A DNA stretch of 55,727 nt, taken from contig JAIRNH010000021.1 of the NCBI GenBank assembly GCA_031258155.1, positions 1 through 55,727 on the forward strand, read 5' to 3'. Positions 1 to 55,727 of the stretch are shown here, in pieces; position 1 is the first letter of the stretch, and every line of letters starts with the position of its first letter. The translations under genes and the position numbers were made by a program. Origin of the DNA: Helicobacteraceae bacterium. GTDB taxonomy: Bacteria > Campylobacterota > Campylobacteria > Campylobacterales > SZUA-545. Under the pieces are notes generated by a model. The model saw only the letters and a program-made list of their open reading frames with translations. It was not told where the DNA came from and did no database searches.

Positions 1-1835
1 GCGCTTGCGGCGTTGGCGCCTCGTATTTTTACGCCGCCGTTATCCTTGTCGAGATCGATCTTAACGCCAAACCTTTCGCATAGCTCGGTAATCACCGCTC
101 CGCCTTTGCCGATAATCGCCGGAATAGCTTTTGGATCGACGCTAAAGTTTTCAAAACCCGGTAGAGCCGACGAGTTGATAACAATCTCGTCGCACGCGCT
201 TTGCATCTTTTCAAGAATGCTTAACCGCGCGACGCGGGCGCGTTCCAAGGCTTCGGCGAGCAAGTTTAACGGCAGACCGCCGAGTTTAATATCCATTTGC
301 AAGGCGCTTACGCCGTCTTTTGTCCCCGCGACCTTGAAATCCATGTCGCCGTCGTGATCCTCAAGCCCCGTAATATCGGTCAAAATCTTGTAACGATCGC
401 CCTCGGTCATAAGCCCCATCGCAACGCCGGCGACGAGTTTTTGAAGCGGAACGGCGGCGGCTTTAAGCGCCATTGTAGCTCCGCATACGGTAGCCATCGA
501 CGAGCTTCCGTTGCTTTCTAATATCTCGCTGACGACGCGGATCGCGTTCTCGTAAGCGGGATCGATCTGACACTCGATCGCGCGTTTAGCGAGGTTGCCG
601 TGTCCAAGCTCGCGCCGCCCGGGCGCGCCGATTCGCTTCGCCTCGCCCACGCTGAAACCGGGGAAATTGTAGTGGAGCATAAACTTCTCAAACGATTGCG
701 CTTTGTTGGTTAGTCGCTCCAAACCTTGCCGATCGCTATCGCCGCCAAGCGTTACGACCGCTAGCGCCTGAGTTTGCCCTCTTGTAAATAGCGCGCTACC
801 GTGCGCTTTTGGCAGCAGGTTGGTCTCGATTAGTATCGGGCGAATCTCGTCCAAAGCGCGCCCGTCGGCGCGGCGATCGTCCTCCAAAACGCTTTTGCGG
901 GAGAGAAAGCGTTTTCGCGCCTCGATCGCAAGCTCGACGCTTTTTGTATCGTCGGTTTCAAGCGTCTGCGCGGCGCGTTTAACTATCTCTTTCAGCGCGC
1001 CGCCGCGTTCGCTTTTGGACATACGAAACAGCGCCTCTTTGATCGCGCCGTCGTAATGTTCGGCGACATGCGCGGCGACTAATTCGTCGATTTGATCGCT
1101 CTTTAGCGCAAAAGATTTGGTCTCTTTAGCCGCGAACGCGAACGCGTCTTCGTATATTTTCGCCGCTTTGGCGACGTTTTCTTGCGCCAAAGCGATCGCT
1201 TCCAAGAGCTTATCTTCGGGCAATTCCGCTTCGCAAACTCTCAACGAGCTAGACCATACGGCGCGCATCTCGATCATTAGCAACTCTTCGGCGCTACCGC
1301 AGACAAATAGATCGAGAACGCTTTTTTCCATATCCGAAAGCGTCGGATTTACGACGAAACGATCGTCTATCAGTCCGATGCGAACCGCGCAAACCGTCTT
1401 TTTAGCCGGCAAAGAGCCGACAAACAGCGCCGCGCCCGCCGCTAAAACCGCTAACCGTTGCAAATCCGCGTCCGCGTCGCAACTTAAGACGGTAACCACG
1501 ATTAAAACGGGCGTTGTAAGCCCTTTTGGAAAAAGCGGGCGAAGCGTGCGATCGATAATTCTCGCGGTCAAGGTTTCAAAATCGCTAGGCTTGTTTTCCC
1601 GTTTTACAAAACCGCCCGGAAACTTGCCCGCCGCGTAGGTTTTCTCAATATATTGCACGGTCAGCGGCAGAAAATCGTCGTCGCTCTCTTCGGCTTCCTC
1701 GTAGGTAACGGCGGCTAACAAGACGTTAGAGCCCTCTCTAAACCAGACCGCTCCGTCGGCTTGATTGGCGTATTTGCCAAACTCGTATCTCTCTTGCGCC
1801 TTTATAGGCGCGACGCTAACGACCTTCTCGTTCAT
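1..1835 (-). CDS. pnp: Polyribonucleotide nucleotidyltransferase (PNPase), 3' end cut by window
   Basis: Exoribonuclease and polymerase of RNA turnover: it degrades RNA 3' to 5' with phosphate in a trimeric ring. About 611 residues are visible, starting MNEKVVSVAP at 1835. Two RNase PH folds are recognisable, and the second carries the metal-binding signature EDHDGDMDFKVAGT near residues 490-503. A KH domain begins near residue 572 with PAIIGKGGAVI. The window edge removes the end of the KH domain and the S1 domain. The start codon overlaps the stop of the upstream phosphoribosyltransferase gene by 4 bases (ATGA), so the two are translationally coupled. Family assignment is firm; the missing C-terminus cannot be judged. 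Confidence 0.96.
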   Translation of the reverse strand, partial: MNEKVVSVAPIKAQERYEFGKYANQADGAVWFREGSNVLLAAVTYEEAEESDDDFLPLTVQYIEKTYAAGKFPGGFVKRENKPSDFETLTARIIDRTLRPLFPKGLTTPVLIVVTVLSCDADADLQRLAVLAAGAALFVGSLPAKKTVCAVRIGLIDDRFVVNPTLSDMEKSVLDLFVCGSAEELLMIEMRAVWSSSLRVCEAELPEDKLLEAIALAQENVAKAAKIYEDAFAFAAKETKSFALKSDQIDELVAAHVAEHYDGAIKEALFRMSKSERGGALKEIVKRAAQTLETDDTKSVELAIEARKRFLSRKSVLEDDRRADGRALDEIRPILIETNLLPKAHGSALFTRGQTQALAVVTLGGDSDRQGLERLTNKAQSFEKFMLHYNFPGFSVGEAKRIGAPGRRELGHGNLAKRAIECQIDPAYENAIRVVSEILESNGSSSMATVCGATMALKAAAVPLQKLVAGVAMGLMTEGDRYKILTDITGLEDHDGDMDFKVAGTKDGVSALQMDIKLGGLPLNLLAEALERARVARLSILEKMQSACDEIVINSSALPGFENFSVDPKAIPAIIGKGGAVITELCERFGVKIDLDKDNGGVKIRGANAAS

Positions 1836-2512
1836 AAATCTCCTTTTGGTTTTTCAACTTTGATCTCGCTTTTTTCGCGGCTAAAAGCGTTGATTAGCGC
1901 CGCCGCGTCAACGTTTTCAAGCGTTTGATAGTAGCTCTTAGCCTCGACGTAGTGCGGCATGCGATGAGGCAGATAAAGGTCGTCGATCAAGCTGTAAAGC
2001 TCGACGGCTAGATTTTCGGGAATTACGGGCAGGGCGACGGCGACTTTGGCGGGGTTCATAGCGAACACCGTTTTAAGCGAGACCATCAACGTAAGCCCCG
2101 TATCCGCCCCTTCGTCCGCTAACATAACGTTTTTGCCAGCCATATTTCTTAGCGGCGCGCCTTTGCGGTATTTGTAGAGATAGCTTAAAATTTTCTCGTC
2201 GTGTTTGCGTTTGGCTTCGCCGTATATGTAATCTACGCTAATATCAAAGGCGTTCGCTAGAAAGTGATTGATCACAATCTCTTCCGTTTCGCTTACTACG
2301 GAAATCCAACAGTCTTTATTGATTGGAGAGCAGATCGGCTCGGTAAAAATATACTCTAGCGAGCCGCCGATCGCTTTAGCTATATCGAAAGCGATCTGCG
2401 AGCCTTGATCGCTCATAGCTAAAACCTCCCACTTCTCCTTTTTCATCTGCTGGATCGGCATAACGGCGAGCAGTTTTTGAGCGGCGTCGGCGCGGTTTTC
2501 AAAGAGGATCAT
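1832..2512 (-). CDS. Phosphoribosyltransferase-like protein
   Basis: A 226-residue cytoplasmic protein of the type I phosphoribosyltransferase fold. The PRPP-binding loop is seen near residues 124-138 as VMLADEGADTGLTL, two hydrophobic residues then acidic residues and a small-residue T-G-T-rich turn. The substrate is unknown; it is not one of the standard purine or pyrimidine salvage enzymes by its hood region. It sits between the MCE gene and pnp with 4-base overlaps on both sides, the same place where a PRTase-like gene lies beside pnp in Campylobacter. Annotating it as a specific base-salvage enzyme would be over-reach; a regulatory or nucleotide-sensing role is equally possible. Confidence 0.85.
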   Translation of the reverse strand: MILFENRADAAQKLLAVMPIQQMKKEKWEVLAMSDQGSQIAFDIAKAIGGSLEYIFTEPICSPINKDCWISVVSETEEIVINHFLANAFDISVDYIYGEAKRKHDEKILSYLYKYRKGAPLRNMAGKNVMLADEGADTGLTLMVSLKTVFAMNPAKVAVALPVIPENLAVELYSLIDDLYLPHRMPHYVEAKSYYQTLENVDAAALINAFSREKSEIKVEKPKGDL

Positions 2513-3870
2513 TGCGCTAAACTCGCCGCGCTTGAACCGCTAAGCAGCAGATATTTCAGATCGTCGTCTATAAAATGCACGCCCGCTCCCGCGAAAAAGT
2601 TGTCCGCGTCGGAGTTGAGAAAATTATCGTAGCCGCCATATACGGCTATAAACTTCCACGGCAGATAACGGGCGGTAAATCTTAGATGCGCGTTAGAGCC
2701 GCGAATATCGTTGATAGCGTTGAAGTCATACGCCTCCAACGAGAGTTTAAGCCGATCGTCGTCGCTGAAATAATCAATCCCCACCCCGCCCGTATCGCGT
2801 ATCAGCCCGCCGCGCAGTAGCCAATTTTTGTAGCGCTTGCCAAGCTGCGCGTTTACCAGAAACTCCTCCTCGTCGCTGTGGAGCTTGGGCAAAATCGCTT
2901 TGCCCGATCCGTCTAGGCGTTTGATCAGCGGCGCGGAACTTACGCCCAGCATATAGTAATTTGTCGGATTTGGCAGGTAGGCGACCGCGAGTTCGGATTC
3001 GCCGAAGCGATCGTCAAGCATTCTGACGTAACCTAGATCGATCTGTAATTCGGCTTTATCGACCTTGCCGAACATGCCGTCTAGGCTTTCGAGCGTGTCG
3101 GTTCCTTTATCGAAGAAATTTTTCACGCTAGAGATCGTTACGCCAAGCGACGAGGCGTTATCCTCGCGCTCGCCGACAAGCGCGATCAGGTTGTCTTCAA
3201 GATCGGAAAACTTCTCTAAAATTTCGGGTAGTTTGGCGTTGATGTCTTTTCCCGTTTTGCGAAACTCCGCGCTTAGATCGTCGATCTGCGCCATAATTTT
3301 CGGCAGGCTTTCGTTGATCGTCTTGCCCGCTATTCTAAACTCCTCGCCCGCCACGCCGAGTTTTTCGCCCATATCTTTGAGAGAGGCGATCGCCTCTTTG
3401 AGGTTGGCTCTAGTCTCCGCGTCAAACGCCTCGTTTAGCCCTTCCATAAAATGCTTAACTTCCTCGACCGCCTCTTCAATCGAAGCGTAGCGTTTATGTT
3501 TTTCAATGCGATCGCCCTCTTGTAGTAGCCGATCCGAATCGCCGTAAAGGATATTGATCGCGTTGCCGCCAAGCAACGACTCTTGCGCTATAACCATAAC
3601 GGAATCGGCGGGTATTTTATGCCCGTCGAAAATAAATAGCGTCAATACCACCTTGTTGCGATCTATCTCCATCTTCTCCAAATATCCCGCCTCCACGCCG
3701 TGAACCCTCACGACGCTGTTTATCTCCAATCCGATCGCGCTTGGAACTTCGGCGAATAGGCGGTAGCCGTCCTTTCCGAAGTTAGCCACGCTCGAAACCC
3801 TTGTGGATAGCAGTATCAACGCGGCGATTCCAATTAGCGCGAATAACCCGACTTTAGATTCCGCGCGCAT
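2509..3870 (-). CDS. MCE (MlaD) family lipid-transport protein with beta-rich C-terminus
   Basis: A 453-residue envelope protein. One N-terminal membrane anchor (residues 8-27, GLFALIGIAALILLSTRV) is followed by a single MCE domain at about residues 35-115, including the typical RVHGVEAGYLEKMEI stretch. Residues 125-240 are rich in heptad-like Leu/Ile/Glu and look helical. The last 170 residues alternate polar and hydrophobic positions with many aromatic residues (for example YGGYDNFLNS), like outer-membrane beta strands. MCE proteins form hexameric rings that pass phospholipid across the periplasm. No MlaE permease, MlaF ATPase or MlaC is nearby; the neighbours are lptD and the PRTase, with overlaps of 1 and 4 bases. 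Family is sure; the substrate and the C-terminal fold are inference. Confidence 0.88.
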   Translation of the reverse strand: MRAESKVGLFALIGIAALILLSTRVSSVANFGKDGYRLFAEVPSAIGLEINSVVRVHGVEAGYLEKMEIDRNKVVLTLFIFDGHKIPADSVMVIAQESLLGGNAINILYGDSDRLLQEGDRIEKHKRYASIEEAVEEVKHFMEGLNEAFDAETRANLKEAIASLKDMGEKLGVAGEEFRIAGKTINESLPKIMAQIDDLSAEFRKTGKDINAKLPEILEKFSDLEDNLIALVGEREDNASSLGVTISSVKNFFDKGTDTLESLDGMFGKVDKAELQIDLGYVRMLDDRFGESELAVAYLPNPTNYYMLGVSSAPLIKRLDGSGKAILPKLHSDEEEFLVNAQLGKRYKNWLLRGGLIRDTGGVGIDYFSDDDRLKLSLEAYDFNAINDIRGSNAHLRFTARYLPWKFIAVYGGYDNFLNSDADNFFAGAGVHFIDDDLKYLLLSGSSAASLAQ

Positions 3871-5954
3871 TAACTTTTCTCGTTCGCATAAAGCTGTTGG
3901 CTAACCTCGCCAAAAGGAATTAGAATTAATCGCAAATAGATTATATCGTTAATTTTAGACGAACTGCTTCGCGAGCCGACGTTATACGGGGTAGTAGCCC
4001 GCTCGAAGCTCAGCTCGCTTTGCCAGCAGCCGCTTTTGTGGTTTAGCGCTACTCTCCAGCCGCGAGTTTGGTTTTCAAGCAGATCGCGCTCGTATCGCCC
4101 CGAAATCGCGTCGTTAGCGCTTAACCGATAGCCGATCGAGGCTTGCATATAGCGTTTAGCGACCTGTTTGCCCGTAGGATTTTCGTATAAATGCGTTAGC
4201 GCGTATTCAAAGTCGCTAATAGAGCCGCTAAAATCGGTAACGCTAGAGACGACCGCGCTAAGATCGTGCGAATAGCGAAGTTTATTCGTTAGGCTTTGAT
4301 CGAAAAGTTTTAGCGTCAATTCGTTTTCCAGATCAAACCAGCTCGCGTTATCCTCGATCGACGCTATCTGATTGGCGCGGTGGGTTAAAAAAGCCCTTCC
4401 TCTTTTGTCGTATAAAAACTGCGTAAGGTTGAGCGAAGCGGTTTTGTATCCGCTTTGTTTCGCTCCAGCGTCGGTAAAATCGCGATCAAAATCGCCCGTA
4501 ACGCTATGATAAAACGGATCGGACAGGGACGCGCTAAATCCTATCGTATGAAAAACGTCGTTATACGGCTTGGCTAACAGCGTAGATAGACCGAGCGTAA
4601 GCGTTTGGCGGTTTTCGATCCCGCTTTCTAGCTTTGTCGCGATCTGATCTAAGTAGCGAATTTGATAGCGCGACGTTTCTAGTTTTGCGTCAAAAAGCAG
4701 ATAATCGTCAAAAAGCGGCAGATGATAGCTAATAGGGACGTCGATCTCGTAATCCTGCGCTTTGTTTCCCTCTTTTCGCGTAAAATTGCGCGCTCTCGCA
4801 TCCGCGCTAATAAGCAGATTATCAAAAAATAGCGATCGGGCGAATAGATGCCCGTGCGCCTCCGGCAAAATCTGCGCTAAAGCGTCGTTTTTTAGCGGGT
4901 TTTTGTAGTTTTTGAAATAGCGCGAATATACGCCTAGATAAGCGTCGTCGCCTTTAAGAAAATAGTCGGCTTTATTGGTTATCAGCGCGCCGATATCGCG
5001 ATCCAATTTGCCGCCGTCTAACGAGTGTAGATCGATATACTCTATATCGTTGTAATCTTGATAGTCTATTATTAAGCCCTCTTGCGTATTAGACGACGGC
5101 GAGGTAAAAATCCGCGATCGCTCGTAAATAAGATCGCCGCCTTGTTTAACCTCTCTTTCATTGACGTAGCGCCCTAAATACTCCTGTTTATTTTTGAACC
5201 TGCCAAGGTTGATCGCGCCTTTTGAATAGGGCGAATCTACCCATCGAAAATACAATCCAAGCCCGTCGCCTCTTTTATAGCGCGCTTGATCCCAAAACTC
5301 CAAATCCCACCAATCGCTCGGCGCTAAATAAAAGGGCAGCTCAAAACGCGTTCCGTCGTCTTTGGAGCTGCCAAAACGGGGAAACAAAAAACCGCTGCGA
5401 CGCTTATCGTCAGTGTAGTAGCCAAAAAACGGCATATAAAAAACGGGGACGCGCCCCGCGTAAAAAACGGCGTTGCGAATTTCCACCCACTGCTTTTCCT
5501 GATCGTGCCTAGCCTCGCTAAAGCGAAACGACCAGTCGGGGCTCGCGGGCGCGCAACCCGAAACGCTGCCTTGTTTGATAGTCGATATGTTGCCATCTAC
5601 GATCGCCTCGTTGCCCGCGAGCCAGAGCGGACTTTTGTTGGAAACGGTAAAAAAGTGATCGACCATTCCGTCGCGACCATTTGCGTTTTGCAGTTTAAGG
5701 TAATCCGCCAGCATAAGATCGCCGCCGATTCTCGAAAAATAGACGTTGCCAAATAGTTCGGCTTCGCCCGTATCTTGGCAGTAGATCAAGCGATCGGCGC
5801 GCATATAAGCGCCGTCCTCGCCGCGTAGCGACACGTCGCCTTCGGCGACGGTAACGTTGTTTTCGCTCTCTACGCTCGCGGCTATCAACTCGAAACGGTT
5901 TTCGGCGAAGAGGGCGCCGCAGACGCTTAAAAAGAGCCAAAACGCCCTAGGCAT
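3870..5954 (-). CDS. lptD: LPS-assembly protein LptD
   Basis: Outer-membrane translocon that inserts lipopolysaccharide or lipooligosaccharide in the outer leaflet, acting with LptE. The 694-residue protein begins with a short signal peptide (MPRAFWLFLSVCGALFA). Residues about 20-120 form the OstA/LptA-like beta-jellyroll (NNVTVAEGDVSLRGEDGAYM), and the remainder is the 26-strand barrel, including the conserved GRVPVFYMPFFGYYTDDKRRSGFLFP-type segment near residues 170-195. The protein is shorter than E. coli LptD (about 784) but usual for Campylobacterota. Its start overlaps the RDD gene by 8 bases and its stop overlaps the MCE start by 1 base, so envelope-lipid genes are co-transcribed here. 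Confidence 0.93.
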   Translation of the reverse strand: MPRAFWLFLSVCGALFAENRFELIAASVESENNVTVAEGDVSLRGEDGAYMRADRLIYCQDTGEAELFGNVYFSRIGGDLMLADYLKLQNANGRDGMVDHFFTVSNKSPLWLAGNEAIVDGNISTIKQGSVSGCAPASPDWSFRFSEARHDQEKQWVEIRNAVFYAGRVPVFYMPFFGYYTDDKRRSGFLFPRFGSSKDDGTRFELPFYLAPSDWWDLEFWDQARYKRGDGLGLYFRWVDSPYSKGAINLGRFKNKQEYLGRYVNEREVKQGGDLIYERSRIFTSPSSNTQEGLIIDYQDYNDIEYIDLHSLDGGKLDRDIGALITNKADYFLKGDDAYLGVYSRYFKNYKNPLKNDALAQILPEAHGHLFARSLFFDNLLISADARARNFTRKEGNKAQDYEIDVPISYHLPLFDDYLLFDAKLETSRYQIRYLDQIATKLESGIENRQTLTLGLSTLLAKPYNDVFHTIGFSASLSDPFYHSVTGDFDRDFTDAGAKQSGYKTASLNLTQFLYDKRGRAFLTHRANQIASIEDNASWFDLENELTLKLFDQSLTNKLRYSHDLSAVVSSVTDFSGSISDFEYALTHLYENPTGKQVAKRYMQASIGYRLSANDAISGRYERDLLENQTRGWRVALNHKSGCWQSELSFERATTPYNVGSRSSSSKINDIIYLRLILIPFGEVSQQLYANEKS

Positions 5955-6393
5955 CGATCACGATTACACGCGAAAGCTTATCGTGCCATGTTTGACGCAG
6001 AGGATCGACAAACGCCCACGCAAAGCCGAGCGCCATACACAGATCGCTCGCGACCCGCATCAAAGCTCTAAGCAAAGCGATGTGAAACGGCGGCTTGCTA
6101 AGAGCGCCAATCTCTATAACGACTATTTTCTGCCACATCTTGCCGAACGTAGCGCCGTATAACCCCACGAAAGCCGTTTGATAAACTATGTGCAGCAGCG
6201 CGATCCATACGAAGTAGGAGTTAATAATCTCTATCTGTTCGATCGCGGAACTAGCGGCGCTAAGAGGCTCCCACAACGCGACGAAAACAATCGCTCCGAT
6301 CAGCGCTTCGTCCAGCAAATACGCCTTGATCCGCTTCGGATAAGAGGCGATCGTAAGCTCCTCGCGCGCTAAATCCCGCTCTATCTTGTCCAT
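5947..6393 (-). CDS. RDD family membrane protein
   Basis: A 148-residue inner-membrane protein with three hydrophobic segments (about residues 30-48, 60-85 and 105-128). The RDD family features are present in modified form: an Arg-containing start of helix 1 (KRIKAYLLDEALIG) and the G-x-T-x-GK motif YGATFGKMWQKIVVI typical of the family. The function of RDD proteins is mostly unknown; some affect ion exchange. It lies between purD and lptD, as a homologous gene does in Campylobacter, with 1- and 8-base overlaps to its neighbours. The context suggests nothing more specific than membership in this transcription unit. Confidence 0.85.
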   Translation of the reverse strand: MDKIERDLAREELTIASYPKRIKAYLLDEALIGAIVFVALWEPLSAASSAIEQIEIINSYFVWIALLHIVYQTAFVGLYGATFGKMWQKIVVIEIGALSKPPFHIALLRALMRVASDLCMALGFAWAFVDPLRQTWHDKLSRVIVIDA

Positions 6394-7667
6394 TATCGCA
6401 AAGCCTGATAAGCTATATCGGTTCTATATTGCATGCCGTCGAAACTGATTTTATCGATCAGGTTATAGGCGTTTTCGCGCGCCGATTTAATATCGCCGCC
6501 AAGCCCCATGGCGATCAGAATGCGACCGCCGTTCGCGATAATCTCGCCGTTCGCGCCTTTGGTTACGGCGGCGAAAAGAATATGCGCGTTTTCGTTTTCC
6601 GCGCCCTCGGCTATGGTAATGGGCGCTAGATCGCTAGATTTATACGGGTAGTTTCGCGAAGCGACCACCACGCCGACCGCCTTTTTATCGCTAAAGCGCG
6701 GTTTAACTTCGCTTAGCCTGCCGATCGCCGCGTTATAAAAAAGCTCGATTGCGCTCGAATCGAGCAGCGCCATCAGCGCCTCGCACTCTGGATCGCCAAA
6801 GCGAACGTTAAACTCCAGCGTATAAGGTTCGCCGCCAACGACCATAATCCCGCAGAATAAAACGCCCGTAAAGGGCATGCCGTCGGCTTTCGCCGCATCG
6901 ATTGTCGGCTTGATAATTCTCGCTTTGACCTTCTCGATTAGCTCCGCGTTCGCCAAAGGCGTCGGGGCATACGCGCCCATTCCGCCCGTATTGGGACCCA
7001 GATCGCCCGTTAAAAGTCGCTTGTGATCCTGACAAGCGGGCAAAACGACGAAATCCGTCCCGTCGCTAACGGCGAAAACCGAAAGCTCGAAGCCGTTCAA
7101 AAACTCCTCGATCACGACGCGCCTGCCCGCTTCGGCAAAGCTAACGCCGCTTAACATATCTTGCGCGGTTTCGAGCGCCTCTTTGGCGCTTTGGGCGATA
7201 ATCACGCCTTTGCCCGCGCACAGCCCGTCGGCTTTAACGACGATCGGCGCTCTTAGCGTTTCTATAAATTGTTTCGCTTCGTTTATGTCGCTTGTTTCAA
7301 TATATCTCGCGGTGGGAATCTTATTTTTGGCTAGAAAGTTTTTCATAAAGGCTTTGGAGCCTTCTAGCCGCGCCGCCGCTTTTGAGGGTCCAAAAATAAC
7401 TAGGTTTTTAGCGCGAAAAACGTCCGTTACGCCCTTTACCAAAGGCTCTTCGCTGCCTACGACGGTCAGTTTAACGTCGTTTTTGATCGCAAACTCGGCT
7501 AACTCCTCAAAGTCGGCGATCGCCACATTAACGCCCAGTTTATCGGTCGCGCCGTTTCCGGGGGCAAAGTATAGTTTTTCGCAATTTTTATCGGCTCTTA
7601 ACGCGCGCCCGATCGCGTATTCGCGCCCGCCGCCTCCAATAATCAACGCATTCATTGGCGTATCCAT
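6393..7667 (-). CDS. purD: Phosphoribosylamine-glycine ligase (GARS)
   Basis: Second enzyme of de novo purine synthesis: joins glycine to phosphoribosylamine with ATP. The ATP-grasp enzyme shows the N-terminal GGGGREYAIGRAL loop, VKADGLCAGKGVIIA near residue 145, GPNTGGMGAYAPTP near residue 227 and the metal-binding EFNVRFGDPECEALM near residue 278. Length from the first ATG is 424; a second ATG at 7655 (MNALIIGGGG) fits the usual family start better, and neither has a clear Shine-Dalgarno sequence. The T-run of the candidate ncRNA terminator lies directly upstream, so purD may be partly read through from that RNA promoter. First gene of the purD-to-pnp run. Confidence 0.96.
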   Translation of the reverse strand: MDTPMNALIIGGGGREYAIGRALRADKNCEKLYFAPGNGATDKLGVNVAIADFEELAEFAIKNDVKLTVVGSEEPLVKGVTDVFRAKNLVIFGPSKAAARLEGSKAFMKNFLAKNKIPTARYIETSDINEAKQFIETLRAPIVVKADGLCAGKGVIIAQSAKEALETAQDMLSGVSFAEAGRRVVIEEFLNGFELSVFAVSDGTDFVVLPACQDHKRLLTGDLGPNTGGMGAYAPTPLANAELIEKVKARIIKPTIDAAKADGMPFTGVLFCGIMVVGGEPYTLEFNVRFGDPECEALMALLDSSAIELFYNAAIGRLSEVKPRFSDKKAVGVVVASRNYPYKSSDLAPITIAEGAENENAHILFAAVTKGANGEIIANGGRILIAMGLGGDIKSARENAYNLIDKISFDGMQYRTDIAYQALR

Positions 7668-7674
7668 ATAAGAT

Positions 7675-7858
7675 TAAAAAAACCGAACGGGCGTTCGCGC
7701 CATCATCTTTTGGTCGCGAGTCAAAAAGAGAAGAAGCCGTTTGACTCTTTAGGGGCAAGTCCGCAAGGGTTATGCCGCACACCAAGCCAAAACAGAGTTC
7801 TTTATAACGCGCAACTATGTTCGACCCAAATAGGTAGCGGGTAGCGCTCCGTCCAGCG
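7675..7858 (-). ncRNA. ssrS: Candidate 6S-like small RNA (about 183 nt)
   Basis: No protein fits here, but the minus strand has a perfect TATAAT followed about 185 nt later by a hairpin and a T-run. The two ends pair: CCG/CGG, then GGACG/CGCCC with one mismatch, then GCGCTA/TGGCGC. Further in, TTTGGGTCG pairs with CGACCAAA with one bulge, and a separate hairpin GAGTCAAA...TTTGACTC sits on the 3' side of what would be the central bubble. A rod with a central bubble, of this size, is the architecture of 6S RNA, which mimics an open promoter and holds the housekeeping RNA polymerase. The identity is inference from fold and size; another structured RNA is possible. Confidence 0.55.
7676..7697 (-). 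terminator. Weak intrinsic terminator of the candidate ncRNA
   Basis: Read on the minus strand: stem CGAAC, loop GCCC, stem GTTCG, then G and a run of seven T. The stem is only 5 bp, so termination may be incomplete and allow read-through into purD. Confidence 0.5.
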
Positions 7859-7863
7859 GCGTT

Positions 7864-7869
7864 ATTATA
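7864..7869 (-). promoter_or_regulatory. -10 element (TATAAT) of the candidate ncRNA
   Basis: Perfect TATAAT on the minus strand, about 7 bases before the first base of the predicted closing stem. No good -35 is visible, which is usual in Campylobacterota. It drives away from the hypothetical gene at 8007 and toward purD. Confidence 0.5.
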
Positions 7870-8006
7870 GCTTACCCTTTTATAACTCTCTCGCCCGCTC
7901 GTATTTTTGATATATCTTAGCCGTATTTACGCCTCCTTGCGCGACGCGGCGTTTAGCGAGGACAAACTAAAGATCGGCGCGTTTGCCTTTACGTTTCGCC
8001 TTAGCG

Positions 8007-8330
8007 CTATAACGCGATAGTATGTTCGCTCTTTGACAAATCTTCGTATTTGGAATATATCAATTCTAGTAGTTTCGTATAATAATCGTAATCTAATAAT
8101 TCGTCAAATTTGTAGTCGTCGGCGTTTTCAAAAAACCTTTCAATGGAAAATACCATCTCTTCGTCAAATTCCATCTCCTCTTTGGAATATCTCGTTTGAT
8201 CCTGTTCGCCAAAACGACGGATTTGACGCTTGAGCGTTTGGGCTTTAACGACTAAAATATGCTTATTTGCGTTTATGTAATCTACGCCGCCGTCATACAC
8301 CGCTCTATATTGCTCGTATTCTAACGCCAT
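8007..8330 (-). CDS. Small acidic protein of unknown function
   Basis: A 107-residue protein that I do not recognise. It is acidic and Tyr/Phe-rich, with no membrane segment or signal peptide. The middle (SKEEMEFDEEMVFSIERFF) and the end (DYDYYTKLLELIYSKYEDLSK) look helical. Codon use is more AT-rich than the flanking genes. A ribosome-binding site (GGAGG, in the GGAGGCTTAAATG context) lies just upstream of the ATG at 8330, which supports real translation. It stands alone between the candidate ncRNA and hemD, with gaps of about 140 and 47 bases. Possibly recently acquired; no function is proposed. Confidence 0.65.
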   Translation of the reverse strand: MALEYEQYRAVYDGGVDYINANKHILVVKAQTLKRQIRRFGEQDQTRYSKEEMEFDEEMVFSIERFFENADDYKFDELLDYDYYTKLLELIYSKYEDLSKSEHTIAL

Positions 8331-8377
8331 TTAAGCCTCCGCGCGATTTGGTTTGCGCTATTATAATTTGACCGCGC

Positions 8378-9016
8378 TTACTTAAGCGACGCGGCGAAGG
8401 CTACAGCCGCGTCTATATCCGTTTTGGGGCTGATCTGATAGGGCGCGAAAGGTTTTAGCGTTTTTGCCGCGCTTTGCCCTAGCGCTACGGCGCGCCAATC
8501 GCTTCGCCATTTTGTTTGAGAGAAGAAGCTCTTAACGGCGCTTGGGGAACTAAACACGATCGCCGCGTCGTTTGGTATGAGGTTCGCGTCGATCGCTTTA
8601 GAACGGGTTTCATATACGACGAAACTTTGGCAGACTACGCCCTCGCGCTTTAATATCCGCTCTAATTCGCCGATAACCTCGCGCGCGCGCGGGTAGCAGA
8701 AGCGAAGATCGCGATAACGCTCCGCGATCGCTTCGGCTAGACGATTGGCGCTAGGCTTCGGCGACTCTAAGCAAACCGCGTAGCCCAGCTTCGTCGCAAG
8801 CCGCGAAGTCGCCGCGCCGATCGAGAAAACCTTTAGGCTTTTGCACTCGCCGTTTAGCCGAACAAGCGCTTTTACGGCTTGCTTCGAGGTGAAAATAACC
8901 GCGTCAAAATCGCTCGCGTCGATCGCCGCGTCTAAAAAAACCGTTTCGATCGCAGGCAGATGAATCGCGCCTTTTACGCCCTCTAGCGAAAGCGTTACCA
9001 CAGGGCGCGCCGTCAT
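8378..9016 (-). CDS. hemD: Uroporphyrinogen-III synthase
   Basis: Closes and inverts ring D of hydroxymethylbilane to give uroporphyrinogen III, the branch point of haem and sirohaem synthesis. The 212-residue protein shows the weakly conserved two-domain pattern: DAVIFTSKQAVKALVRL near residues 38-54, YPRAREVIGELERILKREG near 107-125, VYETRS near 132 and DAAIVFSSPSAVKSFF near 149-164, then AVALGQSAAKTL. HemD is poorly conserved at sequence level, but these blocks together are diagnostic. Haem supply fits the multihaem NrfHA and with hemB elsewhere in the window. Confidence 0.88.
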   Translation of the reverse strand: MTARPVVTLSLEGVKGAIHLPAIETVFLDAAIDASDFDAVIFTSKQAVKALVRLNGECKSLKVFSIGAATSRLATKLGYAVCLESPKPSANRLAEAIAERYRDLRFCYPRAREVIGELERILKREGVVCQSFVVYETRSKAIDANLIPNDAAIVFSSPSAVKSFFSQTKWRSDWRAVALGQSAAKTLKPFAPYQISPKTDIDAAVAFAASLK

Positions 9017-9165
9017 TTTCGCCCGCTTGCCGCTTGATTATCTTTCATAAAACTTACTCGCTAACGTTTTAATTAACGCCGTTTCATTATACCCCGCGCT
9101 TCTTTTCGCGCGAATTAGCGATCGGTCGCGCCTTACCAAACGCATCAATGCGGCTAAACGGCGCG

Positions 9166-10287
9166 TTAGCGCAAGTTATCAAGCGTCGTTACGACCTGAC
9201 GCATTACGTTTTGAACCTCTTTAACGCTTTCTACTAGAGAATCCATCTCGGCGGCGTTGGAACTCATAGAGTCGGAGCTGTCGCCGATCGTTTGCACGAC
9301 GGCGCTAATCGACGCGCTTGTTTCGGCGAGGCTCTTTTGCGTGCGTTCGGCTAACTTTCTCACCTCGTCCGCTACGACGGCGAAGCCGCGCCCGTGTTCG
9401 CCCGCCCGCGCCGCTTCGATCGCCGCGTTTAACGCCAAAAGATTGGTCTGATCGGCTATATCGCCTATAACGCTTAACACCCCTTTTACCTGCTCCGCGT
9501 CGCGGCTTAGCTGGATTAGCTTATCCGCGAGTTCGTTCTCTTTCTGGCTTGTCTCGTTGATCTTGGCGACAAGAACGCCTATGATCGTTTCGGCTCTGGC
9601 AAGGCTCTCCTCGCGCAAAGCTACGATCGCCTTTTCAAGCGCCTGCGAGCGCTCCATAATCGTTTGCGCGTCCGCCTCTTTCGCCGCTTCCATCTCCCCA
9701 AGTTTGCCGCCTAAGGCATTGATTCCTTCAAACAATTTAAGAACGTCATGCTCTACGCCGTCCGTTTCCACCCGCTTGTCAAACTCGCCGCGCCCAAACG
9801 CCTCAAAGGTTAGTAACGCGCGATCGACGAGGTATGATTGAAATATATCAAGCATTTTGTTAAGGCTTTTCGCGAGCGTGGATAAGAGCGGATCCGCCTG
9901 TTTCGCGTCCAAGCGGCAGGAAAGCAATCCCTTTTGCACCTGCTCCACAATCAAGATCGCCTGCGCGATTGTGAGCATATACTCCTGCGTGTGGCTTACG
10001 AAATTGTCCGCTACGCCGTAGATCGCCTTTTTCAACTCGCCGTCGTTTGGAGAGAGAATCGGCATGCGATTGCGTTTTAGCCTGATCAGGTCTTTGAAGT
10101 CGTCGAGCGCCTCCAAAGCGCCCTGAGAGCCGCCTTTGCGACCGGCGCTCTTAGCGACAAACACGATCGCCGCCGCAAATAGCAAGGCGACGCTTGCTAT
10201 AGCGATCGTCGCCCCCTCGTAAATAGCCGCCATAACTGCCGCGAACGCGATAAAAGAGAGAATCGCGATTTTAATCGTTCTGCTCAT
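9166..10287 (-). CDS. Methyl-accepting chemotaxis protein, CetA-like
   Basis: A 373-residue chemoreceptor with two adjacent N-terminal membrane segments (about residues 7-23 and 26-44) and no sizeable periplasmic sensor domain. A helical region (HAMP-like, residues 130-200) leads to the signalling hairpin, whose tip reads [20 protein letters not shown] and continues [19 protein letters not shown] (about residues 275-312). No C-terminal CheR-binding pentapeptide is present. Its start overlaps by 4 bases the stop of a separate PAS protein, the arrangement of the bipartite energy-taxis receptor CetA/CetB of Campylobacter jejuni. I infer that it receives the redox signal from the PAS partner rather than binding a ligand. 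Confidence 0.88.
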
Positions 10288-10664
10288 TGTAGCGTCTTAT
10301 AAAGCGCTTCCGCTTCGGCGATTTCGGCGCGGTTTGGCTTGCGCCTCGCCGAAATATAGGCTTTTTCGCCGTCGCAGCTCGTGGTTTGCATGATCGTCGC
10401 GTAAACCCAGTAAAAATCGCCGTTTTTCGCGCGGTTTTTTACAAAGCCCGTCCAGATGTCGCCGCTTTGGATCGTGTCCCACAGTTGTTTGAACGCCGCT
10501 TTTGGCATGTCGGGATGCCTGACGATATTGTGTTGCCTGCCGATTAGCTCCTTGAGCGAATATCTGCAAACTTTCAGAAAATCGTCGTTCGCAAAGGTTA
10601 TTACTCCCTTTTCGTTAGTCTGTGAAACCAAAAAGTGATCGTCGCGCAAAACAATTTCCGCCAT
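10284..10664 (-). CDS. PAS-domain energy-taxis sensor, CetB/Aer-like
   Basis: A 126-residue soluble protein consisting of a single PAS domain of the Aer type: [20 protein letters not shown] at the start, then [24 protein letters not shown] and the [19 protein letters not shown] block, matching FAD-binding Aer/CetB sensors. It has no transmembrane or signalling domain, so it must act through a partner; the MCP gene that overlaps it by 4 bases is the obvious one. In the known system the PAS protein senses flavin redox state and hence respiratory status. FAD binding is inferred from family likeness. The gene is the first of the pair. Confidence 0.87.
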
Positions 10665-10738
10665 TGTCGCACCCTCCCTTTCGCGCTTCAGAGTTTGAGA
10701 TAAGACATTCTAGCCCTAAAGCGCTAAATTAAAATTAG

Positions 10739-10744
10739 TATAAT
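10739..10744 (+). promoter_or_regulatory. Probable -10 element for prs
   Basis: TATAAT located 34 bases before the prs ATG, in an A/T-rich leader. No convincing -35 hexamer; Campylobacterota promoters often lack one. It lies in the divergent gap between the PAS gene and prs. Confidence 0.5.
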
Positions 10745-10777
10745 GTCGCGTTTAACTCAATAAAAAGTCGCTTCGTA

Positions 10778-11707
10778 ATGACCAACTTTAAAGTTTTTTC
10801 CGGTTCGGCGCACCCTCAGCTGGCGGCGGAGATATGCGCAAATATGGATCACCCGCTAGGACAAGTAACAAGAAGCCGTTTCAGCGACGGCGAAATCGGC
10901 ATTCAAATTAGCGAAAGCGTGCGCGGTCAAGACGTTTTTATTATTCAACCGACCTGTCCGCCCGCAAACGACAATTTGATGGAGATACTGCTTATGATCG
11001 ACGCGCTCAAGCGATCGAGCGCCAACAGCATTATCGCCGTAACCCCCTATTTTGGTTACGCGAGGCAGGATCGCAAAGCCGCGCCGAGAGTGCCGATTAC
11101 GGCTAAATTGGTGGCGAATCTGTTGGAAACGGCGGGCATAGATCGCCTCGTAACGCTCGATCTGCACGCGGGACAGATTCAGGGCTTTTTCGACGTTCCC
11201 GTAGATAACCTTTACGGCTCGGTGATCTTCGCGGAGCATATTTGTTCGCGTAACTTTTCAAACGCCGTTATCGCTTCGCCGGACGTAGGCGGCGTGGCGC
11301 GCGCGCGAAGTTTCGCCAAACGGCTCGATCTCGACATCGTTATCGTCGATAAGCGGCGCGAAAGAGCCAATCAAAGCGAGGTGATGAACATTATAGGCGA
11401 CGTGCGCAATAAAGACGTGATTATGATCGACGACATCGTAGATACCGGCGGCACGCTGCTCGGAGCGGCGCTGGCGCTCAAGGATCGCGGCGCGAAAAGC
11501 GTTATGGCGTGTTGTTCGCACGCGGTGTTGTCGGGACTAGCCTACGAGAAGTTAGAAGCGGGCGAAATCGACGAGCTTATCGTAACCAATACGATCCCGC
11601 TTAAGCGCCCCAGCGACAAGATCACCGTTTTAAGCGTCGCGCCTCTGTTTTCTGAGGTTATGCGCCGAATCGTTAATAACGAAAGCGTCAACGGACTATT
11701 TGAATAG
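10778..11707 (+). CDS. prs: Ribose-phosphate pyrophosphokinase (PRPP synthase)
   Basis: Makes PRPP from ribose 5-phosphate and ATP, feeding purine, pyrimidine, His, Trp and NAD synthesis. The 309-residue protein is normal family length. Visible motifs are the ATP flexible loop region YFGYARQDRK near residue 92, the LVTLDLHAGQIQGFFDVP block near 123-140, and the PRPP-binding loop MIDDIVDTGGTL near 215-227. The C-terminal regulatory segment LSVAPLFSEVMRRIVNNESV is intact. It is monocistronic, about 70 bases ahead of a separate promoter for the next gene. PRPP is used by the purD pathway and trpC pathway found in this window. Confidence 0.97.
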   Translation: MTNFKVFSGSAHPQLAAEICANMDHPLGQVTRSRFSDGEIGIQISESVRGQDVFIIQPTCPPANDNLMEILLMIDALKRSSANSIIAVTPYFGYARQDRKAAPRVPITAKLVANLLETAGIDRLVTLDLHAGQIQGFFDVPVDNLYGSVIFAEHICSRNFSNAVIASPDVGGVARARSFAKRLDLDIVIVDKRRERANQSEVMNIIGDVRNKDVIMIDDIVDTGGTLLGAALALKDRGAKSVMACCSHAVLSGLAYEKLEAGEIDELIVTNTIPLKRPSDKITVLSVAPLFSEVMRRIVNNESVNGLFE

Positions 11708-11715
11708 AGTATATC

Positions 11716-11743
11716 TTGACTAAGTCGCTCAACTTAATATAAT
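11716..11743 (+). promoter_or_regulatory. Promoter for the Tat substrate-binding protein
   Basis: TTGACT at 11716-11721 and TATAAT at 11738-11743, spaced by 16 bases: the best sigma-70-like promoter in the window. It ends 36 bases before the start codon. Confidence 0.6.
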
Positions 11744-11756
11744 TAGCGCTATTATT

Positions 11757-11774
11757 GCCTCTCGAAAGAGAGGC
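11757..11774 (+). promoter_or_regulatory. Hairpin that covers the Shine-Dalgarno sequence
   Basis: Perfect 7-bp stem GCCTCTC / GAGAGGC closed by a GAAA tetraloop of the stable GNRA class. The right arm contains the only ribosome-binding site (GAGAGG) for the ATG at 11780, so the fold should block translation until opened. There is too little space for a full riboswitch; an RNA-binding protein, a small RNA or temperature could open it. Confidence 0.55.
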
Positions 11775-11779
11775 GCATA

Positions 11780-12793
11780 ATGATTACGAGACGAAAGTTT
11801 TTGCAAATTGCGGGCGCGAACGCCGCGCTTGCCTACCTAACGCCAAGCGAGCTATTGGCGGCTAAGAATATACCCGCGACGCTTGCCATAGGCGCCACAA
11901 ACTACACGTGGGCGGTGGCGCTGGTGGCAAACGCGGGCGGCTATTGGCTGAAAAACGGGGTGGATATTACGGAGCGCGATTTCACTAACGGGCGCGACGC
12001 GATGCAAGCGATGCTATCCGATTCCGCTACTTTTTCCACCACTACGGACACCCCGCTGGTATTTTCGTTGTTGCGCGGCATTTCGCTTCACGCCGCGCTT
12101 GACTTCACTCGCCACACGCGAGATATGGTTATCGCCTCGATCGAGGGGCGCGGCGTAAGCGCTAACGATCCTCGATCGCTAAAAGGTAAAAAGATCGGAA
12201 CGCCAAGCGGAACAAGCGGGCAGTATTTGGTTGCGCGCTACCTTAAATACGCGGGACTAAAAGACGGCGACGTAACGCTTGTGAATATAGCGCCAAGCGA
12301 TCTGGTCAATACTCTGATTCGCGGCGACGTCGACGCTTTTTCTTGGTCTCTTACGGCGGCTAGAGCGGCGATCGATAAGAGCGGCGGCAAGGCGTTTTTA
12401 TTAACGCAAGACGGATTTGAAAAGTTTTTCGTCTCTCATCACCTGTTGCTGACCAACGATCGGACTGTAGAGAAGCGCGGCGAACTGCTTGAGCGCGCCT
12501 CTAAAGCGTTTTTAGAAGCGCAAGAACGGATCGAGAACGATCCAAAATGGGCGGATCTGATCGCAAGTCGCGTTCGTATCTCTTCCGACGAAATTTTGAA
12601 ATCTTCCGAAAACCTTGATTTTCGCGTCGGTCTGGACTCGCGATTGTTAGACGATCTGGTAATAGAGGCGCAGTGGGCGATCGAATCTAAACTTTCGCCG
12701 GAGCCAAAAGGCGATTTGCGTAAGATTTTGCGCGACGCGATCTACGAAGCGCCGCTCAAAAAAGTCGCTCCAGATCGCGTTAATTTGGGATAG
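11780..12793 (+). CDS. Tat-exported ABC transporter substrate-binding protein (SsuA/NrtA/ThiY-like)
   Basis: A 337-residue periplasmic binding protein. The twin-arginine signal TRRKFLQIAG is followed by a hydrophobic stretch and a probable cleavage after LLAA (residues 24-28). The mature part matches the NMT1/THI5-like family: GGYWLKNGVDI near 53-63, the LKGKKIGTPSGTSGQY block near 134-149, and DLVNTLIRGDVDAFSW near 174-189. Relatives bind nitrate, taurine, sulphonates, or pyrimidine thiamine precursors; the ligand cannot be told from sequence. No permease or ATPase gene adjoins it, so it must use a transporter encoded elsewhere. Translation seems controlled by the hairpin over its ribosome-binding site. 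Confidence 0.85.
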   Translation: MITRRKFLQIAGANAALAYLTPSELLAAKNIPATLAIGATNYTWAVALVANAGGYWLKNGVDITERDFTNGRDAMQAMLSDSATFSTTTDTPLVFSLLRGISLHAALDFTRHTRDMVIASIEGRGVSANDPRSLKGKKIGTPSGTSGQYLVARYLKYAGLKDGDVTLVNIAPSDLVNTLIRGDVDAFSWSLTAARAAIDKSGGKAFLLTQDGFEKFFVSHHLLLTNDRTVEKRGELLERASKAFLEAQERIENDPKWADLIASRVRISSDEILKSSENLDFRVGLDSRLLDDLVIEAQWAIESKLSPEPKGDLRKILRDAIYEAPLKKVAPDRVNLG

Positions 12794-12929
12794 CGCTAAG
12801 GAGGTTTGAAGCCGCCTTTAATAGATCGCCATCCTTTTTTTTCGTCGCGGAAACGACATGAAATGCCGTTTTTGATAAAGCGCGCGAAGTAGGGCGGCTT
12901 CGCTCAAATAGCATAATAAAGGGGGCGAT

Positions 12930-13079
12930 ATGCCTAGTTTATCGTTGTTTTATGGCAATTTTGACGTATTACGAAGCTGGCGAAAGACATAACAAACCGC
13001 ATATTTACGCTGAATACGCGAGCGAGTAGGTTTCAGTTTCGTTTTGCGGCGAAATATCGAGTAGTTTCTGCGGCTAACT
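12930..13079 (+). pseudogene. Decayed DUF4160 gene
   Basis: Reading from ATG 12930 gives MPSLSLFYG, then after a frameshift near 12956 ILTYYEAGERHNKPHIYAEY, a stop at 13027, then VSVSFCGEI. This matches the start of DUF4160 proteins (MPxISxFYGIxIxMYxxDHxPPHxHAEY). One frameshift and at least two stops destroy it. DUF4160 genes typically sit next to DUF2442 genes, as here, in pairs suspected to be toxin-antitoxin-like or mobile. Confidence 0.65.
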
Positions 13080-13192
13080 TGGCGACGTATCCTATTTCAA
13101 AACCGCTCGCGCCGTCAATACCCGCGTTGAATGAGGACATTGCCCCCGAAGCGCTATATGAAACGTCGCAAAGCGTAATTAAATCAACTTAA
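13080..13192 (+). pseudogene. Decayed DUF2442 gene
   Basis: Only the end is recognisable: the frame ending at TAA 13190-13192 reads DIAPEALYETS, the highly conserved C-terminal DIAPExLYE block of DUF2442 proteins. The preceding bases give a reading broken by a stop at 13131 and a frameshift. It directly follows the DUF4160 remnant. Confidence 0.6.
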
Positions 13193-13250
13193 GGCGCGAT
13201 CGCGCTACAAATTCTGATCATATATTGCTCTTCGCGTCGTTTCCAATCGC

Positions 13251-13348
13251 TGTTTTACCCGCGCGATCGCAAGGAGCGCGACAAAGCTATCAAACGGCAA
13301 GCCAACCGCCGCCGACGTTTCAATGCGCGTTATACCGCGTCTTTCTCA
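13251..13348 (-). repeat. CRISPR-like dispersed repeat, copy A
   Basis: On the minus strand a degraded 32-base unit (13317-13348, ending in CATTGAAAC), a 34-base interval (13283-13316) and a second unit (13251-13282, beginning GTCGCGCTCCTTGCG) are seen. The units resemble type I-C CRISPR repeats, which end GTGGATTGAAAC. The interval is similar in sequence to that of the copy near 40440-40525, so this is a dispersed element or a fossil array, not a working array. No cas gene is present. Confidence 0.5.
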
Positions 13349-13446
13349 TTGTCGTTCGCCTTTGCCGCTTTGGGTTTTCGTCCAATTTTTTGGTCAAAGG
13401 CGTATCTAAGCGAATATCCATCGCCAGATCGCGGTTTAATCCTATT

Positions 13447-13470
13447 GTCATTCCCGCGAAGGCGGGAATC
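13447..13470. repeat. dRS3-like palindrome
   Basis: ATTCCC-N8-GGGAAT at 13450-13469 within the context GTCATTCCCGCG...GGCGGGAATC. The same 20-base pattern with exactly 8 central bases recurs at 54823, 54887, 55125 and 55437. Confidence 0.8.
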
Positions 13471-13495
13471 TATGATAACAATCATAAAAAGATGG

Positions 13496-13515
13496 ATACC
13501 CGTTTTCACGGGTAT
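13496..13515. repeat. Variant palindrome ATACCC-N8-GGGTAT
   Basis: Same geometry as the dRS3-like palindromes but with ATACCC/GGGTAT arms. It lies 27 bases from the palindrome at 13450-13469, and further half-copies (GGGAATGGGTTCCCGCC) fill the stretch to 13612. Confidence 0.65.
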
Positions 13516-13630
13516 GACGAAAAGGGGACGCAGGAATGACGAGAGAGAATGACGGGGGTATGGATATCCGCCTATGCGTATGACGGGAATGGGTTCCCGC
13601 CTGTGCGGGTAGGCAAAGAAGGTCGTCATT

Positions 13631-13759
13631 ATGGACGCATATCATAATCGCGCAAATGCTTACACAAAATTAGGCAATCTAAAAAGCGCCGCAGGGGACG
13701 CTCGCAAGGCGTGCGAACTTGGCGAATGCGATTTATTACGATATATGGGAGGAAAATAA
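13631..13759 (+). pseudogene. TPR-protein fragment (42 codons)
   Basis: A short open frame that starts MDAYHNRANAYTKLGN and continues with LKSAAGDARKACELGECDLL to a TAA at 13757. It is one degenerate TPR/Sel1-like repeat with the usual C-terminal KACELG motif, so it is the tail end of a larger repeat protein now lost. No clear ribosome-binding site precedes it. Expression is doubtful. It lies inside the decayed island between the Tat protein gene and fabI, next to palindromic repeats. Confidence 0.5.
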
Positions 13760-13983
13760 ACGATTGCGCGACTAACCGATTAGTATAGTCGCAAAAAAAC
13801 GCCCGAAATCTAGCTCCCAAAAACCGCTTACGGTTTTGGGGCGAAAAAATCTACTATCGCCCTACTACGAACTTGTGGAAATCGCTATTTATTTAGGTAG
13901 CGAAACCTCTGTTAGCCAGAGGGCGAATAACAAGCGCCTATTAGACCTTTAGCGTTTATCGGCAATCGCGGCGCAAAAGGCTA

Positions 13984-15523
<1,540 letters not shown>

Positions 15524-15527
<4 letters not shown>

Positions 15528-16726
15528 TGCCCCTCCTTGATTTCCAACGCCTTAACGCCGGGCAAAATCTTACCCTCCAAAAGTTCCAGCGACGCGCCGC
15601 CGCCCGTGGATATAAAAGTCATTTCGTCCGCGTCGTCCGCTCTTTGCACCACGTCGGCGGTATCGCCCCCGCCTACGATCTTAGTAGCGTGGCTTTCGGC
15701 GATTCTGTGCGAAATCTTAAAGCTGCCTTTGGCGAATTTGTCGATCTCGAAAACGCCCATAGGTCCGTTCCAAAGTATCGTTTGCGCTCCGTCTAAAACC
15801 TCCCTAAACAGCCGCGTAGTGGCGGGTCCTATATCCAAGCCTTTCCAGCCGTATGGAATCTCTTTCGAGGTCGTGTAGATCGTAACGGCGTTCGGGTCGA
15901 TCGACTGTGCGCAAACCACGTCCACAGGCAGGTAGAACTTTACGTTTCGCTTTTTTGCCTCGTCGAGAATGCGAAGCGCGTCGGGAATTAGATCGTCCTC
16001 GACAAGCGAATCGCCCACCTGCTCGCCTAGCGCTTTTAGGAAGGTAAATGCCATGCCGCCGCCGACGATAATTTTATCCACCTTTTGGAGCAGGTTTTCT
16101 AACGCCTGAAGTTTGCCCGAAACCTTGCTGCCGCCGATTACCGCGATAAACGGGCGCGTGGGGTGTTGAAGGGTGCGATCAAAGAAGTTGATCTCTTTGT
16201 TGAGCAAAAATCCGGCGGCTTTCGCGTCGTCGGGGAAAAACTTGGTGATCGCCTCCACCGAAGCGTGAGCGCGGTGGCTTACGCCAAAAGCGTCGTTGAT
16301 ATAAACGTCCGCCATATCGGCTAGTTTTTTGGCGAATTCGTCGTCGTTTTTCGTCTCGCCCTTTTCAAAGCGAAGATTCTCTAGCAACAAAATCCCGCCG
16401 CTTGCCAGCTCTTTGGATTTTTTCGCCGCGTCCGCGCCGACTACGTCCGTAGCCAAAATCACGTCGCGCTTCAAAAGCGTTTGAAGCCTTTTAGCGACCG
16501 GAGCAAGCGTGTATTTAGCGTCAAACTCGCCCTTTGGTCGCCCGCTATGGCTGGCTAATATGATCGCGCAGTTGTGATCCACGCAGTAGTTGATCGTAGC
16601 CAAAGCCGAACGGATTCTGCGATCGTCAGTTATGTTGCCAAATTCGTCTTGAGGCACGTTAAAATCGCAACGGATAAAAACTTTTTTGTCCGCAATTTCA
16701 ATATCTTTAATTGTTCTAAGCGTCAT
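15524..16726 (-). CDS. pgk: Phosphoglycerate kinase
   Basis: Transfers the acyl phosphate of 1,3-bisphosphoglycerate to ADP. I place the start at 16726 ([17 protein letters not shown]), giving 400 residues; the in-frame ATG at 16744 is upstream, but the bases between include AAAGGAG, a Shine-Dalgarno sequence correctly spaced for 16726. Motifs: [19 protein letters not shown] near residue 18, [10 protein letters not shown] near 59, [12 protein letters not shown] near 203, and [13 protein letters not shown] near 360. It is followed by tpiA (4-base overlap) and preceded by gap 28 bases upstream. Confidence 0.96.
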
Positions 16727-16754
16727 AGCAAACGCTCCTTTCAAAAGTTTGGAT

Positions 16755-17666
16755 TTATGCGAACTCTAGCATACGCGCCGCGAAACCGATTTCGTTATCG
16801 TGCCACGCGCACACGCAAGCAAGCTCTCTAAGGCATAGCGTCAAACTCGTATCGACGATCGCGCTTTCCTTAAAACCGATTATATCCGTAGAGACTTTAG
16901 AATCGCTAACGACAGCGAGCGCGGCGTTTCGCGATCGCGTAAAAGCGGCGTTGATCGCTTCGGCGCTCGCGGCGTTTTTTAGCAGAAAGGTCGCCTGCAT
17001 CATAGAGGCGTTGGGCGCGGGTATTCTAAGCCCGATCGCCGCCGCTTTGTCTTGGTAAAAAGCGTCGTATCTAATCAGGTTTTTCGCCGCGCTCGTAACG
17101 ACGGGAATAATGTTGATCGCGCTTGCCCTACTCCTACGGCGCTCGTCGTTTCGCCCGTCTAACAGGCGCTGATCGCTTGTGTAGCTATGTATGGAAGTCC
17201 CCAAAACCGCTTTTACTCCAAAGTTCTCGTTTAGGACTTTGGATATGAGATAGAGCGCGTTTGCCGTGCAGCTACCCGCGCTTACGATCTCGGCGGCGGG
17301 AGCGCTAAGCGGCGGCGCTAACGCGACCGCACTATCGGCGCTTGGCGTAGAGATCACGACTCGTTTAGCCCCTTGATCGAGATATGGTTTAAGCTCGTCG
17401 TATTTCGTAAAAACGCCCGTGCAGTCAAAAACAACATCCGCGCCGCCAAAATCGCACGCTTTAGGGTTAGCGGCGCTGGAAAAGCGAAGGTCGCTTAGAT
17501 CGGCGTTGAATCTTTTATGGACGGAGTCGCGTTCCAATAGATAGGTCTGCGTTTGGCGATCGGCTAGATCGTTGACGGCGATTAACCTATGCGTTTGCGA
17601 CGCTAGAATCAATCTCGCGCACGCCCTGCCAATACGCCCAAAACCGTTAATCGCGATCGTAGCCAA
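16755..17666 (-). CDS. gap: Glyceraldehyde-3-phosphate dehydrogenase (short form)
   Basis: Oxidative phosphorylation of glyceraldehyde 3-phosphate. I choose the TTG at 17664-17666 as start ([15 protein letters not shown]), preceded by GGAG at good spacing; an ATG at 17702 would add 12 atypical residues. The result is 303 residues, about 30 below the usual 330. The Rossmann motif INGFGRIGR and the catalytic Cys in [12 protein letters not shown] (near 132) are present, but the second Cys of the common SCTTNC motif is Ala. [22 protein letters not shown] and the end [12 protein letters not shown] are divergent from WYDNEWGYS. The gene is clearly gap by context (pgk-tpiA-fabI follow); its activity and direction are uncertain. 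Confidence 0.9.
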
Positions 17667-17740
17667 ACAACGCTCCAAATAAAAGGGCGAATTGTAGCGC
17701 ATTTGGCTATACTTCGCGCTTTATTTACAAAAGGACGAGC

Positions 17741-18088
17741 TTGAGTTTGAACGAGAGATTAGAGACAATCGCCAAAGTTTTGGATCAAAACAAAGCGGAG
17801 CGCATAGAAAAATTTAACCTAGAAAGCAGCGATTATATGACGAGCGGCGTCGTCGTAGCGTCCGCGCTCGCGGATAAACATCTGATCGCGCTGGTCGATC
17901 ATCTTAAATCGGCGCTAAAGCCGTTAGGCGAAGAGTTTTTGCATATCGACACAAGCGACGAGTGGGCGGCGATCGATCTGGGAGATATACTAGTACATAT
18001 TATGAGCGAAAGCGCGCGCGATCGCTACAACCTAGAAGCCTTTTTGGACGAGTTCAAGAAACGAAAACTAGCCGCTTCTTTAAGATAG
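17741..18088 (+). CDS. rsfS: Ribosome silencing factor
   Basis: Binds ribosomal protein uL14 and blocks subunit joining during starvation. The 115-residue protein begins at a TTG (17741), with AAGGACGAGC upstream as ribosome-binding site; a second TTG at 17747 is possible. Family motifs seen: DYMTSGVVVASALADKHLIALVDHL (residues 30-54), DEWAAIDLGDILVHIMSESARDRYNLEAF (72-100). It is divergent from gap. In Campylobacter nadD lies between these genes; here there is no room for it. The last third of the gene is partly duplicated immediately downstream. Confidence 0.92.
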   Translation: MSLNERLETIAKVLDQNKAERIEKFNLESSDYMTSGVVVASALADKHLIALVDHLKSALKPLGEEFLHIDTSDEWAAIDLGDILVHIMSESARDRYNLEAFLDEFKKRKLAASLR

Positions 18089-18096
18089 ATCGTTAC

Positions 18097-18150
18097 GATT
18101 TAGGCGATATACTAGCGCTTATTATGAGCGAAAGCGCGCGCGATCGCTAT
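18097..18150 (+). repeat. Duplicated 3' part of rsfS
   Basis: The stretch GATATACTAGCGCTTATTAT and the next 24 bases almost repeat 17982-18027 of rsfS, 122-128 bases downstream. Translated, it gives YDLGDILALIMSESARDRY, but in a different frame from rsfS and without a start. It is a dead partial copy made by tandem duplication. Confidence 0.8.
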
Positions 18151-18204
18151 TGGCGTTATAATCGGCTTGCGCCGCGAGAGGCAATCTCGCTAACGCAACC
18201 TCGT

Positions 18205-19239
18205 CTATACGACATAGCCGCCGCCTAAGAGTTTATTGTCCTCGTAGAATACCGCCGCCTGACCGGAGGCGATCGCGAATTCCGGCTCGTCCAAAACCGC
18301 CTTGGCGCCTCCGTTTTCGTCTATCGTTACTACTCCGGGCTGTTTGTTGTTGCGATAGCGCACCTTGATCAAAGCGCGAAACGTTTTTTGCGGCGGCTCA
18401 AAAAAGAGATTTACCTTTTCAATATCAAACGCTCTTTGATAGATGCGACTCTTTGGCGCCACGACGATTTTGTTGTCTTCAGGCAGTATTTTTTGCACGT
18501 AGAGCGGCTCTTTCGCGCCGCCGACCGTAAAGCCGCGCCGTTTGCCGATCGTGTATTGCATATAGCCCTTATGCGAGCCGATCGTCTTGCCGTTTTCGTC
18601 GAGAACGTCGCCCGCTTGCTCCACGTTGAAATGTTTGCCGATAATATCGATATAGTCGGTCTCCACAAAGCATATTTCGGCGCTTTCGCGTTGCGTAGCC
18701 AAAAAGGCGAGTTCGGGTATCGCCGCCGCCATCTTTTTAACGTCGGGCTTGCGCCAATCGGCAAGCGGAAAAATTAGCCGCTTTAGCGTCTCTTTGCGCA
18801 CGTTAAACAAAAAATAGCTCTGATCTTTGGTCGTATCGGTCGCTTCGTAAAAAAACTCCCCGTCGGTTTTGATGTAATGCCCCGTCGCCACATATTCGCA
18901 CCCTAGACTATCGGCGAACTCCGCCAGCGCGCCAAACTTCAAATAACGGTTGCAGAAGGTGCATGGATTGGGCGTTTTGCCCTCTTTGTAGATGTTGATA
19001 AACGGCGTATAGACCTTTTGCGCAAACTCCTCGCGCTTATCTAAAACGTGATGGGTAAATCCAAAATACGCGGCGACTTTGCGCCCTTTTTCTATATTGG
19101 CGGCGTGCCTATCCTCGAAAGAGTGCATTTTCATATACGCGCCATGCACCTCGTAACCTTGCTCTAACAGCAGCTTCGCGCTCATCGACGAATCGACGCC
19201 GCCGCTCATAGCCACTAGAACCTTTTTCTTGCCGCTCAC
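18205..19239 (-). CDS. mnmA: tRNA-specific 2-thiouridylase MnmA
   Basis: Puts sulphur on U34 of tRNA Lys, Glu and Gln using ATP and persulphide from a relay. The 344-residue protein shows the PP-loop VAMSGGVDSSMSAKLLLEQG (residues 8-27), the first catalytic Cys in NPCTFCNRYLKFGAL near 92-106, the second in ESAEICFVETDYI near 186-198, and GKRRGFTVGGAKEPLYV near 233-249. It is divergently oriented to the Rrf2 regulator and convergent with rsfS. Sulphur handling links it loosely to the neighbouring Rrf2-cysK pair. Confidence 0.96.
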   Translation of the reverse strand: MSGKKKVLVAMSGGVDSSMSAKLLLEQGYEVHGAYMKMHSFEDRHAANIEKGRKVAAYFGFTHHVLDKREEFAQKVYTPFINIYKEGKTPNPCTFCNRYLKFGALAEFADSLGCEYVATGHYIKTDGEFFYEATDTTKDQSYFLFNVRKETLKRLIFPLADWRKPDVKKMAAAIPELAFLATQRESAEICFVETDYIDIIGKHFNVEQAGDVLDENGKTIGSHKGYMQYTIGKRRGFTVGGAKEPLYVQKILPEDNKIVVAPKSRIYQRAFDIEKVNLFFEPPQKTFRALIKVRYRNNKQPGVVTIDENGGAKAVLDEPEFAIASGQAAVFYEDNKLLGGGYVV

Positions 19240-19270
19240 TTTATCCGCCTTTTGCTAGGATTATTTCAAG

Positions 19271-19287
19271 TAATCCGATTGGGATTA
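19271..19287. promoter_or_regulatory. Inverted repeat, candidate operator for the Rrf2 regulator
   Basis: TAATCC-N5-GGATTA, in the divergent gap between mnmA and the Rrf2 gene, embedded in A/T-rich sequence (ATTATTTC...GGATTAAATAAT) that extends the symmetry. Rrf2 proteins usually bind such dyads at their own promoter. No experimental support. Confidence 0.4.
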
Positions 19288-19369
19288 AATAATATTGCAA
19301 TGTTAAGCCTTATTTGCTTACACTTTGCTTTTGAAATCTCAACAATGTTAATTGACAAGGAGGAAATCA

Positions 19370-19783
19370 ATGGTGTGTATCTCCTCGAAGGGCGTGTATT
19401 CGCTCTCGGCGATGCTTTATCTAGCGCAACAGGGCGATAATCTCGTGCAGATAAAGGAGATCGCCGACGGCAGCAATATACCTCAAAACTATCTTGAACA
19501 GTTGCTGGTTCAGCTCAAAAAAGTGGGATTTGTAGAGAGCATTCGCGGCGCAAAAGGCGGCTATAAGATGGCGATTAGCCCCGAAAAAGTAACCGTGCTA
19601 CAGATTCTCTACGCTATGGAAAGCGAGGGAATGAATCCCGAAAAATACGGGCTTGACTCGCCCGCGCTTGATATTTTCTGGGACGAGATCAACAGAAAGG
19701 TCGAAAATCTGTTCGCCGTTCCGTTGCAGGAGCTGGTCGATCGCGCCGCTAGGCTAAATGAAGCGTCAATGTATCACATCTAA
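19370..19783 (+). CDS. Rrf2-family transcriptional regulator, CymR-like
   Basis: A 137-residue winged-helix regulator. The start at 19370 ([15 protein letters not shown]) follows AAGGAGGAAATCA, an excellent ribosome-binding site; the in-frame upstream codons are unlikely. The helix-turn-helix is at residues 20-60 ([22 protein letters not shown]), the wing at [12 protein letters not shown], and a C-terminal dimer helix at [13 protein letters not shown]. The three Cys that hold the Fe-S cluster of IscR are absent; only Cys3 remains, so it is not an IscR-type sensor. It ends 14 bases before cysK, which suggests a CymR-like role in cysteine control, possibly through the CysK partner. Confidence 0.9.
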
Positions 19784-19797
19784 ACAAAAGGAAAACA

Positions 19798-20718
19798 GTG
19801 TCTAAAATCGCTACAAACGTTACCGATCTAATCGGCAATACTCCGCTAGTTCGCCTTAGCCGCGTAGGTAAAGGCTTCAATGTGATCGGCAAAGCCGAGT
19901 TTTTCAACCCCACGCACTCCGTCAAAGATCGCATAGGTTTTAGCATGATCGACGACGCGATTAAAAAAGGCGTCGTCGTTCCGGGTAAAACGATCATCGT
20001 CGAACCCACGAGCGGCAATACGGGGATCGCGCTCGCGAGCATTTGCGCGGGGCTAGGCATTTCGCTGACGCTGACTATGCCCGCGTCGATGAGCTTGGAG
20101 CGCCGACAGATTTTGGCGGCTTTCGGAGCGCATTTGGAGCTAACGCCGCCCGAACAGGGCATGAGCGGCGCGGTAAGAAGAGCCGAGGAGATCGTTAAAG
20201 AAAACGCGAACGCTATTATTCTTCAGCAGTTTGAAAACCCAGCCAACCCCGCGATCCACCGCTCTACCACCGCCGAAGAGATATGGCGCGACACGGACGG
20301 CAAGATCGATATTTTTGTCGCGGCGGTAGGCACGGGCGGCACGCTTACGGGCGTAGGCGAAGTTTTGAAGGCGAAAAAGCCGGAGATCGAGGTGATCGCC
20401 GTCGAGCCGCAAGCCTCGCCCGTGCTTAGCGGCGGCAAACCCGGACCGCACAAAATTCAAGGCATCGGCGCGGGTTTCGTGCCAAAAGTCTTGAATACGG
20501 GCGTATATAAAGAGGTTATACAGGTAGCCAACGAAGCCGCGATCGCCACGGCGCGTCGGGTGGCTAAAGAGGAGGGCTTGCTGGTGGGCATATCCTCCGG
20601 CGCGAACGTTTACGCGGCGCTGGAAGTCGCCAAGCGGGAGCAAAACAAGGGCAAAACGATTGTTACGATCCTGTGCGACACGGGCGAACGCTATCTTAGC
20701 GGCGGGCTATTCGAGTAA
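19798..20718 (+). CDS. cysK: Cysteine synthase (O-acetylserine sulfhydrylase)
   Basis: PLP enzyme that makes cysteine from O-acetylserine and sulphide. It starts with GTG ([20 protein letters not shown]) after AAAGGAAAACA; 306 residues, normal length. PLP lysine is in [15 protein letters not shown] (residue about 42), the substrate loop in [12 protein letters not shown] near 67-78, the phosphate loop in [16 protein letters not shown] near 178-193, and the C-terminal [13 protein letters not shown]. It forms an operon with the Rrf2 regulator. The C-terminus (LSGGLFE) is short, without the long tail of some CysM types. Confidence 0.96.
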
Positions 20719-20839
20719 ATAGATCAAACTAGCAAGCGCCAAGTTAGCTTATTGCTATAGCCCGATAAACTCGTAGAGGCTATTGTTTCTATTAAGAGGA
20801 TCGGCATACGAGTTTGACGGCGATAAACATAAAACGCCT

Positions 20840-20899
20840 CCGCGCCCCAAAAAGCGCGGGGGGACAAGAGTTGTCCGCAAGCTATCGCCTAAAAGCGAT
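20840..20899. other. Three consecutive stem-loops in a gene-free stretch
   Basis: CCGCGC-N8-GCGCGG (20840-20859), GGACAA-GAG-TTGTCC (20862-20876) and ATCGC-N6-GCGAT (20884-20899) follow each other closely. They could be part of a structured RNA or a transcription barrier between convergent cysK and murG. No promoter was recognised. Confidence 0.35.
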
Positions 20900-20957
20900 G
20901 AAAGTATCTTAGATTTAAGTTGCGTCGAGGCGTCGCTATCCTTTCGAGACAAAAATT

Positions 20958-21561
20958 GATCTGGGCGCTTCGCGCGGCGCGCTACAAACGGCGGATAGAG
21001 AGAAAACGCCGCCTCGCGTCGGATTTTGGATCGCGAGCGATCGCCGAATAAACGCTTAAAATAGGCGGCGAAATTCGCTGAAGTTTCGGCAAATCGAGCG
21101 AGCGCGTAATTTTATCTTCGTTTAAGAGGCGATCGCGCCGCCGCGATTTAGCGCTTTGTCCGCTGGGTTTCAACGGCGGCGCAATAAGCGTTTTATCGAA
21201 AACGCCGCTCGAACCTTTATTGATGAAAAGGAGACGATCGCGCGGATCGATCGGCTAACTATCGTTCCGTTTTTGGCGCAAGACGAAGGGGAGAAAGCCG
21301 ATTTACGCGCGATCGCCTCGATAAACAAAGCGTAGCGAGAGAAAAACGGCGCGTATCGCGAAGCGTTCAGGCGAATCGATATAGCCGCAAAATGACGCGG
21401 TATAAGAAATCCTGCCTTATCGAACCAAAGCCGCGACGCGCGCGAAAACGGCTTGGGATCGCGTTAAGAATGGAAGCGATCTAGCCCGCGAAACGAGCGA
21501 TTTTCTATCGTTAACTTATCTTGGTATCGTTCCGAGCAATAGATTAAACGCGAATATATAA
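20958..21561 (+). pseudogene. Decayed coding sequence of unknown kind
   Basis: Between cysK and murG (20719-21756) there is no intact gene. One frame from 20958 reads for about 430 bases like protein but has stops at about 21057, 21123, 21336 and 21393; it includes FIENAARTFIDEKETIARID and IVPFLAQDEGEKADLRAIAS. After a frame change TAWDRVKNGSDLARETSDFL continues to a TAA at 21559. Composition and dense charged residues suggest a former gene. I do not recognise the family. Confidence 0.3.
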
Positions 21562-21756
21562 TCATACGCCGCAAAAGACGGCGAGATTAAACGGGCGTTG
21601 ATCGGTTATATTGAAACTATTTCCCGATATATTTAGCCTAACTAAAGTTATTTTTTGCCGCCGCCGCGAAAACGCCTAGAAAATAGCTTCGCCATAACCA
21701 ATTAAGCGGCGCGAATTTGCCTTAAAACGTCTCGGCGGGCGGCATAATAAAAACGC

Positions 21757-22788
21757 CTAGAGTTTATTCGCGGTTTTTTGCAAAATCATCAGACGCTCGG
21801 CGATCGCGATTGCGCCGCCGTAGCGAACCTCTTTCGCAAGCTGTTTAGAAATATCCGTCAAATCGACGGGCAATATATTAAACAGCACTTCCGGACTCAA
21901 ACGCGACTCCTCTACGCACCAGCCAAGCTCCTTTTGGCTTATATATTTCGCGTTTGCCATCTGGTGGTTACCCGCGGCGAAAGGATACGGAACGAAAAGC
22001 GCGGGCAGTCCGTTGGCGGTCAGCTCAAAGAGCGTTCCGGCGCCCGCCCTTGCCACCGCGAGATCCGCTTGCGTAAAAAGATCGACGAGATTGGAATTGA
22101 AAGCGAAAACGTCGGCGTCGACGGCGTTTTCCTCGTAGAACTTCCGCGCCTCTTCAAATCCGGAGCGACCGCACTGGTGAATAATTTTTACGCCGCGAGC
22201 GGTTAAAGCGGGCGCGACGCTCATAGCAAACTGATTGATCGCCTCCGAGCCTTGCGATCCGCCGAGAAAAATAACAGCGTTGATTTTCGAGCGAACCCGC
22301 GCTTTATCGAAAAAAACGCGCTTTACGGGATAGTCGGCGCACGGGCTTAGCGGATCGAACGACGAGTAAAACGCCTTGCAGAAGGGCTTTAGCCTGCGAT
22401 TTAACGCGCCGCTCACCGCGTTTTGCTCGTGGATTACAAGCGGGATTTTCAGGCTTGCCGCCGCGATCGCCGCCGGCGCCGCCGCATAGCCGCCCGCGCT
22501 AAAAACCGCCTTTACGCCCAACGCGGAGAGGCTTTTTCTGGTTCTTAGAACCAACCGCCCGTTGTTTAGCAACGAAAAGAGTTTGCCTAATCCCTTTCTA
22601 TTCATTACGCCTTTGCTTGGCAAAAACATCTTGTCGATAAAACCGGAATCCTTGCCAAACCACGCGCGATCCTGCCCGTGATCGGAGCCTATAAAAAACG
22701 GTTTAACCCCTTTGGCGTTAAGCGCCTCTTTAACAGCCGAAACGACGGCTAGATGTCCGCCCGTTCCGCCGCCCGTTAAAACTATCAT
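21757..22788 (-). CDS. murG: UDP-N-acetylglucosamine transferase MurG
   Basis: Adds GlcNAc to undecaprenyl-PP-MurNAc-pentapeptide to form lipid II at the inner membrane face. The 343-residue GT28 enzyme shows the glycine loops GGTGGHLAVVSAVKEAL (residues 6-22) and FSAGGYAAAPAAIAA near 95-109, HEQNAVSGALNRRL near 122-135, FLGGSQGSEAINQF near 176-189 and the UDP-binding ARAGAGTLFELTANGLPALFVP near 245-266. It overlaps the ftsW stop by 4 bases, so flippase/polymerase and lipid II synthesis genes are coupled. Confidence 0.95.
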   Translation of the reverse strand: MIVLTGGGTGGHLAVVSAVKEALNAKGVKPFFIGSDHGQDRAWFGKDSGFIDKMFLPSKGVMNRKGLGKLFSLLNNGRLVLRTRKSLSALGVKAVFSAGGYAAAPAAIAAASLKIPLVIHEQNAVSGALNRRLKPFCKAFYSSFDPLSPCADYPVKRVFFDKARVRSKINAVIFLGGSQGSEAINQFAMSVAPALTARGVKIIHQCGRSGFEEARKFYEENAVDADVFAFNSNLVDLFTQADLAVARAGAGTLFELTANGLPALFVPYPFAAGNHQMANAKYISQKELGWCVEESRLSPEVLFNILPVDLTDISKQLAKEVRYGGAIAIAERLMILQKTANKL

Positions 22789-23963
22789 AGTTTCGCTTTC
22801 TTGCTAATCATAAGCGCCATTCCGATCGCTACGGAAAAGGCGGTAAGCGACGCGCCGCCGTAGCTTAGAAACGGCGCGGATATGCCTTTTATCGGTATTA
22901 ACCCCGTCGCGCCAAGCGCGTTCATTAAAAATTGCGATGCAATCATCACTCCGATTCCTATGCTAAAAAGATAGAAAACTGGATTATCGCTTCTATTGGC
23001 GATTTTGAATATTCTATAAATCACAAGCAAGATCAATAAACTTACAAGCGTTATTCCAAATAATCCCGTTTCTTCGGCAATCCCCGCGAGCGCGAAATCG
23101 TTATGCGCATCGCTAAGGAAACCTAATTTTACCACGCCAGCCCCAAGCCCCGATCCCATTAGTCCGCCGTGATGGATCGCGTGCGCCGACTGGATAACCT
23201 GAGAAGCGGGGCTAACGGCGGAAGCGTCAACGCGCAAAGCGTTCGCTATAAAATCGGGAAACAGCGAGAGAATATAGTCCTGCGCGCTGCTCCACCACTG
23301 CAACACGCGATCGATTCTATGCCGCGCTTGCAATATCAGCGCAAAACCGACAAACAACGATGACCCTATTAAAACGGTAAAAACCTTAACGCTAGAACCC
23401 GCAAAAAAGATCATCAGGCTCATCGTGCAACCAATCACTATCACCTGTCCTAGATCGTTTTGCGTTACGGCGATCAGAACGATCGCCACGACAAAGATAG
23501 CCGCGTAAGGCGCTATCGCGCCCAGCTCTCTAGCAAAGGTAAACTGCTCTTTGCCCGTTTTGGGGCGATAGAGTTTTCTAGTCAAGCTCCACGCCAGAAA
23601 ATAGACGAAGCCTACTTTGAAAAACTCGACGGGCGTAACGCTAAGCGATCCGAATCTAATCCACCGCCTAGCGCCGTTTATGGCGGGAACGATCGATTCG
23701 GGCATAAACGGCATAAAAAACATCAGCGCGAAAAAGAAAAAAAAGATTCCAAAGCCGATTTTTGACGCCCATCTGTCCGGATCAAGCCTCGCGAGCCCCC
23801 ATATCAAAAACAACGAAACGCAAGCGTATAGACCTTGCCTAAGAAAGAAATAGTAGTGCGGCGCGCCGATTCGCTGCGTCAGGTAAAGCGGCAGCGAAAG
23901 GGCGAACAGCACGCCCGCGAAGATCAACGCGGCTGTATAGATAAATAGATAACGATCGCTCAA
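22785..23963 (-). CDS. ftsW: Septal peptidoglycan glycosyltransferase FtsW (SEDS family)
   Basis: A 392-residue polytopic protein of about ten membrane helices. SEDS signatures are visible: NGARRWIRFGSLSVTPVEF (residues 97-115), NDLGQVIVIG near 169, VQSAHAIHHGGLMGSGLGAG-like loop near 240-260 and the end LIPIKGISAPFLSYGGASL near 357-375. The catalytic Asp region, SDAHNDFALAGIAEETG, is near 270-286. It may be FtsW (division) or RodA (elongation); adjacency to murG favours FtsW. The upstream ankyrin-AMIN lipoprotein gene ends 6 bases before its start. Confidence 0.93.
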   Translation of the reverse strand: MSDRYLFIYTAALIFAGVLFALSLPLYLTQRIGAPHYYFFLRQGLYACVSLFLIWGLARLDPDRWASKIGFGIFFFFFALMFFMPFMPESIVPAINGARRWIRFGSLSVTPVEFFKVGFVYFLAWSLTRKLYRPKTGKEQFTFARELGAIAPYAAIFVVAIVLIAVTQNDLGQVIVIGCTMSLMIFFAGSSVKVFTVLIGSSLFVGFALILQARHRIDRVLQWWSSAQDYILSLFPDFIANALRVDASAVSPASQVIQSAHAIHHGGLMGSGLGAGVVKLGFLSDAHNDFALAGIAEETGLFGITLVSLLILLVIYRIFKIANRSDNPVFYLFSIGIGVMIASQFLMNALGATGLIPIKGISAPFLSYGGASLTAFSVAIGMALMISKKAKL

Positions 23964-23969
23964 GTTATT

Positions 23970-25259
23970 TTATTGTCGCAACGTAACGACGGGACCTTCC
24001 GCGGTCCTCTCCAAATCGTAACGATACGACTTGTCCAGAAAAATCACGACGCGATAGCTTCCCGTATGCCGCCCGATCGACGCTCTTTGAAAAGTTCCGT
24101 TCGGATTTAACGGCAAAGAGAGGCTTTGCACGGCGGCGGCGCGAGAGAAATCCAAAACCAGTCTCGCGGGATTTTCCAGCGCGAAATCGCGTATTAACGG
24201 ATCGGAGGTTTTAAACGCGATTGCTTTATCGTCGTATTCAAGCGTCAAAAAGTCCATCGCCTTAAAACGCGCTATGCTTGGCAAAGCGGCGCTAGCGCTA
24301 AGCGTTCCAGCGCCAACCGCCGCAAGCGCCCGCAACTCGGAGAGCGAGCGGTTTTTCGCCGCTTGCGCCGCCAGAGTTCCGCGCTCGTTTTCGGCTATTT
24401 TTACGCCGTCTTGACCAACTATAGCGTTAATCGCGGTTTGGTTGTCGGTAAAGATAGCCCAGCTTAGCGGGCTGTAGCCGTGCGCGTCGATCGCGTCCGC
24501 GCGCGCGCCTTTAGCCAAAAGCGCGCCGACCGTCTCCTCGCTTTTGAGCAGGATCGCCCACGTAAGCGGGGTCATTCCTTCGTCGTCGGTAAGCTCTAGG
24601 TTCGCCCCCCTTTCGATCATCTTTAGCGCCAGATCGTTTTGAGCGGTTTTGATCGCGTATAGCAAAAGCGGGTGTTCGCCCACCGCGCCCAAGTTTGGAT
24701 TGGCGCCTGCGTCTAGTAGCGAAAGCGCCATTCGGCGGTAATCAACGCCTGTTATCCCCCCTAAAACGGCGATTGTCAGCGGCGAGGGAAACTCCGCGCC
24801 GCCGATATTTGGATTTGCGCCGCACGCGAGCAGGGCTTTGGCGCTCTCTAGCGCCCCCTCTTGCAGCGACAAGACTAGTAGCGGAATCCTATGCGCCGCC
24901 GTCGCTTCGTAATTAGCGCCCGCCTTGCACAGCCGTTCGATCATAGAGCGATCATTGGCTTGCGCGGCTATCGCCAAAGGCGAAAAACCTCGCCCGTCAA
25001 CGGCGTTTGGATCGGACTTTTTGCCTTCAATATGCCGCCTTAGCTCTTGATCCAGCTCCTCGATTGTCTCTACGCTCGCGTCGGGCGACCCGGCGGCGGC
25101 GTAGTAATCAATCAACGTCGCCGTCAGCGCGTTTTGCGCGGGGAGGATTTTTTCGTTTTGAGCGGTTTCGTCCTCGCTTGGCTCGATCGTTACGCCGTGC
25201 GGACGAATGCACGCGGACAACAAAAAGCCTAACGCGATCAGCGTTCCTAAAACTCGCAT
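23970..25259 (-). CDS. Lipoprotein with ankyrin repeats and C-terminal AMIN domain
   Basis: A 429-residue envelope protein. The lipobox LLSAC (Cys17) follows a typical lipoprotein signal. From about residue 90 to 290 there are about six ankyrin repeats, with the hallmark pattern GFSPLAIAAQANDRSMIERL, LLACGANPNIGG, LLDAGANPNLGA and DEGMTPLTWAILLKSEETVG. The last 95 residues are an AMIN domain: NPARLVLDFSRAAAVQSL and ASIGRHTGSYRVVIFLD. AMIN domains target proteins to peptidoglycan or its machinery. Ankyrin repeats bind proteins, so it may be an outer-membrane or periplasmic scaffold for ftsW/murG-linked wall synthesis. That role is inference. Starts one base inside the stop of the small upstream gene. 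Confidence 0.82.
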   Translation of the reverse strand: MRVLGTLIALGFLLSACIRPHGVTIEPSEDETAQNEKILPAQNALTATLIDYYAAAGSPDASVETIEELDQELRRHIEGKKSDPNAVDGRGFSPLAIAAQANDRSMIERLCKAGANYEATAAHRIPLLVLSLQEGALESAKALLACGANPNIGGAEFPSPLTIAVLGGITGVDYRRMALSLLDAGANPNLGAVGEHPLLLYAIKTAQNDLALKMIERGANLELTDDEGMTPLTWAILLKSEETVGALLAKGARADAIDAHGYSPLSWAIFTDNQTAINAIVGQDGVKIAENERGTLAAQAAKNRSLSELRALAAVGAGTLSASAALPSIARFKAMDFLTLEYDDKAIAFKTSDPLIRDFALENPARLVLDFSRAAAVQSLSLPLNPNGTFQRASIGRHTGSYRVVIFLDKSYRYDLERTAEGPVVTLRQ

Positions 25260-25624
25260 TACTCTTCTCGTTCTTTGCGGGATCTATAATAGCTCAACAC
25301 GGCGAAAACCGCCAGAGCGACTATAAGCCCAAACACGCCGCCAACCAGCGCGGCGGCGGCGATTGCCAACACGGTCGCCGCGTTGTCCCACGCCCAATTC
25401 GACGCGAAACTCGCCGCTTTGCTAACGTATGGCGCAGCGCGTTTAGCGCCGTTTTTCGCCCAATTCCACGCATTTGCGAACGCTTCCTCGCAACGTTTTT
25501 TGCCCCCTTGAGTTTCGCCTCCCTTTTCCGAAGCCGCGCCGTCAAGCTCCGCCGCTTGCGGCTTTACTTCTTCGCCCTCGCTCGCCGTATTTTGCTCAGC
25601 TTGTTCCGATCTTTTCTTTGGCAT
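25259..25624 (-). CDS. Small membrane protein of unknown function
   Basis: A 121-residue protein that I do not recognise. The first 50 residues are charged and disordered-looking (Glu, Lys, Gly, Ala). Residues 50-80 are amphipathic (NAWNWAKNGAKRAAPYVSKA). Residues 84-110 form one long hydrophobic segment or a tight hairpin (TVLAIAAAALVGGVFGLIVA), followed by a basic tail RSRKEREE. Its stop overlaps the start of the ankyrin-AMIN gene by one base (TAATG), so it is in the same operon ending with ftsW and murG. A role as membrane partner of that lipoprotein is only a suggestion. Confidence 0.7.
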   Translation of the reverse strand: MPKKRSEQAEQNTASEGEEVKPQAAELDGAASEKGGETQGGKKRCEEAFANAWNWAKNGAKRAAPYVSKAASFASNWAWDNAATVLAIAAAALVGGVFGLIVALAVFAVLSYYRSRKEREE

Positions 25625-25723
25625 TTCCTATCCTTGTAATGTAATTTCGTAAATTGTAGCGATCATACAGATTTTTGACTAAAGCGCCGAGCGCTTAAAC
25701 CGCGAATAGGAGCGATCGCCAAA

Positions 25724-27646
25724 TCAAAAAGAGGTTCTAGGTTTCGAGGCGCGAAATTTACTCTTGTTTGGAGCCTTTATAACGCCGTCCGCGTCCGCCG
25801 CGTCAAGCGCGGCTTTAACCGCCTCTACGATACGCCGATCCGAAGAGATATTAAACCAATTAAACTGCGCGCCGCTTTGCATTACGCCGCTTAATAGATC
25901 GCCCGAATCGCGGTTTTGCAAATCTAATTCCGCCACCTCGAAGCCGTCGTTAGTTTTGGCAAGCTCCGTTAAGCGGGCGTTGCGCGGATTATTCGAGTAG
26001 AAAAAACATCGCGCCTCCTGCCCCGCTCTGCCCACGCGCCCGCGAAGCTGATGAAGCGTCGCGAGTCCTAGCCGATCCGCGCCCGCGACGACGATCGTGT
26101 TAAGTCTTGGCAAGGATATGCCGACCTCCACGACGGTGGTGGCGAGCAAAATCGCGCCGTTTTCCCTGAAGTCGAGCAAGGTTTCCTCTTTTTCCCGATC
26201 TTTGCCGTGCGTAACGTAAACGCGATCAAAACGGCTCTCCCAATAGCCTCTCGCCTCTTCCAAGCTCCGATATTCGTTAGTTTCGCTCGCCTCGATTAGC
26301 GGATAGACGATCAAAACTTGAGCGCCGAGCGCGATCTGCTCTCTGATATGCGCGATCAGCTCGCCAAAATCGTTGCGATCGATCACTCGCGTTTGAACGC
26401 GCCTCTTAAACGGCATAGTTTTGATTGTCGTGATTTGCAGCAGCGAGCTTTGAATCATCGCCAGCGTGCGCGGGATTGGGGTCGCGGAAAACTGAAAAAA
26501 ATGCGGTTTGGCGCCGCCGCCGCTTGTGAGATCGCCGAGCTTTTTACGCTGGTTCGCGCCGAAGCGGTGTTGCTCGTCGATCATCACGCAGGCGGCTCTG
26601 GGCAACTTGCGGTAAAGCAACGCCTGCGTGCCGACGATGAAATCCGCGTCAGGCTCGCTTAAAAGGTTTTTGCCGTCGATTGTATCCTCTTTTTGCGTTA
26701 CAAAGCCGATTTTCAGAAAACCGCCCAAATAGTTGCGCGCCTCTTCGTAAAGCTGATTTGCCAGCAGAGTCGTCGGCGCCATCAATATCGTTCGCGCCTT
26801 GCCGACCATATAGGCGATCGCCAGCATTACCATCGTTTTGCCGCAACCCACGTCGCCTACGATCAATCTTCGCGCCTGAACGTCGCGAGAGAGATCGCTT
26901 CGGCACGCGGCGATCGCGGCGAGCTGATCGTCGGTTAGCGCAAACGGCAGGCTTTTGATAAACGGCGCGGGATCGGCGGTAATCGTCGCGATCGCGCTTA
27001 ATACCAGCCGTTTGCGGCGCAGCCTTTTCATAAAGGAAAATATCTCGGCGTATTTCAGCGCGTAGATTGTCTTGGCGTTATCGAGGCTCGGCATAGTTCG
27101 CGGAAAGTGAAGGTTTATCAACTCTTTTGCGATCTCGATCGGCAGACCTTCGGCGATCAGTTTTTGTTCGCCGACGTTGGCGGCGATCGCGGCTTTCGCG
27201 GCTTTGTTTTTGTATTGCGGCTCGATAGCTCCGGTCGTTTTTACCGCGATCGGCTGAATTATCTCAAGCCCCGCTCGTCCTCGCTCAACCTTGCCATAAA
27301 GGTTCAAAATCGCGCCGCGCGTATATTGCGCCTTTTGCCAGCTTTTGGCGTGAAAATAGACGGCGCTTACCTCCGCGCGCCAATTTTGCGAAAAGAGCCG
27401 CGCGATAAAAATCTTGTCCGTATCGCGCGTATCGATTACGCGGGCTACGCACAGACAGCTTGCGCCAATCGACGGATATTCGCCGACTCGCAGATCGCGC
27501 CAGCTATTAGGTATTCGCAAAGCCGATTCAATCGCCGACGCGGCGCTTGATTTGGCGTTTATATCGGGCGGTTGTTTTATCAATTTGCGTTTATTTAGCG
27601 CGGCGGCGCGAATAGGGGCTTGGTTTTCGCGATTTGCCGTTTGCAA
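25724..27646 (-). CDS. recG: ATP-dependent DNA helicase RecG
   Basis: Remodels stalled replication forks and branched DNA. About 640 residues counting from the TTG at 27646; E. coli RecG has 693, and the N-terminal end here is short and basic. The OB-fold wedge is recognisable (residues about 50-130), then Walker A GDVGCGKTMVML near 263-274, APTTLLANQL, the DEQHRFGANQR box near 356-366, SATPIPRTLAMI near 386-397, and motifs V/VI TTVVEVGISLPR and HQLRGRVGRAGQ near 520-560. It lies downstream of the M16 peptidase-like gene, as in Campylobacter. The exact start is uncertain. Confidence 0.94.
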   Translation of the reverse strand: MQTANRENQAPIRAAALNKRKLIKQPPDINAKSSAASAIESALRIPNSWRDLRVGEYPSIGASCLCVARVIDTRDTDKIFIARLFSQNWRAEVSAVYFHAKSWQKAQYTRGAILNLYGKVERGRAGLEIIQPIAVKTTGAIEPQYKNKAAKAAIAANVGEQKLIAEGLPIEIAKELINLHFPRTMPSLDNAKTIYALKYAEIFSFMKRLRRKRLVLSAIATITADPAPFIKSLPFALTDDQLAAIAACRSDLSRDVQARRLIVGDVGCGKTMVMLAIAYMVGKARTILMAPTTLLANQLYEEARNYLGGFLKIGFVTQKEDTIDGKNLLSEPDADFIVGTQALLYRKLPRAACVMIDEQHRFGANQRKKLGDLTSGGGAKPHFFQFSATPIPRTLAMIQSSLLQITTIKTMPFKRRVQTRVIDRNDFGELIAHIREQIALGAQVLIVYPLIEASETNEYRSLEEARGYWESRFDRVYVTHGKDREKEETLLDFRENGAILLATTVVEVGISLPRLNTIVVAGADRLGLATLHQLRGRVGRAGQEARCFFYSNNPRNARLTELAKTNDGFEVAELDLQNRDSGDLLSGVMQSGAQFNWFNISSDRRIVEAVKAALDAADADGVIKAPNKSKFRASKPRTSF

Positions 27647-27725
27647 AAGGCGTTTTGATAGGCTTTTGATAGCCCGTTTGCGCGATCGCGGTCAATCCTA
27701 TGCCTCCCAGCTCGCTAAAGCGTCG

Positions 27726-29003
27726 TTATTTTCCGTTGGTTACGATAAAAAAACTTAACCGCAGAATCTCGGAGTGAGCGGCTATAAATTGATTTAGCTC
27801 GTCCAATTTAAGCGTCTCGATCTTTTTTAGCTGCTCTTGCTGCCAGCCGATCGGTTTGCCGCGATAAAAATCGCCGTAGGCGCGATTTAGACGCTGAATC
27901 ATCGTTTCGTTGCGAAGCGGCTCGCTTCCCAATATAAAGCGGCGCGCCTCGTCTAGCTCCTTTTGCGTCGCGCCGTTTTTGACAAAATCCGCTATAACGC
28001 TTTTTACGACGGCGATCGCCTCCTCTTGCGACTCTAGCTTGGTTTGCAGATGCCCGTTAAAACGCGCGTTCGTCAAAGATAGATTAACGTGCGAATACGC
28101 GCTGTAAGCGAGTCCTCGCTGGACGCGAATCTCCTCCATCAGGCGGCTGCCAAAGCCCGACGCGCCGAGGATAAACGACGCGGCGACGGCTTTGTAACCC
28201 TCGTCGTCGTCAAAACGCAAATTAAACGGCGCGCCAAAGTAGATATACGCCTGCTTGGTGTCGCGTTTGATCGTTCGCGTTTGCCCGTCGCTTGCCGTTT
28301 CGTAGAAGGCGATCTCCGCTTTTTTGCCGCTTGGCAAGGCGTTTAGTATCTTTTCGCTCCACGCCTTCGCCTCTTGAGCGCTAAGATCGCCGCCGAATAA
28401 AAAGGTCGCGCGCTCTTTTACCAGCGCCGTTTTAATATGGTTTTCAATCTCTTTCAGCCCGATCTTTTCCACGCTTTTCCAGTCGCCCATTACGGGGCGT
28501 TCAAGCGGCGTATTTTTGAAAAGCGTTTCGTTCAGCCCGCGCTCGGCTACATAGTCGAAATTCGTTTCTAGCGAGCCGAACTCCCCTTGCGCGGCGATCT
28601 TGATCTTCGCGAGCGCGTCGGCGCTCAAGTTGGGATCTCGCAACAAAGCGCATAGCCTGTCGATCCCTTCGCCGAACTCCCCTCTTAACGAGCTAAGATG
28701 AATGGAAAAGTTCTCTTTTCGCGCCTGAAAATCAAGCGAGATCGCCTTCTCTTCCAAAGCGCGGGCAAACGCGACCGCGCCTAGCTTTTTCGTGCCTTGA
28801 TCTAGCAACGCGCTCGTCAGATAAGCCACGCCTGAGTTTTTGCCGTCGCTAATCGATCCGGAGCCTAAAAACACGATCTGCAGACTAACGATCGGCAGTT
28901 TGCGATCGGCTTCATACAAAAGCGGCGCGCCTTTGACGTATTCGATATTCATAGCCAAAACAAATCCTTGCAGTAAAAATAAAACGGCGCAAAAACGAGC
29001 CAT
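27726..29003 (-). CDS. M16 peptidase-family protein lacking the zinc motif
   Basis: A 425-residue exported protein. The start at 29003 (MARFCAVLFLLQGFVLAMN, a signal peptide) is preceded by GGAGGCGACT, a good ribosome-binding site. The two-domain M16 pattern is clear: GVAYLTSALLDQGTKKLG near residues 60-77, RERATFLFGGDLSA-like region near 200, and the C-terminal domain GFGSRLMEEIRVQRGLAYSAY near 285-305. At the place of the zinc-binding H-x-x-E-H the sequence reads YLTSAL, so it cannot bind zinc in the usual way. It resembles the PqqE/Cj0805-type proteins of this phylum and is probably non-catalytic or a subunit. recG follows. Confidence 0.86.
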   Translation of the reverse strand: MARFCAVLFLLQGFVLAMNIEYVKGAPLLYEADRKLPIVSLQIVFLGSGSISDGKNSGVAYLTSALLDQGTKKLGAVAFARALEEKAISLDFQARKENFSIHLSSLRGEFGEGIDRLCALLRDPNLSADALAKIKIAAQGEFGSLETNFDYVAERGLNETLFKNTPLERPVMGDWKSVEKIGLKEIENHIKTALVKERATFLFGGDLSAQEAKAWSEKILNALPSGKKAEIAFYETASDGQTRTIKRDTKQAYIYFGAPFNLRFDDDEGYKAVAASFILGASGFGSRLMEEIRVQRGLAYSAYSHVNLSLTNARFNGHLQTKLESQEEAIAVVKSVIADFVKNGATQKELDEARRFILGSEPLRNETMIQRLNRAYGDFYRGKPIGWQQEQLKKIETLKLDELNQFIAAHSEILRLSFFIVTNGK

Positions 29004-29104
29004 AGTCGCCTCCAAAAAGATAATGTTAGCAAAATCAACCGCGCCGAAAAAAACTAAGATGAGATAAAATCTCGCGTTTTTAACAAGCTACGAGGCGGAT
29101 AAAC

Positions 29105-30130
29105 ATGCACCGACCAGCGATAGAGCGGGTAATTAAAGCGATCGAAACGGTTAAAGTCGGCAAGATGGTTATACTGATCGACGACGAGGATCGCGAAAAC
29201 GAAGGCGATCTGATGTATGCGGGCGCGCTTTCCACGCCGGAACTGATGAATTTTATGATCAAAGAGGCGAGAGGGCTTGTGTGCGCCGCGCTGGATCGCG
29301 CGATCGCCGAGCGGTTAAATCTCGCGCCGATGGTAAGCAAAAACACCTCCGCGCACGAAACGGCTTTCACGATAAGCGTGGACGCAAAAAGCGCCAGCAC
29401 CGGCATTTCGGCTTACGAGCGCCACGATACGATCGCGCTTTTAGCCGATCCGCTTAGCTCTAGCGACGATTTGGTTAGCCCAGGTCATATCTTCCCGCTG
29501 ATCGCCAAAGACGGCGGCGTTCTCGTGCGCGCGGGGCAGACCGAAGGTTCGGTCGATCTCTGCCGCTTAGCGGGATTGGCGTCGTGCGGCGTAATCTGCG
29601 AAATCCTTAAAGAGGACGGCTCTATGGCTAGACGTCCCGATCTAGACGAGTTCTCGACGCGGAACAATATCCCGATCGTTTATATCGCCGATCTGATCGA
29701 GTATCGGCTTGAACGCGAATCGCTTGTTAGCCGCCGCCAGATCGAGGTTAAAGAGCTGTTCGGCGCGAGCGTAACGATCAGCGAATGGGTCGATCATCTA
29801 GGGCGCGTTCACAACGCGGCGGTTTTCGGAGAGATTGGCGAGGAGTGCGCCGTCAAGTTTCATCTGATTGGCTCCGACGCGGCGCTGATCTTGGACGATA
29901 GGCGTTTTAGCGGACTACTTAAGGCGATCGAGTATCTTAAACAAAACGGCGGAGCGTTGCTACTGCTGGAATCTAACGCCAGAAGCGCCAAAAAAGAGTT
30001 TGGCATAGGCGCGCAGATTTTAACGCGGCTTGGAGTAAAGCGACTTACTCTGCTCGCCACGCAGGAGTTCGACGAGCCTACGGCTCTCGCCGGTTTTGGG
30101 CTGGAGCTTAAAAACACGCTTCTGCCGTAG
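29105..30130 (+). CDS. ribB: 3,4-dihydroxy-2-butanone 4-phosphate synthase with degenerate GTP cyclohydrolase II domain
   Basis: Converts ribulose 5-phosphate to the four-carbon unit of riboflavin. The N-terminal 205 residues are a complete RibB domain: VILIDDEDRENEGDLMYAG (residues 22-40), STGISAYERHDTI near 98-110, GHIFPLIAKDGGVLVRAGQTE near 138-158. The C-terminal 135 residues resemble RibA only at the end (FGIGAQILTRLGVKRLTLL). The RibA zinc ligands (C-x10-C-x-C) and the RQEGRGIGL segment are missing, so no GTP cyclohydrolase II activity is expected and a separate ribA is required. No FMN riboswitch was seen upstream. Confidence 0.92.
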   Translation: MHRPAIERVIKAIETVKVGKMVILIDDEDRENEGDLMYAGALSTPELMNFMIKEARGLVCAALDRAIAERLNLAPMVSKNTSAHETAFTISVDAKSASTGISAYERHDTIALLADPLSSSDDLVSPGHIFPLIAKDGGVLVRAGQTEGSVDLCRLAGLASCGVICEILKEDGSMARRPDLDEFSTRNNIPIVYIADLIEYRLERESLVSRRQIEVKELFGASVTISEWVDHLGRVHNAAVFGEIGEECAVKFHLIGSDAALILDDRRFSGLLKAIEYLKQNGGALLLLESNARSAKKEFGIGAQILTRLGVKRLTLLATQEFDEPTALAGFGLELKNTLLP

Positions 30131-30189
30131 CCCGTTTGTTTTGGCGACGCGCGATAGATTAACTTATTTATGTTTTTCAAAGGCAGGCA

Positions 30190-31293
30190 ATGCAAAAACG
30201 AGGGTTTTTCCTAACTCATTCGCCCATAAACGCGCGTTTCGCGCAAAACGCGAAAGATTTCGTCGTGGAGGAGATAGCGCTTTACGAGCCAAGCGGCGCG
30301 GGCGATCATCTATTTGTGAAAATTAGAAAAAAGGGCGTTTCCACTTGGGAGGCGGCGCAGGCTTTCAGCGAGCGAATCGGCGTAAAAACGCGCGATATAG
30401 GCTACGCTGGGCTGAAGGACAAGAACGCCATGAGCGTTCAAACGCTCTCTTTTCCAGCCAAATTTGAATCAAAGATCGCGACGTTCGAGCATAGCGCGAT
30501 CAAGGTTTTGGATATTCGCAGGCATAACAACAAGCTAAAGATCGGACATCTTAAAGGCAATAGGTTTTTTGTCAGGCTTAAAAAAGTCGGCGCGATCGAC
30601 GCGAAAAAGATCGACGGCGCGATCGCGCGGATCGCAGAAAACGGCGCGCCAAACTTTTTTGGGTTTCAGCGCTTCGGGCGCGACGGCGACAACTACGAAA
30701 AAGCGAGGGCGTTTTTGGACGGAGAGGCGAAAATACGCGGGCGTAAAATGCAGACCTTCCTTATCAACGCGCTTCAAAGCGAGCGCTTTAACGCGTGGCT
30801 TACGCGCAGGATCGAGCTTTCAAGCGCGATAAACAGTTTCGGCGCGAAGCAAATCGCCAAAGAATACAAGCTAAACGCCGACGCGATCGAGGAGCTAAGC
30901 GCGCAAACGCAGTTTTTCAAACTTTTGGAGGGCGATATTATGCTCCACTATCCGCACGGCAAGCTCTATTTCGCGGAGGATTTGACCAAAGAAGCCGATC
31001 GTTTCGCCGCCAAAGAGAGCGCCCCGACGGGCGTTTTGAGCGGACATAGGGCTATGCTTGCCAGAGGTTTTGCGGGCGAGATCGAGAGCGAGTTTTTCGA
31101 GGATATTCCTTCAAGCGGCGATCGCCGCTACGCGTGGATTTTTCCGCAAGAGCTAACTGGCAAACACGTAGAGCAAGAGGCGCATTACGAGCTTGGTTTT
31201 TATCTGCCTAAAGGCTCTTACGCCACCGCTTTGATCGAGGAGATATTGCATTGCGAACTAAGCGGCGATCCAAGCGGACACAATGAGAATTAG
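30190..31293 (+). CDS. truD: tRNA pseudouridine(13) synthase TruD
   Basis: Isomerises U13 in tRNA Glu. The 367-residue protein has the TruD-specific catalytic Asp in GYAGLKDKNAMSVQ (residues 74-87), the NFFGFQRFGRDGDNYEKAR segment near 155-173, and a TRUD insertion domain near 175-300. FVVEEIALYEPSGAGDHLFV near 24-43 is the N-terminal family mark. The start has AAAGGCAGGCA upstream. It lies 59 bases after ribB and 15 bases before the TrkA-C-like gene, in one direction, probably in the same transcript. Confidence 0.95.
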   Translation: MQKRGFFLTHSPINARFAQNAKDFVVEEIALYEPSGAGDHLFVKIRKKGVSTWEAAQAFSERIGVKTRDIGYAGLKDKNAMSVQTLSFPAKFESKIATFEHSAIKVLDIRRHNNKLKIGHLKGNRFFVRLKKVGAIDAKKIDGAIARIAENGAPNFFGFQRFGRDGDNYEKARAFLDGEAKIRGRKMQTFLINALQSERFNAWLTRRIELSSAINSFGAKQIAKEYKLNADAIEELSAQTQFFKLLEGDIMLHYPHGKLYFAEDLTKEADRFAAKESAPTGVLSGHRAMLARGFAGEIESEFFEDIPSSGDRRYAWIFPQELTGKHVEQEAHYELGFYLPKGSYATALIEEILHCELSGDPSGHNEN

Positions 31294-31308
31294 CTAAAAT
31301 CCCAAATA

Positions 31309-32721
31309 ATGAAAAGATTGCTGATTCTTGCCGACGGGGAAGTCGCCGAACGATACGTCAAGCGCATAGTAGATACCTATACGGACGCCAACCTGTACAC
31401 AATCGTATATTATCGCGGCGAGATCGCGCGGAGCGAAACGATCTATTGCGAATTTCATCGCTTTGATCCGACTAGTTTCAGCAAGTTAGAAGCCGTCTTT
31501 TCCAAGCAGACGGCAGCCGCTTACGTGGTGATGAAAGAGCCGCTAGACGCCGTGCAGGCGTATAAGAACTTGCGGGCGTTGAGCCGCGAGTTGATAATCT
31601 ACGCGCTAGATTCCGGCGGGTTAAACGAACTGCCAAACGACGATCCAAACCTACAGCGCGTTTCGGCGAGCGAGCTGCTTGCGAACCGCTTAATGGCGCT
31701 AACGCCCAACATTCCCGTAAGCGCGCAATACGTGGGGCTGGGCATAGGCGAGATAACTGAAGTCAAAGTGCCGTTTGGCAGCGCCTACGCCTACCGCCAT
31801 ATAAGCCACGTAACGCAAAACAAGTGGCGGATCGCGGCGATATACCGAAGCGGGGAGCTGCTTCTGCCGTTTCCTACGTTGATGATCCGCCCGGGCGACA
31901 ACCTGCTTTTGGTGGGGCAGCCCAATATCCTAAAAACCGTCTATCGCGCTATTAAAATTGAAAGCGGGCAGTTTCCCGCGCCGTATGGACGCGCGATATA
32001 TATGCTGATCGACATTTCGCGCCGCCGCGAGAAACAAGCCGAAGCCGAGCTTGAGAACGCGCTAAGCCTCCACAGACGGCTAAAAAACCGACCGCTGTAT
32101 ATCAAAGCGATCAATCCCGACAGTTGGACGGCGCTGAAAAAACTGCGCGATATTAAACAGTCCGATATATACGTCGATATAGCCTATCGGACGTTCGACC
32201 TTGAAAAAAACCTGCTTAAAGAGATATGGCGCTACAACGCGGGGCTACTCGTAGTAAGCGACGAATTTTTTAGCAAAAAAGCCAATAGGCTTTTGGCGCT
32301 TAAATCGCAAAAACCGATCTGGAAACTTGGAACGGATTCGATCTCGCAACTTAAAAGCTCGGCTATGATTCTAAGCGCCAATCCGACGTTAGAGCAGATC
32401 TCTTCCGTTTTATTCGATCTCTCGGCGCAGCTTGCGACCGATATAGAGCTGTATCCGTCTAAAGGCGACGAAGCGGGCGAAAACGAGGCGCTGGAGCATT
32501 ACAAGAACCTAGCGGCGATTCACTCGCGATCGATCGGCGTAAAAAACGACGAGGATAACGTGATTATGACGCTACGGCAAAAAGAAAACTTACTGCTGTT
32601 TTTCCCCTTTGACGAGGCTATGACGCAAAATAGTTTGCTAGATTTTATGAAGCTGAGGCAAGCCGAAAGAATGTATTCGTTTTTGAGCGAGCGGCATCAG
32701 CTTTTTATTCCGGTGTTATAG
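31309..32721 (+). CDS. TrkA-like protein with RCK_C domain (COG3400-type)
   Basis: A 470-residue cytoplasmic protein typical of Campylobacterota, where it precedes aroB and mscS. The N-terminal third is a Rossmann-like NAD-binding domain (RLLILADGEVAERYVKRIV). Residues about 140-220 are an RCK_C/TrkA-C domain: VKVPFGSAYAYRHISHV and LLLPFPTLMIRPGDNLLLVGQP. The C-terminal half is another Rossmann-like module without a clear motif. There is no membrane segment and no Trk channel in the window, so it may gate or sense for a channel; adjacency to an mscS-type channel gene is suggestive. Function unproven. Confidence 0.83.
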   Translation: MKRLLILADGEVAERYVKRIVDTYTDANLYTIVYYRGEIARSETIYCEFHRFDPTSFSKLEAVFSKQTAAAYVVMKEPLDAVQAYKNLRALSRELIIYALDSGGLNELPNDDPNLQRVSASELLANRLMALTPNIPVSAQYVGLGIGEITEVKVPFGSAYAYRHISHVTQNKWRIAAIYRSGELLLPFPTLMIRPGDNLLLVGQPNILKTVYRAIKIESGQFPAPYGRAIYMLIDISRRREKQAEAELENALSLHRRLKNRPLYIKAINPDSWTALKKLRDIKQSDIYVDIAYRTFDLEKNLLKEIWRYNAGLLVVSDEFFSKKANRLLALKSQKPIWKLGTDSISQLKSSAMILSANPTLEQISSVLFDLSAQLATDIELYPSKGDEAGENEALEHYKNLAAIHSRSIGVKNDEDNVIMTLRQKENLLLFFPFDEAMTQNSLLDFMKLRQAERMYSFLSERHQLFIPVL

Positions 32722-33768
32722 ATGATTATAGATATAAACCTGCGAAAAAATATAGACGACGGCTATAAAGTTCATATCGGCGATCTTGGCGAGCTGACGT
32801 TCGATACGAAAGTCGCGATCGTTACCAACAAAACTATAGCCGCGCCGCACTTAGACAGGTTAAGATCGCGCGTATTCGCGCCGGAGATTAGCGAGATTAT
32901 TATAGAGGATGGCGAGCGCTATAAAAACCTTGAAACAATCGGAAAAATCGCCGATCGCCTGTGCGAGTCGCGGCTCGATCGCAAAAGCGTTTTGATAGCG
33001 TTTGGCGGCGGCGTGATCGGCGATATGACGGGTTTTTGCGCCGCGATCTACCAGCGCGGCATATCGTTTGTGCAAATTCCGACGACTCTGCTTGCGATGG
33101 TTGACGCGAGCGTGGGCGGCAAAACGGGCGTTAATAACGCTTACGGCAAGAATCTAATCGGCGCTTTTTACCAACCAAAGAGCGTCCATATCGATCAAAG
33201 ATGGCTGGCTACCCTGCCAAAACGCGAGTTTGCGGCGGGAGCGGCGGAGATCGTAAAGATGGCGGCTACGCTAGATCGCGAGTTTTTCGAGCGGCTAGAA
33301 AACGCCGATCTTAGCGACGAAAAAGAGCTTGCCTACGCGATCGCGCAATCCATTCGCATTAAAGCCAATATCGTTATGCAAGACGAGAAAGAGAGCGGCG
33401 CGCGGGCGATATTAAACTACGGGCATACCTTCGGACACGCTATCGAAAAAGAGAGCGGATACGGCGCGTATTTGCACGGCGAGTGCGTCGCGATGGGTAT
33501 GATCATGGCTAATAATCTAGCGGTCAGTCTAGGGCTTCTCTCAAGCGGCGAAGCCGATCGGATCGATAAAACTCTCCGAAGGTTCGGATTAACGGCGCGA
33601 TACAAAACTCCCGACGCCAACCGTTTCTACGAGAGCTTTTTTCACGATAAGAAAACGCTGAGCGACAAAATCCGTTTCGCTCTGCCGCGCGGAATCGGAA
33701 ATTACGTTTTTATCGACGACGCGGCGAAACGTTTAGCGATCGACGCGATAATCAAGGGCGGCGAATGA
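32722..33768 (+). CDS. aroB: 3-dehydroquinate synthase
   Basis: Second step of the shikimate pathway, NAD- and metal-dependent. The 348-residue protein shows GDLGELTFDTKVAIVTNKT at the N-terminus, the NAD-binding LIAFGGGVIGDMTGFCAA (about 91-108), PTTLLAMVDASVGGKTGVN near 121-139, KMAATLDREFFERLE near 182, and metal-ligand His residues in NYGHTFGHAIEKES (near 234) and YLHGECVAMGM (near 252). The start follows the previous stop directly (TAGATG), and the stop overlaps mscS by 4 bases. Feeds aromatic amino acids including Trp (trpC in this window). Confidence 0.96.
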   Translation: MIIDINLRKNIDDGYKVHIGDLGELTFDTKVAIVTNKTIAAPHLDRLRSRVFAPEISEIIIEDGERYKNLETIGKIADRLCESRLDRKSVLIAFGGGVIGDMTGFCAAIYQRGISFVQIPTTLLAMVDASVGGKTGVNNAYGKNLIGAFYQPKSVHIDQRWLATLPKREFAAGAAEIVKMAATLDREFFERLENADLSDEKELAYAIAQSIRIKANIVMQDEKESGARAILNYGHTFGHAIEKESGYGAYLHGECVAMGMIMANNLAVSLGLLSSGEADRIDKTLRRFGLTARYKTPDANRFYESFFHDKKTLSDKIRFALPRGIGNYVFIDDAAKRLAIDAIIKGGE

Positions 33769-35366
33769 AATTAGCGCGCGCGTTGTCTTTGTTCGCCGCG
33801 ATCGCTCTAGCTTGCCTAGCCGATACGAGCGAGGCGCAAACGCGGCTTGACGAGATAACGGCGCAGATCGCGAAAATAGACGAGGCGCTCGATTCCGATC
33901 GCAACGTGTGGATCAAACGCTTTATCGATCGGCGCGATTTTCTCGCTCTGCAAACCGAACAAGCGCAGATCGCCGCGGAGATAAAACAGCTTGCGAGCAG
34001 ACGCGACGCGGCTTCCAAACAGCGGCGCGATCTGCTGGAAGAACGCGCTAAAACCTTGAAAATACGGCTTGAGTTGCTTGGCGAATCCTCCGACGCCTCG
34101 CCATACGACAGCGCTTCGGGAATCGATCTTGTCTCCGACGCTCCGGAGGTGAAAAACCCTTTCGCGATCATAAGCGGCTTCTCGTATATTCGCGAAAGCT
34201 CGCAACTGCTAGACGAACAGCGGGTTAAACTTCAATCGCTCCGCGACACGATCGAGGGCGAAAAAGAGCGCCAATCGTTAATAGAACGCCAAAACGCGCT
34301 TTTGCTTCAGCTAAATCAACCGAGCGTCGCCGCCGAATACGCCGAAACGATCGCGCTGCTAACCTCCCTAAACAATATAGAGGAGGTGTTGTCCACCGCG
34401 CTTAGCGTGCAGGAAAAGCGCTTTAGCGCGAACGAGGCGCACGTAAAAGCGCAGATCGAAGGGGAAATATCCAAACTGATTTTAATAGCGTCGGCGGTGG
34501 CGGCTCTTATCGCTTTGGGATTCTTTCTGAAGCTGGTGGTTAAACGCGCCGTAGCCGACGCGAATCGGATATTTAGCATCAATCGCGCCGTTAATATCGC
34601 GACCTTTCTTATCGTAGCGCTGATCTTGCTGTTTAACTACATTAACAATATCGTCTATTTCGTTACGCTGCTAGGATTTATATCCGCCGGTATCGCGATC
34701 GCCATGAAAGACTGGTTTATGAGTCTGCTAGGGTGGCTTGTGATCGTGATTGGCGGATCGGTGCATATCGGCGATCGCATTCGTATCGTGCGCGACGGCG
34801 ACGCGGTAGTCGGCGACGTGTTAGAGATAGGCTTGACGCGCATTATGCTCTTCGAGGATATTACGCTCGCCACTTTCGATCTTAACCGCAGGGCGGGACG
34901 GATTATACATATTCCAAACAACTACGTCTTTACAAATATCATTCAAAACTACGCCTACGGCGAAATGCAGACGGTGTGGGACGGCATAGATATTGTCGTT
35001 ACGTTCGATTCCAATCACAAAAAAGCGCGCAAGATCGCAAAAGAGATCGCCGCTAAGCACGCGATCGGCTATACCGATCAGACGCGCAAACACTACAACA
35101 ATCTACGAGCGCGCTTCAATTTTCGCGCCGTCAGCGTGGAGCCGCGCGTCTTTACTTTTGTCCATACTTACGGGGTAAAAGTGAGCGTCTGGTATCTGAC
35201 CAACTCTTACGCTACGCTGTCGCTAAGAAGCGCGATCAGCGCGGAGATAGTCGAAGCGTTTAACGCCGCCGACGGAATTATCATCGCCTACCCCACCTAC
35301 GCGCTCGATACGCTAAAAGCGATCGAGGCGGCGCGCAGCGATCTTTTTAACCGCGCCCAACCCTAA
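33765..35366 (+). CDS. Mechanosensitive channel, MscS family, with periplasmic coiled-coil region
   Basis: A 533-residue protein. A signal peptide (residues 1-19) leads to a long charged, coiled-coil-like periplasmic region (20-220), then three membrane helices near 228-255, 270-290 and 295-320. The pore helix and MscS beta domain follow: GISAGIAIAMKDWFMSLLGW, VHIGDRIRIVRDGDAVVGDV, IPNNYVFTNIIQNYA. The C-terminal alpha/beta part reaches residue 533. MscS proteins release solutes under hypo-osmotic stress. The extended N-terminus is like the larger MscK/MscM-type members. Last gene of the ribB-to-mscS run. Confidence 0.9.
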   Translation: MKLARALSLFAAIALACLADTSEAQTRLDEITAQIAKIDEALDSDRNVWIKRFIDRRDFLALQTEQAQIAAEIKQLASRRDAASKQRRDLLEERAKTLKIRLELLGESSDASPYDSASGIDLVSDAPEVKNPFAIISGFSYIRESSQLLDEQRVKLQSLRDTIEGEKERQSLIERQNALLLQLNQPSVAAEYAETIALLTSLNNIEEVLSTALSVQEKRFSANEAHVKAQIEGEISKLILIASAVAALIALGFFLKLVVKRAVADANRIFSINRAVNIATFLIVALILLFNYINNIVYFVTLLGFISAGIAIAMKDWFMSLLGWLVIVIGGSVHIGDRIRIVRDGDAVVGDVLEIGLTRIMLFEDITLATFDLNRRAGRIIHIPNNYVFTNIIQNYAYGEMQTVWDGIDIVVTFDSNHKKARKIAKEIAAKHAIGYTDQTRKHYNNLRARFNFRAVSVEPRVFTFVHTYGVKVSVWYLTNSYATLSLRSAISAEIVEAFNAADGIIIAYPTYALDTLKAIEAARSDLFNRAQP

Positions 35367-35495
35367 ACAAACCCGCGATCCGCGCGGCGAAACGCGAAAG
35401 TCTTTTTTTAATCTAAACTAAATCGCGCGTATCTTAAAACGCTTTGAGCGCTAATTTAATGAAAATAACTTTATTATTACGCAAGCGATTTATGC

Positions 35496-35515
35496 AATGA
35501 TAATCATTCTATAAT
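35496..35515 (+). promoter_or_regulatory. Fur box overlapping the TonB2-type operon promoter
   Basis: Perfect dyad AATGAT-A-ATCATT (35496-35508), which is the core of the Fur consensus, ends two bases before a TATAAT (35510-35515). Fur with iron bound should block RNA polymerase here. The first ATG is at 35544. Confidence 0.75.
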
Positions 35516-35543
35516 GTCGGACAAATTATCACACGGAGTTTGA

Positions 35544-36281
35544 ATGAGATCGATCGTATTTACTACGGCGCTCGTCGCGGCGGCGTTCGGCGCCGAATTG
35601 GACGACGTGCTAAAACAGAGCGCGGCGGATATGCAAAACGCCGCGGCTTTACAGGCTAGAATCGACGCGCTGGACGACGAGACAAAAGCGCTGTTAGACG
35701 AATACCGCCGCGTAACGCGCGAGATAGAGATTCAAGAGCGCTACAACGCGGAGCTAGAAAAGCTAGTCGCCGCGCAAGACGAGGAGACGAGGAGCATACA
35801 AAAACAGATCTACGCCGTAGAGGAAACGACCAGAAGCGTGTTGCCGCTGATAAGCGAGATGATCGAAGGTTTTGAAAGCCTCGTATCTTACGATCTGCCG
35901 TTCCTGCCCGCCGAGCGAGAGGATCGCGCGGCAAAGCTAAAAACGCTGACAAACCGCGCCGACGTATCCATAGCGGAAAAATACCGCGTCGTGCTGGAGG
36001 CTTACGCTATCGAAAGCGAGTATTCGCGCACGATCGAAGCCTACGCGGGAGAGTTGGAGGACGGCAGAGCCGTCGATTTTTTGCGGTTGGGACGAATCGG
36101 GCTTTACTATTTGACGCGCGATCACAACGAGGCGGCGAGATACGATATGGAGTTAAAAGCGTTTACGCCGCTTAACTCTGGCGACAAAGAGTCCTTAATA
36201 AACGCGGTCAAGATCGCCAAGAAAGAGAAGGTGGCGGATCTGATCGCCCTGCCGCTTAGCGCGCCAAAGGATAAACAATGA
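35544..36281 (+). CDS. DUF3450 periplasmic protein of a TonB2-type system
   Basis: A 245-residue exported protein: signal peptide MRSIVFTTALVAAAFGA, then a long coiled-coil (residues 22-110) and a helical C-terminal part with VSYDLPFLPAEREDRAAKL near 113-131 and GRIGLYYLTRDHNEAARYD, both conserved in DUF3450. In Vibrio-type TonB2 clusters a DUF3450 gene stands first, before ttpC, exbB2, exbD2, tonB2 and a TPR gene; the order is the same here. Its exact job is not known; it probably works with the TtpC-like subunit. The stop overlaps the next start by 4 bases. Expression is expected to be iron-repressed through the Fur box. Confidence 0.85.
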   Translation: MRSIVFTTALVAAAFGAELDDVLKQSAADMQNAAALQARIDALDDETKALLDEYRRVTREIEIQERYNAELEKLVAAQDEETRSIQKQIYAVEETTRSVLPLISEMIEGFESLVSYDLPFLPAEREDRAAKLKTLTNRADVSIAEKYRVVLEAYAIESEYSRTIEAYAGELEDGRAVDFLRLGRIGLYYLTRDHNEAARYDMELKAFTPLNSGDKESLINAVKIAKKEKVADLIALPLSAPKDKQ

Positions 36282-37525
36282 AACGAACGCTGATTGTTTT
36301 TACGCTCGTCGTTTGCGCGGCGTTTGGCGATAATTTGGATCGATTGCTAGAAAAGGTGCGCTCAAACGGAGAGCGGGAGCGTCAAGCCGAACTGGCGCGC
36401 GTCGATCGCTTTTTAAAAGAGCGAAACAACGCGGCTACGCTTTTGAAAAACGCCAAAGCCGAATACGATAAAGCTCAGGCTAGAGGGCGCGCGTTAGCCA
36501 ACCAAGCGGACGCGAACGAAAAGAAAAACGCCGATCTGAACGACGAGTTAAGACGAAAAAGCGGCGGTTTGAACGAGCTTTTTGGCGCGTTCAATCAGCG
36601 CGTAGGCGAATTTAAAGCCGAAACGGACGATTCGATCGTATCGGCGCAAGTTCCCGAAAGATTCGAGCGGATTCTAACGCTCGTAAACTCGCGCGAACTG
36701 CCAAGCTCCGAAGATTTGAGGGGCTTTTGGGCAATGCAGCTCGAAGAGATAATCCTAAGCGGCAAAATCGAGCGGTTCAACGCGATCGTAATCGATAGGC
36801 GCGGAGAAAAACAAGAGCGAACCGTCGTTAGGCTCGGCGCGTTTGGGGCGACGTCGGAAGGCGAGTATTTTGTTTGGAAAAACGGCGCGATCACCGCCAG
36901 CGCGGGACAGCCAAGCGGCGGCGTTCAACGGCAAGCGCGAGCTTTCGAGAGCGCCTTAGAGCCTAAAGCGATCGCCGTCGATCCTACGCGCGGCTCTCTT
37001 TTGGAGCTATTCGCTCTGCGTCCTAGTTTTGCGGAGCGAATGACGCAAGGCGGCGCGATCGGCTATCTGATCTTAACGCTGGGCGTTTTTGGCGTCGGCT
37101 TGGGATTATGGCGCATCGTCAAACTGCGCTCGATTGATAAATCCGTCAAGCGCCAACTGGCAAATATCGGCTCGCCGCGCGGCGATAATCCGCTAGGTCG
37201 CGTGCTACTCGAAACCAAGAGCAAAGAGAGCGCGCTCGATTTGGAGATAGGCGCGTTGGAAAAGGGGCAAGGCGCGATAAAACTTTTAGCCGCCGCCGCG
37301 CCGCTTTTGGGGTTGCTAGGCACGGTGGTGGGTATGATCGGCGCGTTTCAGGCGATCACGCTCTTTGGCGCGGGCGATCCTAAGATGATGGCGGGCAGCA
37401 TATCGCTGGCGCTGGTTACCACCATGCAAGGGCTTATCGTAGCGGTGCCTCTGCTGTTTATACACGGCTTTTTGCGTTTTAGAAGCCAGACGATAGGCGA
37501 TCGGCTAGAAAGCGTCTGCCTATGA
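36278..37525 (+). CDS. TtpC-like ExbB/TolQ-family protein with periplasmic extension
   Basis: A 415-residue inner-membrane protein. The first 18 residues are a signal peptide, residues 25-110 a coiled coil, and residues 110-245 a globular periplasmic part. The C-terminal 160 residues are the MotA/TolQ/ExbB domain with three membrane helices: IGYLILTLGVFGVGLGLW (near 263-280), AAAPLLGLLGTVVGMIGAF (near 337-355) and SLALVTTMQGLIVAVPLLF (near 372-390). This is the architecture of TtpC, the additional subunit of TonB2 systems. It overlaps its neighbours by 4 bases on both sides. The energy comes from proton flow through ExbB/ExbD. Confidence 0.87.
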   Translation: MKRTLIVFTLVVCAAFGDNLDRLLEKVRSNGERERQAELARVDRFLKERNNAATLLKNAKAEYDKAQARGRALANQADANEKKNADLNDELRRKSGGLNELFGAFNQRVGEFKAETDDSIVSAQVPERFERILTLVNSRELPSSEDLRGFWAMQLEEIILSGKIERFNAIVIDRRGEKQERTVVRLGAFGATSEGEYFVWKNGAITASAGQPSGGVQRQARAFESALEPKAIAVDPTRGSLLELFALRPSFAERMTQGGAIGYLILTLGVFGVGLGLWRIVKLRSIDKSVKRQLANIGSPRGDNPLGRVLLETKSKESALDLEIGALEKGQGAIKLLAAAAPLLGLLGTVVGMIGAFQAITLFGAGDPKMMAGSISLALVTTMQGLIVAVPLLFIHGFLRFRSQTIGDRLESVCL

Positions 37526-37890
37526 ACGCTATCGCGCGTTTTTTGGATAACGGCGGGCTTGCGATGTGGCTGCTTGCCGCGCTTAGTTTCACATTATGGA
37601 CGCTGGTTTTTTGGCGCTGGTTTTTTGGCGCGAAAGTTATGACGCTTCTTAAAACCATCGTCGCCATCGCGCCGCTTCTTGGGCTTTTTGGCACGGTGAT
37701 GGGCATGATCGAGGTGTTTGAGGCGATCGCGCACTACGGCTCTAGCGAGCCTAGAGTTTTCGCGTCCGGAATAGCCCGCGCCACTTTTCCCACGATGGCG
37801 GGTCTGACGATTGGGCTGCTTGGATTGTTTGCCTCGACGAAATTTGTCTATTCGTTTGGGCAAAACGCGGCTAAAGGAGGCGGATCGTGA
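37522..37890 (+). CDS. exbB: Minimal ExbB-type proton-channel subunit
   Basis: A 122-residue inner-membrane protein with three helices: GLAMWLLAALSFTLWTLVFW (residues 13-32), VAIAPLLGLFGTVMGMIEVF (near 46-65) and FPTMAGLTIGLLGLFASTKF (near 88-107). The conserved GLFGTVMGMI and pore-lining Thr/Met pattern are present. ExbB2-type proteins usually have about 170-180 residues with a cytoplasmic loop of about 50 residues between helix 1 and 2; here only about 12 residues (RWFFGAKVMTLLKT) separate them. Coding continuity with the neighbours (4-base overlaps) argues against a sequencing artefact. Confidence 0.85.
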   Translation: MNAIARFLDNGGLAMWLLAALSFTLWTLVFWRWFFGAKVMTLLKTIVAIAPLLGLFGTVMGMIEVFEAIAHYGSSEPRVFASGIARATFPTMAGLTIGLLGLFASTKFVYSFGQNAAKGGGS

Positions 37891-38282
37891 GAAGGCAAAG
37901 ACGCGACGAAGAAACGGGCGTGGATATGACGCCGATGCTCGACATCGTATTTATTATGCTGATCTTTTTTATCGTTACCGCTTCGTTTGTCAAGGAGTCT
38001 GGTATTAGCGTTAATAGCCCTCGCGCCTCGACCGCGCAGACGCAGGATCAGGCGAGCGTGATGATCGCTATTAACGAGGCGGGCGAGATATGGATAGACG
38101 GGCGCATAGTGGATATTCGCGCTATAAGAGCCAACGTCGCGCGCTTAAAGGCGCTTAATCCTGAAGGCGCGGTCGTTATCCAAGCCGACGCGAACGCGAA
38201 AACCTATCTGCTCGTCGAGGCTATGGATCAAGCGCGGCAGGCGGGAGTTGAAAATGTATCGATCGCGGCGCGCCCCAAATAG
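37887..38282 (+). CDS. exbD: ExbD/TolR-type biopolymer transport protein
   Basis: A 131-residue protein with a short cytoplasmic tail, a single membrane helix (DMTPMLDIVFIMLIFFIVTA, residues 13-32) holding the proton-carrying Asp, and a periplasmic domain of the ExbD fold (GVNVNSPRAS-like start, MIAINEAGEIWIDGRIV, AVVIQADANAKTYLLVEAMD). It partners ExbB to drive TonB. It overlaps exbB by 4 bases and tonB by about 29 bases. The assignment is firm from the motif and context. Confidence 0.92.
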   Translation: MRRQRRDEETGVDMTPMLDIVFIMLIFFIVTASFVKESGISVNSPRASTAQTQDQASVMIAINEAGEIWIDGRIVDIRAIRANVARLKALNPEGAVVIQADANAKTYLLVEAMDQARQAGVENVSIAARPK

Positions 38283-38886
38283 GGCGCTTGTCAAAGGTTT
38301 CGGCGCGATCTTTTTTGGCGCTTGCGCGTCCGTAACCACGCTGTGGCTAATGGCGCTCGCGACCAATTTCGCGCCGAGCGAAACGCGAAACGGCGATTTT
38401 GACAAAATAGTCGAATTTATCAGACTGCGCGAGGAGAGCGCGCTAACGCCGCAGACCAGAACGATCACGCCGCCAAAACCGCCGCCTCCGCCGGAGCTTC
38501 GCACGGAAGTGGACATAGGCTCTATTGAAGAGACAAACGCCTACGCCTTCGCGATCGATCCTTCCATGCTCTCTATGAAAGGAATAGCGGTTGGTCGCGG
38601 CGTCGCGGAGCGAGGGCTAATCCCCGTTTCTGGAATCCCGCCGAACTATCCTCGCGCCGCAAAAATGCGGGGGATCGAGGGAAACGTGGAGCTTGAGTTT
38701 ATCATTACCGAAAGCGGCGAGGTAACCGACATAATCGTCATAGGCGGGGTCAACGGCGATTGGTTTACGGAAACGGCTATACGGGCGCTATCGCGCTGGC
38801 GTTTCTCGCCCAAAATAGTAAACGGCAAGCCGGCGCGCCAGCTTGCTAGGCAGGTATTTACCTTCAAATTGGAGAACGAACGATGA
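38254..38886 (+). CDS. tonB: TonB protein (TonB2-like, short linker)
   Basis: A 210-residue energy transducer. One N-terminal membrane helix (GFGAIFFGACASVTTLWLMA, residues 16-35) is followed by a short proline stretch PPKPPPPPE (near 73-81) and the TonB C-terminal domain: YPRAAKMRGIEGNVELEFII and RALSRWRFSPKIVNGKPARQ. The periplasmic linker is much shorter than in classical TonB, as in TonB2 types. I take the ATG at 38254 with GGGAG upstream; a TTG at 38248 is the alternative. It starts inside exbD. No TonB-dependent receptor gene is in the window. Confidence 0.92.
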   Translation: MYRSRRAPNRALVKGFGAIFFGACASVTTLWLMALATNFAPSETRNGDFDKIVEFIRLREESALTPQTRTITPPKPPPPPELRTEVDIGSIEETNAYAFAIDPSMLSMKGIAVGRGVAERGLIPVSGIPPNYPRAAKMRGIEGNVELEFIITESGEVTDIIVIGGVNGDWFTETAIRALSRWRFSPKIVNGKPARQLARQVFTFKLENER

Positions 38887-39716
38887 GAACGATTTGGCTT
38901 TTATCGGTTTTTTGCGTTTTGCTTAACGCCGCTCTGCCGCTTGAGGAGGCGAAAGCGCATTTAGACGCGGGACGCTATAAAGAGGCTTACGAACCGCTTA
39001 AACAGGCTATATCCATGGTTGAAAACCCGCCGATCGCTTGGCGGCGCGTGCTGGCTTCGCTATGTCTTGAAATCAACAACACCAAAGAGGCGATCGAGGC
39101 GTTTAAGGGCATAGTGATCGAGGAGGAATCGACCGAAAGCGACTTTATGGGGCTGTTTTACGCGTATTCGCTATTGGGCGACGATAAAAACGCGCTTGGA
39201 GTTTTGAGCGCCGCGCAAGCCGCTGGCAAATTGGACAAAGAATCCAGCCTCGCGATCTATTCGAGCATGTTAGCGCAAGGCGGCGGCGCGATACGAGCGG
39301 CTAAACTCTTACGCCGCGCGATCGACGAGAACAAAATAGCCAAAACCCCGCAAAACTACGAAAGGCTTTTTTACGCATATCGTCAGGCGCGAGAGCATAA
39401 GGAGGGGCTGCGCGCCATTCGTTTGGCGAACTCTCTGAGTCCTAGCGAGCGGTTTTATTCGCAAGCGGCGTATGTCGCGTTTGAATCCGGAGAGTTTAGC
39501 GCGGCGATCGAAGCCGCTCAAAAAGCGATTGAACTTGACGCTAAAAACGCGCATTCGCTTAGGCTGTTAATCGGCGCGTGCGCTATTGAAACGAAAGACT
39601 ATATGCTTGCGCGATCGGCGTTCGCCGAAGTCTTAAAATCGCCCAAACACGCTAAACAGGCTAAAAGCTGGCTAAACTATTTAGACGAGCTTACTATTAA
39701 GCAGAGCTTAAATTAA
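38883..39716 (+). CDS. TPR protein ending the TonB2-type operon
   Basis: A 277-residue exported protein: signal peptide MRTIWLLSVFCVLLNAALP, then about six helical pairs of TPR type (LEEAKAHLDAGRYKEAYEPL, GEFSAAIEAAQKAIELDAKN, SLRLLIGACAIETKDYMLAR). It overlaps tonB by 4 bases. Vibrio TonB2 clusters end with a TPR gene of the same size. The role is probably to support assembly or stability of the complex; this is inference. There is no clear terminator after it. Confidence 0.85.
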   Translation: MRTIWLLSVFCVLLNAALPLEEAKAHLDAGRYKEAYEPLKQAISMVENPPIAWRRVLASLCLEINNTKEAIEAFKGIVIEEESTESDFMGLFYAYSLLGDDKNALGVLSAAQAAGKLDKESSLAIYSSMLAQGGGAIRAAKLLRRAIDENKIAKTPQNYERLFYAYRQAREHKEGLRAIRLANSLSPSERFYSQAAYVAFESGEFSAAIEAAQKAIELDAKNAHSLRLLIGACAIETKDYMLARSAFAEVLKSPKHAKQAKSWLNYLDELTIKQSLN

Positions 39717-40202
39717 AAGCCGTTTAAGCGCGCTTAACGTATCGGCGCTTATCGCGCTTAAGAAAGTCGTCTATTTACGCCCGCTTCAAACCTCGAAAAG
39801 CGCGGGCGAAGCTATGTCGCGGCGTTTATAAGTTAGCGGCAAATCCGCCTTAAAGTTTGGCAAATGTCGCGAGCTTGGAAAACAACGCGCAAAGCCGTTA
39901 TGATCGTTAAATTGCAAACAAGAGGCAATGATAAAACAAATATGGCGAATACAACCTGATTTCAATCCATAAATCGCGCGCAAAGTCGCTTTTGAAGCGT
40001 ATAGTCGGGTAAAACAAGGCGATCTATAACGCCGCTTTGCTATAAAACGTTAAGCGCGAATGGAAATTAAACCCCGATTTCAACGCCAGCTACGCGATCG
40101 CGCCTTCTCGTTCAAAAGTCGCGTCGGAGCTTTGGAGGTCGCCTTTGCGGTAGCGTATGGCGTTTTGGCGATCCAAAAGATCGCGAATGACTTGCGCGCC
40201 AA
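39717..40202. other. Gene-free stretch with no recognisable feature
   Basis: No intact gene was seen. The short frames have poor composition and no ribosome-binding sites. TTTCAATCC near 39960 and TTTCAACGCC near 40079 vaguely recall the CRISPR-like unit but are too degraded to call. Confidence 0.5.
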
Positions 40203-40525
40203 AAGCCAGCCGCATCCAGCGTTTCAATACGCGTCCTACCGCCCCCGCCATTCCCGCACGGAGCAAGCGTGAGCGTTTCGTAATCAAAGGCGGGTATCTA
40301 TCTCTCTCTGTCGTACCCGCGCGGAGCAAACGCGAGCGCTTCTATCGCTCCGCGCGGGAATGACGGTAATGTGGATTACCGTAATCCTGCGCGCCTTGCG
40401 CTCCTAGCGAAGCGGGCGTTGCGCGGGAATGACGGAGGGGGCGGTAGGCGTTGGCTGAAATATCGGCGGCGGCTGGCTGTTGTTTGGCGTTTTGTCGCGC
40501 TCCTTGCGAGCGCGTGGATTGAAAC
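40203..40525. repeat. Inverted pair of CRISPR-like elements flanking palindromic mosaic
   Basis: AAGCCAGCCGC followed by GTTTCAATACGCG and CCTACCGCCCCC at 40203-40246 recur in inverted form at 40525-40437. Between them (40248-40440) are half-palindromes CATTCCCGC/GCGGGAATGAC and GCGGAGC modules shared with 55230-55300. The whole block looks like a mosaic element with terminal inverted copies. No transposase gene lies within. Confidence 0.55.
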
Positions 40526-40591
40526 TTTTCCTTTCCAGCGTTAATCAGCTGGTTAATCCGTCGCGCGGTTTGCGAGCGTGCGGATTGGAGG
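40494..40591 (+). repeat. CRISPR-like repeat-spacer-repeat, copy C
   Basis: Unit 1 at 40494-40525 (32 bases, hairpin CGCGCTC/GAGCGCG, ending GTGGATTGAAAC) matches the length, stem and end of type I-C CRISPR repeats. A 34-base interval (40526-40559) and a second 32-base unit at 40560-40591 follow, 24 of 32 bases identical. With one interval and no cas gene it is at best an array remnant; see also copies near 13251 and 53146. Confidence 0.5.
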
Positions 40592-40656
40592 TTTTTGCCT
40601 AAGATTGACGCGCCGAAAAAGGCGCGGGCTGGCTTTGCGTTAGGTTTGTTCGCCGA

Positions 40657-41565
40657 TCAAAACAGATAGCGCAAGTCGATTTCCTCGATATTTGGTCGCT
40701 CTCTAACGCGATGCTTAAACTGCTCTTGCAGGTTTTCTTGCAGTTCCTTGACCTGACGTTGCCTCGCGGGTTCGCTCGTTTTTGCCGCCACCCCGCTCAA
40801 CGATTCGATTAACGCGCGCAAATCAAGAGAGCAATCGAGCGCGTTCTGCCGCCTTCTGACCGCGCAACGAAGCGGCAACGCCACATTTTGCCACCCTTCG
40901 CTTATCTCGCACGGAAAACGCCAGCGCGCGTTATACGAGAGCGACAACGAGCCTTTTAACGCGCCCCGCTCCTCGTAAAGCGAACCGCTTAACACAAACG
41001 GATCGCTCGCGAGATAGATCGCGTCCATTCCGGCCGGTCTTTTGCTTAGCCAAAACTGCATAGCCTCAAAACTTTGCGACGGCGAGGGCGCGTATTTGGG
41101 CATCTCGCGCCCTTTTGAAAAAGCCGCCGCTTTGCAGTATAGCTCCGAAAAGTTCAGCCCGCGCAGAACGCCGTTTGCCGCGCAGGTCTGTCCGCTCGCG
41201 CACGCTCTTTTTTGCAGATCGCCGCTCGCGAACGGATAACCAAAATTGGTAAGCAACCTTTGCAACCCGTCCATTTTTTTCGGAGTAGGCGGCTCCTCGA
41301 TCAAAGGTTCGTAAACAACGCTCGGCTCTTGCGAGAGATTTGCCTCGCCGACGCTCTCCGCGTCGGTCGCGTTGATTTCGTCCGATAGCGTCGCGTTCTC
41401 TTCCAACGCGTAAAATTGCGCTTTAGGCGGCGCTCTTACTATCGCGATTTCAACGCGGCTTCTGCTAAAAAGCAGATCCAAAGGCGCGGGCGCGAAACGA
41501 TTCGCCCCTAATATAAATAACAGGACGCAAAAAAGCAAAACGAGCGGCGGCGTTAGGCGAAACAT
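40657..41565 (-). CDS. Membrane-anchored periplasmic protein of unknown function
   Basis: A 302-residue protein that I do not recognise. One N-terminal hydrophobic anchor (residues 6-24, PPLVLLFCVLLFILGANRF), then a Pro/Glu-rich disordered stretch to about residue 100, then a globular part with paired Cys (KRACASGQTCAANG, and CEIS...CAVRRR...CSLD), suggesting disulphides and so periplasmic location. The last 40 residues are charged and helical. It follows trpC with a one-base overlap (TGATG), which points to co-transcription without a functional link. No family can be named. Confidence 0.72.
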   Translation of the reverse strand: MFRLTPPLVLLFCVLLFILGANRFAPAPLDLLFSRSRVEIAIVRAPPKAQFYALEENATLSDEINATDAESVGEANLSQEPSVVYEPLIEEPPTPKKMDGLQRLLTNFGYPFASGDLQKRACASGQTCAANGVLRGLNFSELYCKAAAFSKGREMPKYAPSPSQSFEAMQFWLSKRPAGMDAIYLASDPFVLSGSLYEERGALKGSLSLSYNARWRFPCEISEGWQNVALPLRCAVRRRQNALDCSLDLRALIESLSGVAAKTSEPARQRQVKELQENLQEQFKHRVRERPNIEEIDLRYLF

Positions 41566-42350
41566 CAGATCCCCGCCATCGCGCGGACGGCGGCGGCGCG
41601 ATCCTCTTGGCGCATAAAATATTCTCCGATCAAAAACGCGTCCATGCCGATCTCGCTAAGCTCCAGCAGCCGCTCGCGCGAATGCAAGCCGCTTTCGGCG
41701 ACAATGATCTTGTCTTGAGGAATCAGCGCGATAAGTTTTTCAGACAAACTCATATCCATCTCTAGCGTGTCTAAATTGCGATGATTTATTCCGATAATCG
41801 TCGCTTTGGCGGCGATCGCTTTGCTTAGATCGGTTTTATCGTGTATCTCCACAAGCGCCTCCATTCCTAGATTTCGCGTTTGCTCCAGCAACGACGAAAG
41901 CTCTTTGAGGCTTAGTATATTGGCGATTAGTAGCGCGAAAGAGGCGCCGTAAACTAGCGCTTCAAGCAGTTGATAGCGATCGACGATAAAATCTTTGCAC
42001 AAAAGCGGCAGGCGGTTGTGCCTGCGAATCAGCGAAAGATATTCCAAATCGCCTTTAAACCATTGCGGCTCGGTCAAAACGGATATTGCCGCCGCGCCGC
42101 CTTTTTCGTAGTCGGCGGCGATCGCGATCGGATCGAAATTTTCGCATATATCGCCGCGAGAGGGGCTGGCTTTTTTAACCTCCGCGATGATTTTGAGCGG
42201 CTTGTTTTCCTCTTTTTTCAGCGCGGCGATTATATCGATCGGATAAAACGGATTTAACGCCATAGCGCGCCCAAGCGTCTCTTCGGGCATGGCGGCTTTG
42301 CGCTCTTTTACTCTTTCGCGCGTAACTCTCACAATTTCGTCAAGTATCAT
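41565..42350 (-). CDS. trpC: Indole-3-glycerol-phosphate synthase
   Basis: Fourth step of tryptophan synthesis. The 261-residue (beta/alpha)8 protein has the family motifs: [17 protein letters not shown] near residues 53-69 with the catalytic Lys, [20 protein letters not shown] near 93-112, [16 protein letters not shown] with the second catalytic Lys near 125-140, [12 protein letters not shown] near 174, [14 protein letters not shown] near 193-206 and [12 protein letters not shown] near 225. No other trp gene adjoins it: the pathway is dispersed. It is preceded by the TPR gene two bases away. Confidence 0.95.
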
Positions 42351-42352
42351 CG

Positions 42353-43582
42353 TTAGTTCTTTGTTAATGATTGTTCGTAACTTTTTTTGATCGCGTCGTA
42401 ATGCTCTAGCACCGTTGGATCGCTTTTTTCTTCCGCCGCCACTTTCGCGATCAGATCGTAGGATTCTTTGAAGCGTCCGAGCTTAAAATATCCCCATGCC
42501 AGCGAATCGGCGTAATATACGTTGTTGGGATCGATCTTTAGCGCCAGCTTAACATACTCCACGCCGCGTTCCACGTCCACATCATGATCGATCAAAAGAT
42601 AGCCCAGATAGTTAAGATATATATGATGTTGATTTGTCGCCACAACCTTTTCAAGCGCGCTGATCGTTTGCTTTGCAAGCTCTATATTCGCGTCGCCGCC
42701 AGCTTCGTATTTAAGCATGGCGCTTAAAGCCAAATAATCGATCTTGCCGCTTGCCCTATAGAGTTTAGAGGCGATCGCGGCGGCTTTATCAAAACGTTTG
42801 TCGTTTCTATACAACTCTAGCAATATCTCGTCGTTAAAGCGCGTCTCTTCAAGCCAAGCGCTTAACGATTTATAGTTTTTGTCGATCAAATACAGTTCGA
42901 TAATTTTTTCGCCCACCAGCCGATCGGGACGTATTTTGTATATGCGTTTATACGCGCTCGCCGCGCCGCCTGCGTTGTTTGATTGAGCGTATAGAGAAAC
43001 GAGCCTAGAACAAATATATTCGCTGCAGCCGCGTTCGGCGATATGCGTTTCGTAATAGGCGATCGCCTCTCGCGTTTTGCCAAGTCTTTCGGCTAGTATT
43101 GTCGCCATTCTGTCGAGCGCTATGTCGCCGGGCGCGATCGCGTAGGCGCTTCTATAGGTTCTAAGCGCTTTTGAATCCTCTTTGTTCAACGCGTATAGAT
43201 CGCCAAGCGTTAAATAAACGTCTAAACTTCGCTCTTGTTTCGCCAAAATTTTAGCGTTCATAATCGCGTTTTCTAGATCGCGTTTGCCGTAATAACTCGC
43301 CGTTAAAACGCGCCGCAAAAAAATATCCTCGCCCTCTTTAATCGCTGCGTTAGCCTCTTTGATCGTTTCATCGTAGCGCCCCGCCTTAAACAGCGCCTCG
43401 ATCCAGCGAAAACGGCTGACTTTATCGCCGTCGTTTATGTATATAATGCGGCGATATTCGCTAGAGGCGTTGTAGTCCATTCTGTTTTCCGCGTCTATCG
43501 ACATAATTTCGTATAGATCGCGGCTGTATCCCGCCGCGAATATTGCCAGCGCCGCCGCCGCCAAAATTAAGAGCGATCTCAT
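42353..43582 (-). CDS. TPR-repeat envelope protein
   Basis: A 409-residue protein. I start it at 43582 ([20 protein letters not shown], a signal peptide), because this ATG overlaps the stop of the upstream YkgJ gene by 4 bases; a longer frame exists but runs into that gene. About ten TPR units cover the rest, for example [60 protein letters not shown] and the last [20 protein letters not shown]. This last block resembles the C-terminal TPRs of BamD/NrfG-like and many epsilonproteobacterial TPR proteins. Function unknown beyond protein binding in the envelope. Confidence 0.82.
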
Positions 43583-43950
43583 ACGATCGCTCCCGCGCAG
43601 GCTAGAGTTAGCCGCTCGATCTGCTCGTTCATGCCAGCCCAAAACGGAAACGATTTGCATTGCGTCGGGCGCGCCGCGTAGATTTTGCAACCGCTATCGC
43701 CAAGAAAGACGCACTCGAAACCGCGTTTTGTTTCGCGCTCTTTAACCCGCCAACCCTCGCGTTCTCTACGAAAATATAACCCTCGCGTCGCCGCCTCGCC
43801 TTCGCCCAACAGCGCGGAGATCGCGGCGATCTCTTTATCGCTCGCCCATACGTCCCCGCTTTCGCCCGCGCAGCATCTAGAACCGCAACGTTCGCACGCT
43901 TGCGGATCAAAGGCAAAATTAAAGCCCTCTCGTTTAATCAAGCCACGCAT
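43579..43950 (-). CDS. YkgJ-family cysteine-cluster protein
   Basis: A 123-residue cytoplasmic protein of the YkgJ (CxxCxxCC) family, thought to hold zinc or an iron-sulphur cluster. The Cys motif C-E-R-C-G-S-R-C-C is at residues 19-27, and the second half has ECVFLGDSGCKIYAARPTQC near 80-99 followed by KSFPFW, as in family members. The stop overlaps the TPR gene by 4 bases and the start overlaps the methyltransferase stop by 13. Role not established; in Campylobacterota it often lies next to this methyltransferase. Confidence 0.88.
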   Translation of the reverse strand: MRGLIKREGFNFAFDPQACERCGSRCCAGESGDVWASDKEIAAISALLGEGEAATRGLYFRREREGWRVKERETKRGFECVFLGDSGCKIYAARPTQCKSFPFWAGMNEQIERLTLACAGAIV

Positions 43951-44621
43951 AGCGTCCCCGCTTTTTTGCCGATCAGGCGTATATCGGCGCTTATTCCGTC
44001 TTTGTCGCGTAGAATAAGCGGCGGTAAAACCTCCGTGGCTTTAACCGCTCTTTTCCCCGCGCGAACGAAGATCAGCCGCGCCGAATCGCCGTTTGTTTTA
44101 TGCGCGAATTGAATCGCGCGCGTTTTCCAGCGCAGATCGCCGAGCGTTTTTAACAGCGACGAAACCTTTGAGGCGTCGTAGCAGAAAAACAGATCGCCGT
44201 TTGATTTGAGCGCTCTTCCCGCTCGGCGCAAAAAATCCTCGATCGGAAGCGCGCAGGCGTATCTGGCGAGTTTTAGCGACGGATCGGGGCTTGCGGCGGT
44301 TTTGGCGCCGTAGAAAGGGGGATTGCATACGATCGTATCAAACTTTTCGCCTATATCAAATTTGAGAAAATCGTCCGCAAAAAAACGCGCCGATATGCCG
44401 TTTAACGCGCCGTTTTGAACCGCAAACCTCACCATCTCCTCCTGAATATCCACGCCGACAAGCGACAAACCGAAGTCCCTAGCCAACAGCAAGCCTATAA
44501 TCCCGCAACCGCATCCCACGTCTAACAGCGATCCGTTAAGCCGTTTTTGCGAAGCAAAGCGATACAGCAAAATAGAATCGGTGTTGTAACGATACCCTTT
44601 TTCGGGCTGTCGCAGTTCCAT
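43938..44621 (-). CDS. SAM-dependent methyltransferase, TrmN6-like
   Basis: A 227-residue N6-adenine-type methyltransferase resembling YfiC/TrmN6, which methylates A37 of tRNA1(Val). Visible: the opening PEKGYRYNTDSILLYRFA (residues 6-23), SAM motif I LLDVGCGCGIIGLLLARDFG near 32-51, VGVDIQEEMVRFA near 55-67, and motif IV VCNPPFYGAKTAAS near 97-110, whose NPPF/Y marks amino-group methylation. First gene of a run with YkgJ, TPR, trpC. The target base is inferred from family likeness only. Confidence 0.87.
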   Translation of the reverse strand: MELRQPEKGYRYNTDSILLYRFASQKRLNGSLLDVGCGCGIIGLLLARDFGLSLVGVDIQEEMVRFAVQNGALNGISARFFADDFLKFDIGEKFDTIVCNPPFYGAKTAASPDPSLKLARYACALPIEDFLRRAGRALKSNGDLFFCYDASKVSSLLKTLGDLRWKTRAIQFAHKTNGDSARLIFVRAGKRAVKATEVLPPLILRDKDGISADIRLIGKKAGTLCVA

Positions 44622-44785
44622 GCAAGCCTTTGGCGAAATAGCGCGATTATATCCAACCTTCTATCAAGTCCGATCAAAACCCGACGAAGCTATCGGCGAT
44701 AGCCGCTTTGCGGCGCGGCGTTTTTGCCTAGCTATCCGTCGTTTGCTTTTTGATCGCTAACTTTTTCGCGCCGCCTAAAATATCG

Positions 44786-45739
44786 TCAAAACGCGCGCGA
44801 TCGGGAGCGCTCGGCGGTTTTTCGCGCGCCGCTTAGCCAGAGCATTACTCCTTTTTGCGCGTGCAATCTGTTTTCGGCTTCTAAAAAGATTGAGTCGGCG
44901 TGCGCCTCAAAAAGCGCGTCGGTTACCTCTTCGCCCCTGTGCGCGGGCAAGCAGTGAAGCAGCGCGGCTTTTTTGTCGGCTAGGGCGAAAAGCTCCTCGC
45001 TTACGCCAAAACCGGCGAAATCTTTCAGCCGCTTTTTGCTCTCTTCCTCCTGCCCCATACTTGTCCAAACGTCGGTGGCGACGATATTTGCGTTTCTGAT
45101 CGCCTCTTTTGGATCGTTGCAAAAACGTAGCTTCGCCCCGCTTGTAAGCGCGAAGCCTTTCGCCAACTCGATCCACTTTGGCGCGATCTCGTAGCCCTTT
45201 GGCGCGGCGACTCTAAGCTCGAAGCCCATTTTGGAGGCGAGCATAAGGTAACTATTCGCCATATTGTTGCCGTCGCCAATCCACGCGACAATCGCGCGTT
45301 CGTCGTAGCCAAGCTCCTGCATAGTCATATAATCCGCCATCAACTGCGCGGGGTGAAAATCGTCGCTAAGCCCGTTGATAACGGGCGCGCTAGAATAGGC
45401 GGCAAACTCCTCTAAGCGGCTGTGCGCGAAGGTGCGGATCATCACCATATCCGCCAGTCTGCTTATCACGCGCGCCGTGTCTTTCATCGGTTCGCCGCGC
45501 CCTAGCTGAATGTCGCGCGAGGATAAAAAGATCGGCTGCATTCCAAGCTGCGCCGCGCCGATCTCAAAACTTACGCGCGTGCGCGTCGAGCTTTTTTCAA
45601 AGATCATCGCCAGAGTTTTGCCCGTAAGCGGCGCGCTCGCTTTGCCCGCCTTCAGATCGCGCTTAATATCGCGCGCCAAACTTAAAATCTCAAGCAACTC
45701 GCTCTTTTCGTAATCTTTCAGGCTTAAAAAGTGTCTCAT
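44786..45739 (-). CDS. argF: Ornithine carbamoyltransferase
   Basis: Makes citrulline from ornithine and carbamoyl phosphate. I start at 45739 ([18 protein letters not shown]), which overlaps the hemB stop by 4 bases; 317 residues. The carbamoyl-phosphate motif [12 protein letters not shown] is near residues 45-56, [20 protein letters not shown] near 124-143, the ornithine loop [12 protein letters not shown] near 220-231, and the [16 protein letters not shown] motif near 262-277. A tail of about 15 residues after the usual end ([13 protein letters not shown]) is extra and basic. Operon with hemB without known functional link. Confidence 0.95.
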
Positions 45740-46713
45740 CGCGCGCCCCTGTCCAACAACTCGCAAACCTCTTTGGCGTGATAGGTGATAATCATGTCCG
45801 CGCCCGCTCGTTTGAAGGCGATCATCGTCTCCATCAACGCGCGATCGTAATCGATCAATCCCGCGCTCGCCGCCGCTTTCAACATCGCATACTCGCCGCT
45901 TACGTTATAAACGGCGATCGGCAAGTTGGTTTGATCGCGCAACGTTCGCGTTATGTCGAGGTAGGCGAGCGCTGGCTTGATCATAAGCATATCCGCGCCT
46001 TGCGCCTCGTCCTCTAAACTTTCGGCGATCGCCTCGCGCGCGTTCGCGGGATTCATCTGATAGCCGCGCCGATCGCCAAAACTCGGCGTCGATTGCGCCG
46101 CCTCGCGAAAAGGTCCGTAGTAGGCGCTGGCGAATTTTGTCGAATAACTAAGAATGGGCAGATTTTCAAAGCCGTTTTCGTCTAACGCGGCGCGAATGGC
46201 GCCGACGGCGCCGTCCATCATACCGCTAGGCGCTATGCAGTCGCTTCCCGCTTTGGCGTGAACGAGCGCCTGTTTGGCGAGATTAAACAGCGTCGCGTCG
46301 TTATCCACTTGACCGCGCGAGTCAAGAACGCCGCAATGCCCGTGATCGGTATATTCGCAAAAGCAGAGATCGGTGAAAACCAACAGATCGTTCGCGGCTT
46401 GTTTGAGCGCGCGCGTCGCTTCCGCGATAACGCCTTGATCGCTTAACGCGTCGGAGCCAATTTCGTCTTTTTCGTCCGGAACGCCAAAAAGCATAATCGC
46501 TTTAATCCCCGCCTTTTGCGCCGCTTTTGCCTCTTTGACAAGCTCGTCGATCGAGAGCTGGAACACGCCCGGCATCGAGGCGATCTCGTTTCTTATGCCT
46601 CTGCCAAAGCGCGCGAAAAGCGGATAGATCAGATCGTCTTTGCTTACGACGGTCTCTTTTACCAGATCGCGCATAGCGGCGTTTAACCTGAGCCGCCTAA
46701 AACGTTTGAACAT
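45736..46713 (-). CDS. hemB: Delta-aminolevulinic acid dehydratase (porphobilinogen synthase)
   Basis: Condenses two ALA molecules to porphobilinogen. The 325-residue protein has the Zn site in [16 protein letters not shown] (about residues 115-130), the first Schiff-base region [17 protein letters not shown] near 195-211, the catalytic Lys in [14 protein letters not shown] near 245-258 and [12 protein letters not shown] near 273. Three Cys of the zinc cluster are present, so it is the zinc-dependent type. The N-terminus [17 protein letters not shown] is typical. It is followed by argF (4-base overlap). Together with hemD it supplies haem for the NrfHA cytochromes. Confidence 0.96.
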
Positions 46714-46811
46714 TTATGTTCCTTTGAAAAAAGCCGTAATTTTACCCTTTTTGTCGGTTAAAGCGCGTTTCGCTAGAGTGTTACGATCAAAAAATTGGAA
46801 AAGGAGACGTT

Positions 46812-47027
46812 ATGCGTCAATATAAGGTTGTTATCTATCAAGAAGGCGCGTTAAGCTCGCTACTGTTAGGCGCGGCGAAAGTCGATCCCGTTAAATTCAG
46901 CGCGTTTCTCACAAAGAACGCGGCGGAAGGCTGGCGGGTGGTAACTATGGAAAAAGACCTGCGCCGCATGCTACTTTTTTGGAGCAGGGAAGCATACGTG
47001 GTAGTTATGGAAAAGGAAACGGCGTGA
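46812..47027 (+). CDS. DUF4177-like small protein
   Basis: A 71-residue protein, start MRQYKVVIYQEGALSSLLLG after AAAAGGAGACGTT, a strong ribosome-binding site. The pattern KFSAFLTKNAAEGWRVVTME then LLFWSREAYVVVMEK matches DUF4177, a short alpha/beta domain common in Campylobacterota, where a long helix ends in EGWR-V and the last strand in the Y-hydrophobic-E motif. Its function is unknown. It overlaps the following membrane-protein gene by 4 bases (GTGA), so the two are coupled. Confidence 0.82.
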   Translation: MRQYKVVIYQEGALSSLLLGAAKVDPVKFSAFLTKNAAEGWRVVTMEKDLRRMLLFWSREAYVVVMEKETA

Positions 47028-47251
47028 AGACGCTAAAAACGGCGGCTATCGCCGTCCCTCTAACGACGCTAGTCGCGTGGGGCGCGTTGGCGTTGGCGCA
47101 GTTGTGGGCGAACCTTTTTTCGGACGACGCGTTCGCGAAAATAACCGCGTCGGCGGCGATCGTAATCGTAATCAGCGTGATCGTGGCGCTCTCCGTTCGC
47201 TCTTACGTCGAAAACGCGGAGTTGAAAAAACAGGGCTATTTGGACGATTGA
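47024..47251 (+). CDS. Small two-helix membrane protein
   Basis: A 75-residue protein with a GTG start at 47024 that overlaps the DUF4177 stop; a longer reading from 46979 would run through that gene and is unlikely. Two hydrophobic helices, TAAIAVPLTTLVAWGALALA (residues 6-25) and ITASAAIVIVISVIVALSV (near 38-56), are followed by a charged tail ENAELKKQGYLDD. I do not recognise the family. Coupling suggests a complex with the DUF4177 protein at the membrane, as inference. Confidence 0.72.
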   Translation: MKTLKTAAIAVPLTTLVAWGALALAQLWANLFSDDAFAKITASAAIVIVISVIVALSVRSYVENAELKKQGYLDD

Positions 47252-47308
47252 CCCGCATTTAATTTTTAACTTTTGACTTTAAGATTAACTATTCGCGCGC
47301 GGCGAAAC

Positions 47309-49849
47309 TTAGCGTTTAAGGTTGATAGCGTTTTGTATTAGCTGATCGTTTGTGGTAATCGCCTTTGCCGCGCCCTCGTAAGATCGTTGATAAACGATCA
47401 GATCGCTTAGCGCGACCGCCGCTTGAACGTTACTGCTTTCAAGCGCGCCTCCCGTTACCGACGGCAGTTGCGCTCCGTTCGCGTCAAGATAAAAAAACGG
47501 CTCGCCGGAGTTCGCGCTCTGCATAAACTGATTGTTTCCAACGCGCATAAGCCCTTGATCGTTCGCAAAATGATAGACGGCGATCTGTCCAACCTCGCTC
47601 TGTCGCCCGTTGTCAAAAACGGCGACGATATAACCGCGCTCGTCGATCGCGTATTGTTCCAAATTCCCCTCGATAACGCCGTCGGCGCTAACGCTCGCGC
47701 TTTGCGCGAAGCCGTCGTCCGCTTTTAGGTTGAAATTAAAATTGATCGGCGTTCCTCCGTTATCAAGAACGACGCTCGTATCGCCGATCGCCGCGCCGTT
47801 TAGATCCAGCGCCACGATCTTTGTCTGTTTAGAAAGCGTCGAGTAAGCCTCGATCGAAGCGGAGCTTATCGAGGCGTTAGCCGCCGGCGCGGCGTTTAAC
47901 GAGCAAAAAAGCCGTAGCAACGCTTCGGGCGTATTATCGCCGCCGTAAACGCCGCTTGAGATCGTCTGATTCGATCCGTTTGTCGTCGTTATTTTGCCGT
48001 TTGCGACGCTAACGGACGCGCCGACGAGATTGGCTATTTGATCGATCGCGCTCGCGTAATCGCCGATTGTCTCTCCTTGCGCGTAGGCGACGTTTCCAAG
48101 ACTCATCGGCGCGAAAATCGCGTTTGGCAGATTGCTTTCGCCGTTTGCGAAATAGAGGCGATCGCCTTTTGGATAAACGATCAAATTCGTTCCGTCGCGG
48201 CTCGTTTCGTAACCCGCCGCGCCAAGTATCGCGGCTACGCCCGCCGCCGTAATTAGCGCGTCGTCGCCGTCCGCGCCGAGATATTCGTAACTTGCGTCGT
48301 CAAGCGTAAAGCGGACAAAAGGCGCTTCGCCGTCGGCTATATCGCTCGCAAGCGGTAGCGAATAGCCTAGTCCGATATTAGTGGAGGCGGGCAGTTTGCC
48401 AAAGCCAAACCATAGATTTTCGCCGCCTTTTAATTCAAGCTCTTTGCCGTCTTGGACAATCGAGCTTAGATCGGAAGCGGCGCTCATCGCTCCAAGCCGT
48501 TTTAAGCTCGCCGTCGCCTCGTATGTCGCGCCGCCGTTCGCATCTGCCGGCGCGATCAGCCGCGCCGAACTTGCAAGAACAAGACGATCTCCGTTTGGAG
48601 CTATCGCCGTTTGTTCCGCGCTTATCGCCGATTGTCTGAAAACGGAGCTTTGAAACGCGGTTTTTTCTAAACCGTCGAAGGTAGAAAACGCCGTCAAAAG
48701 GCTTTCGGGCGAGTTTCCGCCGTTCGCGACGAGCAACGAAAAATTGTTGGCGCCGTTAGCCGTAATCTTGCCGTTGTAATCGGTAAAAAAGTCGGTTTGC
48801 GGATAGATCGCTCGCGCCGTTTGCGCGATCGTCTCTTGCAGATCGCTTAACGTCGAGCTTGCGTTAGCCGTCCATATCGAGGCGTTTAGCGGCGCTAAAA
48901 ACGGGTCGCTCGAATTGGCTATCGAAAGGGCGTTCGGCGACGAAATCGCGATATTCGCGCCGCTTCTTGAGGCGTTCGCCGCGCCGCTCGCGTTTATCGC
49001 GTTTGCTATCGCCTCGCCGATCTCGTCCTCGCTCGCGCCGAGCGCCCACGAAACGTTTATCGCAACGCCGTTTAGCTCGAAACCGAGCGGAGAGACGATA
49101 TGCTCGTTGATCGTTATCGTTTTTTTGATCTCCCCAAGCGCGGCGAATACGCCGGCGTTATCGCCCGCCGCGATCAGCAGATTATCGCCCGCGTTCAGTC
49201 CCATATAAGCGCCGTTTTGATCGTATAGCGAAGCGATCGGCGCGTTTTTGTCCGCCGTTTTTGTTTGCGTAACCGAATACGGAAAATTGGCGTTCAGCGC
49301 GCCGTTTTTGGTGGCGATCGGCGGAAAAACGATATTATCGGGCGCGAATAAGGGCTGTTGCGCGGTTACGCCGTCGATCGCGCCCGCGTTTACGCCATGA
49401 ACGATTTTCCATACGCCGCCGTCGTTGATCATAGCGCCCCAACTCGTGCCTAAGAGATAGTTTCCGTTTTGCGTTACGATATTGCCGTTCGCGTCGCGGC
49501 TGAACGCGCCGTCGCGCGTGTAAACGATTGTTTTTGCGTCGTAGATATTCGATCCAACCACGCCAAACCAGCCCTGTTCGTTGATCGCTACGTCGAATGC
49601 GTTTCCCGTTTGCGTCGCCGCGCCGCTTCGCAGATCGATTCTCGTCGCGCTTGTTCTTACGCCTACGCCGTCGTCGCTTGAAAGCGTTTGCGAATTGAGC
49701 GCGAGGCAACGATCGTATAGCGAAGCAAACTCTATCGCGCTCGCGCGGTAGCCCGTAGTATTGATATTGGCGATATTATTCGCCGTTGTGTCGATTGCGT
49801 TTTGATGAGTTTTCGCGCCCGTTAACGCGCTCCAAAAACCGCTATTCAC
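47309..49849 (-). CDS. flgE: Flagellar hook protein FlgE (long, Campylobacter type)
   Basis: Structural subunit of the flagellar hook. The 846-residue protein has the N-terminal axial domain MNSGFWSALTGAKTHQNAID and NNIANINTTGYRASAIEFAS (residues 1-45), then the FlgE-specific FDVAINEQGWFGVVGSN near 84-100, a long variable surface region (100-740), and the C-terminal axial domain ESSNVQAAVALSDLIVYQRS followed by YEGAAKAITTNDQLIQNAINLKR. The length is near that of Campylobacter FlgE and about twice that of E. coli. It follows flgD by 21 bases. RpoN control is expected from the promoter before flgD. Confidence 0.94.
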   Translation of the reverse strand: MNSGFWSALTGAKTHQNAIDTTANNIANINTTGYRASAIEFASLYDRCLALNSQTLSSDDGVGVRTSATRIDLRSGAATQTGNAFDVAINEQGWFGVVGSNIYDAKTIVYTRDGAFSRDANGNIVTQNGNYLLGTSWGAMINDGGVWKIVHGVNAGAIDGVTAQQPLFAPDNIVFPPIATKNGALNANFPYSVTQTKTADKNAPIASLYDQNGAYMGLNAGDNLLIAAGDNAGVFAALGEIKKTITINEHIVSPLGFELNGVAINVSWALGASEDEIGEAIANAINASGAANASRSGANIAISSPNALSIANSSDPFLAPLNASIWTANASSTLSDLQETIAQTARAIYPQTDFFTDYNGKITANGANNFSLLVANGGNSPESLLTAFSTFDGLEKTAFQSSVFRQSAISAEQTAIAPNGDRLVLASSARLIAPADANGGATYEATASLKRLGAMSAASDLSSIVQDGKELELKGGENLWFGFGKLPASTNIGLGYSLPLASDIADGEAPFVRFTLDDASYEYLGADGDDALITAAGVAAILGAAGYETSRDGTNLIVYPKGDRLYFANGESNLPNAIFAPMSLGNVAYAQGETIGDYASAIDQIANLVGASVSVANGKITTTNGSNQTISSGVYGGDNTPEALLRLFCSLNAAPAANASISSASIEAYSTLSKQTKIVALDLNGAAIGDTSVVLDNGGTPINFNFNLKADDGFAQSASVSADGVIEGNLEQYAIDERGYIVAVFDNGRQSEVGQIAVYHFANDQGLMRVGNNQFMQSANSGEPFFYLDANGAQLPSVTGGALESSNVQAAVALSDLIVYQRSYEGAAKAITTNDQLIQNAINLKR

Positions 49850-49870
49850 GTCGGGTTTTCCATTCGCCGA

Positions 49871-50542
49871 TCACTGCCGCTCCCTTACCGAGACGATCTG
49901 ATCGAGCGTATAGTATTGACCGCCCAGATATAGTTGCGGCTCGCTTTGATTTAAAACGACCGATTCAATCGGATAAACGCCGAGATTGCTAACGTAGCTT
50001 TTGCCCGAAACGCTTCCGGTATATTCGGCGCGTATGGCGTAAACGCCCGCGCCCACCAATTCGCCGGCGCTATTTTTGCCGTCCCACGTAAACTCCTGCA
50101 AGCCCGCCGCGCCGCTAGAGATAACCTCCGCTCTGATCTGAACGCCGTTTGAATCCGAAACGATAAACAGCCCGTTTTCAAAACTCTCTTCGTAAAAGAG
50201 ATAATCTTTATATTCCTCGCCGTTTTCCGCAAACTGCACCGCGTTAAGCCCCGTATCCGCCAGCTTGCCGACCGCGCCGATTAGCTGATAAGCGCTTGTG
50301 AGCCTAAACTCGGAAACCATATTCTCCATCGCCTTTTGGATATTCTCCTGCGACTCAATCACCGCCATATCCGCCGTCTGCGAGAGCATTTTATCGGTGT
50401 CCATCGGGCTTGTCGGGTCTTGATACTGAAGCTGAACGAGCAACAGTTTCAAAAAAGCGTCTTTATCAAGCGCGCTATTTGGATTATACGTGATAGTAGC
50501 GTTTGTCGTCCCGCCCATAAAATCGATTGCTTCCGTAGCCAT
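49871..50542 (-). CDS. flgD: Flagellar hook-capping protein FlgD
   Basis: Scaffold that caps the growing hook and lets FlgE assemble. The 223-residue protein has the conserved N-terminal FlgD block LDKDAFLKLLLVQLQYQDPT with SPMDTDKMLSQTADMAVIES (residues 25-64), and the C-terminal FLG/tudor-Ig part (GLQEFTWDGKNSAGELVGAG near 145-164, then GVYAIRAEYTGSVSGKSY). It is first in a two-gene operon with flgE, downstream of a sigma-54 type promoter. Assignment is firm. Confidence 0.94.
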   Translation of the reverse strand: MATEAIDFMGGTTNATITYNPNSALDKDAFLKLLLVQLQYQDPTSPMDTDKMLSQTADMAVIESQENIQKAMENMVSEFRLTSAYQLIGAVGKLADTGLNAVQFAENGEEYKDYLFYEESFENGLFIVSDSNGVQIRAEVISSGAAGLQEFTWDGKNSAGELVGAGVYAIRAEYTGSVSGKSYVSNLGVYPIESVVLNQSEPQLYLGGQYYTLDQIVSVRERQ

Positions 50543-50578
50543 TTTGCCCTCCGCCGCTCGCGTTTTTTAGCTTATTCA

Positions 50579-50594
50579 AGCAACTTTTATGCCG
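50579..50594 (-). promoter_or_regulatory. Sigma-54 (RpoN) promoter of flgD-flgE
   Basis: On the minus strand GGCAT-AAAAG-TTGCT: GG and GC are separated by exactly 10 bases, as required for RpoN, and the core resembles TGGCAC-N5-TTGCW. It lies about 37 bases before the flgD ATG. Hook genes are RpoN-dependent in Campylobacter. Confidence 0.72.
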
Positions 50595-50764
50595 CTAATT
50601 GCCATATTTAACCCGTTCAGCCGTTTTTATCCTCGCTCGCCGCTTCTCGCGTCGTTAGCGCGGCGAAGGCAAGTTTAAGAGGCTTAAAGGCGGCAAAACG
50701 CGAAGAAAAAACGATCGATAAAATTGGACTGCAACGCGCGCATATCGCCCCCGTCCCCGCCCTG

Positions 50765-50808
50765 CCGCGCGGAGCGATAGAGCGGTTTACCGCCTATAAT
50801 CGCGGAGA
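50765..50808. repeat. GCGCGGAGCGATAG module (isolated copy)
   Basis: The module with the palindrome GGCGGTTTACCGCC-like core (here GCGGTTTACCGC) and TAAT-GCGGAG end matches the modules at 55007-55050 and 55317-55360, with a few changes. The rest of 50543-50968 has no gene. Confidence 0.65.
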
Positions 50809-50913
50809 AAAAGCGGAAATCTATCTCTTTTGCGTCTCCGACGTATCCATATACCAATTATTTACAGGCGCGACAAATAGCGCGGGAACGAGGGGGGGTA
50901 TTGACGCTTGACA

Positions 50914-50941
50914 TTGTTATTCAGGGTTTGAAGCGTATAAT
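50914..50941 (+). promoter_or_regulatory. Candidate promoter of nrfHA
   Basis: TTGTTA at 50914 and TATAAT at 50936-50941 with 16 bases between. The start codon is 28 bases further. No clear FNR/CRP-like dyad is centred near -41, so the anaerobic or nitrite control cannot be read from sequence. Confidence 0.5.
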
Positions 50942-50968
50942 TGGGCATTACGCCTTTAAGGAGCGCCG

Positions 50969-51493
50969 ATGGGACGGAAAAAAGCGCTTGCCGCGCTTGC
51001 CTTTGGAACGTTTATTGTAGCCGTAGGTCTGCTTTGCTATACCCTTAGCGCCGCTAGAGCCATAGACTATCTTGGCTCCGATTCAAAAGCCTGTATCAAC
51101 TGCCATGTGATGAACGTCTCTTACGCCACATGGGAGCATAGCGCGCACAGAAACGCCGTCGCGTGCGTCGATTGCCATCTGCCGCGCGAAGGTATCGGCA
51201 AATACGCGGCGAAGGCGCGCGACGGTTTTAATCACGCCGTCGCGTTCGCCTTTGAAACGTTCGAGCAGGCGATTGTCATAAGCGACGACGGGGCAAAACG
51301 CGTTCAAGCAAACTGCGTAGCCTGTCATGCGAGCTTGGCGAGCTCGCTAATAAAAAACGCCGATCTAAACCATCGTTTCGACGAGCAAACGGCAAACGGC
51401 GATCGCCTATGCTGGTCGTGTCATCGGCAAACGCCGCACGGCTCGGTTCGCGCCGTTAGTTCCGCGCCGAATAATCTCGGCGTAAAATTTTAA
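50969..51493 (+). CDS. nrfH: Cytochrome c nitrite reductase small subunit (quinol dehydrogenase)
   Basis: Membrane-anchored tetrahaem cytochrome that oxidises menaquinol and passes electrons to NrfA. The 174-residue protein has a single N-terminal anchor (ALAALAFGTFIVAVGLLCYT, residues 6-25) and four haem motifs: CINCH, CVDCH, CVACH and CWSCH. HVMNVSYATWEHSAHRNAVA near 47-66 is typical of the NapC/NirT/NrfH family. Ribosome-binding site AAGGAG before ATG. It lies 20 bases upstream of nrfA, and the pair is the usual NrfHA complex of Campylobacterota. Confidence 0.96.
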   Translation: MGRKKALAALAFGTFIVAVGLLCYTLSAARAIDYLGSDSKACINCHVMNVSYATWEHSAHRNAVACVDCHLPREGIGKYAAKARDGFNHAVAFAFETFEQAIVISDDGAKRVQANCVACHASLASSLIKNADLNHRFDEQTANGDRLCWSCHRQTPHGSVRAVSSAPNNLGVKF

Positions 51494-51513
51494 TCGGTAA
51501 GGAGAGTGGAAAA

Positions 51514-53037
51514 ATGAAAAAGTATATCGCGCTTTTAGCGGTTTCATTGGCGGCGATTGTCGCGCTTGGCTTTCTGGTTTCGGACGTTAACGCCAAAGAG
51601 GAGGAGCGCCAAAAGATTAACGCCGGCAGGCAGATCAATATAGAAAATCCCGCGCAGACCTCTCAATGGCGCCGCTACTTCCCGCGCCAATTCGACGGCT
51701 GGAAAAAAACCAAAGAGAGCGACAAAGTCGCGGATATGATCAAGAAGTGGCCTGCGCTGGCGATCGTTTGGGCTGGTTATCCCTTTAGCAAAGATTACAA
51801 CGCGCCGCGAGGGCATTATTACTCCGTTATGGACAACATCAACACGCTTCGCGTCGGCGCGCCTAGCGAAACGGTCGATAGCCCGCTTCCGACGGCTTGC
51901 TGGACCTGTAAATCGCCCGACGTAGTTCGCTTGATGGAGACTAAAGGCGATCTGGAGTTTTATAGCGGACAATGGAACAAATGGGGCGACGAGGTTGTGA
52001 ACGCGATCGGCTGTTACGACTGTCATACGGCGGATACTAGAGAGCTAAAAATGGGGCGCGCTTACGTGAATAACGGTCTGCGGGCGGCGGGTATGCCGAC
52101 GTTTGAAGACTCGACGCACCAAAACAAGCGCGATCTCGTTTGCGCGCAATGCCATAGCGAATACTATTTTCGCCCCACGCCAAACGGCGACAAAACGGCG
52201 AGGGTCGTAACCCTGCCTTGGAAAAACGGCTTGGGAGCGGAAGAGCAGATGAGCTACTACAACGACGGCAAGAATTTTCCCGACGGCAAGCCGTTTAAAG
52301 ATTTTGAAAACAAGCTGTCAAAAACGCCGATCGTAAAAGCGCAACACCCCGATTATGAACTGCATCTTACGGGCATTCACGGCAAAAAGGGCGTATCTTG
52401 CGCGGATTGCCATATGCCTTACAAGCAAGAGGGCGCGACTAAATACTCCGATCACCAGATACAAAGCCCTCTTGATACGATGGATCGTAGCTGTATGCCC
52501 TGCCACCGCGAGAGCGAGACTAAGCTAAAGTCTATCTTGGAGGAAAAATACCAACGCAAAGAAACGCTCTTTGGTTTGGCGGTGAATAATCTAGCCGCCG
52601 CGCACCTTGAGGCGCAAAAGGCGTGGGAAAGCGGCGCGAGCGAAGCGGAGATGGCAAAGGCGCTTAACCTGATTCGCGAGGGGCAGTGGCGTTGGGATTA
52701 CGCCTCCGCAAGTCACGGCGGATTCTTTCACGCGCCCGACGAAACGCTGTTTGTTTTCGCCAAGGCTAACGATTACGCTTTGCAAGCTCGCGCGGTTTTA
52801 AGAGAGATTCTCGTTAAACGAGGCGTAAAAGATTACGTGGTTCCCGATTTCAGCTCGAAAGCAAAAGCGCAAAAGCTCGCCGGTTGGGATATGGAGGCGC
52901 TAATCTCCGACAAACAAAAGTTCAAAGACGAAACGGTTCCGGTCTGGATCGAAAGGGCGAAAGCGCAAGGTTTGCTCGACGAGAATATTAGGGATTACAA
53001 AGACGATTCGGCTTCGTGGTTTGGCAAAAGCGAGTAG
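51514..53037 (+). CDS. nrfA: Cytochrome c nitrite reductase, pentahaem catalytic subunit
   Basis: Periplasmic six-electron reduction of nitrite to ammonium. The 507-residue protein starts with a signal peptide (ALLAVSLAAIVALGFLVSDV). The active-site haem has the lysine ligand in CWTCKSPD (near residue 129), and four normal haems bind at CYDCH, CAQCH, CADCH and CMPCH. The catalytic Tyr/His region is HQNKRDLVCAQCHSEYYFRP near 205-225, and HGGFFHAPDE near 400 is conserved in NrfA. Five haems and length match the family. No nrfB-type partner is needed because NrfH donates electrons. Confidence 0.97.
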   Translation: MKKYIALLAVSLAAIVALGFLVSDVNAKEEERQKINAGRQINIENPAQTSQWRRYFPRQFDGWKKTKESDKVADMIKKWPALAIVWAGYPFSKDYNAPRGHYYSVMDNINTLRVGAPSETVDSPLPTACWTCKSPDVVRLMETKGDLEFYSGQWNKWGDEVVNAIGCYDCHTADTRELKMGRAYVNNGLRAAGMPTFEDSTHQNKRDLVCAQCHSEYYFRPTPNGDKTARVVTLPWKNGLGAEEQMSYYNDGKNFPDGKPFKDFENKLSKTPIVKAQHPDYELHLTGIHGKKGVSCADCHMPYKQEGATKYSDHQIQSPLDTMDRSCMPCHRESETKLKSILEEKYQRKETLFGLAVNNLAAAHLEAQKAWESGASEAEMAKALNLIREGQWRWDYASASHGGFFHAPDETLFVFAKANDYALQARAVLREILVKRGVKDYVVPDFSSKAKAQKLAGWDMEALISDKQKFKDETVPVWIERAKAQGLLDENIRDYKDDSASWFGKSE

Positions 53038-53145
53038 CGCCGCAAAAAACGTCTGGCGTAGAAACGCGATCGGGCTATCGCCGTTGCTAACCGTTATTGA
53101 CGCGCCGCGCGAGAACGGCGAGGCTTTGTAACCTCTTGGCGTTCT

Positions 53146-53175
53146 GTCCGCGCCCTCCTTGCGGGCGTTTGCGCG
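53146..53175 (+). repeat. Possible degraded CRISPR-like unit, copy D
   Basis: TTGGCGTTCT and GTCCGCGCCCTCCTTGCGGGCG recall the copy-C block TTGGCGTTTT and GTCGCGCTCCTTGCGAGCG, with two inserted bases and lost end. The rest of 53038-53480 shows no gene. Weak call. Confidence 0.3.
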
Positions 53176-53489
53176 ATCCGCGCGATCCGTCAAAAGATCG
53201 CCGTCGGCTAACGAGGCGCTTTCAAGGTTTGAGCGCGTATAGTCGCGGCGGTTTTCAAGAGGTTATCGCGGATTAAGCGATCAAAATCGATTTGAAATAG
53301 CGATCTTTTACGCTAATCGCGCGATCATTTATGTTAGGTTAGACGTTCTAAAAACGCTCGCGAAGCGCGTTAATCGGGCGATCGCAAGTTGTCGCAAACG
53401 ATAGGGCGAGGCAAACTTTTGCGCTATTAGCCGATCAGGGTTATTTTTGCCCGCGATCGTAGCGAGCGCTCGCCAAAAAATCAAGTTAT

Positions 53490-53503
53490 GGAGGGATTTT
53501 TGC
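53490..53503 (+). promoter_or_regulatory. Sigma-54 (RpoN) promoter ahead of the 53538 gene
   Basis: TGGAGGGATTTTTGCTT: GG (53490-53491) and GC (53502-53503) separated by exactly 10 bases, with the T-rich TTGCT -12 element. About 35 bases before the ATG, the right distance for RpoN transcription. Confidence 0.6.
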
Positions 53504-53537
53504 TTGCGCGGGGGAAAACGCTATTTAACGAGGAATT

Positions 53538-54020
53538 ATGAAAATTGATAACGATATAGCCGTCCAAAGCGCTTTGGAGCGCTCCGTCGGGCAAAATGAC
53601 GCGGCGCAAACGCGCAAGGTTGAAACCGCCGATAAAACTAGCGCTAGAGCAAACCGCGCGACGCCTGAGAACGAAGCCGCCGCTAAAACGTTCGCGGCGA
53701 ACGCGGCTAAGTTGAGCGCAAGCGAGTTTTACGCCCAAGCCAAGCTGTTTTTCTCGCAAAGCGCCGAAGCGGGGACGCTTGCCGAGAACGCGGCGCAAAC
53801 GGCGGAAAAACTGACCGCGCTTGTTTTCGACGCGGCGGACGACGAAGAAAACCTGCTTAAATCCGCTAAATCCGGATTTTTGGACGGTTTTGATAAAGCG
53901 GCGCAAAATTGGGGCGGCGCGTTGCCGCAAATCGTCAATCAGACGCTTGATCGCGCTATAGAAACTATCGATTTTCGGCTACATTCGCTTGGTTTTCCCC
54001 TATTAAATATGATCGCGTAA
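53538..54020 (+). CDS. Unknown protein, probably RpoN-dependent and flagella-associated
   Basis: A 160-residue Ala-rich soluble protein without signal or membrane segment. The first 70 residues are polar and disordered-looking, the middle (SASEFYAQAKLFFSQSAEAG, TLAENAAQTAEKLTALVFDA) is helical, and the end has GFLDGFDKAAQNWGGALPQI followed by VNQTLDRAIETIDFRLHSLG. A similar G-x-F-x-x-A-x-x-x-W-GG-LP end is something I associate with DUF5610-like proteins of this phylum, often misnamed hydrogenase-4 component G; that is recall, not a search. The RpoN promoter links it to the flagellar regulon. Start ATG follows AACGAGGAATT. Confidence 0.7.
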   Translation: MKIDNDIAVQSALERSVGQNDAAQTRKVETADKTSARANRATPENEAAAKTFAANAAKLSASEFYAQAKLFFSQSAEAGTLAENAAQTAEKLTALVFDAADDEENLLKSAKSGFLDGFDKAAQNWGGALPQIVNQTLDRAIETIDFRLHSLGFPLLNMIA

Positions 54021-54083
54021 TAGCATTCTCGCGGAAATTAAGCTACTATACGCGCCTGAACGTTCGCAATTAAGGAAAGGTTT

Positions 54084-54578
54084 ATGGCGCAAACGGCTAC
54101 CACGCAGGACACCCGCTACAAACAGGTCGATAGGGCAATGCGCAAGCTCGGCTACGAGAAAAGCGCGTTGATAGAGGCTCTGCATGTGGCGCAAGAGGTG
54201 TTTGGCTATCTAGAAAACGACGTTTTGAGTTTTATAGCGGCGGGATTAAGACTGCCGCAAAGCAAGGTTTACGGCGTAGCGACCTTTTATAAGTATTTTC
54301 AACTAAAGCCAAAAGGCAAGCACGCCTGCGTCGTATGCACGGGCACCGCCTGTTATATTAAAGGCGCGAATAAGTTGATCGAGGCTATGGAGAAAAAATA
54401 CGGGATCAAGCCCGGCGAAACGACGGAAGACGGCGAACTTTCGCTTTTGACCGCCCGCTGTTTCGGATCGTGTTCGCTCGCCGCCGTCGCGGTGTTTGAC
54501 AAACGGACGGTCGGCTATCTTAACGAGGAGAGCGTAATCGCCGAAAGCGAAAAGATGACAAGCGCCGCAAACGATTAA
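54084..54578 (+). CDS. HoxE/NuoE-like [2Fe-2S] subunit, orphan
   Basis: A 164-residue thioredoxin-fold ferredoxin. The start MAQTATTQDTRYKQVDRAMR leads to ALIEALHVAQEVFGYLENDVL near 30-50, LPQSKVYGVATFYKYFQLKP near 65-84 and the cluster ligands in CTGTAC (near 90) and CFGSC (near 128-132). The blocks CVVCTGTACYIKGANKLIEA and PGETTEDGELSLLTARCFGS are closer to HoxE of bidirectional hydrogenases than to respiratory NuoE. Normally hoxF (diaphorase) follows directly; here repeats follow and no partner gene is in the window. It could be a stand-alone or displaced subunit. Confidence 0.85.
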   Translation: MAQTATTQDTRYKQVDRAMRKLGYEKSALIEALHVAQEVFGYLENDVLSFIAAGLRLPQSKVYGVATFYKYFQLKPKGKHACVVCTGTACYIKGANKLIEAMEKKYGIKPGETTEDGELSLLTARCFGSCSLAAVAVFDKRTVGYLNEESVIAESEKMTSAAND

Positions 54579-54731
54579 GCGGTCGGCAAAACGCGTCGAA
54601 ATCAAAGAGGAGATCAACGCCCGCCTTAATTTGCGCGCCGATCGCGGAAACGACGACTCTCTTTGCCATACCCGTAAAACAGTTTTTATAGACGCTAAGA
54701 TGAGTATTCGCAGATGACGATCCTCTTTACC

Positions 54732-54750
54732 ATACCCGTAAAACGGGTAT
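54732..54750. repeat. Variant palindrome ATACCCG-TAAAA-CGGGTAT
   Basis: Perfect 7-base arms with a 5-base loop. A related half-copy (CATACCCGTAAAACAG) is at 54667-54682. Belongs with the ATACCC-type palindromes of this window. Confidence 0.65.
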
Positions 54751-54822
54751 CCGACGCGCCGAAGGCGTGAAAAATCGCGTCGTTCCCGCGCCCCCCTCTC
54801 GTCATTCCCGCCCTTCCCCATC

Positions 54823-54842
54823 ATTCCCGCGTAGGCGGGAAT
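54823..54842. repeat. dRS3-like palindrome
   Basis: ATTCCC-GCGTAGGC-GGGAAT; exact 6-8-6 geometry, preceded by GTCATTCCCGCCCTTCCCC, a broken half-copy. Confidence 0.8.
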
Positions 54843-54886
54843 CCATCTCCATAATTTTCATTAGATCGCCGTTTAATCTTATTGTC

Positions 54887-54906
54887 ATTCCCACGAAGGC
54901 GGGAAT
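54887..54906. repeat. dRS3-like palindrome
   Basis: ATTCCC-ACGAAGGC-GGGAAT with the usual GTC before and CC after, 45 bases from the previous copy. The sequence between 54843 and 54886 resembles that before the palindrome at 13450 (CCTATTGTC context). Confidence 0.8.
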
Positions 54907-54998
54907 CCAAATACGCCGAAGGCGTGAAAGGAAAGATTGACTTCTGTCGGGGCGGGCGCTTTGCGGGAATAACAATGCGCGACATACCGTCCCCTCTC

Positions 54999-55147
54999 GT
55001 CATACCCGCGCGGAGCGATAGGGCGGTTTACCGCCCGTAATTGCGGAGGAAGGCGGGTATCCATCTTTGTTAAGCAATCGTAATGTTAAGCGTATTGATA
55101 GCGTTCTTTTAACTTTTTTTATGGATTCCCGCCTACGCGGGAATGAC
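54999..55147. repeat. 149-bp direct repeat, copy 1
   Basis: Starts GTCATACCCGCGCGGAGCGA and ends in a dRS3-like palindrome at 55125-55144 followed by GAC. It is nearly identical, base for base and equal in length, to 55311-55459 with only a handful of differences. Internal parts are the GGCGGTTTACCGCC palindrome and TTAAGCGTATTGATAGCG. Confidence 0.88.
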
Positions 55148-55310
55148 GGGAGAAGCGGGAATGACGAGAATGCGGATTTGCGCCTTCCTACACGCTCTCT
55201 TGCGCGCCTAGCGCTTCTACCAAGGGGCGCTCCTCCTGGTCATACCGCGTGCGGAGCAAACGCGAGCGCTTTGTAATCGCGGAGCAAAACGAGTATCCGC
55301 CTATCTCTCT

Positions 55311-55459
55311 GTCATACCCGCGCGGAGCGATAGGGCGGTTTACCGCCCGTAATTGCGGAGGAAGGCGGGTATCCATCTTTGTTAAACAATCGTAATGTTA
55401 AGCGTATTGATAGCGTTCTTTTAACCTTTTTTATGGATTCCCGCTTTCGCGGGAATGAC
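55311..55459. repeat. 149-bp direct repeat, copy 2
   Basis: Second copy, offset 312 bases from the first. It ends with ATTCCC-GCTTTCGC-GGGAAT at 55437-55456. The interval between copies carries a GCGGAGCAAACGCGAGCG module like that near 40320. Confidence 0.88.
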
Positions 55460-55576
55460 AGGGGGCGCGGAATGACGGGAGAAGCGGGAATAACGGGGAC
55501 GCTGGTTTTAGCGAAGCGAGGAAATGATAACGCGGTTAGTTTTTATGCGCGTTAGACAAGTTTGTAAATAAGGATT

Positions 55577-55615
55577 AAAAAGGCGATCGAGGCGCTTTGT
55601 TAGGCGCTCGATCGC
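55577..55615 (-). terminator. Intrinsic terminator of the flagellin gene
   Basis: On the minus strand, 11 bases after the flagellin stop: GCGATCGAG pairs with CTCGATCGC, extended by CGC/GCG across a one-base bulge, then TTTTT. A strong hairpin as expected for a very highly expressed gene. Confidence 0.8.
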
Positions 55616-55625
55616 GTTTTGTAGG

Positions 55626-55727
55626 CTACTGGAGTAGTCTTAGGACGTTTTGTTGAACGGCGTTAGCTTGGCTTAACGCGTAGCTTCCGCTTTGAATTAG
55701 AATGCTCTGTTTGCTGAAGTTAGAGCT
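55626..55727 (-). CDS. fla: Flagellin, C-terminal end only
   Basis: The last 33 codons of a flagellin gene that continues beyond the window. The minus strand reads [20 protein letters not shown] followed by [11 protein letters not shown] and a TAG. This is the conserved helical D0 end of Campylobacter/Helicobacter flagellins (typical end: [22 protein letters not shown]). Secreted through the flagellar export apparatus to build the filament. Too short for the track of full genes, but the match and the strong terminator make it secure. Which flagellin paralogue it is cannot be told. Confidence 0.92.

Follow-up and report, generated by a model that had tools for sequence, protein, structure and literature searches.

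AMIN domains are described in the amidase AmiC and in the secretin PilQ; those of Pseudomonas aeruginosa PilQ bind purified cell wall and are required for recruitment to midcell, in the excerpted account available (PMC5285504). By similar excerpts, the FliO of almost all Campylobacterota carries an AMIN domain in the periplasm, needed in C. jejuni for the stability of FlhB (PMC12403147), and the flagellar scaffold contains PflA, in which an AMIN domain is joined to TPR repeats (PMC11870540). The phylum also has a stand-alone AMIN protein, CgpA (NF049961). The initial annotation names amidases and secretins as the normal partners of AMIN, which is incomplete in view of these proteins, and in PflA, built of AMIN and TPR, the combination of AMIN with a repeat scaffold has a precedent in the Campylobacterota, although a flagellar one. 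Ankyrin repeats outside the cytoplasm are found in AnkB and Cj1386, both catalase-linked in the part of the source consulted (PMC7567364).

We analyzed a 55,727-nucleotide contig of a Helicobacteraceae bacterium, the whole of which is called the window, and in it a gene whose 429-aa product combines in one chain a lipobox, six ankyrin repeats and an AMIN domain at the C-terminus (Table 1). This architecture, proposed beforehand from the sequence, was confirmed by pattern matching, by Pfam and by an AlphaFold2 model. A literature search of titles and abstract openings found no publication describing it among the papers listed. The gene belongs to a minus-strand block in the order 121-aa membrane protein, ankyrin-AMIN protein, ftsW and murG. 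The ORF list bears out the coordinates of the first two ORFs and the coupling of one to the other by a single shared base, and the Pfam matches to FtsW and MurG bear out the place of the pair ahead of these genes. A gap of 6 bases separates the ankyrin-AMIN gene from ftsW, which overlaps murG by 4 bases; the end of recG lies 99 bases upstream of the block. Promoter-like sites were not commoner in the region than in shuffled sequences, terminator patterns did not exceed the shuffle level there, and RNA families gave 0 matches at gathering score within the window.

Table 1. Position of the genes, protein domains and promoter-like site of the block in the window
Feature	Positions	Strand	Basis
Promoter-like site, 28 bases ahead of the first gene of the block	25653..25681	-	weak, 9/12
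Membrane protein, 121 aa	25259..25624	-	ORF list; nothing above Pfam/NCBIfam cut-off
Ankyrin-AMIN lipoprotein, 429 aa	23970..25259	-	ORF list, Pfam, orthologues, model
Signal peptide with lipobox LSAC, residues 1-17 (Cys17 at 25209-25211)	25209..25259	-	pattern
N-terminal helix pair, residues 44-78, conserved motif L45xxxLIxYY53	25026..25130	-	alignment and model
Six ankyrin repeats (helix pairs), residues 94-281	24417..24980	-	Pfam and model
AMIN domain, residues 328-429	23973..24278	-	Pfam, isolated-domain model, fold matches
ftsW	22785..23963	-	TTG start; FtsW family, Pfam E 1.5e-78
murG	21757..22788	-	MurG domains, Pfam E 1.4e-36 and 8.8e-24

The AlphaFold2 model of the whole protein (alignment of 11 sequences) has a mean pLDDT of 80 and a pTM of 0.59, with low confidence at the N-terminus (residues 1-41) and in the linker 315-324. 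A helix pair at 290-315 closes the ankyrin stack in this model, and strands follow at 328-427. Ank_2 was matched at E 2.1e-18 (67.1 bits, cut-off 27.3), and the model aligned with the structure 6moj (Z 19.7, rmsd 5.7, 222 residues), which places this part among the ankyrin-repeat proteins. The match to the lipobox pattern classes the protein as a predicted lipoprotein. The strict lipobox is present in 10 of the 12 orthologous sequences, the window included; one has LLAC and one contig begins inside the gene. By the Lol rule of E. coli, a lipoprotein in which the residue after the cysteine is not Asp is predicted to reside in the outer membrane. Because Ile follows Cys17 in the window, the outer membrane is predicted here, and the protein is probably located there as judged from its sequence; Asp was absent from this position in every orthologue showing it.

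The AMIN domain was recognized by Pfam (PF11741, residues 350-426) at E 1.4e-8 and 35.1 bits against a cut-off of 20.5, and a second search gave 38.6 bits. Since ankyrins took up the whole-model Foldseek and VIA-align lists, the AMIN part was folded and searched alone. The isolated model reached a pLDDT of 90, and its top fold matches were AmiC (4bin; Z 9.2, rmsd 3.3, 96 residues), PilQ of M. xanthus (3jc8; Z 9.1, rmsd 2.6, 88 residues), PilQ of Neisseria (4aqz; Z 8.4, rmsd 2.9, 92 residues) and PflA (9leq; Z 8.0, rmsd 3.2, 88 residues), with the first unrelated chain at Z 6.5. These matches assign the region to the AMIN beta-sandwich fold. Foldseek with the same model was weak: no match was obtained at E 0.001, PilQ came first at E 7.6e-3, and the C. 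jejuni motor scaffold 9hmf_K ranked third (probability 0.90, E 0.23). A profile of the AMIN region searched against solved structures gave PilQ 3jc8 at E 5.5e-5 and AmiC weakly at E 0.17. The window protein has no amidase domain and carries its AMIN domain at the C-terminus, in contrast to AmiC, and Pfam found no secretin domain in it, whereas PilQ is a secretin. PflA likewise combines AMIN with a helical-repeat solenoid in the periplasm, by the excerpted account (PMC11870540). However, its solenoid is TPR and not ankyrin, its function is flagellar, the identity is 4%, and the order of domains is reversed, with AMIN first and TPR following; in the window protein ankyrin comes first and AMIN last.

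How far the architecture is conserved was taken as a test of the initial annotation, and here its expectation held. Searches with profile A1 detected ankyrin-AMIN proteins in 12 of the 14 genomes of the family of the window, in five of seven genera (one copy is cut by a contig end), and orthologues down to 27-30% identity retain both domains. No full match came from the other 384 genomes in the order sample. Although 83 of these 384 matched A1 at E 1e-20, the matches concerned one part only or ORFs too short for both, such as the 212-aa frame in G059 and the 244-aa frame in G388. Thirteen ankyrin-type loci from 12 non-family genomes, some cut at the end of the stretch, were re-read and contained no AMIN at E 0.1, while two family controls were positive. 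An occurrence of the architecture outside the family was therefore rejected for the order sample, and in the phylum sample A1 was matched in 3 of 249 genomes, all from this same family. A scan of a contig database with two peptide patterns, which distant cases may escape and which is the sole search reaching other phyla, returned 12 loci. Ten are ankyrin-AMIN genes in metagenome-assembled genomes labelled Helicobacteraceae or Epsilonproteobacteria; at the other two (Desulfatibacillaceae, Endozoicomonas) the ankyrin part alone was matched. Judging by their isolate-name series, we take the ankyrin-AMIN records to come from termite guts. Within the family, two genomes of two genera (G007 and G009, each 82% complete) gave no full-length match despite possessing ftsW-murG; G009 has an ankyrin match alone, in a 248-aa frame. 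This indicates that the ankyrin-AMIN protein is not a general need of FtsW.

Linkage to ftsW and murG was also looked for in the relatives, as the initial annotation had suggested, and was found. The ankyrin-AMIN gene lies directly before ftsW on the same strand in 10 of 12 genomes (G000-G006, G010, G011, G013) and on the same contig in an eleventh; the contig of the twelfth is cut. murG comes next after ftsW in nine of these ten, none being seen there in G005. The ten genomes represent three genera, so the gene shows a linkage to a division gene conserved across genera, one of the features looked for in divisome components. The ankyrin-AMIN/ftsW block stays in place while the genes upstream of it change. 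The window has recG there and G001 has dcd; G006 and G011 have, by Pfam, a HhH-GPD/endonuclease III-type gene, as do G004 and G013 when read by eye. The position is taken in G010 by an ORF without assignment and in G005 by a MORN-repeat gene on the opposite strand, and the contigs of G002 and G003 run out close to the upstream side of the block.

The two remaining carriers are arranged differently. The contig of G008 bears the C-terminal part of ftsW, murG, flhB, an unassigned ORF, the ankyrin-AMIN gene, here the third after murG, and the start of a response-regulator-like gene (by eye, at the contig end); the place where flhB follows murG is at L149:2411-3469, with the ankyrin-AMIN gene two genes on. 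The contig of G012 carries the ankyrin-AMIN gene, cut by the contig end, followed by a response regulator-PAS-GGDEF gene, recA and eno (by eye), and ftsW had no match in this 60% complete genome. If both contigs show one arrangement, the gene would once have stood between the ftsW cluster and the eno cluster, which bears cgpA in many Campylobacterota. At 20 ftsW loci drawn from 19 other families, with about 5 kb of flank to either side and one locus truncated by its contig, no ORF reached E 0.01 with A1. The gene preceding ftsW in G007 and G009 looks by eye like fabH. In several other families (L114-L131), ftsW-murG is divergent from flgB, flgC, fliE and a class B PBP (by eye), so that within the order division genes frequently adjoin those of the flagellar rod.

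The N-terminal half of the 121-aa protein is charged; near the C-terminus come 33 residues that are uncharged and mostly hydrophobic, with GG midway along them. Assignment to a known family was rejected, since nothing in Pfam or NCBIfam exceeded the cut-off. Relatives were found in 10 of 149 genomes, all of the family of the window (this sample list is without G007, G009 and G012). The gene is intact directly before the ankyrin-AMIN gene in eight genomes (G000-G004, G006, G011, G013). In G010 the corresponding stretch lies about 175 bases upstream and has an internal stop; G005 has a relative on another contig, and the search of G008 found none. The small protein thus goes with the ftsW-linked form. 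Seven of the eight sequences have an uncharged stretch of about 32-38 residues, which in the eighth is broken by an Asp and measures 18; such a stretch may form one long or two short membrane passes. Its dN/dS ranged from 0.14 to 0.68 in four pairs.

The AMIN domain itself points to CgpA. Residues 333-427, a C-terminal stretch of 95, match the C-terminal part of the CgpA model NF049961 at E 6.3e-16 (NCBIfam); with 58.6 bits against a cut-off of 300, the window protein does not itself reach membership of the CgpA family. When an AMIN profile of the ankyrin-AMIN family was run against 397 genomes of the class, 334 had relatives. Among the matches listed, those outside the family are mostly ORFs of 150-290 aa, and those read contained no ankyrin. 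The source genome also has a separate CgpA-type copy, on contig C39, which overlaps a DivIC/FtsB-like gene in the eno cluster (L002:848-1734). The pair is found again across the Campylobacterota: of 29 loci from 27 genomes other than the source genome, 21 have the CgpA-type gene right after a DivIC/FtsB-like gene, a count that leaves out the family loci L140, L141 and L143. The label DivIC/FtsB-like denotes a blastp match (E 0.01) to the 91-aa protein of the source genome, whose own DivIC match of 27.3 bits is below the cut-off of 28.9. Most often the CgpA-type gene stands after eno, flanked by the ftsB-like gene and by aroK or some other gene. This recurrent position favours a division setting for the AMIN subfamily, and a division role for CgpA seems worth testing.

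A tree was built from 103 alignment columns, with one truncated duplicate row of G010 omitted. In it the 12 ankyrin-AMIN domains group as a single clade (100/99), separate from the 31 stand-alone AMIN domains, while the CgpA-type copies of four family genomes, rows that drew a long-branch warning, group with other CgpA. These positions led us to reject a recent copy of the CgpA of the source genome as the origin of the domain. Horizontal arrival of the block is not favoured either, as a tree of ftsW-murG (G012 not included, G008 with a partial FtsW) holds the carriers together; this branch is weak (57/20), and loss in G007 and G009 is for that reason indistinguishable from late gain. For the same five pairs, dN/dS was 0.12-0.25 for the ankyrin-AMIN gene and 0.04-0.09 for ftsW. 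The ankyrin-AMIN gene is thus under purifying selection and evolves faster than ftsW. These values, together with the retention of both domains at 27-30% identity, show that the architecture is not due to chance.

The best explanation, which we put forward tentatively and at somewhat less than even confidence, is that the protein works alongside FtsW at the division site as a docking scaffold, periplasmic and anchored to the wall. The 429-aa protein would be exported, anchored by lipid at Cys17 in the predicted outer membrane, and face the periplasm. Its AMIN domain would, by the example of PilQ and AmiC, bind peptidoglycan, most likely septal or polar wall, and the ankyrin stack would hold a partner protein. 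Presumably sharing a transcript with FtsW, MurG and the small membrane protein, such a lineage-specific scaffold could keep both the outer membrane and the wall-synthesis machinery driven by FtsW aligned with the wall where the cell divides. The domains, their predicted fold, the conservation, the selection and the gene linkage are results of the analysis, from which the wall binding, membrane, partner, co-transcription and site of action are inferred together with the precedents. Conservation of the architecture and the persistent linkage to ftsW make a role with FtsW/MurG likely, and the gene linkage and domain precedent make the protein a good candidate for a division function. The wall-synthesis or division scaffold of the initial annotation is thus supported in part: the architecture is kept in 12 of 14 family genomes and linked to ftsW in 10 of 12, but G007 and G009 have no full-length match. 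Against a scaffold also stand the contexts in G008 and G012, which are not division-specific, the placing in G005 of the small protein's relative on another contig and of no visible murG after ftsW, the faster evolution relative to ftsW, and four SPOR-domain matches in the source genome, SPOR being another septal-wall binder; co-expression with ftsW may reflect growth control only. A more elaborate version, which we regard as doubtful, has a duplicated CgpA-type AMIN fused to an ankyrin stack and moved to the ftsW operon as a division component that arose once, in this one family. The outer-membrane lipoprotein would then read the septal wall and dock the FtsW complex directly, and the small membrane protein would be its partner in the inner membrane. 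If the protein is a division scaffold, lineage-specific parts made of protein-docking repeats and a wall-reading domain can be added to the FtsW machine on its periplasmic side. AMIN proteins beside division genes, as with CgpA by the DivIC/FtsB-like gene, may be a theme of the Campylobacterota, testable through CgpA in culturable relatives.

Several features would also suit a general tether between the outer membrane and the wall, or an envelope-quality lipoprotein, riding in a growth-linked operon with an ankyrin partner unrelated to division. Lipobox and AMIN fit this reading, linkage can arise from co-regulation, and the place relative to ftsW differs in G008. We nevertheless consider it unlikely: the block outlasts the exchange of its upstream neighbours in three genera, and the ankyrin part (51-78% identity to the window within g1, g5 and g6) is about as conserved as the AMIN part (39-84%), which makes a specific ankyrin partner likely. 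Somewhat less probable still is a polar or flagellar scaffold that, like PflA, would use AMIN and a repeat solenoid to place flagellar or other polar parts. It draws on the presence of AMIN in PflA and FliO of Campylobacterota, in the excerpts cited (PMC12403147, PMC11870540), on the rank of the PflA domain (9leq) and 9hmf_K among the fold matches, on flhB after murG in G008 and on FliP, found in 12 of the 14 family genomes. The direct linkage in 10 of 12 genomes is, however, to ftsW-murG and not to flagellar genes. G007 and G009 have FliP without an ankyrin-AMIN match, and G008 and G013 have the ankyrin-AMIN gene without a FliP match, though the latter two genomes are only 79% and 71% complete. 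Moreover, the profile search of solved structures gave PilQ and AmiC and not PflA.

That the protein assists a redox or haem enzyme as a periplasmic ankyrin accessory is very improbable. The model for this is Pseudomonas AnkB or Campylobacter Cj1386, ankyrin proteins of a kind that serves catalases according to the excerpted source (PMC7567364). No catalase was seen among the ORFs beside the gene at the 12 orthologous loci (mostly by eye). In addition, we know of no AMIN domain in AnkB or Cj1386. The wall-anchored scaffold working with FtsW remains our preferred reading.

Other genes in the relatives and in the window deserve mention. G008 encodes a different ankyrin protein (394 aa) paired with a FecR-domain protein (L162:4147-6108 for the pair), and in G009, at L163:3197-4756, an ankyrin ORF follows an ORF of similar look (by eye). 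In the window, positions 35544-39716 contain in a row DUF3450, two MotA/TolQ/ExbB-type genes (415 and 122 aa), ExbD, TonB and a TPR protein, an arrangement resembling a TonB system that has one additional ExbB. Positions 47309-49849 encode a flagellar hook-type protein of 846 aa, in which FlgE/F/G-type domains lie close to either end.
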